From positions 1 to 38,688 of the forward strand of contig JAIBDQ010000009.1 of NCBI GenBank assembly GCA_024686135.1: a stretch of 38,688 bases of DNA. The letters are read 5' to 3'. Under the pieces are notes generated by a model. That model had not been told where the DNA came from. It saw only the letters and a list, made by a program, of their open reading frames with translations, and did not search any database. Below are positions 1 to 38,688 of this stretch, piece after piece. The DNA is from Halobacteriovorax sp. (GTDB taxonomy: Bacteria; Bdellovibrionota; Bacteriovoracia; Bacteriovoracales; Bacteriovoracaceae). Numbering within the stretch: the first letter of the stretch is position 1; every line of letters starts with the position of its first letter. The position numbers were made by a program, and so were the translations under genes.

Positions 1-1092
1 CAATACATTAAAGATGGTCCTGAGATCATCTATGATATTTTAGGAAAAGTTGAATCTGAAAACTATTATGAAAATGGCATTCTAGGATCAGCACCAAAGA
101 AGGAAGTTAAAGAGTTAAATTATAAAGTAGTTGATAGCTCAAATATATTAGATACAGTTTTCTCTATCGACTTTAGTTCCGACCATCAAAAAATGGCCGT
201 TTCAAGTACAGAACAAAAGGTCCATATTTTTGACCTCAACTCACCTAAAGAAGTTTCTTATATAAAATATCCCACATTAAAAAATAAAATTGGCACAAAG
301 CTCTTCCCTCATTCACTTGCTTGGTCAAAAGATAATAACCTTCTCGCCCTAGGGTTTGAAGATGGCCAAATGGTCATTATGAACACTTTAAAAGGAATAC
401 CTCACGCAACCTTTGATGTTGAAGGAAATCAAAATCAAGTGACAACCTTTTTAAAATTTACCGATGATCACCTTCTTATAAATAGATCTGGAAAAATTCA
501 TTACTATGAGACTAAGAATTGGACGAGAAAATGGAAAACTGAAGGTGACACAAATAGAGTCCATATAAATGAGAAAAAGAACCTTCTCGTCACAATCGAT
601 CGGTTTAGAGGGAGCATTCTATTTAAATCTCTCAAAAATGGTAAAACTCAAGAGTCTTACCACCTCTCTAGACCCTCTAGAAGAAAAACAAAGTTTAATT
701 CGACTTCTCATGATGGAAAGCTTGTCTCCTCGGTTGAGGTGGACGTTCCTCTTTCTAATAAAGAAAAAAAAGAAGTTTCTTTTGCTATATTAAAAAATGT
801 CCAAACAGGAGTAGGATATATTGCCGACAAGTTTATTGCTTCCGGAGCAATAATTAACGAGATCTCTCCTGATAAAAGACTCTATATGGTGATCTCATCA
901 CCTAAAGATGAAAACTATGACTCAGAATTAAAGGTCTACGATATTAAAACTAAAAAACTCATCTTAGAAAAACTGATTCCTCTTAAAAAATATGGTTTTG
1001 CATGGTTTAGTGATAACGGCCGTTACTTAGCCTATGTAAACAAAAAGACAAATATTACGGTTCTAGATTTGAAGGGATTAATCTATAGATAA
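1..1092 (+). CDS. WD40-like beta-propeller protein, 5' end outside window
   Basis: The frame is open from base 1 to the TAA at 1090-1092, so this is the C-terminal 363 residues of a longer protein and the first in-frame ATG (193) is internal. The sequence alternates short beta-strand blocks typical of WD40 or similar propellers: FSIDFSSDHQKMAVSS, then LAWSKDNNLLALGFEDG, and near the end FAWFSDNGRYLAYVNKK. Each has the form 'hydrophobic-S-x-D-x-x-x-L/M-A' followed by a strand ending in a D-L/V turn. Propellers are usually scaffolds, so no enzymatic role is claimed. The N-terminus is missing, so location and partners cannot be judged. It converges on the aldolase gene across a hairpin-rich gap. 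Confidence 0.7.
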   Translation, partial: QYIKDGPEIIYDILGKVESENYYENGILGSAPKKEVKELNYKVVDSSNILDTVFSIDFSSDHQKMAVSSTEQKVHIFDLNSPKEVSYIKYPTLKNKIGTKLFPHSLAWSKDNNLLALGFEDGQMVIMNTLKGIPHATFDVEGNQNQVTTFLKFTDDHLLINRSGKIHYYETKNWTRKWKTEGDTNRVHINEKKNLLVTIDRFRGSILFKSLKNGKTQESYHLSRPSRRKTKFNSTSHDGKLVSSVEVDVPLSNKEKKEVSFAILKNVQTGVGYIADKFIASGAIINEISPDKRLYMVISSPKDENYDSELKVYDIKTKKLILEKLIPLKKYGFAWFSDNGRYLAYVNKKTNITVLDLKGLIYR

Positions 1093-1144
1093 GGGTTTAA
1101 CTGTAAGCTCTACTTTGCGACCATCATAATCTGTCGTGGTGAAG

Positions 1145-1296
1145 CTATAGAAGTATAGTAGCCCTTAAGAAAAAATCATAAATTCATAGCTAAAGAGGGG
1201 AGAGTTACCCCATATATGCAGCGAGAACAAATTGCTTTGCAATTTGATCGCTGCTTTACCGTCATGAATAGCGAAACTTCAGTTTCGATATGCATG
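1145..1296. repeat. Cluster of hairpins in the convergent gap
   Basis: The 264-bp gap between two converging genes holds several inverted repeats. The largest is GCAGCGA (1218-1224) with TCGCTGC (1248-1254), enclosing CAAATTGC (1228-1235) and GCAATTTG (1239-1246) with a TTT loop. A second pairs CGAAAC (1272-1277) with GTTTCG (1282-1287), flanked by CATG at 1263-1266 and 1293-1296. Smaller ones are GGGG/CCCC (1197-1211) and CTATA/TATAG (1145-1158). None is followed by a clear T-run, so they are not textbook terminators. They may be REP-like elements, rho-independent stops without a U-tract, or a structured RNA. No ORF with a ribosome-binding site was found here. Confidence 0.6.
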
Positions 1297-1356
1297 GGCG
1301 GAAAATTATAGGGGGCCGTGTTTTCAAATAGGGTGTTTATCCCTCCTTACCTTAAA

Positions 1357-2379
1357 CTATAGTGAGATTGATTTACCATCTGACTTAAGGTCTTTGATAG
1401 ACTGGATAATTCTGTCAGTCATCCCTCTCTCAGCTGATTTTCCCCAAGCACGTGGGTCGTACTTTTTCTTGTTCCCAACTTCGCCTTCGATCTTAAGAAC
1501 TTCATCGTAGTTTTTCATCACATGATCAACAACTGGTCTGGTGTAGGCGTATTGAGTATCAGTATCAACATTCATTTTGATAACTCCGTAACCAAGAGTT
1601 TCGTGAATGTCTTCAAGTTCAGAACCTGAGCCACCATGGAAAACAAGAAGGTGACGATGCTCAGCTCCAAGTTCTTTTTCTACAGCGTCTTGGCCGTCTT
1701 TAAGAATTGTTGGGCGAAGTTTTACATTTCCTGGCTTATAAACACCGTGAACATTTCCAAAAGTGGCGGCGTACATAATTTTACCAATAGGGTTGAGCTC
1801 TTTAGCGATCTGAACCATTTCTTCTGGAGTCGTATAAAGCTTATCAGCTGGCATATCTTCGTTGTTAACGCCGTCTTCTTCGCCGCCAACAACACCAGTT
1901 TCAACTTCTAGAATGATTTCATTTTTAGCGCATCTTTCTAAGAGCTGCTTAGACTGAGCGATATTTTCTGCTAGAGGAAGTTCACTTCCGTCAAACATAT
2001 GAGAGTTAAAAAGATTTGTTTCACCTTTAGCTCTTCTTCTTTCAGTTTCTTCAATTAGTGGAATCATGAATGACTCAACTTTATCTGGATGACAATGATC
2101 TGTATGAAGGGCAACCACGACATCCATTTTGGAAGCGACGAGGTGAACATGTTGTGCCAGGGAAATAGCTCCTAGGGCCATATCTTCAGCACATCCAGCT
2201 GCATATTTACCGCCACCAGAAGAAACCTGGATAATTCCATCGGACTTTGTTTCAGCAAAAGCTCTTAGGGCCGCATTGGCCGTAGAAGTTGAAGTTACAT
2301 TGATTGCTGTGAAGGCAAATTTCTCTTTTGACGCTTTTTCAAGCATTTGGCAGTACTGTTCGTAATTGGCTACAGGCAT
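1357..2379 (-). CDS. fba: Class II fructose-bisphosphate aldolase
   Basis: A zinc-dependent aldolase that interconverts fructose 1,6-bisphosphate with glyceraldehyde 3-phosphate and dihydroxyacetone phosphate in cytoplasmic glycolysis and gluconeogenesis. The 340-residue length fits the FbaA-type class II family. The metal/active-site segment ALHTDHCHPDK (about residues 90-100) holds the catalytic Asp and a zinc His. EVETGVVGGEEDGV (about 160-172) is the conserved glutamate loop, FGNVHGVYK carries a second zinc His, and VFHGGSGS (about 245) is the phosphate-binding Gly-Ser loop with the third. The start at 2379 has GGGGA seven bases upstream. The gene stands alone and is divergent from the hydrolase gene. 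Intact, with no unusual residues seen. Confidence 0.95.
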   Translation of the reverse strand: MPVANYEQYCQMLEKASKEKFAFTAINVTSTSTANAALRAFAETKSDGIIQVSSGGGKYAAGCAEDMALGAISLAQHVHLVASKMDVVVALHTDHCHPDKVESFMIPLIEETERRRAKGETNLFNSHMFDGSELPLAENIAQSKQLLERCAKNEIILEVETGVVGGEEDGVNNEDMPADKLYTTPEEMVQIAKELNPIGKIMYAATFGNVHGVYKPGNVKLRPTILKDGQDAVEKELGAEHRHLLVFHGGSGSELEDIHETLGYGVIKMNVDTDTQYAYTRPVVDHVMKNYDEVLKIEGEVGNKKKYDPRAWGKSAERGMTDRIIQSIKDLKSDGKSISL

Positions 2380-2386
2380 AGGTGTT

Positions 2387-2415
2387 TCCCCGGGTGAATT
2401 TTTTAAAAATCGGGG
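2387..2415 (-). promoter_or_regulatory. Possible hairpin over the fba ribosome-binding site
   Basis: On the fba mRNA strand, CCCCG (2415-2411) can pair with CGGGG (2392-2388) across an 18-nt A/T-rich loop. The second arm contains the GGGG core of the only Shine-Dalgarno sequence before the fba start at 2379. Only five G-C pairs are involved, so this is a weak but positioned candidate for translational control. Confidence 0.3.
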
Positions 2416-2477
2416 GCATTAAACCCTAAGAAAACAGCTATTTCTACGCGCCCTGCTTCTTTTTCACGGTGGCCTGA

Positions 2478-2506
2478 TAATTATTCAAATCTGAGGTAAA
2501 AATCAA
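2478..2506 (-). promoter_or_regulatory. Candidate sigma-70-type promoter for fba
   Basis: On the minus strand TTGATT (2506-2501) is separated by 17 nt from TAATTA (2483-2478), a partial match to TTGACA-N17-TATAAT. It lies about 100 nt upstream of the fba start in the region shared with the divergent hydrolase gene. AT-rich background makes chance matches common. Confidence 0.35.
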
Positions 2507-2523
2507 TCTGATAGGAGCTATTT

Positions 2524-3513
2524 ATGCGTGTTTTTATGGGGTTTTTAGGCCTTGCCCTAAGTCTTAATTCTTTTGCTATTAGTGAAATTAATTACAAAGA
2601 CAACTTCGATAAGTTGGTTAGGCCCTTCTATAGCTCGGGGCAAACTGAAACTATCGCCGCAAGAGATGGGGTAAAGCTTTCCTATCATAAAATAAATCAG
2701 GGAAAGAAGAAGCTAATTTTTATGATGGCCGGTCGTACTGAAGCCGTTTCAAAGTATGCAGAGGTCGTTTATGACTTAAAAGGAGAAGGGTATGATTTTC
2801 TTCTCTTAGATAGTCGTGGGCAAGGTCTTTCAGAAAGGGAACTTAGTGATATTCAAAAAGGCTGGGTCAAGTCATACAAAAACTACATCACAGATATTGA
2901 AGACCTATTTAAAGCATTAAAGATTAAAGAGAATTATTCAGAAGTGGTTTTTCTAGGCCACTCCATGGGGGCCGCCATTGGTCTAAGATACGCGGAAGTA
3001 AACCCAAAAGACTTCTCTAAGATAGTTGTGAATTCTCCAATGATTGAGCTTAAGCTCGATGATAAAAATGAAAGAGTGGTTGCCATGTATATGAGACTAA
3101 AAGTCATAACTGGCGGTGGAACAGATTATATTCCTGGCGGCGGTCCAACTACTGAAGAAAGCCCTTTTGAAAATAACCGCGTGACTCATAGTCCTGCCCG
3201 CTTTGAGATGGCAAGAGATCTTGAAAGATCTAATCCTGATCTTATTATGGGGTCGGCTACAGTTAAATGGGTTTTAGAAGGAATCAAGATGGGTCGTAAG
3301 ACTTATAAGAAAAGAAAGAAGCTATTTAAGACACCAATACTTATGTTCCAAGCAGGTATAGAGCATTTTAGCCGTTATAAGAGACAGGATAAAATCTGCT
3401 CCCAGCACCCAAGCTGTGAAAAAGTCTTAATAAAAGAAGGTAAGCACGAGCTTTTACAAGAAAAAGACGTGATTAGAAATCAAGTAATCTCTAAGATTAA
3501 AGCTTTTCTTTAG
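2524..3513 (+). CDS. Secreted alpha/beta hydrolase, lysophospholipase (PldB)-like
   Basis: A 329-residue serine hydrolase. It begins with a signal peptide (hydrophobic residues about 3-18, ending SFA-IS), so it probably acts in the periplasm or outside the cell. LDSRGQGLSER (about residue 95) is the PldB-type D-x-R-G-x-G-x-S segment. GHSMG places the nucleophile at Ser147, and GKHELLQEKD places the catalytic His at about residue 308. FQAGIEHFSR sits where the acid residue is expected and recalls the 'LLQAEEE' segment of lysophospholipase L2. Likely activity is lysophospholipid or monoacylglycerol hydrolysis; the true substrate is inferred. The ATG at 2524 has AGGAGC a few bases upstream. The last 17 nt overlap the end of the converging methyltransferase gene. 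Confidence 0.8.
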   Translation: MRVFMGFLGLALSLNSFAISEINYKDNFDKLVRPFYSSGQTETIAARDGVKLSYHKINQGKKKLIFMMAGRTEAVSKYAEVVYDLKGEGYDFLLLDSRGQGLSERELSDIQKGWVKSYKNYITDIEDLFKALKIKENYSEVVFLGHSMGAAIGLRYAEVNPKDFSKIVVNSPMIELKLDDKNERVVAMYMRLKVITGGGTDYIPGGGPTTEESPFENNRVTHSPARFEMARDLERSNPDLIMGSATVKWVLEGIKMGRKTYKKRKKLFKTPILMFQAGIEHFSRYKRQDKICSQHPSCEKVLIKEGKHELLQEKDVIRNQVISKIKAFL

Positions 3514-4372
3514 GAATAAAGAGAAAGTCTAAGAGATCTTCTTCGACTTTAAAGCTCTCAGGGGATTCTAGGAGTTCAAAAGAATCCTCTTTTTCAATAG
3601 CAATCAGATAATCAAGATCATTAAATAGCTTATAGAAGTCGGAAAAAGACTTTCCTAAACTTTCAACCCAGTGGCGATTGTATTCGGTTTGAATAACTGG
3701 TCTGGTTTTCTTAAGAAACTCCATTCCTCCTTCAAACACGAATAGCTCAGCTCCCTCAATATCGATTTTTATAAAATCACAGGAATCAATATTATTATCT
3801 TTGGCAAAGCTGTCTAGGGTGACCATAGGCACCTCAGACTTGATTCCCTCTCCACTTTCAGTGTTTATATTATCTCCCACAGCATTCCCAACGAAGTCTT
3901 CACTAGGAAGTGTGATGGTAAGGGTTCCTGCCTTATTTCCCATGGCCAAATTGAAGGGCATAATATTTGAGAAATTATTCCTTGAGATATTATCTTGTAG
4001 TTGAAGATAATTATTTTTTAGGGCTTCGATAGCATAAATTTGCGGAGATAGGTTTTGGTAGACCTGAGCATAAGCACAAGCATAAAGCCCAATATTTGCA
4101 CCAATATCTAAAATCGTTGAACCAGGTTTAAGGAACTGACCGGTCATAAAAATATTCTCGTCGTGGTATTGACCAGAATAGAGGATATTTTTTAGATAAT
4201 TCTGTGTAGGGCGAATTCTCATATTATGCCCTAGGCGCATTTTCTTTTTATATCCCACATCTGCAGAGGGCTCCGAATGCATAAACTGATTAAAGAGCCA
4301 AAGGGGGAAACGATACAGTTTTGTGTACTGTAAGCGCTGCAGGGTTGATTGATACTTTTTGATTTTCCTCAT
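3497..4372 (-). CDS. FkbM-family SAM-dependent methyltransferase
   Basis: 291 residues. STILDIGANIGLYACAYA (about 108-125) is the glycine-rich SAM-binding motif I in the FkbM form. FIKIDIEGAELFVFEGG (about 200-216) and the following RPVIQTEYN are the other FkbM hallmarks. The family methylates hydroxyls on sugars, lipids or polyketides. Here a glycan or lipid substrate is a guess, because no complete surface polysaccharide cluster adjoins it. The N-terminal 80 residues are basic with no signal peptide, so the enzyme is cytoplasmic. Its 3' end overlaps the hydrolase gene tail to tail by 17 nt. There is no strong Shine-Dalgarno sequence at 4372; AGAG lies 4 nt upstream. Confidence 0.88.
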   Translation of the reverse strand: MRKIKKYQSTLQRLQYTKLYRFPLWLFNQFMHSEPSADVGYKKKMRLGHNMRIRPTQNYLKNILYSGQYHDENIFMTGQFLKPGSTILDIGANIGLYACAYAQVYQNLSPQIYAIEALKNNYLQLQDNISRNNFSNIMPFNLAMGNKAGTLTITLPSEDFVGNAVGDNINTESGEGIKSEVPMVTLDSFAKDNNIDSCDFIKIDIEGAELFVFEGGMEFLKKTRPVIQTEYNRHWVESLGKSFSDFYKLFNDLDYLIAIEKEDSFELLESPESFKVEEDLLDFLFIPKEKL

Positions 4373-4495
4373 ACATCTCTATCTTATCAAAATTTAAGGC
4401 ATGGGCATCGCGTTAACTTAATCTATATTCATTGCCATTTATATTCCATTTAGTTAGTTTTTACTTCTTATTTTAGGTACATATAGAGGCTCGTT

Positions 4496-6544
4496 ATGCT
4501 TATGAAAGTGGCGAAGAAATTCACATTAAAAAACACTGATAAAGACACCCTTAAACTTTGGTACTCATTACTGACTCTTGGACGTCAGCTAGATGAGAGA
4601 GCACCAAATTATTTAAAGCAGGCCATCGGTTGGTCATATCATGCGCCATACGCTGGTCATGATGGAATACAGCTGGCAATCGGTCAGGCTTTTACAATGG
4701 GCGAAGATCATCTCTTTCCATATTACCGCGATATGCTTACGGCCATGAGTGCTGGAGTGAGCGCAGAAGAAATCATTCTAAATGGAATCTCCAAGGCCAC
4801 AGACTTAGCTTCTGGTGGCCGCCATATGAGTAATCACTTTGCTAAACCAGAATGGAATATTCATAACGTCAGTTCGTGTACCGGAAACCATACCCTTCAT
4901 GCTGTTGGTGTTGCCAGGGCCATGAAGAAATATGGTCATAAAGGGGTATCTATTTCTTCTCAAGGAGAGTCTTCAGTATCTGAAGGTTATTGTTATGAAG
5001 CTATTAATGGAGCCTCAAAAGAAAAGCTCCCCGTAATCTTTGTCTTTCAAGACAATGGTTATGGAATTTCTGTTCCAAAGAAAGATCAAACAGCTAATGA
5101 AAAAATCTCTGATAACTTTAGAGGTTTTGCAAACTTAAGAATCATCCAGTGTGATGGTAAAGATATTTTTGACTCAATGAATGCTATGGCCGAGGCCCGT
5201 AAGCATGTGCTTGAAAAAGGTGAGCCAGTAATCGTCGACGCTGACTGCGTTCGAATCCATTCACATTCAAACTCCGACAAGCATGAGCTTTATAGAAGCG
5301 AAGAAGAGCGAGCTGAAGCAAAGGCGCAAGACCCTCTTGATGCCTTTAAAAAGCTGATGACAGCAAATAAGCTTCTTACAAAAAAAGAAATGGAAACTCT
5401 TGATAAAGAGGCCAAAGAAATGGTTGTGGAAGCACATACAAATTCTGTAAAAGCACCAAATCCAGACCCAGCTTCTATTTATGATTTTGTTATTCCTGAT
5501 CATCCTGTGAGCGAAAAATATCCAGAAGGCTTAACTGAAGGTGTTGGAGAAGAGATGAAATTCATCGACGCTCTAAACTCAACTTTAAAAGCAGAATTTC
5601 GCCATAACCCTGACACTTATATTTGGGGGCAAGATATGGCCAACAAAGATAAGGGCGGGATCTTCAATGTTTCAAAAGGTATGCAGCAGGAATTTGGCAA
5701 GGAAAGAGTATTTAATGCGCCTATCGCTGAAGACTTTATTGTAGGTACAGCAAACGGTTTTTGCCGTTTTAATAAAGATATTCGAGTGGTTGTTGAAGGG
5801 GCCGAGTTTGCCGATTATTTTTGGCCGGCCATGGAGCAATTAGTAGAAACAACTCATGATTATTGGCGTTCAAATGGAGCTTATTGCCCTAACTTCACGA
5901 TTCGCCTAGCTAGTGGTGGTTATATTGGCGGTGGTTTATATCATTCGCAAAATATCGAAGCTTCATTATTACCATTTCCAGGATGCCGTATAGTTGTTCC
6001 GGCCTTTGCTGACGACGCTGCTGGGTTATTAAGAACTTGTATGAGATCAGAAGGTTTAAATATCTTTTTAGAACCTAAAGCATTGTACAACGCAAAGCAT
6101 GCTATTAGCCAAGTACCTGAGGATTTTGAAGTTCCTTTTGGGAAGTGCCGAGTAAGAAGAGAGGGATCTGATTTAACGATCCTCACTTATGGAAATACTG
6201 TTCATCACTCACTTGAAGCTGCTGAAAAGATCGCCAGCGAAGATGGTGCCTCTATCGAAGTTGTGGATTTAAGGAGCTTAAGCCCCCTTGATGAGGAAGG
6301 GATCTTAAAGTCAGTTAGAAAAACAAATCGCTGCTTAGTGGTTCATGAAGATAAAGTATTTGCTGGTTTTGGTGGAGAATTGGTGGCCCTTATCAATGAA
6401 AAGGCCTTCGAATCTCTTGACGCTCCTGTAAGAAGAGTGGGATCGGAGTTTACTCCAGTAGGTTTTAATAGAATCTTAGAAAGAGCAACTCTTCCTAATG
6501 CAGATAAAGTCGTCGCCGGAGCGAGAGAACTACTTTCTTACTAG
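4496..6544 (+). CDS. Fused alpha-beta E1 of a 2-oxoacid dehydrogenase (branched-chain type)
   Basis: 682 residues joining the two E1 chains that are usually separate. Residues about 1-330 are the thiamine-diphosphate alpha half: SGGRHMSNHF, then SQGESSVSEGY and FQDNGYGISVPK, which form the ThDP/metal segment ending in the conserved N-x-Y-x-I-S. Residues about 355-682 are the beta half, with AEDFIVGTANGFC, the LASGGYIGGGLYHSQ loop and a transketolase C-terminal domain (DLRSLSPLDEEGILKSV). E1 decarboxylates a 2-oxoacid and passes the acyl group to lipoyl-E2. Branched-chain oxoacids are likely from similarity to fused 2-oxoisovalerate dehydrogenases, with pyruvate possible. E2 and E3 are not nearby. 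The usual GDG/GEG triplet reads GES. AGAGG precedes the first ATG by 7 nt. Confidence 0.88.
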   Translation: MLMKVAKKFTLKNTDKDTLKLWYSLLTLGRQLDERAPNYLKQAIGWSYHAPYAGHDGIQLAIGQAFTMGEDHLFPYYRDMLTAMSAGVSAEEIILNGISKATDLASGGRHMSNHFAKPEWNIHNVSSCTGNHTLHAVGVARAMKKYGHKGVSISSQGESSVSEGYCYEAINGASKEKLPVIFVFQDNGYGISVPKKDQTANEKISDNFRGFANLRIIQCDGKDIFDSMNAMAEARKHVLEKGEPVIVDADCVRIHSHSNSDKHELYRSEEERAEAKAQDPLDAFKKLMTANKLLTKKEMETLDKEAKEMVVEAHTNSVKAPNPDPASIYDFVIPDHPVSEKYPEGLTEGVGEEMKFIDALNSTLKAEFRHNPDTYIWGQDMANKDKGGIFNVSKGMQQEFGKERVFNAPIAEDFIVGTANGFCRFNKDIRVVVEGAEFADYFWPAMEQLVETTHDYWRSNGAYCPNFTIRLASGGYIGGGLYHSQNIEASLLPFPGCRIVVPAFADDAAGLLRTCMRSEGLNIFLEPKALYNAKHAISQVPEDFEVPFGKCRVRREGSDLTILTYGNTVHHSLEAAEKIASEDGASIEVVDLRSLSPLDEEGILKSVRKTNRCLVVHEDKVFAGFGGELVALINEKAFESLDAPVRRVGSEFTPVGFNRILERATLPNADKVVAGARELLSY

Positions 6545-6619
6545 TATCTGATTAAATAAGTCTAAAATATTTTTATCTCTAAGTTTGCTAAACTAATAGT
6601 GAACTTAGAGGTAATTTTT

Positions 6620-7783
6620 TTGAAGAAACTAAATATCGTTATTGTCATGATTGAGCCGCCCTTACCATTTGGTAATGCCGCTGCAAGATGGTTTTATGTT
6701 TTATTAAAAGGTCTTGTTGAAAGGGGCCATCAAGTAAAGGCCTTTGCGGTTTGCTCAAAAGAAGCAGAGATGGAAAAGGCTAAAAAGCTATTTCCTAAAA
6801 ATGTATATGATTTAAGACTTTATCCTATTAGAAAAACATCTACACCGCTTCAAAAAATTAAATCACTTTTTAGACCTTACTCTTTTAAAATTAGTGAGCA
6901 AATGCAAAATGATCTAGATGTTGAACTCTCAAAAGGTTATGACGTTCTTCATATTGAGCAGATGTGGGGTGGCTGGGCCGCTTGTAAGCACTTAGAAAAA
7001 GCGGTTCTAAATATTCATCACTACCAATTGATTGACTTGGAATATACGAGTAACTCAAATCTTAAAGAGCGCTACGAAAAATGGCAGATCACCAGAGCCG
7101 AGAAGTTAATCACTAAGTGTTTTAAAACTATTAGAACTTGCTCTCCAAGACTTGAAGAAAAAGCTAAAGAATTAAGTCCTCAGTCATATATTGAAACTAA
7201 CCCGGTTGGAATTGATGGTTCTCTCTATGAATATATTAAAGATGAAGAAAGGGGAGTTGAACCTACTATTGTCATGATTGGAACCATGACTTGGTACCCG
7301 ACCTCTTCCGCCGCTATCAGGCTATTAGAAAGATTATGGCCTGAGATTTTAAAACAAGTTCCAAACGCGAAACTTAAAATTGTAGGCTACGATGCTAAGT
7401 CCGTCCTATCAAAGTACTTAGATAATCCTGGTGTGGAAATCTTTGAGAATGTTCCGGAAATTGAGCCTTACTTTAAAATGGGCTCGGTCTTTGTTTACGC
7501 CCCAGGTAGGGGAAGTGGCATGAAAATTAAAATTTTAGAGGCCATGCTTTTTGGAATACCGGTAGTCACAACTAGCGAAGGGGCTGAAGGACTTCCGGTT
7601 GTGGATGGAGAGCACGCAGGGTTATGTGAGGAAGATGACGGCTTGGTTAAAAGAGCCGTTGAATTATTGTTAGATGTTGAGAAACAAAATATTCAACGTA
7701 AAAAAGCGAGAGAGCTCGTTGAGTCCGTATGTGGGCCAAAGGCCACACTTGATAAGATGGAAGAAATTTATTCAAAAATATAG
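6620..7783 (+). CDS. GT4/GT-B glycosyltransferase
   Basis: 387 residues from a TTG start. I chose 6620 over the in-frame GTG at 6599 because AGAGG at 6607-6611 lies 8 nt before the TTG, and the protein then starts KKLNIVIVMIEPP, a normal first Rossmann strand. The C-terminal half is a glycosyltransferase group 1 domain: IVMIGTMTWYPTSSA opens the second Rossmann fold, and GSGMKIKILEAMLFGIPVV followed by TTSEGAEGL is the donor-nucleotide site. Such enzymes transfer a sugar from a nucleotide donor to a glycan or lipid acceptor at the cytoplasmic face; donor and acceptor cannot be read from sequence. The gene is eight bases from the next, probably one operon. Confidence 0.88.
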   Translation: MKKLNIVIVMIEPPLPFGNAAARWFYVLLKGLVERGHQVKAFAVCSKEAEMEKAKKLFPKNVYDLRLYPIRKTSTPLQKIKSLFRPYSFKISEQMQNDLDVELSKGYDVLHIEQMWGGWAACKHLEKAVLNIHHYQLIDLEYTSNSNLKERYEKWQITRAEKLITKCFKTIRTCSPRLEEKAKELSPQSYIETNPVGIDGSLYEYIKDEERGVEPTIVMIGTMTWYPTSSAAIRLLERLWPEILKQVPNAKLKIVGYDAKSVLSKYLDNPGVEIFENVPEIEPYFKMGSVFVYAPGRGSGMKIKILEAMLFGIPVVTTSEGAEGLPVVDGEHAGLCEEDDGLVKRAVELLLDVEKQNIQRKKARELVESVCGPKATLDKMEEIYSKI

Positions 7784-7791
7784 GAGCTATT

Positions 7792-8736
7792 ATGAGTACT
7801 AAATGGATCGTGACTGGAGCAGCAGGCTTCCTAGGATCTCATGTCATTGAACAACTAGTTGAAAAAGGCGATGAGGTGGTGGCCATAGATAATATGGAGT
7901 GGGGTGTTCAAAAACATATTGACCCATTTATGGATAAGCCAAATTTTAAGTTTTATAAACAAGATATTTGTGAAATTGAAGCCATTCAAAAGATTTTTAA
8001 TGAAGAAAAGGCCACTGGGCTTATTCACCTTGCAGCGATTCACTTTATTCCGGATTGTATAAAAGACCCTTCTAAGGCGGTTAAGTTTAATATTTTCGGC
8101 AGCCAAGTGGTATTAAAGGCAGCCCTCGATTCAGGAGTTAAAAACTTATGGTTTGCCTCCACGGGAGATGTTTACAAGCCAAGTGAAGAGCCACATAAAG
8201 AAGAGCATACAGTTGAGCCATTTAATATTTATGGAAAAAGTAAACTTCTAATGGAAGAGCTAGTTCGCTTTGCTGCCAACGAACATCCCGATAGAAGAAT
8301 TGTGATAGGAAGACTTCTAAACCTATACGGTGCCAGAGAAACGAACCCGCATATTCTCCCAGAGATTATTGGACAACTTAAAAAAGACATCAACACCACT
8401 CTTAGACTAGGAAATCTTTATCCTAAGAGAGACTTAGTCCCAATTCATGAGGTGGCCAAAACAATCTATGAAATTTTCGATAAAGTTGAAGACGGATGTT
8501 ACACCCTAAATTTTGCAACAGGTGTTGCTCAGTCTATGCAAGAAGTTATCGATATGATTGGTGAAGTTTTAGGCAAAAAGATCAATGTAGAAACTGATCC
8601 AGCTAAGGTTAGAAAATCTGAAAGACCTCATCTTCAAGCTGACGTAAGTAAGCTTAAAGATATTTTAGGATGGACTCCTAATCATGATTTAAAAAGTGGA
8701 TTAACAGAACTATTAAAAGGAGAGGGCTTACTTTAG
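7792..8736 (+). CDS. NAD-dependent epimerase/dehydratase (extended SDR)
   Basis: 314 residues of the extended short-chain dehydrogenase family acting on nucleotide sugars. TGAAGFLGSHV (about residues 8-18) is the NAD-binding TGxxGxxG loop, LIHLAAIHF is the second cofactor motif, Ser/Thr at ASTGDVY and YGKSK (about 145-149) give the catalytic S/T-Y-K set, and RLLNLYGARE is the substrate-side motif. UDP-glucose 4-epimerase, GDP-sugar epimerase or a dehydratase would all fit. It follows the glycosyltransferase by 8 bp with its own AGGAG site, suggesting the pair supplies and transfers one sugar. The last codons and stop lie in a strong hairpin. Confidence 0.88.
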   Translation: MSTKWIVTGAAGFLGSHVIEQLVEKGDEVVAIDNMEWGVQKHIDPFMDKPNFKFYKQDICEIEAIQKIFNEEKATGLIHLAAIHFIPDCIKDPSKAVKFNIFGSQVVLKAALDSGVKNLWFASTGDVYKPSEEPHKEEHTVEPFNIYGKSKLLMEELVRFAANEHPDRRIVIGRLLNLYGARETNPHILPEIIGQLKKDINTTLRLGNLYPKRDLVPIHEVAKTIYEIFDKVEDGCYTLNFATGVAQSMQEVIDMIGEVLGKKINVETDPAKVRKSERPHLQADVSKLKDILGWTPNHDLKSGLTELLKGEGLL

Positions 8737-8743
8737 TAAGCCC
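8724..8743. terminator. Hairpin spanning the stop codon between convergent genes
   Basis: GGGCTTAC (8724-8731) pairs perfectly with GTAAGCCC (8736-8743) across TTTA. The epimerase stop codon lies in the loop and stem. There is no T-run on either side, so it is an atypical terminator or a 3'-end stabiliser for the converging transcripts. Confidence 0.45.
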
Positions 8744-8751
8744 CGTTCGCA

Positions 8752-10980
8752 CTACTTACTTGTCAGAGTAAAGACTCCATCCCAGTCTGCGCCTGGAGGA
8801 TTCTCTTTAAAAGCGTTACATCTTTCAAGGTAAATCTCAGATGGGTTAGCTTTCTTACCTTTTAATAAAGGATATCTTTGATATTCAAGCTCAAGAGTGT
8901 GAGTAAATAACTCTATGGCACCATTCCAGTCTTGAGACTTATAGGCTTCAATACCTTCTTTAAACTTAATAGCGAGTTCTTTTAGATAATCTGGAGCTGT
9001 GCTATGAAGTCCAATTAGATCAAAAGTTGTTACAGGAATTGATTTACCAACCACTTTGATCGTATCAAGCTCTCTCCAAATAAAGAGTTCATCACCAGCA
9101 GCTTCTTTAGTTTCAGCTGAAACTTGAGTAAAGATACCGTACTGCTTTGCAGACTCTTCAAGTCTTGCCGCTAGGTTCACAGCGTCTCCCATCATGGTAT
9201 AGTTCATTCTAGAGGCTGACCCCATATTTCCAGTAACAATTTCGCCGGTGTTGATACCAATCCTCATTCTCATTTCATGAACAATCAAAGGCCATTTATC
9301 ACCCTCTGATACCCATTTCTTTCTTAAGACTAAAAGAGCCTCCTGCATCCTATGGGCGGTCATTACGGCCCTTTCTGCATGATCAGGAAGAGGCATAGGT
9401 GCGCCAAAGAAAGCGATAATAGCATCACCTTCATATTTATCTAATGTTCCTTTCTCTTCTAAGAGAATATCTGTCATTGCGGTTAGATATTCATTTAAAA
9501 GCTCAACAAGTTGGGTGGCTGATAACTTTTCAGAAAAGGAAGAGAATCCTTGGATATCCGTAAAATAGGCAGAACGAATCCCAGAATCTCCACCAAGTTT
9601 TGGGGCTTCTCCTGTTTCATACATTTCTTCAATAAGTTCTGGAGAAATATAGTTCCCAAAAGCATTTTTCAAAAAAGCTTTATCTTTATTGGCCATATAG
9701 AAATGTAAAAAAGTATTCCATGAATAACATGCACCAATACTAAAAAGGCAAAAGAAGAGTTTGATCTCATAACCTTGAGGAAGGAGAACAAAAGTATCTA
9801 GATAAAAGATCCCTCCCGCTATTGCTACCACAGAAACCAGGTCTATGAGAGCATTGCCGTAAAGCTGAATGACAAGGATAAGTAATGTTCCTAAGATAAG
9901 AATCAGCCAGGAATACTTTGTCGATTCTTCATAAGGAGCAAAGAACTTCCCTTCAAGAAGCATATGAGTCATGTTCATGTGGAAGAAGACTCCGGGGAGT
10001 AAGGGGTCGACAGGAGTGTGCCTAATATCATGGGCCGCAAATGCAGTAGAACCAACAAAGATAATCTTATTCTCTAACATGGCCTTCCACTTAGGGTCGT
10101 CATCAGTCGACTTTAGAAGTTCGATAATTGAAAACTCTGGAAACGCCATTCTGTCCCCGAGCCATCTAATTTTTGCTTCGCCTTTGATATTTAAGTTTAG
10201 AGCTCCGTTTTTTAGTTTCAATCTAAAGTCACCAATATTGAGAAGGTCAACTGAAGCCTTATCTCCCGTATAGGCCTCATAGGCAGCTAGAGAGAAAGAA
10301 GGAAAGTAGATATCATCAACATTTCCTACGAGCGGGTAATGCCTAAAGATACCATCTGTATCTGATTCAACTTGTAGGTGAGTCAGTAATGCGTCGGTCT
10401 CTTGAAGCATTGGAATTGGGAACTGCTCTTTACCAACATACCAAGGAGCGAGGCTAATACCTTCACCTTGCTTTGTGTCCATAATAAAGTTGTAGAGAAT
10501 CTCTGGGAGTTCTTGCCCGTCTTCTTTCCATCTCGTAAGAGCGTAGGGGAGGATGACTCTATTTCCCGGCATTGATTGAAAGTTTCTAATAGCATCGGCA
10601 AAGACAATATCAGGGTTTTCACCATTACAAACAAGTGAAGGCTCAGGATAAAAAACATCAAAGGCCACAACCTTTGCACCATAATGCTTTAACTTATCAA
10701 GCATCTTTCCCCAAGTTTGTCTTCTGATCGGCCATTCTCCTAAACCATTAATTGTAGCATCATCAATCGCTGCTAAAACTAATCTTTCGTCTTTTGCTTT
10801 ACGATTTAAAGTTTGCTTCATACGAATATCGTAAAACCTGTCTTCGAAGAAAGTTGTATATGCAAAGAGTTTTTTAATTTCGTAGTCTTGGATATCTCTT
10901 TCTGAAATAGCAAAGAAAATTGAAACAGCAGAGAAACCTAGGATAATAAATATTCCAAGGTATTGGATAAATTTAGTCAT
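8752..10980 (-). CDS. CHASE2-sensor class III adenylate cyclase
   Basis: 742 residues making cAMP from ATP. An N-terminal membrane segment (about 7-25) precedes a large exported CHASE2 domain (about 45-350; LAAIDDATINGLGEWPIRR and IIFVGSTAFAAHDIRHTP are typical). Three membrane segments (about 355-435) lead to the catalytic domain. Metal Asps sit in YFTDIQGFS (about 474) and YEGDAIIAFFG (about 513). DKYEGD supplies the purine-selecting Lys, NYTMMGD a Thr where mammalian cyclases have Asp (class IIIb pattern), and NLAARLE the transition-state Asn and Arg. A TPR-like tail ends with WDGVF. The ATG at 10980 is preferred to the TTG at 10986 because AAGGA is 8 nt from the ATG and only 2 from the TTG. 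Last gene of the fecR operon. Confidence 0.92.
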   Translation of the reverse strand: MTKFIQYLGIFIILGFSAVSIFFAISERDIQDYEIKKLFAYTTFFEDRFYDIRMKQTLNRKAKDERLVLAAIDDATINGLGEWPIRRQTWGKMLDKLKHYGAKVVAFDVFYPEPSLVCNGENPDIVFADAIRNFQSMPGNRVILPYALTRWKEDGQELPEILYNFIMDTKQGEGISLAPWYVGKEQFPIPMLQETDALLTHLQVESDTDGIFRHYPLVGNVDDIYFPSFSLAAYEAYTGDKASVDLLNIGDFRLKLKNGALNLNIKGEAKIRWLGDRMAFPEFSIIELLKSTDDDPKWKAMLENKIIFVGSTAFAAHDIRHTPVDPLLPGVFFHMNMTHMLLEGKFFAPYEESTKYSWLILILGTLLILVIQLYGNALIDLVSVVAIAGGIFYLDTFVLLPQGYEIKLFFCLFSIGACYSWNTFLHFYMANKDKAFLKNAFGNYISPELIEEMYETGEAPKLGGDSGIRSAYFTDIQGFSSFSEKLSATQLVELLNEYLTAMTDILLEEKGTLDKYEGDAIIAFFGAPMPLPDHAERAVMTAHRMQEALLVLRKKWVSEGDKWPLIVHEMRMRIGINTGEIVTGNMGSASRMNYTMMGDAVNLAARLEESAKQYGIFTQVSAETKEAAGDELFIWRELDTIKVVGKSIPVTTFDLIGLHSTAPDYLKELAIKFKEGIEAYKSQDWNGAIELFTHTLELEYQRYPLLKGKKANPSEIYLERCNAFKENPPGADWDGVFTLTSK

Positions 10981-11006
10981 GGCCAAATTCCTTTTAGACC
11001 TATTCT

Positions 11007-12584
11007 TTAAAAGTTTGCACTGATTTCAAATCCAGTAACATGCTTAGTGTATTCATTACTTTCACCAGCATCAGAAACCTTTTTTGAATAATCATAATTT
11101 ACGGATAGTTTTACATTGGGTCTGATCGCTTTACTCAGCTTCATACTTGGAGCGAATGTTTTTTCTGTTCCTGTTCTTGCTAGAGTTGCAAGAACTTTCA
11201 AAAAGGTAACCGAGAATCCAAAGTGAAAAGAATACTGGTTAGCAAACTTAGGGATGATATAATCTACTCTAAGCATGGTTGTATCTGAATCATTTGTAGG
11301 AGCTTTGTGAAACCTACTTTCAGAGTAATTCCACATGAGAAGGAATAGACTTCCACTTGGACGAATTACCGTTTGAGTAAGAGTCCAGCTAGTTAAATCA
11401 AAATTTAAATTATTATCGTAATACTCTGTTGTACCGTTAGAGTAACTAACACCGCTATCACCAAACCTAAAGAAACCAATTTTTTCACCAACTGACCAAG
11501 AGCGACCTTGGCTATACTTGCTAAGAGACTTAACTTTGTAGTGATCTCTGGCCGCGTAATCCCACTTATAATCAAATGTGAAACTACCAGCTTTACTTCC
11601 GAGTTTATGATCAAGCCTTTGCTTAATGGCCGGCTTAATTTCATAGCGGTCATCTTCATACACTGTTGAAGATTCTCTATCTGAATGCTTAACGTACTTA
11701 AGCTTTAGCTCAGGAGTAATAATATACATTTGTTTGAAGAGAAAAGAGTAGGCAGCAGTGCCGTTGGTTTCGTAAATATAAGAATCTTTTCTGGTGGCCT
11801 GAACCGTAGGTAGATTGGTCGTTAGCGTAATATTATTATCGTATTTATAGGCCTGTGAAATAGAGAGACGATGCCTTTTGGCCGGAAACATTTTTCCCGA
11901 TATAAGCTGATTCGGATCGAGTCTATATCTTTTAATAACTGCATTTTTTCTAGTGACAATATCTTTTGAAAGTCTGGACTTATTATCTATATCAATCGCT
12001 TTATCGTATCTAGGGATAATATGTTTTTTTACGAGTTCTCTCGTAGCATCTTTTTTAATGGCAAGCTCTAAGAAAATTTCTGCTAACTGATAGTTCGCAA
12101 TTTGTAAGTACTCAGGTGTTGCATCTTTTTGCTTAAGCATTTCAGCGTAATATTTTTTAGCTTTTTGATAATCTTCCAAAATCTGACTGGAGTAGGCTAC
12201 ATAGTAGTAAGAGATTGATGGTTTAAAACCAGACTTAGCAGAAAGGATGAAAAACTTTTGCGCTTCAGGCAGATCGTTATTTCCGTAGTAGGCCTGTCCA
12301 ATCTCATAATAGACGTCAGGTCTTTTAGAACCTAAGTTGAGTGCTTTCTTTAAAGACTTTGCGGCTGGGTCAAATTGCTCAAGTCTAGATTGAGAGATTC
12401 CGCGAAAATATTCTTTTTCTGCTTTAGCATCTCGCTTTCTTGGTTTGTAAGAGTCAAGAGCCTTTAGAACCTCAGAGTAAAGCCCCTGATTAAACAATTT
12501 TGATATTGTTTGGAATCCTTGAGCGAAGGCATGAGTCGAATTAAATAAAATTACGAGACAAACGAGTGCCTTTAGACTTGGCAT
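11007..12584 (-). CDS. TPR-domain outer-membrane beta-barrel protein
   Basis: 525 residues in three parts. A signal peptide (about 1-22, ending AFA-QG) is followed by helical TPR-like repeats (about 25-215; e.g. YYEIGQAYYGNNDLPEAQKF and YYVAYSSQILEDYQKAKKYY). The rest (about 230-525) is aromatic, alternating beta-strand sequence ending in Phe (FEISANF), the signature of an outer-membrane barrel recognised by the BAM machinery. The TPRs should face the periplasm. The function is not known. Position between fecR and a CHASE2 cyclase suggests an envelope sensory or export partner, an inference from gene order. AAGGA lies 9 nt upstream of the ATG and directly follows the U-tract of the upstream terminator, so transcription must come by readthrough. 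Confidence 0.8.
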   Translation of the reverse strand: MPSLKALVCLVILFNSTHAFAQGFQTISKLFNQGLYSEVLKALDSYKPRKRDAKAEKEYFRGISQSRLEQFDPAAKSLKKALNLGSKRPDVYYEIGQAYYGNNDLPEAQKFFILSAKSGFKPSISYYYVAYSSQILEDYQKAKKYYAEMLKQKDATPEYLQIANYQLAEIFLELAIKKDATRELVKKHIIPRYDKAIDIDNKSRLSKDIVTRKNAVIKRYRLDPNQLISGKMFPAKRHRLSISQAYKYDNNITLTTNLPTVQATRKDSYIYETNGTAAYSFLFKQMYIITPELKLKYVKHSDRESSTVYEDDRYEIKPAIKQRLDHKLGSKAGSFTFDYKWDYAARDHYKVKSLSKYSQGRSWSVGEKIGFFRFGDSGVSYSNGTTEYYDNNLNFDLTSWTLTQTVIRPSGSLFLLMWNYSESRFHKAPTNDSDTTMLRVDYIIPKFANQYSFHFGFSVTFLKVLATLARTGTEKTFAPSMKLSKAIRPNVKLSVNYDYSKKVSDAGESNEYTKHVTGFEISANF

Positions 12585-12599
12585 TTTTTATCGGTCCTT

Positions 12600-12631
12600 G
12601 AAAAAATAAAGGGCCCATTCTTTGGGCCCTT
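12600..12631 (-). terminator. Intrinsic terminator inside the fecR operon
   Basis: On the minus strand AAGGGCCCA (12631-12623) pairs with TGGGCCCTT (12617-12609) around a 5-nt loop and is followed by TATTTTTT. The nine-pair GC-rich stem and U-run are textbook. It lies after fecR and ends only about 16 nt before the next start codon, leaving no room for a promoter, so the two downstream genes depend on readthrough. Confidence 0.85.
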
Positions 12632-12686
12632 AAATGCTTAAATTATAGGTAATTATAGCTAGTTTTAGTCTTTTTTTGAAATGCTT

Positions 12687-13940
12687 TTACTGAGTACTGA
12701 AGTTAAATTGTACATTAGTGGATGTTGCGCCGCCTCCACATTGGGGAAGTTCTGGGTTAAGGGCGCAGATATCTCCCTCTTCAGGGACAACCTCACAAAT
12801 CGTTGGGTCTAGAACACAAGGGTCTTCTAGATAAACCTCAGGTTCTCCTTCTCCAGCAGGAGCTGGTCCAGCCACAAATTCACCTTCTGCGTTAAATTCC
12901 CCAGTGGGTTCTCCAGATAAACCTCCACAACCAGTTAATGGGCAATCAGTCGGTGGTGGTCCTTCAAGTTCTCCTCCTCCATCAGCAACTGGTCCATCAG
13001 GTCCGTCTTCTGCACTGGCAGGGTCTCTTCCATCTTCTCCAATAGGTCCGTCAGTTCCTTCGACTGGAATAACTTCACCATTAGGTCCGATTGCAACGAC
13101 TGTTCCATCTTCAGTGACAACTTTTTCTTCTTTTATCACTGGGCCACTTTCTCCAACAACGGTAGATTCTTCACCGGCTGAATCATTGGCGACATCTTCT
13201 TTATTAGTTCCAGGAAGAAGTAAGTTATTACCTGAAGTTCTAACACTATCTCCACCAGCTAAGGTTTTAAGATCACCTTTTTTCCCACCTGATTTAACAG
13301 CTTCTTTCATTATATTTGCCGGAATTTTAAGAACAGCTGGAGGAGCTTGTTTGCCTCTAAATACGGCCATCTGACCAGCAGCTAAGTTTGTAAGTCCAGC
13401 TGGGTTTGTAAAGGCCTGTCTAACTTGATCGGGAGACATGCCAGCTTCGATTGCTGTTACAACAAGTTGACCTTCGTAAAGATTGGTATGTGTCATCCCA
13501 TCTTTAACAGATACTTCAAAGTCGGTACCACGAACACCCATGGCAGCGGTTTTTGTTTTGATATAAAGTTTTTCTTTATTCTTATCCATTTGCATATAGT
13601 CTTTCGTAACTTTTGAACGAAGTTGACCTTTCATAAGAGTGATAATACCGGCTTTTTTCTTGGGAAATTTATTGATAATCATTTGAGAGTTTGGACCAAG
13701 GTTCATCTGAGATTTATCTATAAAAAGAAGTTTAACAAAAGCCTTCTCTTCTGTTTTTACTTGAGCACCTTCAGGTAGCCAGTCGCCTCGCTTTAAAGTG
13801 ATAACTTTATTGCTCTTCAGTTTTGCCTTTACCGAACCTTTAAGGATAATGACTTTTGCCACATCTCCTTCACCGGCCAGGGCGATAAAACTAAGCATTA
13901 AAATCATGCTTAAAAATCCAGTTTTAAATAGTGATTTCAT
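12687..13940 (-). CDS. FecR-domain exported protein with acidic Gly/Pro-rich tail
   Basis: 417 residues. A signal peptide (about 1-22, ALA-GE) precedes a FecR domain (about 30-150): GDWLPEGAQVKTEEKAFVKL, LFIDKSQMNLGPNSQMII and TKTAAMGVRGTDFEVSV are its classic blocks. The remaining 250 residues are low-complexity and acidic (repeated DG, GP and EG units) and end with six cysteines in paired loops (CPLTGC, CVLDPTIC, CALNPELPQC). In the family FecR is a periplasmic sensor of anti-sigma systems, but this copy has no cytoplasmic or membrane part, so it is more likely a structural or sensory envelope component working with the downstream barrel and CHASE2 cyclase. AGGA precedes the ATG. A FliA-like promoter lies about 40 nt upstream. 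Confidence 0.85.
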   Translation of the reverse strand: MKSLFKTGFLSMILMLSFIALAGEGDVAKVIILKGSVKAKLKSNKVITLKRGDWLPEGAQVKTEEKAFVKLLFIDKSQMNLGPNSQMIINKFPKKKAGIITLMKGQLRSKVTKDYMQMDKNKEKLYIKTKTAAMGVRGTDFEVSVKDGMTHTNLYEGQLVVTAIEAGMSPDQVRQAFTNPAGLTNLAAGQMAVFRGKQAPPAVLKIPANIMKEAVKSGGKKGDLKTLAGGDSVRTSGNNLLLPGTNKEDVANDSAGEESTVVGESGPVIKEEKVVTEDGTVVAIGPNGEVIPVEGTDGPIGEDGRDPASAEDGPDGPVADGGGELEGPPPTDCPLTGCGGLSGEPTGEFNAEGEFVAGPAPAGEGEPEVYLEDPCVLDPTICEVVPEEGDICALNPELPQCGGGATSTNVQFNFSTQ

Positions 13941-13979
13941 AATCTTTGTCCTGTTTCTCTTAGAAAAAACCTCATCACT

Positions 13980-14007
13980 CTATCGACTATTTTACGCCTG
14001 TTCTTTA
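13980..14007 (-). promoter_or_regulatory. FliA (sigma-28)-like promoter of the fecR operon
   Basis: Minus-strand TAAAGAAC (14007-14000), 12 nt, then GTCGATAG (13987-13980) resembles TAAAGTTT-N11-GCCGATAA: 5 of 8 matches in the -35 block, 6 of 8 in the -10 block, spacer longer by one. A start near 13973 would give a leader of about 33 nt containing the AGGA ribosome site. It shares the 12-nt spacer with the element at 27317-27344. Confidence 0.45.
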
Positions 14008-14128
14008 GAGAAACTAACTTTCAATTATTTAGGCTTTAAACTACTGAATTTACATAGGAGAAAAGAGAGGGCTAAAAATGGCCGTCCATAATAGTTGCTA
14101 CATAAGTGGTAAGTACCCGAAACTTAAA

Positions 14129-14476
14129 CTAAATTATTCTTAAAAGCTCTTCTGGTGGTCGACCTATAACTGCCTGATTCCCATTATCAAAGATTGGTCT
14201 TTCTAAAAGTATAGGATTCTTCGCAATTATTTTTATCCATTCCTTTCGGTCAAGGTCTTGTCCTTTTAGGTTTAAGTCCTTGAAAAGATTCTCTTTTGTT
14301 CTCATGGCCTCTAGGGGCTCTTTGCCAAGCCTAGTAAAGAGGTCCTCGAGCTCTGTTTCCGAAAGAGGATTCTTTAAATACTCAATCACTTCAAAAGAGA
14401 CTTTTTTCTCCTCGAGGATGGCTAAGGCCTGGCGGCTTTTTGAACATCTTGGGTTATGAATTAATCTTGCGCTCAT
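14129..14476 (-). CDS. arsC: ArsC-family arsenate reductase
   Basis: 115 residues, the usual length of glutaredoxin-linked ArsC/YfgD proteins. IHNPRCSKSR (about 6-14) contains the active Cys11. MRTKE (about 58) and LLERPIF (about 91) supply the conserved arginines, and VIGRPPEEL is the family's C-terminal signature. The reaction would be arsenate to arsenite using glutathione and glutaredoxin, but many chromosomal members, including YfgD-like ones, are not tied to arsenic resistance and no ars genes are nearby. AGGAG is well placed before the ATG, 8 nt after the stop of the barrel gene, so it is the last gene of a three-gene operon. Confidence 0.85.
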   Translation of the reverse strand: MSARLIHNPRCSKSRQALAILEEKKVSFEVIEYLKNPLSETELEDLFTRLGKEPLEAMRTKENLFKDLNLKGQDLDRKEWIKIIAKNPILLERPIFDNGNQAVIGRPPEELLRII

Positions 14477-14484
14477 TTTTACTC

Positions 14485-15156
14485 CTAAAATAAAGTTATT
14501 CCAGCATTGATCATTATAAAACTGCCACGAATATCTTGTTCACTTTCTTCCGTGGAAATCGTTCTGACTTCAGCAAAGTTACTCGCATCAACCACAGAAA
14601 CATCTTTAGATTTTTTATAACTATATAAAACTTCAAAATAAACTGGATGCATTTCTTTGAAGGGAAGAATCTCTTCTATTCCGATAACAACCATTCCCCC
14701 GCGGGATATATAAGTTAACTTATAGTCTGATGTGAAATTTCCAGAGCTCGCTTGAAATTGCTCTAGTTTCACTGTTTGCATGGACCACGAGGGACCGGCG
14801 CCAGCATAAAAATGCCATCCTTTTTTCGGTTGCCAGTCGAAAATATATTTAAGGATTGGCCCGAAGCTAACATGACGAAAAACTCCTGAGCCAACAACGG
14901 AGGTGTTATTTGCCCTAAATTTTAGGTCATCAATCTTTCCCCAATAAATATAACTGGCTAAGTTAATTTCCCAATCAGAAAAACGATAACCAAATTGAGT
15001 ATTAAAACCAAAGCCGGTCATATGATCTTCCGAATTATCAAAAGCATGAATAGTTGCTTGAGATAAACCAAGTCCGCCTTTTAGGGACATATCATTTTGC
15101 CAAGCAAAGGCTTTAGCGGAAAATAATAATAAGAGTGTGACGATAAATTTCTTCAT
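14485..15156 (-). CDS. Outer-membrane beta-barrel protein
   Basis: 223 residues with a clear signal peptide (MKKFIVTLLLLFSAKAFA, then WQ). The mature part is alternating aromatic strands such as FNTQFGYRFSDWEINLASYI and WHFYAGAGPSWSMQ, ending AGITLF with the terminal Phe used for BAM insertion. It is the size of a small OmpW/OmpA-like 8-strand barrel. No enzymatic motif is visible; the family was not identified. Its ATG overlaps the upstream stop codon by one base (TAATG), which implies translational coupling with the DUF3943-like protein and a shared envelope role. Confidence 0.75.
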   Translation of the reverse strand: MKKFIVTLLLLFSAKAFAWQNDMSLKGGLGLSQATIHAFDNSEDHMTGFGFNTQFGYRFSDWEINLASYIYWGKIDDLKFRANNTSVVGSGVFRHVSFGPILKYIFDWQPKKGWHFYAGAGPSWSMQTVKLEQFQASSGNFTSDYKLTYISRGGMVVIGIEEILPFKEMHPVYFEVLYSYKKSKDVSVVDASNFAEVRTISTEESEQDIRGSFIMINAGITLF

Positions 15157-15869
15157 TAAAAATCCATCATCAAAGTTAAGCTACCAGTTTTCTTTCCACT
15201 ATATTTAGGAACGAGTTGAATCTTTCCTTCATAGAACCAAAATAAGGTAGAGGGGTTTAAAACATGTCCTAGAAATCTCCCAAAGGCATTTCCAGAGTTT
15301 AATAAGTATAAGCTAAGATTCTCAAGACCAAGCCCAATAACGGAACCTATAACAGGAGTTTGGTATAAGTCTTGTACGCTGGCTGGTTCAGTGTAGATTT
15401 CAACTGTAAATTCAAATAGTGTTGAACTGATAAAGGCCATACCCAAAGAATCTACACGATTATAGCCATTGGCCCGATAATATAAATAAAGTTGAGATCC
15501 AGTAATAGGGTGAACAAACCAGTTCCAAAAAGGCTCATCTCGATCAAAGACAAGCCTTCCAAAGTTATAACGATAGTTTTTAACGCTACCTTTTTCTCTA
15601 AACACTTCAGGTTGAGTGATCGGGTACAGGGCCCAGCTAATTCCATAGATTGCCGATAAGTGTAGGGCGCTTTCTTTTAAGGTATGGGGACGATTGGTAT
15701 ATCCATAATGGTATTTTGGTTCTCTTTTTCTAGAGGCTAGACTTTTCTTTGACTCTTTTTCGACAGGCTTATTTTCGGCGGAAAATGCAGTACAAGAGAG
15801 GGAAATAAATAGAAAAAGAAGTCCGATTGATCGAACTCTGATATGGATCATGTTATAAATTTTCTCCAT
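15156..15869 (-). CDS. DUF3943-like exported protein
   Basis: 237 residues. A hydrophobic N-terminal segment (RSIGLLFLFISLSCTAFS) is a signal peptide. The core resembles DUF3943: FDRDEPFWNWFVHPITGSQL, then YYRANGYNRVDSLGMAF, FEFTVEIYTEPASVQDLYQT and PVIGSVIGLGLE, matching the family's 'N-x-x-x-HP-x-x-G-S', 'E-P-x-S-x-x-D-L' and 'T/Q-P-V-I-G' blocks. The function of DUF3943 is unknown; members are envelope-associated. The ATG at 15869 lacks a ribosome site, whereas the ATG at 15851 has GGAG 12 nt upstream and keeps the signal peptide, so it may be the true start. Head of the operon with the barrel and ArsC genes. Confidence 0.7.
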   Translation of the reverse strand: MEKIYNMIHIRVRSIGLLFLFISLSCTAFSAENKPVEKESKKSLASRKREPKYHYGYTNRPHTLKESALHLSAIYGISWALYPITQPEVFREKGSVKNYRYNFGRLVFDRDEPFWNWFVHPITGSQLYLYYRANGYNRVDSLGMAFISSTLFEFTVEIYTEPASVQDLYQTPVIGSVIGLGLENLSLYLLNSGNAFGRFLGHVLNPSTLFWFYEGKIQLVPKYSGKKTGSLTLMMDF

Positions 15870-15953
15870 GGTTTAGAATCAAACTTAGTATCATGGTGAC
15901 TACGGATAGAGTAGTTTTAAGGGGTTATGGCAAAAAGCGTTAAGCCCTTAATA

Positions 15954-15969
15954 GTTTGAGTATTCAAAC
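15954..15969. promoter_or_regulatory. Dyad in the divergent gap upstream of the HiPIP gene
   Basis: GTTTGA-GTAT-TCAAAC is a perfect 6-bp inverted repeat with a 4-nt centre. It sits between the DUF3943-like operon and the HiPIP gene, where an operator could serve both. TTAAGGG/CCCTTAA arms lie just upstream (about 15916-15951). No regulator is identified. Confidence 0.3.
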
Positions 15970-16060
15970 GGAAAAAGCCAAAAATTGACGTATTTTTTTA
16001 ATCTAATCTTAGTGCTAAAATACTGAAGCTTTATTAATAAAAACATATATAGGTGAAGAC

Positions 16061-16426
16061 ATGAAAACAAGAAGATCATTTTTTAAAGCCGCTCTATTGA
16101 GCATTGGCGCCCTTCCTATTCTTAAGTCTGGAGAAGCGCTTGCAGCTTCAGCATTAAAATGCCCTCAGGGAGCTCCAACAGACGCTAAGGCCTTAAAGAA
16201 ACTACTAAAGGCAGATGGAAAAGTTTCTAAAAGACTTAACTTTGTCGCTAATGCTGCAGATACTAAGCATAAGAAATTTAAGGCAGGATCTAACTGCGCT
16301 AACTGCAAATTCTATAATGCTAAAAAAGAAGTAGAGAACTACGCTCCATGCTCAATGGCAGCGAACAAGTATGTTCCGGCCTGCGGTTGGTGTAAGAGCT
16401 ACAAGCTTGATAAGAAAAAAGCCTAA
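16061..16426 (+). CDS. High-potential iron-sulfur protein (HiPIP), Tat-exported
   Basis: 121 residues. TRRSFFKAALLSIGALP is a twin-arginine signal, so the folded, cofactor-loaded protein goes to the periplasm. The mature part has the HiPIP cluster pattern: Cys79 and Cys82 (NCANC), Cys97 (APCSMA) and Cys111 in CGWCKSY, which bind one [4Fe-4S]. Two extra cysteines (34 and 108) are not part of the usual set. HiPIPs carry single electrons to terminal oxidases or reaction centres; a respiratory role is the inference here. AGGTGAAG precedes the ATG. The gene is monocistronic, with a strong terminator after it. Confidence 0.92.
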   Translation: MKTRRSFFKAALLSIGALPILKSGEALAASALKCPQGAPTDAKALKKLLKADGKVSKRLNFVANAADTKHKKFKAGSNCANCKFYNAKKEVENYAPCSMAANKYVPACGWCKSYKLDKKKA

Positions 16427-16461
16427 GCACTAAATTAATATACTTTTTATAATATTAAGAG

Positions 16462-16488
16462 AGCCCCTACCTGTTTAGGGGCTTTTTT
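16462..16488 (+). terminator. Intrinsic terminator of the HiPIP gene
   Basis: AGCCCCTA (16462-16469) pairs with TAGGGGCT (16476-16483) around a 6-nt loop, followed by TTTTTT. A canonical rho-independent terminator. It overlaps the last codons of the small opposite-strand gene. Confidence 0.9.
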
Positions 16489-16604
16489 GTGGATGCTAAA
16501 TGCCTCGTCTCACCTGGTCTAGTGATGGGCTCTTTTACTTCAGCTAATGCCATTAAAAAGAGAAAACAACTAAATAGAACAAAACTAACCAGACTTTTTT
16601 TCAA
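16467..16604 (-). CDS. 45-residue exported peptide, TTG start
   Basis: A short gene of unrecognised family. On the minus strand GGAGGT (16615-16610), a full Shine-Dalgarno match, is 5 nt before TTG at 16604. The peptide opens MKKSLVSFVLFSC, continues hydrophobic to MALA, then EVKEPITRPGETRHLA and a basic end KKPLNR. Two lysines, a hydrophobic core and A-L-A at the boundary form a signal peptide cleaved before Glu22, leaving a 24-residue hydrophilic peptide. LFSC could be read as a lipobox but the hydrophobic run goes beyond it. The stop lies inside the HiPIP terminator. It lies on the same strand as, and downstream of, the L,D-transpeptidase gene, with a terminator between. Confidence 0.6.
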   Translation of the reverse strand: MKKSLVSFVLFSCFLFLMALAEVKEPITRPGETRHLASTKKPLNR

Positions 16605-16609
16605 TCCGT

Positions 16610-16635
16610 ACCTCCGAGACATTGTTTTTTCGGAG
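16610..16635 (-). promoter_or_regulatory. Hairpin covering the small-gene ribosome-binding site
   Basis: On the minus strand CTCCGA (16635-16630) is complementary to TCGGAG (16617-16612), with a 12-nt loop. The second arm contains most of the GGAGGT ribosome site of the 45-residue gene, so the stem could block translation until opened by an RNA, protein or temperature. Only six pairs, so modest stability. Confidence 0.45.
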
Positions 16636-16667
16636 AGTTTTAGAATTTGTTTAATATAAAAATGAGA

Positions 16668-16700
16668 TAAAAAAAGCCCGGACTGGCCGAGCTTTTTCTT
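16668..16700 (-). terminator. Terminator of the L,D-transpeptidase gene
   Basis: AAAAAGC (16671-16677) pairs with GCTTTTT (16691-16697), with CGG/CCG inside after one mismatch. A/T-runs on both sides allow function in either direction. It lies 22-54 nt after the L,D-transpeptidase stop. Confidence 0.75.
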
Positions 16701-16721
16701 AAAGATAATTTTCGATAATTC

Positions 16722-18083
16722 TTATAAGTTAAGTTTATCCATGTTCATCCATGGCCCAACTTCCTCATCAGCAAATCCGCCACGCTTAAGTGACTCATGA
16801 CTTGGAAGAGTATAGCCCTGAACAAAACCAGCGTCGATGTAAAATACTCCACGCATTTTCTCAGACTCAACTCTATACACGTTACCTTTACTTCCAAGGC
16901 TCGCTGATACACGACCTAGGTCTTCACCTGGAGTGTAGTCGATAACAGTAGGAAATTGGTCAACGTCATATGTTCCTTCTTCGATCCACTTGTCTTGAGT
17001 GATCCCTTCAGTAAGAACATAGTTTCTATCCGCTGTTGGTCCATTCTTACGTGAACCAGGAGTCGTAAGGATATAGTCCCATTTCTTATTGATTGGGCTA
17101 TAACCTTTTAAAGTAGGATCAAGTAGAGCTTCTTTAGCATAAATTTTGATAAACGGAGTACCTACTGGAAGGATGTCTCTTAAGTAAGCAATTGTCTCAT
17201 TATCAGTTCTTGAGCAACCTGAACTTCTTGGGTTGGCCACGACGTTAGAGATCCATTTCTTTGTATAATGAATGTATTTTTTCTTATCTACGCCCCAACC
17301 AACAGTTCCATGTGTCCACTGAGCATTTGAGTTAGGAAAGATAAAAGCTGTATACCAACCGAAAGCCCCACGGATATCACCGTATCTCTTTCCATCAACT
17401 TTAGGCATATACTTCTTTTTCATCCAAGACATAAAACCTTTTCCTGGTTTTGGTGGCTTTGGATAACTTGGGTTGTACCATGAAGGGTAGTGAGCAGCGC
17501 CATCTTGGTAGAACTTAATCCAATGTGTAAGTCTGTATGAACCGGCCCAAGTGCGAACCTTATCACTTTTATCTTCACCAACAGCTAGCTCAGCTTCAAG
17601 AACCATCTTGTGTGGACAAGAATTGTCAGCACAAACTCTTTCATAAACTCTAAGTCTTTCGGTTGCGATATTTTGAACAACGAAAAGATCACCTTTAAAA
17701 GTTTTATAATCAATCTTATCTTCTTCAAGATACTTAAAACTTACAAAGTAACGATCGGCTGGCTTAATAACATTGTTCGCTTCTGTCTTAACGATTTCAA
17801 CTTGAACGTAGTTACCATTAAAAGGACCAACGTTAACAACTCTAACTTGATCGTTTCTATTAACGATACCCAGTCCGTTGTTTGATACTTCATCACTTGA
17901 ACGAACTCTTAATCCGTTTGTTGATACAAAGTAGACCTTACCTTGTACAAGCTCTTCACGGCTTGAAACTGTGAAACTTGTCATTAGTTCTGCATCTGCA
18001 TTTCCGGTATTCGGTGTCTCATTTTTACCGCCACAGGCAGCAAGTAGGAGAACTAGTCCCATAAGGATCATGTTCTTTTTCAT
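16722..18083 (-). CDS. L,D-transpeptidase (YkuD) lipoprotein with SH3-like domain
   Basis: 453 residues. The signal sequence ends LLLAACGG, a lipobox with the lipidated Cys near residue 17. An SH3-like region follows (about 45-125; NGLRVRSSDE, then RNDQVRVVNV). The catalytic part has His272 (YIHYTKK), then 14 residues, then SSGC with the nucleophile Cys290. This is the YkuD H-x(14-17)-S-x-G-C pattern, but with Ser instead of the usual His two residues before Cys. L,D-transpeptidases form 3-3 peptidoglycan crosslinks or swap terminal D-amino acids; related Bdellovibrio enzymes act on walls during predation. The ATG at 18083 is right: GGAGGA precedes it by about 8 nt, whereas the GTG at 18098 would sit on that ribosome site. 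Divergent from the lysozyme-like gene. Confidence 0.87.
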   Translation of the reverse strand: MKKNMILMGLVLLLAACGGKNETPNTGNADAELMTSFTVSSREELVQGKVYFVSTNGLRVRSSDEVSNNGLGIVNRNDQVRVVNVGPFNGNYVQVEIVKTEANNVIKPADRYFVSFKYLEEDKIDYKTFKGDLFVVQNIATERLRVYERVCADNSCPHKMVLEAELAVGEDKSDKVRTWAGSYRLTHWIKFYQDGAAHYPSWYNPSYPKPPKPGKGFMSWMKKKYMPKVDGKRYGDIRGAFGWYTAFIFPNSNAQWTHGTVGWGVDKKKYIHYTKKWISNVVANPRSSGCSRTDNETIAYLRDILPVGTPFIKIYAKEALLDPTLKGYSPINKKWDYILTTPGSRKNGPTADRNYVLTEGITQDKWIEEGTYDVDQFPTVIDYTPGEDLGRVSASLGSKGNVYRVESEKMRGVFYIDAGFVQGYTLPSHESLKRGGFADEEVGPWMNMDKLNL

Positions 18084-18126
18084 GGCTCTCTCCTCCACAA
18101 AGGTTGTTTTGGCACATTAGTTATTT

Positions 18127-18298
18127 AATACACGGCTTTGTTACACAATATTTGGACCCGTGTCTTCAATACCCTTTGCAAATGTAATCTTTACCAATCT
18201 ATGACGCGTAGCATAACCTGTTAAAATTACATTGACTTGTCGCGTCAGGATAAAGATTTCACGAGTAGCTCTCTGTTATTTACATAGCGTGTCAGGAT
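18127..18298. promoter_or_regulatory. Divergent regulatory region with repeated GTCAGGAT sites
   Basis: The gap between the L,D-transpeptidase and lysozyme-like genes holds GTCAGGAT twice (18244-18251 and 18291-18298, 47 nt apart), the first within CGCGTCA (18241-18247), whose reverse complement TGACGCG is at 18202-18208. ACACGG near 18131 is inverted to CCGTGT near 18162. These could be activator or repressor sites for either gene. No clear -35/-10 pair was identified. Confidence 0.35.
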
Positions 18299-18352
18299 TG
18301 GGAATAAACGTTAATTACAATTTTTAAACCCCATCCGTGAGAGGAGATTAAG

Positions 18353-19306
18353 ATGAAAAAGTTAATCGTCGGTGCCTTATTGGCGGCATCAGCCTTCAGC
18401 GTTCAAGCTGAAAACATTGAACTTTTAAACATGGCCACATTTGTTGTTAATCCAGAGGCGACAACAATAGGACCAAAGTTTAAAAACACACCTGAAAGAA
18501 GAGCCGTTTATGGTGATCAGGTTGCAACCCTACTATTAAAGAATGCTGATAAGCTAGCTTCAAAATATTTAGATATGAATGATCCAATGGCCTATAACGC
18601 ATTTTTAGTTATGGCGCTAACTGTTCCTATGCATGAAGGTTTCTATGTTCACTTTAGAGAAACAGCTAATGTAGAATCTGAATGTGTTGACTATAAAAGT
18701 AAATATAAAAAACTTGGTGGCAAAGCTAAGAAAGAATTTAAAAAACACTTAGTAAAAGGAAGCACTCCTTTCTTAGTAAAATGTAGTAAAGTTGACGAAG
18801 ATATTCCAACTGTAACTTCAATAATGAGAGCTATCTTAGATGGTTCTGATATTGGGATGATGCAAATATCTGTTCGTTGGCATTACGATGTTTTTCTAGC
18901 TCAGAGAAAATTTGAGTCAGTTGAAAAGACAATTGATTACGGACTAAGACATTTAATGAAAGGATTTGATCCTATTTATAGAAAGTCTAATGAGCATACA
19001 TGTTTAACTGATAACGGAAGCTTTAGTTACCAAAACCTTGTTCGCGCAACTTGGGGTGGTTTTTATAATGGCGGAAGTGTTGGACAGGCCTGTCGTTTTT
19101 CAGGTGTTGGACATGCAAATGACCGTGCTTTTAAGAAGAACTTAGATAAGACCCTTGCTTACCCAGAAACGGGACTACTAGGTTACAACCAAGACTTAAG
19201 ATTAGACCTAACTCCAACTGTAAAAGCAGCTGTAGTTGAAGTGATCAAAAACTTAAGAAATGGAACAGATAACAGAAGTGCAATTAATAAGCTTTTAAAG
19301 AAGTAA
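18353..19306 (+). CDS. Secreted lysozyme/transglycosylase-like protein
   Basis: 317 residues with signal peptide (MKKLIVGALLAASAFSVQA, then EN). VPMHEGFYVHFRE (about 94-106) offers a catalytic-type Glu, and SDIGMMQISVRWHYDVF (about 170-186) mirrors the G-L-M-Q-I segment of SLT and goose-type lysozyme folds. The pair is separated by about 75 residues, more than in Slt70, so assignment to the fold is by motif only. LVRATWGGFYNGG and CRFSGVGHANDRAF add aromatic and small-residue turns of the kind seen in saccharide-binding grooves. Three or four cysteines suggest disulfides outside the cytoplasm. Predatory relatives secrete a deacetylated-peptidoglycan lysozyme (DslA); equivalence is not shown. 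It faces an L,D-transpeptidase gene, which fits wall remodelling. GAGGAG precedes the ATG. Confidence 0.6.
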   Translation: MKKLIVGALLAASAFSVQAENIELLNMATFVVNPEATTIGPKFKNTPERRAVYGDQVATLLLKNADKLASKYLDMNDPMAYNAFLVMALTVPMHEGFYVHFRETANVESECVDYKSKYKKLGGKAKKEFKKHLVKGSTPFLVKCSKVDEDIPTVTSIMRAILDGSDIGMMQISVRWHYDVFLAQRKFESVEKTIDYGLRHLMKGFDPIYRKSNEHTCLTDNGSFSYQNLVRATWGGFYNGGSVGQACRFSGVGHANDRAFKKNLDKTLAYPETGLLGYNQDLRLDLTPTVKAAVVEVIKNLRNGTDNRSAINKLLKK

Positions 19307-19351
19307 TTTGAGAAGTTTCTCTTTTAGAGAAGCTCCTTCTGGGGGGCGATA

Positions 19352-20227
19352 GTGAAAGGTTTTTGGCGCAAAGTCTTACTCACAATGGGGTTCGCCCCCC
19401 TTCTTTTTCTATTCAATAAGTATTACCTCAAGCCCAATTACGATGCGCCAGTGGCTCCAGTTAAAAAAGAAAAGACCATTGTTATAAAAGTCGAAGAGTC
19501 CAGCGCTCCAAAGTCTGAGTTAAAGGTCTTGTCCACTAAAGCCGCTAAAAAAAGTACAGAAGCTGTTCTTTTAGAAAGAATTCAAAATTTTTCTAAGAAT
19601 GTAAAAGAGATTATTCCTGAACTAAAAGAAGAGTGGCAAGAAGAAGGGAAGTCTCTTCTTAAGAATTTAGAAGACTGTCAAGGTAAAGACTTTTGCGGAA
19701 TGAAGCCAGATGAGGACGGTTACTTCGATGAAAGTGAAACTCATGCCAGAAAATCTCAAGTTCGGTTACTCGAAATGCTTAATCAGTCCTTCCAGGAAAC
19801 AGATGATAAGAAGTTTCTTCTTGATTCAGATATCCTAAACTCGTTTTTAAAAAGTGGTAATGAGAAACTTCTTATTCAAACCTTTAAGCAATTAAAGGCA
19901 AAAGGTGAGTTAAAAGAAGCTCTTAGAGTTATCTCTGGTAAAGATTCAGCTAATGCTCTTATGCTACTTTCTAAAACAGCAACTAAGGAAGAATTGGTGG
20001 AGTTAATCGAAGAGGCTCTCGAAGGCTCTAACGGCTATACCGCCGTATCTGTTTTTGAGATCTTAGGGAAACTTCAATTTGATGAATCTGGGTTTGAGGC
20101 GGTTTTAAAACGAACTTGTCATTTAAAATCAGGACTACCTCAGAATTGGCGGGCAATAGAAGGACTCTCTAGTAAGATAGCTAGAGAAAGAAATTTTAAA
20201 ATTAATGCCAAGTCGGTATGCGAATAG
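19352..20227 (+). CDS. Unknown membrane-anchored helical protein
   Basis: 291 residues from a GTG with GGGGGG about 5 nt upstream. One N-terminal membrane segment (about 6-22; VLLTMGFAPLLFLFNKYYL) has no obvious cleavage site, so the protein is probably anchored in the inner membrane with the bulk in the periplasm. After a Pro/Lys/Ser-rich linker come helices: a CQGKDFCGMKPDEDGYFDE segment with two cysteines and an acidic patch, then repeated alpha-hairpins (LNSFLKSGNEKLLIQTFKQL, ALRVISGKDSANALMLLSKT) resembling HEAT/Armadillo solenoids. No family recognised. It follows the lysozyme-like gene by 45 nt on the same strand and may share its transcript. Confidence 0.65.
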   Translation: MKGFWRKVLLTMGFAPLLFLFNKYYLKPNYDAPVAPVKKEKTIVIKVEESSAPKSELKVLSTKAAKKSTEAVLLERIQNFSKNVKEIIPELKEEWQEEGKSLLKNLEDCQGKDFCGMKPDEDGYFDESETHARKSQVRLLEMLNQSFQETDDKKFLLDSDILNSFLKSGNEKLLIQTFKQLKAKGELKEALRVISGKDSANALMLLSKTATKEELVELIEEALEGSNGYTAVSVFEILGKLQFDESGFEAVLKRTCHLKSGLPQNWRAIEGLSSKIARERNFKINAKSVCE

Positions 20228-20671
20228 TTATTTATCAGCAATATAATTCCAATAAATCACTTGATAAGAGATTGTTTTAAATCCCATACCTACATAAAGA
20301 AGCAGCACCATCCAAAAATTTGTATTGGTGACAAAGTAATTATTAGTCCAAGATTCGTAAAAAGTGAATAGAATGATGGGATGCAAGACATACAAACAGG
20401 CATGAATAACTCTTTCTCTGGTATCTAAATTTTTATGAAAGTATTCGTTCTTAATAATCGAGGCCATTGAGATTGCACCTAAAGCTTTATAGATTATTCC
20501 CCAGGTGGGCGAGTAAGCAATAAAGGTGGCGACAAGTTGGGGAAGAATGAAGAAAACACCGTCCGTAATAACGCTTAAGGTTTCAAACTTTGAATGACTT
20601 CTTTTATTATTAAAAACATGGTCGTCAATATTTACAAGAACTGCATGAAGTAGAAGTAGGGTAATTAACAT
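20228..20671 (-). CDS. Small integral membrane protein, unknown
   Basis: 147 residues with about four membrane segments (1-14, 37-53, 55-72 approximately, 92-107 and 118-140). No catalytic motif is evident; scattered H/D/N residues (NIDDHVFNN, HACLYVLHP) lie at segment borders. Its start is 2 nt after the stop of the coiled-coil gene, so the two form an operon. Its stop abuts that of the convergent gene at 20227 with no spacer and no terminator between them. Confidence 0.6.
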   Translation of the reverse strand: MLITLLLLHAVLVNIDDHVFNNKRSHSKFETLSVITDGVFFILPQLVATFIAYSPTWGIIYKALGAISMASIIKNEYFHKNLDTRERVIHACLYVLHPIILFTFYESWTNNYFVTNTNFWMVLLLYVGMGFKTISYQVIYWNYIADK

Positions 20672-20673
20672 CT

Positions 20674-21390
20674 TTATTGAAGCGGATCGAGCTCGTGGAT
20701 TTTATTGTTCATCCGGTGTAGCTCATTGGCCATCTTATTATTAATCATCTTGTATTGACGGGCATAGGCCTTAGAATCTTCAAGCTCTTTCATGGTAGAC
20801 TCAAGCTCTTGATTTATCTCTTGATTAATATTCTTTAGGTTATTGATTTCTTTAAGAAGTAGATTGATTTGTTCAGACTTTTCATTAACATCACGAGATT
20901 TAGAATCTTTTTCAGTCGCTTCATGATCAATTTTAGATTGAGCCATATTAAATGCGGACTCTAAGGATCTCTGATAACGGGAGCTCTTCTCAATTTCACT
21001 TTCTAACTGCTCTTCCACTTCAAGTCTTTGATTAAATTTCTTATTTAAGAAGCTTATCATTTTTTCTTTTTGAAAGAGCTCATCAGCAAACTCAGTAGCT
21101 GAGGCAGTTACAAAGTTAGTTAAGGTTTCTACCTGTGTTTCAAGCACAGCATTTTCTGAAATAGATTTTTCAAGAAGTGATTTAACTTCTTTAGAATGTT
21201 TTTGCTCAAAGTTAATTTGCTTGTAAAGCTCATCTAGAGCAGATTTATACTCATCGATCTCGGCCTGACGGGCATCCCAGATGGCACGAAAAGTACCGTC
21301 CATCTTCTTTCCTTCCTTTTTACGAAGGAGGCTAAAGAGGCCTTGGTTCTGTTTTAATAGTTCTTCGAAGCTTTGATAGATTTTACGCAT
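20674..21390 (-). CDS. Long coiled-coil protein, unknown
   Basis: 238 residues, almost entirely heptad-like and charged from about residue 45 to 230 (EIDEYKSALDELYKQINFEQ; LLLKEINNLKNINQEINQEL). No signal peptide, membrane segment or cysteine is seen, so it is probably a cytoplasmic rod or scaffold, possibly in cell shape or polarity. Similarity to such proteins cannot be trusted from composition alone. There is no Shine-Dalgarno sequence before the ATG; a TATAGA hexamer lies 8 nt upstream, suggesting a leaderless mRNA of its own rather than readthrough from nfu. Followed by the membrane-protein gene in an operon. Confidence 0.65.
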   Translation of the reverse strand: MRKIYQSFEELLKQNQGLFSLLRKKEGKKMDGTFRAIWDARQAEIDEYKSALDELYKQINFEQKHSKEVKSLLEKSISENAVLETQVETLTNFVTASATEFADELFQKEKMISFLNKKFNQRLEVEEQLESEIEKSSRYQRSLESAFNMAQSKIDHEATEKDSKSRDVNEKSEQINLLLKEINNLKNINQEINQELESTMKELEDSKAYARQYKMINNKMANELHRMNNKIHELDPLQ

Positions 21391-21398
21391 GGTAAAAT

Positions 21399-21404
21399 TC
21401 TATA
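21399..21404 (-). promoter_or_regulatory. Candidate -10 element, leaderless coiled-coil gene
   Basis: Minus-strand TATAGA at 21404-21399 ends 8 nt before the ATG at 21390, the spacing at which transcription would begin at or next to the start codon. No good -35 was seen. Confidence 0.4.
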
Positions 21405-21451
21405 GCCGCTTGCGTGAAAGTGAAACTACGCAGAGCAGCTATTTGGTCATT

Positions 21452-22018
21452 TTACCACTCTGGAGCGACGTAAACATCGATTTCCGGGTTGTATTGATCT
21501 CTTAGAATGGCCTTAATGGCCTCAAGTGTCCCAGTCGTTGATGAAGGGCAAGTACCGCAAGCACCCTGATATTGAACTAAAAGAACATTGTCCTCATAGC
21601 TGATTGTTTGAATATCCCCGCCGTCTCCTTGAAGCCCAGGTCTAATCGTCTTATCCAAAATACCCTCAATTTCTTTAAGCTCTGGAGTTAAATTGGCTCT
21701 CCTGTCTCTTTCTGGATCTGGGTCATTATAGTCTGGATTATGGGCGGGAACACCGCCACGAAGAGTCTCAATTATTTGTGTCTCTAAAATTTCCCATTCT
21801 TCGTAACCAAACTTTGTAATGGTGATGACGTTCTCAAAAAAGTGAAGTTGGTCAACACCTCTAAGTGTAAAAAGGTTCAAGGCCAGCTTATTTTCCCCAC
21901 ATTGCATGGGTGTTTTATAAGTAGAATTACCTTCATTTTTTACCGAAGTGTTTAAGATAAACTTAAGAGCATTAGGGTTTGGAGTTGGTTGAATGGTGAT
22001 GTCTAGATCTTCTGCCAT
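21452..22018 (-). CDS. nfu: NFU-type iron-sulfur cluster carrier (Nfu_N + NifU C-domain)
   Basis: 188 residues starting at MAEDLD, where AGGAA lies about 6 nt upstream. The frame stays open to an ATG at 22126, but that extension runs inside the sufS coding region and has no similarity to the family. The N-terminal half is the Nfu_N domain (TIQPTPNPNALKFIL is its hallmark). After a linker rich in Asp and Pro comes the NifU C-terminal domain (GLQGDGGDIQTI, then YQGACGTCPSST), whose C-x-x-C binds a [4Fe-4S] cluster between two subunits. It delivers clusters made on SufBCD to target proteins. Seven bases after sufS, the last gene of the suf operon. Confidence 0.92.
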   Translation of the reverse strand: MAEDLDITIQPTPNPNALKFILNTSVKNEGNSTYKTPMQCGENKLALNLFTLRGVDQLHFFENVITITKFGYEEWEILETQIIETLRGGVPAHNPDYNDPDPERDRRANLTPELKEIEGILDKTIRPGLQGDGGDIQTISYEDNVLLVQYQGACGTCPSSTTGTLEAIKAILRDQYNPEIDVYVAPEW

Positions 22019-22025
22019 ATCGTTC

Positions 22026-23240
22026 CTACAGGAGTTTGAGTGATTTGTTGAGTGCGGCCATAAGCGCGTCCACATCTTCTTTATTGTTGTAAACACTGAA
22101 TGATGCTCTGACTGTTGCATTGACATTAAATCGCTCCATTAATGGTTGGGTACAATGGTGCCCGGTTCTTACGGCCACTCCTTGCTGGTCTAATAAGGTA
22201 CCAAGGTCATGTGGATGAACATCCTTGATAACAAATGAAATTACGGAAGTCTTTTCTTTAGCGGTTCCGATTATTTTAAGACCTTCAATTTCTAATAATT
22301 TTTTTGTGGCATACTCAAGCAGCTCTTGTTCTTGCTGGTGAATATCATCCCATCCCAGAGATTCAATATATTCTACTGCGTCTTTTAAAGCGATAACTTC
22401 GGCAATGGCCGGAGTACCGGCTTCAAATTTTTCGGGGAGGTGATTATAAGTTGTGCCAGTAAAAGAAACCTTCTCAATCATAGCGCCGCCGCCTTGATAG
22501 GGTGGCATCTGGTTGAGTAACTCTTCTTTACCATAAAGAATTCCAACACCAGTTGGTCCATAAATTTTATGACCCGAGAAAGCTAAGAAGTCGCAATCGA
22601 GATCTTGCACATCAATTTTCATATGAGGAGCACTTTGGGCCGCATCCACACAGAATTTTGCACCAATTTCATGGGCCATCGTTGTCATTTCTTTAATAGG
22701 GTTAATAGTCCCAAGAGTATTTGAAATATGACAAAGTGAAACAAGTTTAACTTTCGGATTTAATAGTTTTTTATAAGCTTCAAGGTCTATTTCGCCAGCA
22801 TCATTGATAGGAATTTCTTTTACTAGAGCACCACGTCTCTCGGCCATAAGTTGCCAAGGAACAATATTTGAATGATGCTCCATTGTAGAAATCAAAATCT
22901 CATCGCCAGGAGCTATAAACTTCTCGCCGAAACTAAAGGCAACAAGGTTTAGCGAATCAGTAGTACCCTTTGTGAAGATGACTTCATGGTCATGCTTGGC
23001 ATTGATAAATCTTTGAACGGCCAACCTTGTGGCTTCGTACTTTCTCGTGCCTTGCTCACTTAAAAAGTGAACACCGCGATGAACATTAGCGGTTTCTTTT
23101 TTATAATGTTGATGTAGGGCCTTAATAACGGGAGCCGCTTTTAAGGCAGATGCTGCACTATCAAGATAGACTAGATCCTTTCCGTGTACCTTTTGAGAGA
23201 GGGCAGGGAAGTCACTTCGAATTTGAGCTAGTTCTAACAT
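22026..23240 (-). CDS. sufS: Cysteine desulfurase SufS
   Basis: 404 residues, class V aminotransferase fold with PLP. It removes sulfur from cysteine, forming alanine and an enzyme persulfide for cluster assembly. FSGHKIYGPTGVG (about 225) holds the PLP Lys, VDAAQSAPHMKID the cofactor Asp, and VRTGHHCTQPLMERF (about 355-370) the persulfide Cys in the short loop of the SufS (type II) group. STMEHHSNIVPWQ is also conserved. Type II enzymes need SufE or SufU; neither is encoded in this operon, so the acceptor must be elsewhere. The start directly follows the sufD stop codon. Confidence 0.95.
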   Translation of the reverse strand: MLELAQIRSDFPALSQKVHGKDLVYLDSAASALKAAPVIKALHQHYKKETANVHRGVHFLSEQGTRKYEATRLAVQRFINAKHDHEVIFTKGTTDSLNLVAFSFGEKFIAPGDEILISTMEHHSNIVPWQLMAERRGALVKEIPINDAGEIDLEAYKKLLNPKVKLVSLCHISNTLGTINPIKEMTTMAHEIGAKFCVDAAQSAPHMKIDVQDLDCDFLAFSGHKIYGPTGVGILYGKEELLNQMPPYQGGGAMIEKVSFTGTTYNHLPEKFEAGTPAIAEVIALKDAVEYIESLGWDDIHQQEQELLEYATKKLLEIEGLKIIGTAKEKTSVISFVIKDVHPHDLGTLLDQQGVAVRTGHHCTQPLMERFNVNATVRASFSVYNNKEDVDALMAALNKSLKLL

Positions 23241-24503
23241 CTAAGCTTCCTCTCTTATCCTTTGATGAATATCTTTTTCGTATTCAGTGTATAAAAGATT
23301 CTCTAAGTACTTTTTGGTTTCAACATGCTTTATTTTATTTAGAGCTTCTTGTACAAATCCATGGCAAAGCATAATTTTTGCATCTCTTGGAGAAATGGCA
23401 CGGCTTTCTAAGTAAAAGAGCTCCTCTTCACTTAGCTGACCAACTGTTGCTCCGTGAGCACACTTAACGTCATCAGCGTAAACTTCTAGTTGAGGTCTGG
23501 TGTCGGCGTGAGCTTTTTTAGAAAGGAGTAGGTTCTTATTCAACTGACTTGAGTTAACAAGCTGGGCGTTTCTATGAACAATAATTTTTCCTGTAAAGAT
23601 TCCGTGGCTAACGTTATCTAATACAGCTTTAAAAAGCTGCTCGGATTCGGTTCTTTCGACTTTATGGTTAATATGACTAAAATTATCACATTGCTGTGAT
23701 CCTCTTAAAGCGTAGAGCCCGTTAACTTCTCCTCTAGCACCAATACCATCTAGGTCAATATGAATATTGTTTCTAGAAAGCTTTCCGCCTGTAGTAAAAG
23801 TAAAGCTATGCAAGCAAGCATTGGCCTTCACCGAAGCTTTTACTGACCCAAAATGAAAACTCTCTGAGCCTTCAGTAACAACTTTTATATGTTCAGCATT
23901 GGCATTCTCAGCTACTGAGATTTCAGTCAAATGATTGCGGTTAAAACTCCCTTCATCAGGAGAGTTAAAATATTCAGCAATTCTCGCGATACTATTGGCT
24001 TCCACTTCAACTAAAATCCGACTCGCTCCAACTGTGTTGATAGCAGAGTTAGTATTGAGATGAAGGATATTTATGATCCCAGGAGAAGTATCTTTTTTGA
24101 TGACGAGCTTAAGAATTTGCTGCGACAAAATAAGGTTCAGATCTTCTAACGAATCAGTCTTAAACTCACTACTACTTTTAAAGGAGTCTGAAACCTGAAA
24201 CTCAACTCCCTCCGGAAGTTTTGAATGATCGCCGGAGACTTTTCCATTAATAAGAACAAGATGGGGCTCAATACCTCTGGCAAGTTTAGTCAGTTGCTCA
24301 GTAGAGAGTTCAGCCTCATTCGTCCTTAGGCTAAGCTCTTTAGGGAAAAAGGCGTCAACATTTGTGTACTTATAATCTTCGAGCTTCTTATGGGGAAGTC
24401 CTTGTAGTTTAAACCGATCAAAAGCCTTTTGAGCTTCACTTGAAAGCGTTAGGCTCGTCATCTGATCGAGAATATTTTTATTTAACTCTTCTCTTTCATT
24501 CAT
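23241..24503 (-). CDS. sufD: SufD, Fe-S scaffold complex subunit
   Basis: 420 residues. The C-terminal core is the SufB/SufD beta-helix family: VYADDVKCAHGATVGQLSEE and YLESRAISPRDAKIMLCHGF are its signature, with the conserved Cys-Ala-His used at the SufB-SufD interface. The N-terminal part is the variable SufD region. It forms the SufB-SufC2-SufD complex on which new clusters are built and helps iron entry. It overlaps the sufC stop by one base (TAATG) and is followed directly by sufS, so coordinated translation is expected. Confidence 0.94.
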   Translation of the reverse strand: MNEREELNKNILDQMTSLTLSSEAQKAFDRFKLQGLPHKKLEDYKYTNVDAFFPKELSLRTNEAELSTEQLTKLARGIEPHLVLINGKVSGDHSKLPEGVEFQVSDSFKSSSEFKTDSLEDLNLILSQQILKLVIKKDTSPGIINILHLNTNSAINTVGASRILVEVEANSIARIAEYFNSPDEGSFNRNHLTEISVAENANAEHIKVVTEGSESFHFGSVKASVKANACLHSFTFTTGGKLSRNNIHIDLDGIGARGEVNGLYALRGSQQCDNFSHINHKVERTESEQLFKAVLDNVSHGIFTGKIIVHRNAQLVNSSQLNKNLLLSKKAHADTRPQLEVYADDVKCAHGATVGQLSEEELFYLESRAISPRDAKIMLCHGFVQEALNKIKHVETKKYLENLLYTEYEKDIHQRIREEA

Positions 24504-25264
24504 TATTGAACCTTTGTTAACCAGTCATAACCTTTTTCTTCAAGCTCTAGAGCAAGCTCTTTTCCGCCTGACTTGATGATCTGTCCGTTTGAAAGAACAT
24601 GTACATAATCTGGAACGATATAATCTAGAAGTCTTTGGTAGTGAGTAACCAGTAAGACCGCATTGTATTTATTCTTTATGGCATTAACACCTTTAGAAAC
24701 AATTTTTAAGGCATCAATATCTAAACCTGAGTCAGTTTCATCAAGAAGAGAAAGTCTTGGGTTTAAGACCGCCATTTGAAGAATTTCATTTTTCTTTTTT
24801 TCCCCACCAGAAAAACCCGTATTTACTGGACGGTCTAAAAAACTAGCATTCATTTCTAAAAGATCTAATTTGGGTTTTAAAAACTCTCTGAATTCTTCTG
24901 CAGTAGTTTCGTTAACACCTTGGGCCTTACAAACCTCGTTAAAAGATTCATGTAAAAAACTAAAATTACTCACTCCTGGAATTTCTACAGGGTATTGAAA
25001 GCCTAGAAAGATGCCTTTTTGTGCTCTTTCAAAAGCTTCAAATTCTAGTAAGTCAGTTAACTTATTATTCACATCATACTGGATTGTTCCTTCCGTAACC
25101 TCAAAGGCAGGATGTCCTGCTATGACTTTGGCCAAGGTACTTTTTCCTGATCCATTTGGTCCCATGATGGCGTGAACTTCGCCAGGTTTAATTGAGAGAT
25201 TGATACCTCTTAGAATCTCATCTCCGTCTTCTACTTTTGCATGAAGGTTTTTTATTTCAATCAT
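24503..25264 (-). CDS. sufC: SufC ATPase
   Basis: 253 residues, an ABC-type ATPase that drives shape changes of SufBCD. Walker A is GPNGSGKST (about 36-44). The Q-loop follows FLGFQYPVEIPGV, with the Suf-specific V-E-I-P-G-V. The signature is FSGGEKKKNEILQ (about 150), and Walker B is LSLLDETDSGLD with the SufC-type D-E-T-D-S-G-L-D. The switch His is in LLVTHYQRLLDYI. Length and all motifs are standard. Three bases separate it from sufB. Confidence 0.97.
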   Translation of the reverse strand: MIEIKNLHAKVEDGDEILRGINLSIKPGEVHAIMGPNGSGKSTLAKVIAGHPAFEVTEGTIQYDVNNKLTDLLEFEAFERAQKGIFLGFQYPVEIPGVSNFSFLHESFNEVCKAQGVNETTAEEFREFLKPKLDLLEMNASFLDRPVNTGFSGGEKKKNEILQMAVLNPRLSLLDETDSGLDIDALKIVSKGVNAIKNKYNAVLLVTHYQRLLDYIVPDYVHVLSNGQIIKSGGKELALELEEKGYDWLTKVQ

Positions 25265-25267
25265 AAT

Positions 25268-26698
25268 TTATCCTATTGAATTCTCTAATTTTAATTCTAA
25301 TAATTTTACGGCTTCAACACTGAACTCCAGTGGAAGCTCTTTAAACACTTGGCTACAAAACCCATTCACAATCATGGAGATACATTTTTCCATATCCATT
25401 CCACGGGACTGTAAATAAAAGAGCTGATCTTCACTGATCTTTGTTGTTGAGGCCTCGTGCTCTACTGTTGCTGTATTGTTTTTTACGTCAATATAAGGAA
25501 AGGTATTAGCGCTACAAGCTGCCCCAACTAGCATGGAGTCGCATTGTGAGTAGTTTTTCGCACCATCAGCAGAAGGCATTACCTTAACTAATCCACGATA
25601 ATTATTTTCACTTTCTTCCGCAGAGATCCCTTTTGAGATAATAGTACTCTTCGTATTTTTCCCGATATGAACCATCTTTGTACCAGTATCTGCTTGCATT
25701 TTATGATTCGTTAGAGCTACTGAATAAAAAGAGCCCTGAGAGTTGTCGCCAATAAGATTACAGCCCGGATATTTCCAAGTAATGGCCGACCCGGCTTCAA
25801 CTTGAGTCCAACTGATATTAGAGTTTTTCCCTAAGCAGTTTCCTCTTTTAGTAACGAAATTATAGATACCACCTTTTCCGTTTTTATCACCGGCGTACCA
25901 GTTTTGAACGGTAGAGTAGCGAATAGTCGCGTCGTCTAATGCTACGAGTTCAACAATAGCAGCGTGGAGTTGATTCTCATCCCTTTGTGGAGCGGTGCAA
26001 CCTTCTAGATAATTTACAAAACTTCCCTCATCCGCAACAACTAGTGTTCTTTCGAACTGGCCAGTTTCTTTAGCGTTGATTCTAAAATAAGTGGAGAGAT
26101 CCATAGGGCAGGTTACGCCTTTTGGAATATAGACAAATGATCCATCTGAAAAGACAGCGCAATTCAGAGCGGCGTAAAAATTGTCTGTGTAGGGAACCAC
26201 TGTCCCCAGGTATTTTTTCACAAGGTCAGGATACTCTTTAACAGCTTCACTAATTGAACAAAAAATAACACCGACTTTTTCAAGGTCTTCTTTATAAGTC
26301 GTAGCAACAGAGACAGAGTCAAAAACAGCATCAACTGCGACACCGGAGATTCTTTTCTGTTCACCGAGTGGTATTCCTAATTTTTCAAAAGTGGCCAATA
26401 ATTCAGGGTCTACTTCATCTAGGCTAGAGAGCTCTGGCTTCTTCTTTGGAGCTGAATAGTAATATAGGTCTTCAAAGTCTATGGCCGGAATATCAAGCTT
26501 AGCCCAGTCAGGATGGGTCATTGTTTGCCAATGACGAAAGGCCTTGAGCCGATACTCAAGAAGCCATTCGGGCTCTTCTTTTTTTGCACTAATTCTTCTT
26601 ACGATATCTTCGTTAAGTCCTTTAGGGAACTCTTCCGTCTCAATATCGGTATAGAATCCATACTTGTATTCGCTACCTTGAAGGTCGCTCTGGCTCAT
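25268..26698 (-). CDS. sufB: SufB, Fe-S scaffold subunit
   Basis: 476 residues, full length for Suf[21 protein letters not shown] and [20 protein letters not shown] are the core scaffold motifs. [20 protein letters not shown] near the C-terminus contains the conserved Glu and His that bind the nascent cluster, and the Cys of EGCTAP is also conserved. SufB takes persulfide sulfur and assembles the cluster with SufC and SufD. The ATG overlaps the regulator's stop codon (ATGA), with GGATGGAAG as the ribosome site inside the preceding gene. Confidence 0.97.
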
Positions 26699-27141
26699 AC
26701 TTCCATCCTTTCACCAAATTCGATGGGGTCTTTATCATCAAAGAGTAATTCTTTGAGAGAAAGACTTTCTAAATAGGCATTTAGTTTTTTATTCAATTGT
26801 TCTAGAGGATCAGCGATATTGCAGTTGGTATAAAGTTCGCAAACTTCGCCTTTAGAGTTGTGACAAAACTGTCCTTCTTCTTTTCCTTCTACCATTCTTT
26901 CAAGCTGCATATATGTGATCTCATCTAAGCTTTTTTCTAGATGATATCCACCACGAATTCCTTTTACTGAGTTTAGAAGGCCGCGAGTGTTCATTGTCTG
27001 AAGAACTTTTGCCGTAGTATCGAAAGGAACATTAAAATGTTCACAAATCTCACGGGCACTAGTTAAATTACCAGCTGGCTTACTGGCCATAAACTTTAGG
27101 GCCATTAGTGCGTATTCCACTTTGCGGTTGATCTTAAGCAT
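26695..27141 (-). CDS. Rrf2-family Fe-S-sensing regulator (IscR/SufR-like)
   Basis: 148 residues. An N-terminal winged helix (about 1-70; [12 protein letters not shown], then [13 protein letters not shown]) is the Rrf2 fold. Cysteines 93, 101 and 107 ([16 protein letters not shown]) match in number and position the three ligands of IscR (92, 98, 104), so it probably binds a [2Fe-2S] cluster and senses cluster supply. As first gene of the suf operon it most likely represses its own transcription when clusters are plentiful. A long perfect palindrome over the promoter supports that. AAGGAAA precedes the ATG. Confidence 0.92.
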
Positions 27142-27197
27142 GCGCTTTTCCTTATAAATTCAAGGGCTTCTAAATACCTTGAAAGGGGGCAAAAAGA

Positions 27198-27247
27198 AAC
27201 CTATTTAAAGGCAGTATAACATAAATAGGTTAATTTTTAACCTATTT
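27198..27247 (-). promoter_or_regulatory. suf operon promoter with Rrf2-type operator
   Basis: AAATAGGTTAA (27223-27233) and TTAACCTATTT (27237-27247) form a perfect 11-bp inverted repeat with a 3-nt centre. A third copy of the half-site, AACCTATTT, is at 27198-27206. On the minus strand the dyad covers a -35-like GTTAAA (27241-27236) and the spacer; 17 nt on is TATACT (27218-27213), and the expected transcript start falls in the third half-site. The leader would be about 65 nt. This geometry fits repression by the Rrf2 protein it precedes. Confidence 0.75.
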
Positions 27248-27316
27248 TAAGTTACTGAAATTACTATATTTGTCTAACAGGTGTATCATATTAAGAATAA
27301 TAACAGACTGTTAAGG

Positions 27317-27344
27317 TAAGGTTTTGGCGACATAAACCCGATAA
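27317..27344 (+). promoter_or_regulatory. FliA (sigma-28)-like promoter
   Basis: TAAGGTTT (27317-27324), 12 nt, then CCCGATAA (27337-27344) matches TAAAGTTT-N11-GCCGATAA at 7 of 8 in each block, with the spacer one longer. The transcript would begin near 27351, only 2-3 nt before the ATG at 27354, giving an almost leaderless mRNA, which fits the lack of a ribosome site. Confidence 0.55.
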
Positions 27345-27353
27345 CTTGTTGAG

Positions 27354-29378
27354 ATGAATAGAAACAAATTTCAAAAACTCATAGTCATAATCCTCGGAAT
27401 ATATCCGATTTTGGTATTCTCATGCCCTCAAGGTGTAGATGAGTTTGGAAAATTAGTAGAAAGAGAAATCGACAATAACTTGGAGGCGCAGGTCGATGCT
27501 GTTACGTCGACTCAGATAGGAGTTAATAATGAGGCCAAGATGGGCGTGGCCACTGCTGGCTCACAAGATTCTAGAGTAGCTGTCTTCGATGTTGATTCAG
27601 TAGACGAGATTCATGCCGTAGAGAGAGAGATAAATGCTGCAGCAACGGCTAATACAGGTGACACAAAGTTATTTAAGCGAGATGTTGACTCTCTTGATGA
27701 ATTAGAAAGACTAGAAAAATCTGAAAGAAAATTTTTAAGGTACAAAAGAGAAATTAAAACTTCAGACGAAGTTGTGGCCGAAGTTACCAGAAAAAAAATA
27801 CCAGTTGATAGTGCAGAGTACAGATCGCAGATCAGGTCTCAGCCTTCAGTTGAGAGATTTAAATCAAAATATGCTCAGAGCCAATTGGAATTTGAAAATA
27901 GGAGGTTTATCAGTGAAATTGGTAAAAACCCTCCTGGTAAAAAGTCCGTTTACTTTGACGTTGAGAACTCAGTGCTCAAAGACTTAAATGACAATATTTT
28001 CGAATCTAAAGATTTAGGAGATGCGGCAGGAAACCTTTTTAATGATATTTTATATAGGAAAATCAAGTCCGACCCTAAATTGGCATCGAGTCTTGATGGA
28101 AAGTACCGCGACTTTAAGTCCCTGAGATTTAGGTTTCTTTTAAATGAAGGCGAAGATGCAACTCAGCTAAATAATGCTCTTAAGAAAGTTTACGGTGAAG
28201 CCGCTGCAGAGTTTGAAGTAAAGCTTTCATCTACAGGTCTAAAGGATCTTTGGGCATCTAAATCTGGACAAGTAGGTAACCCAAGAAAATGGTTTTTAGC
28301 AGGAACTGGTTCTGATCCTCTTGAAGCCAATATGGCAGCAAGACAAGCAAGAGGTATGCTAGAGGAGATGGGGACTTCAAACCGACTTGTAGAATATGGA
28401 ACAAGAGTTGAGAGCTTGTCAAAAGATATAAAAGACCTAGAAAAAATTCGAAAGCTTCTATCTCGAATGCCTGAACTTAAAAAATATGGAGTGATGGTTG
28501 ATTCTGGAAATGGAAAAATGATTTTATCAAAAGATATGATTGGCATTTTAAGAAAAACAAAGAGAGGAGACTTCTCCAACATAAATGATTATCGCAAGGC
28601 CGTTAGAAAACAAATCAAAGGTCTTTTCGGAGTAAAGTTAGATAAGGTAGCCATTGATGGGATGACAAAATACTTTGAAGGAGTAGATGCTTTAAGTCCT
28701 CCGTTATTTATAAGAAGTAGGAATGGAATCGACTTGAGTACGGCAGATAGTGGTCTCGTCTCGGTAGACTTTACCGGAGTAGGGGTGGATAACGCCTATG
28801 AGGCTATGAATGGTTTACTGAAAGCTTCTCCTGAAGGAGCGACTAATCAGAAGTTAGTTCAAAGCGCTTTAAAGAGTATTGATGAACATGTAGAAAACGT
28901 TACCGAATCTATGAATAATTCAAAACGAGCTTTTAATGATGGCACTCAACATGTTTCGGGTGCTGAAAAACCAGCAGTCTTTTCAGGGGATGATGGAATG
29001 TATTTTCCTGATAAACCCTGGACCAGGAGTGAAAAGCAAAAACTGGTTGATAAGCTTGGGAGCGAAGATCCATCTAAGTACCGGGTCACTTTCGTAGAAA
29101 CAAAATATAAGAATGGAAATACTATACCTGCGGACTTAAGGTCCGAGTATATTGTTAAGGCAGAGAAAGTTGAAAAGGCCATTCGTAAAGCTGTTACTGG
29201 TGTAGGAGAGGGGCAAATATCTCCAGAAAGGGCCCGCGAAATGATGATCGCCATTGAATATAGGCCTTCCAAAGCTGGAAAGTCAGATTGGGATATCTTG
29301 TTCGGAGGTAAAATTAATCACCACGAGCAAACAATTCTTAGAAGATCTCTCGAAGCAATTATAGAAGCGGAACATTAA
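27354..29378 (+). CDS. 674-residue exported protein of unknown family
   Basis: Signal sequence at residues 5-23 (KFQKLIVIILGIYPILVFS) followed by Cys24, the only cysteine in the protein. V-F-S-C is a relaxed lipobox, so a lipoprotein is likely. Residues 65-150 contain a duplicated acidic unit (DVDSVDEIHAVEREI and DVDSLDELERLEKSER) and a third weaker copy (REIKTSDEVVAEV). The rest is charged and mostly helical, with a few well-formed loops (WFLAGTGSDPLEANMAARQA; VSVDFTGVGVDNAYEAMNGL) and a C-terminal block around FGGKINHHEQ. No known domain was recognised. The only in-frame start after the upstream stop (27342-27344) is this ATG. A FliA-like promoter lies directly upstream. The stop interlocks with that of the small converging gene (TTAA, 4-nt overlap). 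Confidence 0.75.
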   Translation: MNRNKFQKLIVIILGIYPILVFSCPQGVDEFGKLVEREIDNNLEAQVDAVTSTQIGVNNEAKMGVATAGSQDSRVAVFDVDSVDEIHAVEREINAAATANTGDTKLFKRDVDSLDELERLEKSERKFLRYKREIKTSDEVVAEVTRKKIPVDSAEYRSQIRSQPSVERFKSKYAQSQLEFENRRFISEIGKNPPGKKSVYFDVENSVLKDLNDNIFESKDLGDAAGNLFNDILYRKIKSDPKLASSLDGKYRDFKSLRFRFLLNEGEDATQLNNALKKVYGEAAAEFEVKLSSTGLKDLWASKSGQVGNPRKWFLAGTGSDPLEANMAARQARGMLEEMGTSNRLVEYGTRVESLSKDIKDLEKIRKLLSRMPELKKYGVMVDSGNGKMILSKDMIGILRKTKRGDFSNINDYRKAVRKQIKGLFGVKLDKVAIDGMTKYFEGVDALSPPLFIRSRNGIDLSTADSGLVSVDFTGVGVDNAYEAMNGLLKASPEGATNQKLVQSALKSIDEHVENVTESMNNSKRAFNDGTQHVSGAEKPAVFSGDDGMYFPDKPWTRSEKQKLVDKLGSEDPSKYRVTFVETKYKNGNTIPADLRSEYIVKAEKVEKAIRKAVTGVGEGQISPERAREMMIAIEYRPSKAGKSDWDILFGGKINHHEQTILRRSLEAIIEAEH

Positions 29379-29629
29379 GCTGCTTCTGTAACACCTTCTT
29401 CAATTGAGTTTTTATATTGGTACCAAAGATGGTCGAGTTCGTGGTCCTTATGAGTTTCAATAAGGCCTAAAATGACATAATCTTCTGCTTCTTCTTGAGT
29501 AAGATGTGGGGTATGTTCTTTTTGTAAACGGTACATGACTTGTAGGTCTTCTTTTGGCGTTTGCGTTTTCAACAGGGTAGATACTCTTTTCTCAATTTTC
29601 GATAATAAACTTTCATTACTTGCTGCCAT
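29375..29629 (-). CDS. Small acidic helical protein, unknown
   Basis: 84 residues starting MAASNESL. GGAGGA lies 7 nt before this ATG, whereas the upstream in-frame ATG at 29668 has no ribosome site. The sequence is charged and helical (SLLSKIEKRVSTLLK; HLTQEEAEDYVILGLIETHK), without cysteine, signal peptide or membrane segment, so it is cytoplasmic. Family not recognised. It is monocistronic, and its 3' end overlaps the 674-residue gene by 4 nt, so antisense interference between the two is possible. Confidence 0.7.
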   Translation of the reverse strand: MAASNESLLSKIEKRVSTLLKTQTPKEDLQVMYRLQKEHTPHLTQEEAEDYVILGLIETHKDHELDHLWYQYKNSIEEGVTEAA

Positions 29630-29706
29630 AAAAATCCTCCAAATTACCTTTACCTTTTCGAATGACAAGATAATTTCTTTAGGAATTGCGAAAGCATTTC
29701 CACACC

Positions 29707-29712
29707 TATAAT
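29707..29712 (+). promoter_or_regulatory. -10 element of a probable leaderless rhomboid mRNA
   Basis: A perfect TATAAT ends 8 nt before the ATG at 29721, so transcription should start at about the first codon. No Shine-Dalgarno sequence is present. TTGCGA at 29686-29691 is a possible -35 with a short 15-nt spacer. Confidence 0.6.
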
Positions 29713-29720
29713 CTTAACTG

Positions 29721-30641
29721 ATGAATGAATTTGATAATATGATAAAAATTGGTGAGTTAGCAGATAAAAAAATAACCGAGCAAATTGTATCGGAGATGCT
29801 CAGAAGAAATATTCACCTTGAAAAAGTTTATGATTCGCAAAATCAGATGTTTGTCTTGTATGCCCGAGACGAAGAGTCGGCGACTATTGCGTTTGATTAT
29901 TATAGAGTAAAGGTTGGTTTTGCTCCTCCCCCTAAACCTATGCCCAAAGAATGGGAAAGTATTAAGAATGCCCCTCTTGGAAAAGTGACCATTGTCTTCT
30001 TGGCCATTAGCATCTTTGTTTATTTAAGTCGCCTTTTTATGGGTGATACTTTATTTGAACTCTTCTTTATGTCCAATCATCAAACTGGGGGACTATCCGA
30101 GATAAAAAATGGAGAATTTTGGAGAATCTTTACGCCTGTATTTCTCCACTTCAATCTTCTTCATATTTTATTTAACGGAATGTGGATGAAAGATCTTGGA
30201 AGTTTGATTGAGCATCATAAAGGAAAAATATTTTATATCACCTTAATCTTAATTTCAGGACTTCTCTCAAACATAGGGCAGTATTATGTTAAGGGACCTT
30301 TCTTCGGGGGACTTTCAGGGATTGTTTATGCTTTACTTGGCTTTGTTTGGATGAACAAAAAGTTTTTTCCTGAGGTTAGCTACTCCCTACCTAAAAATGA
30401 TGTCCTACTTATGATTGGTTGGTTTTTCTTTTGTTTTACTGGAGTACTTGGCCCAATTGCCAACACGGCCCACGGCATAGGTCTCGCCATAGGAATGATC
30501 TTTGGCGTTTTTAGTGGAAGTTTTAGTAATCAAAAATTCGATTCAATGAATATGCTTGGATACTGCCTCTTAGCGCTGATCTTCGGTGCTGGAACTTTTG
30601 CCTTTGAATTCTACGTTTTACCAATGATTACAGGCTCTTAA
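29721..30641 (+). CDS. Rhomboid intramembrane serine protease (GlpG-like)
   Basis: 306 residues. A soluble N-terminal domain (about 1-90, with an AxxAFxYYR helix-strand unit) precedes six or seven membrane segments (about 92-300). The rhomboid core is complete: FWRIFTPVFLHFNLLHILFN is the L1/TM2 motif with HxxxHxxxN, GGLSGIVYALLG contains the nucleophile Ser199 in G-x-S-G, and NTAHGIGLAIGMIFG contains the partner His251 in H-x-x-G-x-x-x-G. It cleaves membrane-anchored substrates within or next to the bilayer. It sits between two exported giants, but no substrate is evident. Start taken at 29721; leaderless transcription seems likely. Confidence 0.93.
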   Translation: MNEFDNMIKIGELADKKITEQIVSEMLRRNIHLEKVYDSQNQMFVLYARDEESATIAFDYYRVKVGFAPPPKPMPKEWESIKNAPLGKVTIVFLAISIFVYLSRLFMGDTLFELFFMSNHQTGGLSEIKNGEFWRIFTPVFLHFNLLHILFNGMWMKDLGSLIEHHKGKIFYITLILISGLLSNIGQYYVKGPFFGGLSGIVYALLGFVWMNKKFFPEVSYSLPKNDVLLMIGWFFFCFTGVLGPIANTAHGIGLAIGMIFGVFSGSFSNQKFDSMNMLGYCLLALIFGAGTFAFEFYVLPMITGS

Positions 30642-30657
30642 TAAGAAAATAGCCTCT

Positions 30658-30684
30658 TTAGGTTTAGCTCATCTTTACCGATAA
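30658..30684 (+). promoter_or_regulatory. FliA (sigma-28)-like promoter of the giant gene
   Basis: TTAGGTTT (30658-30665), exactly 11 nt, then ACCGATAA (30677-30684): 6 of 8 and 7 of 8 matches to TAAAGTTT and GCCGATAA with the canonical spacer. Transcription would begin near 30691, just before AGAGAGGT (30698-30705), a good ribosome site. Confidence 0.5.
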
Positions 30685-30733
30685 GTTATGGAGCTATAGA
30701 GAGGTAGTTATAAATTTTTATTCTCTGATTTTT

Positions 30734-33700
30734 TTGATGACCACGGTCTGGGGTCTCTTTCTTGGAAACAATCTTGTTGCCGGGGAGAGGTATACTCTAG
30801 AAGCTCAAAAACATGATGTTGCCTCAAATACTTCAACAGCAGTTTATTTTGATAATCGAGAACAAAGAATAGTTAAGAAAACATTTAAATGGTCAAAAGA
30901 ATTTGAAAAAAGGAGAAGAGATTCTAATAAAGAAAGTTTTAATTTTCCAGCAACTTCTTCTAACTTATCAAATGTCTCTCCTAAAACTCTTGATACGCAT
31001 AATGTAAAGGTTAGCTATGAGCACCATAGCCTCTATCACCCCTCCAATCGAAATAGAACTTCTAATGCAATAAAGAATGTTCTTGGTTCTAAAGCCTCGG
31101 CAAATAGTTTTGTCAGAAGAATGGAAACAAAAGTTGATCAATCAGAAAACCAATATGTCTTAGTACAAAAAGGCTCTAGTGGAAGCGGAAATAGGGCCAA
31201 AGATATCGCTGTTTATTATAATAAAGAACGGGGAGAGTTTGTAACTAAAACAATCAAAAGAAGAAGAAGCAATAGTCCGGCGTTTAATTTCCCTTCCTCT
31301 ATAGCAAGGCCAGCAATACTTGATCCATCCTCAAATGATAACTTTTTCAAGTTAGAGGAAAGTGATAGCTACTGGGCAAAAACACCCAATCAATTTGCTA
31401 AGGCCTTAGGGCGTATAAAAAGCGATTTTAATTCAGCAAAGGTTTCCTTTGATAAAGGTAAGTTTCAAAACCCCTTTGAGCAAATGAAAAAAAACAGAAG
31501 CGGGGATGTGCTAATAAAAGAACAGTATAAAGACGATAAACTATACCGCGTTTATTATAACTACGATCGAAATGAAATGATGGTTCAAGAGATGGACCTT
31601 GATCGTAAAGATAGAAGTAAAGTAAAAAACCTTAGTGAAACCGTATATGATTTAACCACAGACTTTGGTTATCAAGGTGCAAGGAATGCATTGGTAAGTA
31701 GTAAGGTTATCGCTGAAGGAGAGTTAGACTCTTTTAGAGGCGCGCAAGTCACTGCCTGTCGGGACGTACTTGAAAGCTATGTCCTTCCTGATTTAACGGA
31801 CTTTGAGAATATCACGGACGTCCTTTGGGATCGTCATTTGCATCAGGCCGTAGCGAGTGAAGCTATAAAAGGTCCGAATAGAAGTATGTTTTTAGAGTTA
31901 AACCTCTTAGATAAACCTAGAAGAGTTAAGGTCTTCCTAGATGCTAAAGGACAAGTTGCTAGAGTTGAATGGGTTGGTATGACACCAGAGGAAGCAGAAA
32001 AAGAAGGCCTTAAACTGGAATTTAAAACTGATGAAGATGGACAGAGAAATTATTTAATATCTACAAATTACCCTGAAAAAGACTCGTGGGACCCTATCAT
32101 GGGAATTAATGCGGATAATATCCGTGTTGAAAAAGGAGTTCTAAAAGGAAACTTAGCTGTCTTTGTAAAAGGAAAGAAAAGCGGGGATTTTGAATATGAC
32201 GAGTTTGAGAAAAGCGTCTTTCCTTTTGAATTAGATGAACAGAGAAGGGGAATTGCAAAACTAGATAAACGTCAAAGGCTTGATGGTAGCGCAAAGAATT
32301 ACTACGATATTGATGCTCCCTACGAAGACGGCTCTGGCGGGATAAAGAATGGATTTTTCAAATTGTTTTTTTCTAAAGAAGGAAGAAGGGAATTTGTTAG
32401 AGACACTATTTATGAGAATGCAAATGAAACGCTTAGTGGACCGGACTATAATCACCTAATTAATAACCGTGAAATTTGGAAAATCTCAGACAGAATCTCG
32501 CATCAATTGGGTAAGAAAACTAATAATTATACTTCCTCGGTAACTGATATTACCGCAAAAGGTGCTGAACTGGCTTACGCCGCTTTTGGTGATGAAATCT
32601 TATTAAGAGTTATTAAAGATATGTTACCTGAAGAATCGGATGCGGCAATTAATAGTGTCGTATTAAACGTTACTGAAGCTTTTAAAGAATGCTTGGCCAG
32701 GGCAGGAAATAGCAGAAACAAAAAAGTAGCTGATCAATGTATGGAGATTTTCAAAACGGAAGCTCCTATTTATGTGGGAAAAGAGGTCTTACTATTAAAG
32801 CTAGGGCAAAATGATCTTGGTGATTTTGAAGACGATGCCAATAAAGTCTATATGGGCTGTATAAAAGAAAACTATAGACCAGCTGCAAGTGAACAAGATT
32901 CGACTAACAAGATTAAAGGTTGTTTATATCAAGCCTTTTTAGAAACGATTGATAAGGCCATGGGACCAACTTTAGATAAAGAGGTCGGCAAAATTGTCAA
33001 AGATAAAGGTTATAATTTTAAATTATCTGCCTCGGAAAAAGATGGTCTCTTAAAAGGTATGAAGTCTTGTCTGAATTCTAAGAAACTTCAGTCTGATGGA
33101 CTATTTGGCACAAAATATAACTTTCAAAAGTTAGAGAATATGGAGCCTGCTGACTTTGAACAAAACCTAATGAGTTGTGTAACTAATATTAAGGTCGGTA
33201 CAGGTCGTATTGTTGTAGGGAAGATTCTAGGGATTGAGCTTGCTAAGCAAGACCTGACTCCTGATGTTAAGGTAGCAGCTAAAGAAAAAGCTATGACTCG
33301 AGGTTATGAGGCTTGTGTTAAAAAGCAAGAAGAGATCGTTCAAGAGTTTGTTTCTCAGTTAAGGCCAGTGACTAAAAAAGCACCTATACCAGGAAAACCG
33401 ATTAAGCCTCAAGCAAAGTCTGAAAAGATGGTTAAAATTCCGGCCATTGAACCTGGTGAATGTGCAAATCTAGTGTTGAATAGGACTCTATCCATAGTGG
33501 TTCCAGAAATGGTGAAAAAGGCCATTGGAGCTGAATTTTATAATAAACTTTCTAAAAACCAAGAAACGATGCCTCAATTTTTAATTTGCTTTGATAGAGA
33601 AGAAAAGCGTCTCACTGATGAGCTTCCCTATATTCTAAAGACTGAAGCTGGTCTAGATGCGAAGACGAAAGCTAAAAATGCTGAGGCTAGAGCATCAAGA

Positions 33701-36604
33701 GCGGATAAAGCTCACGCAAATTGTTTAAAACAGGCCTTAACTTGGGCCAGTTTTCACGCCGTAGGACAAATTGTTGAAGACACACTTAAGAAAGATCCAG
33801 AACTATCAAAACTAATTACGCTTTCGGATAAAGATAAGACTGTAATGGGGAAGATAATTCAGGCCTGCTTTGCTAAAGAGCTGGAGGCCTATGAAACGGT
33901 CTCTTCTATGACTGAAGCACTAGACCCACTTAAAGAGAAATGTGGTGTTGAGCTTTTACAGGACTCTGATGTTCAACAGATAATTTTCAAGCCGGTAATA
34001 GAAGGCTCTCTTAAAGATGCGAACATTAAAGAAAAAGATCTCAAAGGCCTAAGCGACTCCATTCTCGAAGGTATGAATAAAGAGATGAAGACAGCTAAAA
34101 CAATCGATGAAGTGATTGCAGCAGCAAAATCATATAAAGGTAAAGCTGCCATACAAGTTATCGACTTTAGTATAAAAGATAAAATCAATGATCTAGTTGA
34201 AATTGAAAATCCTGACTTAAAACTAAGTGAAGTTTCGAGGCTAAATAAGTTAGCTCAAGATAAGTTATTAAGTAGCGAAGGGCTAGACTTTAAAACCAGA
34301 ATCCTTGAAGCCGCAAAAGATAGCGACCCAAAAGTACTTGATGCGGTTCTAGATGATTTTAAAGTCGAAGCGACGAAAACCATTGGTCCCGAAGTTGTAG
34401 AATTGACAGGAGAAAAACTTTTAAAAGATGGACTCCTCTCTAATGAAAATGAAGTCAAAGAAATGAGAAGGGTTGCAGAGAAGAAATTAAAAGAATGTTT
34501 AGAGAATAGACCGGTAGGGGTTAAAACAGATGCTCATATTGACGAATGTGTTATTAAATTAAAATCATCTTCAACAGAATGGGTTATCAATAAATCATTG
34601 ATGAAGAATTTAACTGATGAAGAGAACTCAAGAATTTTCTCTAAAGAGGATCAAGAAAGAATCATAGGTGAAGTCTTAGACGATGCTGCTAAAAAAGAAA
34701 TTGAAAGGATAAGTAGGATAAAAGATAAGAAAGAAGCTGAATTAGCACTTAATAAATTAACCATATCGATAAAATCAAAAGCAGCAGGGGAAATAGTTAA
34801 GGGAGTCATTCCTTATACGCTAGACCAAGTCCTAACTATTAGTAAGCGTGCCAGTGAGCAAATGGTAGAGAGAACCAAAGAATTTAAAGCAAGTTTAAAG
34901 AAAGAGCTTATTGGAGACTTTGATATTTGTATTGAAAAATATAAAAAAGGTTCTATCGCCGCCCTTAATGGTAATTGGTCGAACGAAAAATATAATCCTG
35001 ATGAGGAGTTCGATGCTTGTGCTAATCGCTTAAGGCTTTCTTCTATGGAAAAGATCATGCCATATAAATTTAAAGAAGTATTAAGACTTATTAATAAAAA
35101 TGATATGGAAAATGACTCTGTCATTAAGTCTAGCCAGCTCTACTTTGATAAATGTGCAGATCAAGTGGATATCTACTCTGATTCCAAAGACTTTAAATAC
35201 CAAATGGACTCGTGCTCGGTGATGACTGTCTTTAAATTTACAAAAAATACAATTCAGTATACTCGCGACTTAGGCGATGGATTATTCGTTCAAAATCCAA
35301 AGACTATTGAAGAGTGGGATTCATGTATCTCTAGAATGAGAGGAGATGTGATTGAAAAACTTGCCCCCTATAATAAGGACAAGACGTTAGAAGTTATAAA
35401 AGATGATTTCACTTTCATATCTGAGGCTTTTAAGAAAAATGCCAATATTAAAGACGAAGAATATAAGCCGGTCACAATGGAATGGGTTGTTGATAGAATC
35501 AAGCGATGTGCTCTTGAGTCTCTTGCTCCAAACCTCATTCAAGAATATAAAATGAAAGTGATTACGGATCCGAAGCTAAAACTTTCGGCCAGGGAACAAG
35601 CAGTAACTAGTTCATTCCTAGACTCACTAAGTAATATCTTAAGTCTTAAGTATGATGGGAAACCTGTTAACTTTCAGGTTGATAAATTTGTTAAAGAACT
35701 TAACACTGAATTAGATAATTTACCTAAGAGCGACAAAGAAAACAAGCCCGATTACCTAACCGTGATCGAGGAATTTCAGCCTCTAATTTACGACTATGTA
35801 AAAGATTTAGTTGGTTACGATCAAAGGGGTTTTCTAGAGGGCATCAAAGACTTCGAAAAAAGAGTAAAAAGGGCCGTAGAGCTCAATAAAGGTAAGCTAT
35901 CAATTCCAGAGCTTAAAGATATCCTTGTTGATTCAAAGTTGGGCGATGTCCTCCTAAAGTCTTTAGTCTCTAAAATTATCAAAGATAAAGCAGGGGAGGC
36001 TCTTAAGAAACAAGGTGTCTCCGCAGGTTCTGTGGTCAATGAACTTTCCTCGAAAGAAATGCTAGATAGAATCTTTAGAGGTAAGAAAGGACAGGAGACG
36101 ATTACACATGTGAAGCGGAAGCTAAAAGGCCTTGGGCTACAAGAGATCTTCCAACTTCTGAATACGAAAAAAGCTAGTAATAAAAAGAAACTCGATGTTT
36201 TGATGAAGGATATCAATGGTAAAGTCATCGATACACTCTCTGAAGATACAATGAATGGAGGTTTCGTAGAAACCCTATTTGGACCGATTGTTCAAAAGTC
36301 ATTAACAGAGAAAAGAGATGGCATTGAATCAGGATTCTCTGCAATTTTCAAAGTGCCTGCCGCTGGACTTATGGGTTACAACCGTCATGAGTTTCATTGG
36401 GGAACTAGATGGGATAATAGAAGTTATTCTCTAAGAAATACACCTTCGGGTAAGAAGGCCGTGAGGAATTTTAGTTCTTATATCTTAAAACCTCTTATGA
36501 AAGATGGTATGTCGGACTCCGATTTAGAGAAGAAGATCGAAAAACATATTGAACCTCAAATCAAAGAAGCCCTTGGTGAAAACGGCGTTGGATTGTGGGA
36601 ATAG
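30734..36604 (+). CDS. 1956-residue secreted Cys-pair repeat protein, unknown family
   Basis: No known domain was recognised. Residues about 30-290 contain three copies of a beta unit (AVYFDNREQRIVKKTFK near 36, AVYYNKERGEFVTKTIK near 158, RVYYNYDRNEMMVQEMD near 270), the first two followed by an FNFP motif. From 653 to 1592 the protein is helical and holds twenty cysteines in ten successive pairs; most adjacent pairs are separated by 37-49 residues. Such regular pairs imply disulfides and export. The C-terminal 300 residues lack cysteine and end with a distinct GYNRHEFHWGTRWDNRSYS block. The start is uncertain: TTG 30734 and ATG 30737 have no ribosome site, while AGAGAGGT points to an in-frame AUA at 30710 that would restore a longer hydrophobic leader (NFYSLIFLMTTVWGLFL). 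A FliA-like promoter is upstream. Confidence 0.75.
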   Translation: MMTTVWGLFLGNNLVAGERYTLEAQKHDVASNTSTAVYFDNREQRIVKKTFKWSKEFEKRRRDSNKESFNFPATSSNLSNVSPKTLDTHNVKVSYEHHSLYHPSNRNRTSNAIKNVLGSKASANSFVRRMETKVDQSENQYVLVQKGSSGSGNRAKDIAVYYNKERGEFVTKTIKRRRSNSPAFNFPSSIARPAILDPSSNDNFFKLEESDSYWAKTPNQFAKALGRIKSDFNSAKVSFDKGKFQNPFEQMKKNRSGDVLIKEQYKDDKLYRVYYNYDRNEMMVQEMDLDRKDRSKVKNLSETVYDLTTDFGYQGARNALVSSKVIAEGELDSFRGAQVTACRDVLESYVLPDLTDFENITDVLWDRHLHQAVASEAIKGPNRSMFLELNLLDKPRRVKVFLDAKGQVARVEWVGMTPEEAEKEGLKLEFKTDEDGQRNYLISTNYPEKDSWDPIMGINADNIRVEKGVLKGNLAVFVKGKKSGDFEYDEFEKSVFPFELDEQRRGIAKLDKRQRLDGSAKNYYDIDAPYEDGSGGIKNGFFKLFFSKEGRREFVRDTIYENANETLSGPDYNHLINNREIWKISDRISHQLGKKTNNYTSSVTDITAKGAELAYAAFGDEILLRVIKDMLPEESDAAINSVVLNVTEAFKECLARAGNSRNKKVADQCMEIFKTEAPIYVGKEVLLLKLGQNDLGDFEDDANKVYMGCIKENYRPAASEQDSTNKIKGCLYQAFLETIDKAMGPTLDKEVGKIVKDKGYNFKLSASEKDGLLKGMKSCLNSKKLQSDGLFGTKYNFQKLENMEPADFEQNLMSCVTNIKVGTGRIVVGKILGIELAKQDLTPDVKVAAKEKAMTRGYEACVKKQEEIVQEFVSQLRPVTKKAPIPGKPIKPQAKSEKMVKIPAIEPGECANLVLNRTLSIVVPEMVKKAIGAEFYNKLSKNQETMPQFLICFDREEKRLTDELPYILKTEAGLDAKTKAKNAEARASRADKAHANCLKQALTWASFHAVGQIVEDTLKKDPELSKLITLSDKDKTVMGKIIQACFAKELEAYETVSSMTEALDPLKEKCGVELLQDSDVQQIIFKPVIEGSLKDANIKEKDLKGLSDSILEGMNKEMKTAKTIDEVIAAAKSYKGKAAIQVIDFSIKDKINDLVEIENPDLKLSEVSRLNKLAQDKLLSSEGLDFKTRILEAAKDSDPKVLDAVLDDFKVEATKTIGPEVVELTGEKLLKDGLLSNENEVKEMRRVAEKKLKECLENRPVGVKTDAHIDECVIKLKSSSTEWVINKSLMKNLTDEENSRIFSKEDQERIIGEVLDDAAKKEIERISRIKDKKEAELALNKLTISIKSKAAGEIVKGVIPYTLDQVLTISKRASEQMVERTKEFKASLKKELIGDFDICIEKYKKGSIAALNGNWSNEKYNPDEEFDACANRLRLSSMEKIMPYKFKEVLRLINKNDMENDSVIKSSQLYFDKCADQVDIYSDSKDFKYQMDSCSVMTVFKFTKNTIQYTRDLGDGLFVQNPKTIEEWDSCISRMRGDVIEKLAPYNKDKTLEVIKDDFTFISEAFKKNANIKDEEYKPVTMEWVVDRIKRCALESLAPNLIQEYKMKVITDPKLKLSAREQAVTSSFLDSLSNILSLKYDGKPVNFQVDKFVKELNTELDNLPKSDKENKPDYLTVIEEFQPLIYDYVKDLVGYDQRGFLEGIKDFEKRVKRAVELNKGKLSIPELKDILVDSKLGDVLLKSLVSKIIKDKAGEALKKQGVSAGSVVNELSSKEMLDRIFRGKKGQETITHVKRKLKGLGLQEIFQLLNTKKASNKKKLDVLMKDINGKVIDTLSEDTMNGGFVETLFGPIVQKSLTEKRDGIESGFSAIFKVPAAGLMGYNRHEFHWGTRWDNRSYSLRNTPSGKKAVRNFSSYILKPLMKDGMSDSDLEKKIEKHIEPQIKEALGENGVGLWE

Positions 36605-36608
36605 CGCT

Positions 36609-38378
36609 TCACATTTTTGTAGGAGCGGGGATTCCTAAGATATCAAGGCCTTTATTCATGACCTTACCAGTGGCAACAGCAAGATCAAGACGAACTTTTC
36701 CAAGCTCTTTAGAGTCAGCTTTTCCAATAGGGCATTCAGCGTAAAAAGAATTGAAAAGTTTTCCAAGCTCGTAAAGATAAGCGCAAAGGTGAATCGTTTT
36801 TAACTGCTCAACTCCACCTTCAACAACGGAGTTGAAAAGGGAGAGCTTTTGTAGAAGAGCTACTTCTTGGGAAGCCTTTAAAAGGGACCAATCTGATTCA
36901 TCAGATTTATTATAATTTAATTTTTCAGAAAGGGAGCAAATTCTGGCATGAACATATTGAAGGTAAGGACCGGTTTCACCGTCAAGCTTAAGCCATTCAT
37001 CCATATCAAAAACAATCTTTCGGTTATTATCAACTCTAATCATTCCGTACTTAATAGCGCCATTTGCAACCATTGTTGCAGTCTTATCTACTTCTTCTTG
37101 CGTCCAACCAGAGTCAGCGTCTTCAAGATAACGATTTAAGTAATTTTTTTTAATGGTCTCTTCCATTTGAGAAATAAGGTCCATCAGGGGAATAATATTT
37201 CCACTACGGGAGCTCATAGCGCCATCGGGAAGCTCCACAACATCATATTGTAAATGAAAACAGTCTTTACTTTCTTCAAAGCCCATAAGCTCTAGGATTT
37301 TAAAAACTTGCTTAAAGTGATGAGCCTGACGATTGTCTACGACATATATATTTTTTTTAATTTTGAATTCTTCAAATTTCTTCTTAGCAAGTAAGAGATC
37401 TTTCGTGGCATAGAGTCCAGTTCCATCTCTTTTAATAAGAATACAAAAACCTAGTTTATATTCACTTAAATCAATACCGATAGCTCCGTCATCTTCTTTG
37501 AAAAAGCCTTTTTTATGATATTCCTTGGCAAGTTCAAGAGAAGGAGAATCAACTTCTGATTCCCAGAACCAACGATCAAACTCAACGTCGGCCCAAGCAT
37601 AAGCCTCTTTCATAAGAGCGATAGACCATTCTCTGGTTTCTTTCCAAAGCTCATAATATTCTCCGCTTTTTTCTTCTAGTTCTTTTAAAATGGCGGTTAA
37701 TACTTTTCTATTTTCTTCTTCTTTATCTGTGCCTTTTTGATCTTCAAGAAGATTATTCGCATTGGAGTATAGTCTTCCAAGCCAAGCACCTTTATTTTCT
37801 GCAGGTGGCTGTTCTTTATTGTGGTACTTAAAGTACCAAAGACATTTTGCCACATGGGTACCGACATCACCTGGGTAGGTTGAAGGAATGACCTCGACCC
37901 CAGCATATTGAGACATTCGAACAATTGCATTTCCTAGACAAAGGTTTCTCATATGGCCCACATGAAGTTCTTTATGGGTATTGGGCTGAGAGTACTCGAT
38001 CATTGTCTTACGAGTGTCACTTGATATTTTTTGAGTAAAAAAATCACCTTTAATTATGCTAGAAACAACTTTTTCACCGTAAGCTTGAGTGGTTAAAAAG
38101 AAGTTGAGGTATGGGCCTTGGGTAATAACTTCTTGTACCCATTCAGGTTTTTCAATGGCCTCTAATAATTTAGCTGAGATCTGAGGAGGACCCATTTTTG
38201 CTACTTTTGCCAGTGGAAAACAAGGAAAGGCAAAATGACCCATTTTTAGGTTTGGCGCCGGTCCTAGGGCAGAGACGATATCTTCTTGTTTAAGCTCCAC
38301 ATCAGGATAAGCCGACTTTACAGCTCCTAAAATTAGCTCACTTAATTCAAGGTAAATTTTATTATGATAATCGTTCAC
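36609..38378 (-). CDS. argS: Arginyl-tRNA synthetase
   Basis: 589 residues, class Ia synthetase charging tRNA-Arg in the cytoplasm. Order: Arg-specific N-terminal domain (about 1-95), catalytic Rossmann domain with the HIGH-type motif ELHVGHMRNLCLGNA (about 135-148), a KMSK-region written MSSRSGNIIPL (about 390), as in many ArgRSs that lack the canonical Lys-Met-Ser-Lys, and a DALR anticodon-binding domain (YLQYVHARICSLSEK onward, ending FNSFYAECPI and a basic tail). Start is GTG at 38378 with AAGGAG 6 nt upstream. The stop codon is 4 nt from that of the giant gene, tail to tail. Confidence 0.96.
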   Translation of the reverse strand: MNDYHNKIYLELSELILGAVKSAYPDVELKQEDIVSALGPAPNLKMGHFAFPCFPLAKVAKMGPPQISAKLLEAIEKPEWVQEVITQGPYLNFFLTTQAYGEKVVSSIIKGDFFTQKISSDTRKTMIEYSQPNTHKELHVGHMRNLCLGNAIVRMSQYAGVEVIPSTYPGDVGTHVAKCLWYFKYHNKEQPPAENKGAWLGRLYSNANNLLEDQKGTDKEEENRKVLTAILKELEEKSGEYYELWKETREWSIALMKEAYAWADVEFDRWFWESEVDSPSLELAKEYHKKGFFKEDDGAIGIDLSEYKLGFCILIKRDGTGLYATKDLLLAKKKFEEFKIKKNIYVVDNRQAHHFKQVFKILELMGFEESKDCFHLQYDVVELPDGAMSSRSGNIIPLMDLISQMEETIKKNYLNRYLEDADSGWTQEEVDKTATMVANGAIKYGMIRVDNNRKIVFDMDEWLKLDGETGPYLQYVHARICSLSEKLNYNKSDESDWSLLKASQEVALLQKLSLFNSVVEGGVEQLKTIHLCAYLYELGKLFNSFYAECPIGKADSKELGKVRLDLAVATGKVMNKGLDILGIPAPTKM

Positions 38379-38405
38379 CTAAGTCTCCTTTGGGTTCAAG
38401 AATAT

Positions 38406-38413
38406 AGTATAAT
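38406..38413. promoter_or_regulatory. Overlapping divergent -10 elements
   Basis: Plus-strand TATAAT (38408-38413) and minus-strand TATACT (38411-38406) share four base pairs. The first fits a start near 38420-38423 for the downstream gene, the second one near 38400 for argS. RNA polymerase could occupy only one at a time. Confidence 0.5.
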
Positions 38414-38422
38414 ATGATCATA

Positions 38423-38688
38423 ATGTCCCGTGTAATAACTGTTTTACTTATATTCTTTAGTATTCAAACTCCATCTTTGGCAGAGGAGTCGAAAAAGAAA
38501 ATTGAGCCTAAAAATACTTCGGCAGCAACTAAACTTGATCAAGAAACCCTCAGTGAAATGGAGCGAATAAGAAAGGAGCCCCGGATTTCTTCAGATTTTA
38601 GTAGGGGAGAGTTTTTGATTTACGATTGTCGTAGTAGAAACTTTGCATGCGTAAATGAAACTAGTTTTCAAAAGTGTAGAACTCTCAG
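38423..38688 (+). CDS. Exported protein of unknown family, 3' end outside window
   Basis: The first 88 residues. A signal peptide (MSRVITVLLIFFSIQTPSLA, then EE) precedes a Lys/Glu-rich linker, an acidic helix (LDQETLSEMERIRKE) and a segment with three cysteines (YDCRSRNFACVN, then KC), so a disulfide-bearing periplasmic or secreted protein. An in-frame ATG at 38414 would add MII but overlaps the promoter. No Shine-Dalgarno sequence is present; TATAAT ends 9 nt before 38423, so the mRNA is probably leaderless. The frame is open to the end of the window. Confidence 0.7.
   Translation, partial: MSRVITVLLIFFSIQTPSLAEESKKKIEPKNTSAATKLDQETLSEMERIRKEPRISSDFSRGEFLIYDCRSRNFACVNETSFQKCRTL

Follow-up and report, generated by a model that had tools for sequence, protein, structure and literature searches.

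Organization of the locus

The window considered here, meaning the whole stretch of DNA that was analysed, is a single contig of 38,688 bases (C171) from the 3.29-Mb, 82% complete genome (G000) of a marine bacterium that is kin to the bacterial predator Halobacteriovorax. It encodes two long proteins, P1 and P2, each of which is preceded by a sequence element of the FliA (sigma-28) type (Table 1). Two sister species, G001 and G002, served for comparison, and their orthologs were located by identity and coordinates on PBIO01000031 and CAJXVS010000001. An earlier note on this DNA had described the P1 and P2 genes as adjacent; in fact a GlpG-like rhomboid protease gene and a small open reading frame (ORF) on the opposite strand stand between them. 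No FliA element of its own was seen for the rhomboid gene, which also lies immediately 5' of P2 in G001, G002, G079 and G046. The FliA gene of the parent genome is intact (C105; E 5e-80, 269 bits), and its product is the sole protein above the curated FliA cut-off. The same genome holds a weaker FliA-like gene (C22, 67.6 bits) and eight flagellin matches.

Table 1. Features of the P1-P2 locus, in positions of the window
Feature	Position	Strand	Basis or remark
FliA-type promoter of P1, TAAGGTTT-N12-CCCGATAA	27317..27344	+	Second-best FliA score of the window; kept in G001 and G002
P1, 674-residue protein, predicted exported, two predicted nucleotidyl-cyclase-fold domains	27354..29378	+	ORF; AlphaFold2; fold searches; transcript predicted nearly leaderless
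P1 putative signal sequence, about residues 1-23	27354..27422	+	Hydrophobic N-terminus; cleavage site placed by eye
P1 domain 1 (residues 175-350), predicted GGDEF-like fold	27876..28403	+	Z 13.2, rmsd 2.6 over 146 residues to GGDEF domains
P1 domain 2 (residues 440-674), predicted nucleotidyl-cyclase/palm fold with D472 and SGDD	28671..29375	+	Separate model, pLDDT 86.8, pTM 0.83
SGDD (residues 544-547)	28983..28994	+	Predicted strand2-strand3 hairpin, GGDEF/GGDD position; S544, G545, D546 invariant; D547 invariant or E
GlpG-like rhomboid protease gene	29721..30641	+	Between P1 and P2; Pfam PF01694, E 2e-22
FliA-type promoter of P2, TTAGGTTT-N11-ACCGATAA	30658..30684	+	Best FliA score of the window; kept in G001 and G002
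Conserved 5' leader GAGCTATAGAGAGGTAGTTATAA	30691..30713	+	Identical in three species; Shine-Dalgarno AGAGAGG at 30698-30704
P2, cysteine-rich protein of about 1,964 residues, predicted exported	30710..36604	+	ORF; conserved Shine-Dalgarno and ATA (proposed start); listed ORF from TTG 30734

The two FliA-type elements

The earlier note had placed FliA-like promoters upstream of the 674-residue gene and of the long gene, and both elements are indeed present there. They agree with the FliA consensus (a -35 of TAAA/TTAAG(TTT), a -10 of GCCGATAA, and a spacing of 11 nt, or 16 to the core), the P2 element with N11 and the P1 element with N12, which is the less usual length. When both strands of the window were scored for FliA sites, the P2 element ranked first (13.3) and the P1 element second (12.6), followed by a third site at 11.3. 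A second-order Markov model gives a chance expectation of 0.05 sites per window at a score of 12.5 or above, and none of 40 simulated windows exceeded 12.6. The weights of this score were set by us after the sites had been seen, as was the choice to allow T/A and A/G at two positions of the -35, and the independent tests (genome pattern, sister species, family, flagellins and literature) therefore weigh more.

Genome-wide statistics were obtained from pattern searches with backward patterns as controls. A strict joint pattern, TWAGGTTT-N(11-12)-NCCGATAA, occurs in the 3.29 Mb of the parent genome solely at the P1 and P2 elements. With at most one mismatch, the pattern TWARGTTT-N12-CCGATAA is matched at 20, 22 and 17 places in G000, G001 and G002, respectively, where the backward control gives 4, 8 and 8. 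About a dozen of the one-mismatch sites in G000 appear by eye to have an ortholog in G001 in which both boxes persist and the spacer differs. Many of these sites stand 5' of genes for exported proteins, and the targets are mostly exported and non-flagellar, as in Bdellovibrio. Genome scans that allowed two mismatches were dominated by chance (107 sites against 81 in controls) and were not used as evidence.

In G002 the P1 element differs in its -35 and has a spacer of 11 nt but keeps the same -10, and this -10 also stands before the P1 orthologs of G079 and G004. Of 15 P2 orthologs from across the family, 11 reach a score of at least 10.2, a level that 7% of the 197 other ORFs attain (Mann-Whitney p = 3e-8), and the signal at P1 orthologs is limited to a few genera (p = 0.005), both p-values being descriptive because orthologs are related sequences. 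P1 homologs outside those genera have no good FliA site.

Flagellar promoters with a different consensus had been named in advance as a finding that would count against this assignment. An element of this type is also present at flagellin genes of the genus: G002 has a strong, perfect copy, TAAAGTTT-N11-CCCGATAA, and the orthologous flagellin genes of G000 and G001 have a moderate one, TAAAGTTT-N11-TCCGAAGA. Several other flagellin genes, including some in G000, are without a strong site. The intact FliA gene, the conservation of the elements and the occurrence of the same element type at flagellins together give strong support to the FliA-like promoters of the earlier note, and the P1 and P2 elements are very probably FliA promoters.

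A predicted, nearly leaderless layout

The -10 of the P1 element is separated from the first ATG (27354) by 9 nt, and a transcript that starts 7-8 nt past the -10 would have a leader of 2-3 nt, in agreement with the placement proposed earlier. The corresponding distance is 7 nt in G079 and G004. In the parent genome, CCGATAA-N(6-10)-ATG has 46 matches against 14 for the control, 19 of the 46 with N7, and at least 12 of them begin ORFs with a signal-like N-terminus; in G001, N7 accounts for 18 of 59. The excess is six-fold in 11 further genomes of the phylum, where CCGATAA-N7-ATG was matched 182 times and its control 30 times. Genome G142 (3.77 Mb in one contig) has 35 such sites, 33 of which begin an ORF that is at least 60 codons long or runs off the fetched stretch. 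The N-terminus is hydrophobic in 22 of these ORFs, and several share the start APNSLTYQGRI, a motif that may resemble the MAT proteins, surface fibres of attack-phase Bdellovibrio. The pattern points to leaderless FliA transcripts as a class in the phylum, with transcript starts that are predicted from the sequence.

No description of leaderless transcripts in Bdellovibrio was found among the titles and abstracts of the accessible literature. In B. bacteriovorus, the promoters tested are reported to drive lower reporter expression once the ribosome site is removed (PMC12622784), a result that counts against leaderless translation being efficient as a rule.

P1, a predicted two-domain protein

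P1 and most of its complete homologs have a hydrophobic N-terminus, and a paralog in the same genome resembles a lipoprotein. The motif CSGDDC is present in 15 of 31 homologs, and its cysteines could form a disulfide. Judged from these sequences, P1 is quite probably exported. The earlier note had called both proteins exported and unrecognised; the signal sequences are consistent with the first part, and searches of P1 and of P2 against Pfam, NCBIfam, PHROGs and PDB sequences gave matches at chance level, so that the second part still holds for P2 and, as far as sequence matching goes, for P1, which is now predicted to be a two-domain cyclase-fold protein. The P1 family turned up within the phylum only, in a genome search among relatives and a wider scan by one short pattern. 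Its alignments show invariant N182, E204-N205, K209, N212-D213, R400, D472, S544-G545-D546, R577, E607-K608 and R611.

The AlphaFold2 model of P1 has a pLDDT of about 90 over the C-terminal 520 residues and is confident from about residue 160. Foldseek searches against solved structures gave a nucleotidyl-cyclase/palm fold as the best match, with weak E-values (7e-3 at best), and the top matches were soluble adenylyl cyclase, Csm1, Cmr2, SiaD, SadC and mCpol. Both domains are predicted to have the beta-alpha-alpha-beta-beta-alpha-beta order of the superfamily. Comparison of their profiles showed no usable similarity, and an internal duplication is thus unsupported.

In domain 1, for which the structural aligner gave LapD as top match, N182, D202, E204, K209, N212 and D213 are conserved. 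A profile alignment sets NRRFI...FDVENSVLKDLND of this domain against NRRFL...IDVDKFKEIND of E. coli DosC, with a weak score and in the register that the fold predicts. A GG[DE]EF motif is absent from the strand2-strand3 hairpins, the position being taken by YxDFKSxR in domain 1 and by SGDD in domain 2, and the GGDEF family model (PF00990) matched none of 22 family members. The top 50 structural matches of domain 2 all have the nucleotidyl-cyclase/palm fold, with Z of 7.6-9.8, a range whose lower end calls for caution since a Z below 8 may reflect a mere common arrangement. The uniform list and the expected placement of the invariant acidic residues argue against such an interpretation: in the model, D472 (strand 1) and D546/D547 (hairpin) occupy the positions of metal ligands. 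Cohesin hits of domain 2 in Foldseek, with lower probability and high rmsd, were set aside as probable coiled-coil matches. On the strength of these models, P1 can be assigned two cyclase-fold domains with good confidence.

The start and composition of P2

The conserved block 3' of the P2 -10 begins at the expected transcript start (30691), and the ribosome site that the earlier note had seen downstream of the element is the Shine-Dalgarno sequence of Table 1. This sequence and an ATA five bases on are identical in the three species, which have no ATG, GTG or TTG position in common; in most other genera a TTG lies close to the position of the ATA. The conserved Shine-Dalgarno sequence points to ATA 30710, so the start is probably not TTG 30734 or ATG 30737; the ATA is the somewhat favoured candidate on this comparison. 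With this start, the long ORF of the earlier note would begin further upstream and encode about 1,964 residues instead of 1956. Some 22 of the cysteines in P2 are invariant across ten relatives.

Timing of expression and activity of P1

In B. bacteriovorus, FliA is essential (PMC5430801), and 92 of 140 attack-phase promoters carry TTAAG-N16-CCGATA (PMC3627812). The high proportion of attack-phase promoters with this consensus makes attack-phase expression of P1 and P2 plausible, and by this analogy it is probable. One alternative is that the two elements are random matches in AT-rich intergenic DNA. About a third of the loose-pattern sites in the genome are indeed expected at random, and scans with two mismatches tell little from chance; nevertheless, the two elements hold ranks 1 and 2 in the window, both are kept in the sister species, the P2 element is kept family-wide, and the footprints already contradict chance, which is a very improbable explanation. 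It is also improbable, if less so, that a different sigma factor reads the sites, or that FliA does so outside the attack phase, the promoters then being of the ordinary motility class. The link to the phase is known from Bdellovibrio only (PMC3627812), and the weaker FliA-like gene offers a second candidate reader; against this, only one protein scores above the FliA cut-off, the elements have the FliA consensus, and the targets, like those in Bdellovibrio, are mostly other than flagellar.

A more serious alternative, with close to an even chance, accepts the promoters as real and FliA-dependent and takes the P1 domains to be a structural relic, in which a nucleotidyl-cyclase fold serves for scaffolding or binding and does not catalyse. 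Non-catalytic receptors are common among degenerate GGDEF domains; LapD, the top match of domain 1, is an example, and domain 1 is itself without the GGDEF motif. Furthermore, we know of no NTPs in the periplasm. Against a relic, the families share D472, SGDD, R577, E607-K608 and R611 with little or no variation, which is beyond the needs of a scaffold. Catalytic activity of P1 may be suggested tentatively from the model, and it is rather doubtful that P1 acts on or in prey. The most far-reaching proposal is unlikely as a whole: that exported P1, synthesised in the attack phase under FliA control, has nucleotidyl cyclase or oligonucleotide polymerase activity and releases a nucleotide, either a signal or a toxin, beyond the predator cytoplasm, at or inside prey, and that in the Bdellovibrionota FliA drives a whole class of mRNAs that lack leaders and encode exported proteins of predation.

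The preferred model, FliA promoters with attack-phase timing, export and the P1 fold, leaves catalysis out and is fairly probable in combination. In the free-swimming cell, RNA polymerase with FliA would recognise two separate promoters and make two transcripts, that of P1 nearly leaderless and that of P2 headed by some 20 nt that include a Shine-Dalgarno site. Both proteins would be exported; they are likely to be located outside the cytoplasm, with a putative role in the envelope. P1 would be a tandem cyclase-fold protein, in which a GGDEF-like domain precedes a palm domain that bears a D...SGDD metal site. It would work outside the predator cytoplasm, and its most likely task there would be to bind or cyclise nucleotides at the contact between predator and prey. 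P2 would be a giant cysteine-rich envelope or secreted protein.

To our knowledge, GGDEF- and Cas10-type cyclic-nucleotide enzymes work in the cytoplasm, and no earlier report of an exported or periplasmic GGDEF or palm protein was found in the accessible literature. A conserved cyclase-fold family with putative signal peptides, met so far only in the phylum of the predatory Bdellovibrio-like bacteria and in this organism probably under the attack-phase sigma factor, makes nucleotide chemistry across the predator-prey interface testable. A fixed 7-nt distance from the FliA -10 to the ATG, if phylum-wide, would allow exported genes of the attack phase to be listed from sequence by a simple rule; it would also tie one sigma factor to leaderless translation.

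Relation to known systems

The closest parallel for the promoters is the FliA attack-phase regulon of Bdellovibrio bacteriovorus, which has the same consensus and in which many targets are likewise exported or surface proteins or of unknown function (PMC3627812, PMC5430801). The present organism, a relative of Halobacteriovorax, belongs to another class of the phylum; orthologs of P1 and P2 were not found reported for that regulon, nor was a fixed 7-nt distance from -10 to ATG found described in its literature. The rhomboid protease has the Pfam rhomboid domain of GlpG-type enzymes, and NCBIfam GlpG is its best match, below the cut-off; the Bacteriovoracia version differs in being linked to P2.

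Domain 1 of P1 shares with GGDEF domains the predicted fold and the N-R-R and D.x.[DE]...K..ND motifs. It differs from them in having neither the GGDEF motif nor a Pfam match and in an acidic pair that stands two residues farther from the lysine, and P1 as a whole differs in its putative signal peptide and in a second palm domain in the same chain. The palm systems compared were Cas10, the pseudo-dimers of class III adenylyl cyclases and GTP cyclohydrolase III, along with the single-palm mCpol (OptS). PADLOC defence-system models gave only chance-level matches to domain 2, a point of difference from these systems. Like soluble adenylyl cyclase and Cas10, P1 is predicted to have two cyclase-fold domains per chain, and like the GGDD domain of Cas10 (Csm1/Cmr2) it combines a strand-1 acidic residue and a [GS]GDD hairpin in one domain. 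P1 is set apart from these two-palm enzymes and from mCpol by its putative signal peptide, by the GGDEF-like character of domain 1 and by the CSGDDC that is frequent in its family.

An over-represented distance between the FliA-type -10 element and the start codon

Across 11 genomes of the phylum, a pattern count for the FliA -10 element followed after seven nucleotides by a start codon (CCGATAA-N7-ATG) returned 182 matches versus 30 in controls, a six-fold excess. An ORF begins at 33 of the 35 such sites (L266-L300) in the one-contig genome G142; the N-termini of these ORFs are mostly hydrophobic, and several share the sequence APNSLTYQGRI. The excess and the ORF starts together suggest a phylum-wide class of leaderless FliA-dependent genes. 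Two FliA-type sites elsewhere in the Halobacteriovorax genome (G000) are conserved in one sister species each. The first lies 45 nt upstream of a gene for an exported protein that has, in both species, an Rhs-like start (VDLEIVRTYNSKSTDRGWFGFGWGSDYE-type sequence), and in the second case 6 nt separate the site from the ATG that starts a small exported protein with the sequence YKRKLYPHWVD.DRDCQN.R.

Coordinates of the features discussed
Feature	Location	Counterpart
FliA-type site L004	G000:C125:10618-10644	G001:C14 (L109)
FliA-type site L008	G000:C49:2748-2774	G002:C2:442251 (L124)
P1 paralog L255	G000:C213:21980-23362	
P2 Shine-Dalgarno and ATA	window 30698-30712	

Features of P1 and P2

Upstream of the cysteine-rich protein P2, a Shine-Dalgarno sequence (AGAGAGG) is followed five bases on by ATA, an arrangement kept in three species, and from this conserved spacing ATA may be the start codon. 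The cyclase-fold protein P1 has a paralog in its own genome whose N-terminus resembles that of a lipoprotein; the region upstream of this paralog yielded no FliA-type site. The count of canonical GGDEF domains found across the whole genome (82% complete) is only two, which is low for a free-living swimmer. In long P1 homologs (L063, L065, L069, L203-L208 and others), the part N-terminal to both domains includes a hydrophobic, glycine-rich stretch that contains two cysteines (e.g. LVGGGLCAVTAGLGCAVAVAIGTE) and could insert into a membrane.

Follow-up and report, generated by a model that had tools for sequence, protein, structure and literature searches.

A putative giant exported alpha-solenoid with tandem cysteine pairs in Halobacteriovorax

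Described disulfide-bridged helical repeats and the window protein

Tandem helical repeats closed by disulfides have been described in exported proteins of Helicobacter, where HcpB and HcpC consist of tandem 36-aa disulfide-bridged alpha/alpha repeats, with crystal structures cited for both (PMC2581425). The second repeat region of CagY, a protein of the Cag type IV secretion system in Helicobacter, is a long alpha-helical array with regular cysteines for which disulfides have been proposed, and this region contracts and expands naturally (PMC2581425). We analyzed a stretch of 38,688 nucleotides from Halobacteriovorax sp., a marine relative of predatory bacteria (contig JAIBDQ010000009.1, forward strand; hereafter the window), in which the open reading frame at 30734-36604 (+) encodes P0001, a giant protein of 1956 residues and 220 kDa. 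The original prediction had suggested that a disulfide-bonded rod or solenoid of this kind would be a new structural class. This part of the claim was not upheld, since HcpB/HcpC already provide disulfide-bridged helical repeats and CagY has been proposed to contain them (PMC2581425); the window protein would work like these repeats, and its structural class is therefore not new.

Like the Sel1-like repeats of HcpB/HcpC, the window protein would be an exported bacterial array of tandem alpha/alpha repeats with disulfides, although here the disulfides are proposed only. In contrast to the 36-residue repeat given for HcpB/HcpC, its module spans 60-65 residues, and in its family 10-12 pairs, with partners 10-66 residues apart, are carried by a protein of ~1950 aa. 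The Sel1 repeat model PF08238 matched neither the window protein nor any of 10 homologues (Pfam, E<=0.01). With CagY the family has in common a giant helical cysteine array whose module number varies naturally (12, 10 or 9 pairs, with spacing intact). However, the CagY A motif measures 38-39 aa and CagY is a VirB10 homologue (PMC2581425), whereas neither a CagY repeat nor a VirB10-like domain was matched in the window family by Pfam or NCBIfam.

The giant protein family itself appears to be new. Neither the window protein nor any of the 10 homologues had a Pfam family at E<=0.01, an NCBIfam scan of the giant protein and its homologues gave nothing above cut-off, and no description of a giant cysteine-array family was found in the literature searched, in agreement with the original prediction that the pattern belongs to no described family. 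DUF445 (PF04286) matched one sister-family member at E=4e-4 over 200 residues, but with 20.8 bits against a cut-off of 33.8; since this sub-cut-off score occurred in one member only and DUF445 had no match in the window's own genome, membership was dropped. The DUF445 proteins that do score above cut-off in these genomes are small (~235-255 aa). Interferon gamma, the best profile match against PDB sequences (E=8e-4, 90 residues), was taken as chance helical similarity, and the profile of the sister family g14 gave nothing significant against PDB sequences.

The gene and its cysteine array

The reading frame lies on the + strand as originally called, and a dN of 0.08 with saturated dS, measured against an 88%-identical relative, marks it as a real coding sequence. 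Its first canonical start, TTG at 30734, has its nearest good Shine-Dalgarno sequence 29 nt away. The position of this codon, like that of the ATG at 30737, is not conserved, and a third species (G002) has neither there. Just upstream, the 21-nt stretch AGCTATAGAGAGGTAGTTATA, which ends in ATA, is identical in three species with divergent flanks and places a Shine-Dalgarno sequence 5 nt ahead of the ATA at 30710; no in-frame ATG, GTG or TTG occurs upstream of this codon. Given this identity and the shifting canonical starts, the true start of the gene is probably the rare ATA codon at 30710, which would provide a proper signal peptide ending near LVA/GERY. A hydropathy scan placed the best window of the protein at residue 6 and found no second membrane-like window, and the signal peptide has no lipobox. 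With a signal peptide and no membrane anchor, the periplasm is the default location of the protein. Placement on a predator's surface, as in the original prediction, is not supported by these features.

P0001 contains 21 cysteines, namely, Cys342 and 20 array cysteines (Table 1). Each of the 20 positions listed in the original prediction proved exact, as did the loops of 16 to 61 residues and the pair-to-pair distances of 40, 49, 46, 42, 48, 185, 127, 45 and 37. Searches of whole genomes within the same family yielded 18 orthologues, of which two are truncated at contig ends; most are at ~20-30% identity. All 20 array cysteines are invariant among them, versus 22 of 1943 other residues (Fisher p=4e-35), and under random cysteine placement the probability that seven of the nine intervals between pairs would be equally uniform is ~2e-5. 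The most widely matched part of the orthologue profile is the C-terminal cap (model 1725-1905). Across subfamilies the N-terminal part differs, and the array and cap are held in common.

The mature protein carries an odd number of cysteines in nearly all subfamilies (loci L021, L019, L024, L058, L071 and L075), with counts of 21, 17, 25, 21, 19, 23 and 29 in the main ones and the 16 of G021p as the exception. An odd number suggests that one cysteine is free or bonded to another molecule.

Table 1. Features of the giant gene and its upstream neighbour in the window
Feature	Coordinates	Strand	Basis or remark
GlpG-like rhomboid protease gene	29721..30641	+	PF01694 E=2e-22; 69 nt before probable giant start
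Conserved stretch with ribosome-binding site and probable ATA start (30710-30712)	30690..30712	+	Three-species identity of AGCTATAGAGAGGTAGTTATA
Signal peptide, approximate, (x)NFYSLIFLMTTVWGLFLGNNLVA/GERY	30710..30781	+	N-terminus hydrophobic where orthologues are complete
Giant Cys-array protein P0001 (canonical ORF call)	30734..36604	+	ORF list, orthologues
Internally duplicated N-terminal domain, approximate limits	30782..31700	+	Cys-masked profile self-alignment E=9e-8
Cys342, single conserved Cys ahead of array	31757..31759	+	Invariant in 17/17 sequences reaching it
Cys pair 1 (653/669)	32690..32740	+	Invariant 18/18; both missing in paralogue family p
Cys pair 2 (709/730)	32858..32923	+	Invariant 18/18
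Cys pair 3 (779/815)	33068..33178	+	Invariant 18/18; both lost together in G021p, neighbours retained
Cys pair 4 (861/910)	33314..33463	+	Invariant 18/18
Cys pair 5 (952/997)	33587..33724	+	Invariant 18/18
Cys pair 6 (1045/1070)	33866..33943	+	Invariant 18/18
185-residue interval, lost a Cys pair	33944..34495	+	Sister family g14 pair 534/547 here
Cys pair 7 (1255/1272)	34496..34549	+	Invariant 18/18; both missing in p97
127-residue interval, lost a Cys pair	34550..34927	+	Sister family g14 pair 664/685 here
Cys pair 8 (1399/1429)	34928..35020	+	Invariant 18/18
Cys pair 9 (1474/1494)	35153..35215	+	Invariant 18/18
Cys pair 10 (1531/1592)	35324..35509	+	Invariant 18/18
Cys-free C-terminal cap, common to most subfamilies, approximate limits	36011..36583	+	Most widely matched profile part

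Repeat unit, lost pairs and predicted structure

With all cysteines masked, the orthologue profile aligned off-diagonal to itself at E=2e-11, and that of g14, a sister family of ~1177 aa with 12 cysteine pairs and one last cysteine, did so at E=1e-6. As controls, reversal of the profile and three local shuffles of its columns, in which the cysteine columns stayed in place, yielded nothing better than E=0.02, so that the internal repeat stands far above background. In the masked self-alignment, cysteines fell on cysteines of the same parity in 35 cases and of opposite parity in 2, while 50 more fell on stretches without cysteine; the corresponding ratio in g14 was 81:1, with slips mostly of 0 or 4 residues, as helices would give. 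This mapping defines the unit as an odd cysteine, a variable turn, an even cysteine and ~45 further residues. Where loops are short the period is ~60-65 residues, made up of the constant ~45 and the variable loop closed by the pair. The original prediction of a tandem module was thus correct as to the repeat but not as to its length, the proposed ~45 residues being the constant part. Its grouping of the cysteines into odd-even pairs is supported both by the blind parity mapping and by the loss of cysteines as such pairs.

The odd cysteines lie in a motif [FLY]xxC[LIMF], with hydrophobic residues in 92-96% at -3 and 92-93% at +1, and the even cysteines are followed by hydrophobic residues at +1, +4, +8 and +12. 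An amphipathic helix had been predicted to begin at the even cysteine: the four helices quoted were correct, the hydrophobic spacing at +4/+8/+12 agrees with them, and helices are also present in structure predictions. These were made with AlphaFold2 from three sequences, namely, the window protein and those of two related loci, and gave only helices, at low confidence, for residues 590-1110 (mean pLDDT 63) and 1035-1956 (mean pLDDT 54). In both low-confidence models the two cysteines of a pair sit in different helices, the even one in a helix that follows that of the odd one, with an inter-helix turn between them; for pairs 3, 4 and 10 this turn is long and partly ill-defined. Foldseek searches of both models against PDB gave no match at E<=0.001. 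Most of the weak, non-significant neighbours of the second model were of the HEAT/ARM type or designed helical repeats; a HEAT/ARM unit is shorter than the module here and has no conserved disulfide.

Comparison with g14 bears on the two long gaps of the array. The two proteins aligned at E=1e-30, with 20 g14 array cysteines mapping one to one, and the extra g14 pairs, 534/547 between pairs 6 and 7 and 664/685 between pairs 7 and 8, sit inside the 185- and 127-residue gaps, which indicates that both stretches have lost cysteines, as had been supposed. With cysteines masked the alignment still reached E=1e-17, but in a shifted module register, so that the one-to-one mapping leans on the cysteines themselves. 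Further losses also took both members of a pair: 779+815 in G021p, where the register is exact even with cysteines masked, 1255+1272 in p97, and 653+669 in family p, whose register is less certain. Furthermore, three g14 lineages (G065, G069 and G062) have 10 pairs and another (G341) has 9, with normal spacing across the junctions. As read from these sequences, whole modules are deleted in nature (12, 10 and 9 pairs).

Locus, proposed architecture and alternatives

The orthologues occupy a fixed locus comprising, in order, sufSDCB-rrf2, other genes, the GlpG-like rhomboid gene, the giant gene and argS. The rhomboid gene stands directly upstream of the giant gene in 14 of 15 readable orthologous loci; its product matches the GlpG model at E=2e-43, yet below the cut-off. 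Identity at the locus is ~85% for SufB, ~60% for ArgS and ~40% for the rhomboid, while the giant protein, at ~25%, diverges faster. A search for homologues in other Bdellovibrionota, as originally suggested, was productive: besides the 18 orthologues of the same family, six further genomes of the phylum, outside that family, match the g14 profile. An Rfam scan of the window gave no match.

We consider it likely that P0001 is an exported 220-kDa alpha-solenoid of disulfide-stapled hairpins, serving as a structural scaffold or tether outside the inner membrane; the bonds themselves, the rod shape, the location and the function are inferred. The signal peptide would be followed by a variable N-terminal domain and then by tandem antiparallel helical hairpins. 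In each module, helix A would carry [F/L/Y]-x-x-C-hydrophobic in its later half and lead, through a turn of variable length, into helix B with hydrophobic-x-x-C-hydrophobic. Oxidation of the odd and even cysteines of the module would form a disulfide that staples this turn, and the stapled hairpins would stack into a stiff rod whose loops are free to vary widely in length while the core stays tight; such stapling would keep the core packed despite long loops and a fast-changing sequence. A Cys-free cap would close the C-terminus, and the whole would work as a scaffold or tether in the oxidizing space outside the inner membrane, by default the periplasm. Genes for DsbB and DsbA homologues are present in the window's genome, one DsbA beside DsbB.

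The same solenoid could instead be bonded from each even cysteine to the next odd one, ~45 residues further along, so that the bond would close the hairpin at its base rather than at the variable turn. The even-to-odd spacing is indeed the constant one, and in g14 the last single cysteine follows ~42 residues past the final pair. Under such bonding, however, every odd-even loss (those in G021p, p97 and family p and in the window protein's own two gaps) would leave two orphan cysteines, and this pairing, disfavoured by the loss pattern in the sequences, is distinctly unlikely. It is highly improbable that the array cysteines serve as ligands for metal, haem or Fe-S clusters, as the nearby suf Fe-S operon might suggest: each module offers two cysteines 10-66 residues apart across variable loops, without CxxC or CxxCH, the protein is exported, and the suf genes lie on the other strand as part of general synteny. 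Metal binding was rejected because the motifs are lacking. The adjacent rhomboid, acting like a rhombosortase, might process the giant protein, as its place immediately upstream would allow; this seems very unlikely, given that the giant protein has no C-terminal hydrophobic segment or membrane anchor of the rhombosortase/GlyGly-CTERM kind, that the protease scores 39.2 bits against a rhombosortase cut-off of 84, and that G021 and the paralogue families have no rhomboid neighbour.

Stapled hairpins could also serve elsewhere than in the periplasm, and in a possible, if tentative, reading the protein is exported to the cell surface or into prey, where it would act as a tether or adhesive fibre whose fast-changing N-terminal domain contacts prey. 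The signal peptide, the much faster divergence than in ArgS or SufB, the N-terminal variation above a common array and cap, and the CagY precedent (PMC2581425) all fit this reading. Against it, Pfam and NCBIfam recognize no export or anchoring domain (no autotransporter barrel, translocator or other Pfam-recognized export domain in 10 homologues), the signal peptide is not of the lipobox type, all orthologues keep to a fixed chromosomal locus, and about half of the good-quality genomes of the family match no part of the profile. A bolder proposal, and a rather unlikely one, is that these giant disulfide-stapled alpha-solenoids constitute a superfamily not described before, which is of modular length, comprises five or more subfamilies and occurs almost exclusively in a single family of predatory Bdellovibrionota; they would form a load-bearing rod or tether where predator meets prey, and one conserved free cysteine would join the molecules.

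The family, named in no database searched, has the cysteine ladder as its sole strict constraint, and would offer a clear case in which disulfides substitute for sequence conservation in a solenoid. The natural series of 9, 10 and 12 modules lends itself to the study of how such rods lengthen and shorten. If located in the envelope of a Halobacteriovorax-type predator, it would be a very large unexplained envelope protein.

Several neighbouring genes were observed along with the family. Between rrf2 and the rhomboid gene, positions 27354-29378 (+) of the window encode a protein of 674 aa that has a signal peptide and is matched by no Pfam or NCBIfam model; a homologue occupies the same place in two same-genus genomes and in G094, and it is replaced or absent in most others. 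A g3 genome has a fatty-acid hydroxylase gene (PF04116) there (L079 4578-5393). The 1477-aa giant paralogue G021p (L069 6307-10737), in which two cysteine pairs are lost, adjoins a phage-type integrase gene. The window's own genome carries a paralogue of 1399 aa with 17 cysteines (G000:C110; L058 8723-12919, -), and 64 nt after it on the same strand lies a gene whose exported product has no Pfam match at E<=0.001 and reads like an enzyme of the endonuclease/exonuclease/phosphatase fold. A similar enzyme-like neighbour is found at L060 and perhaps at L061.
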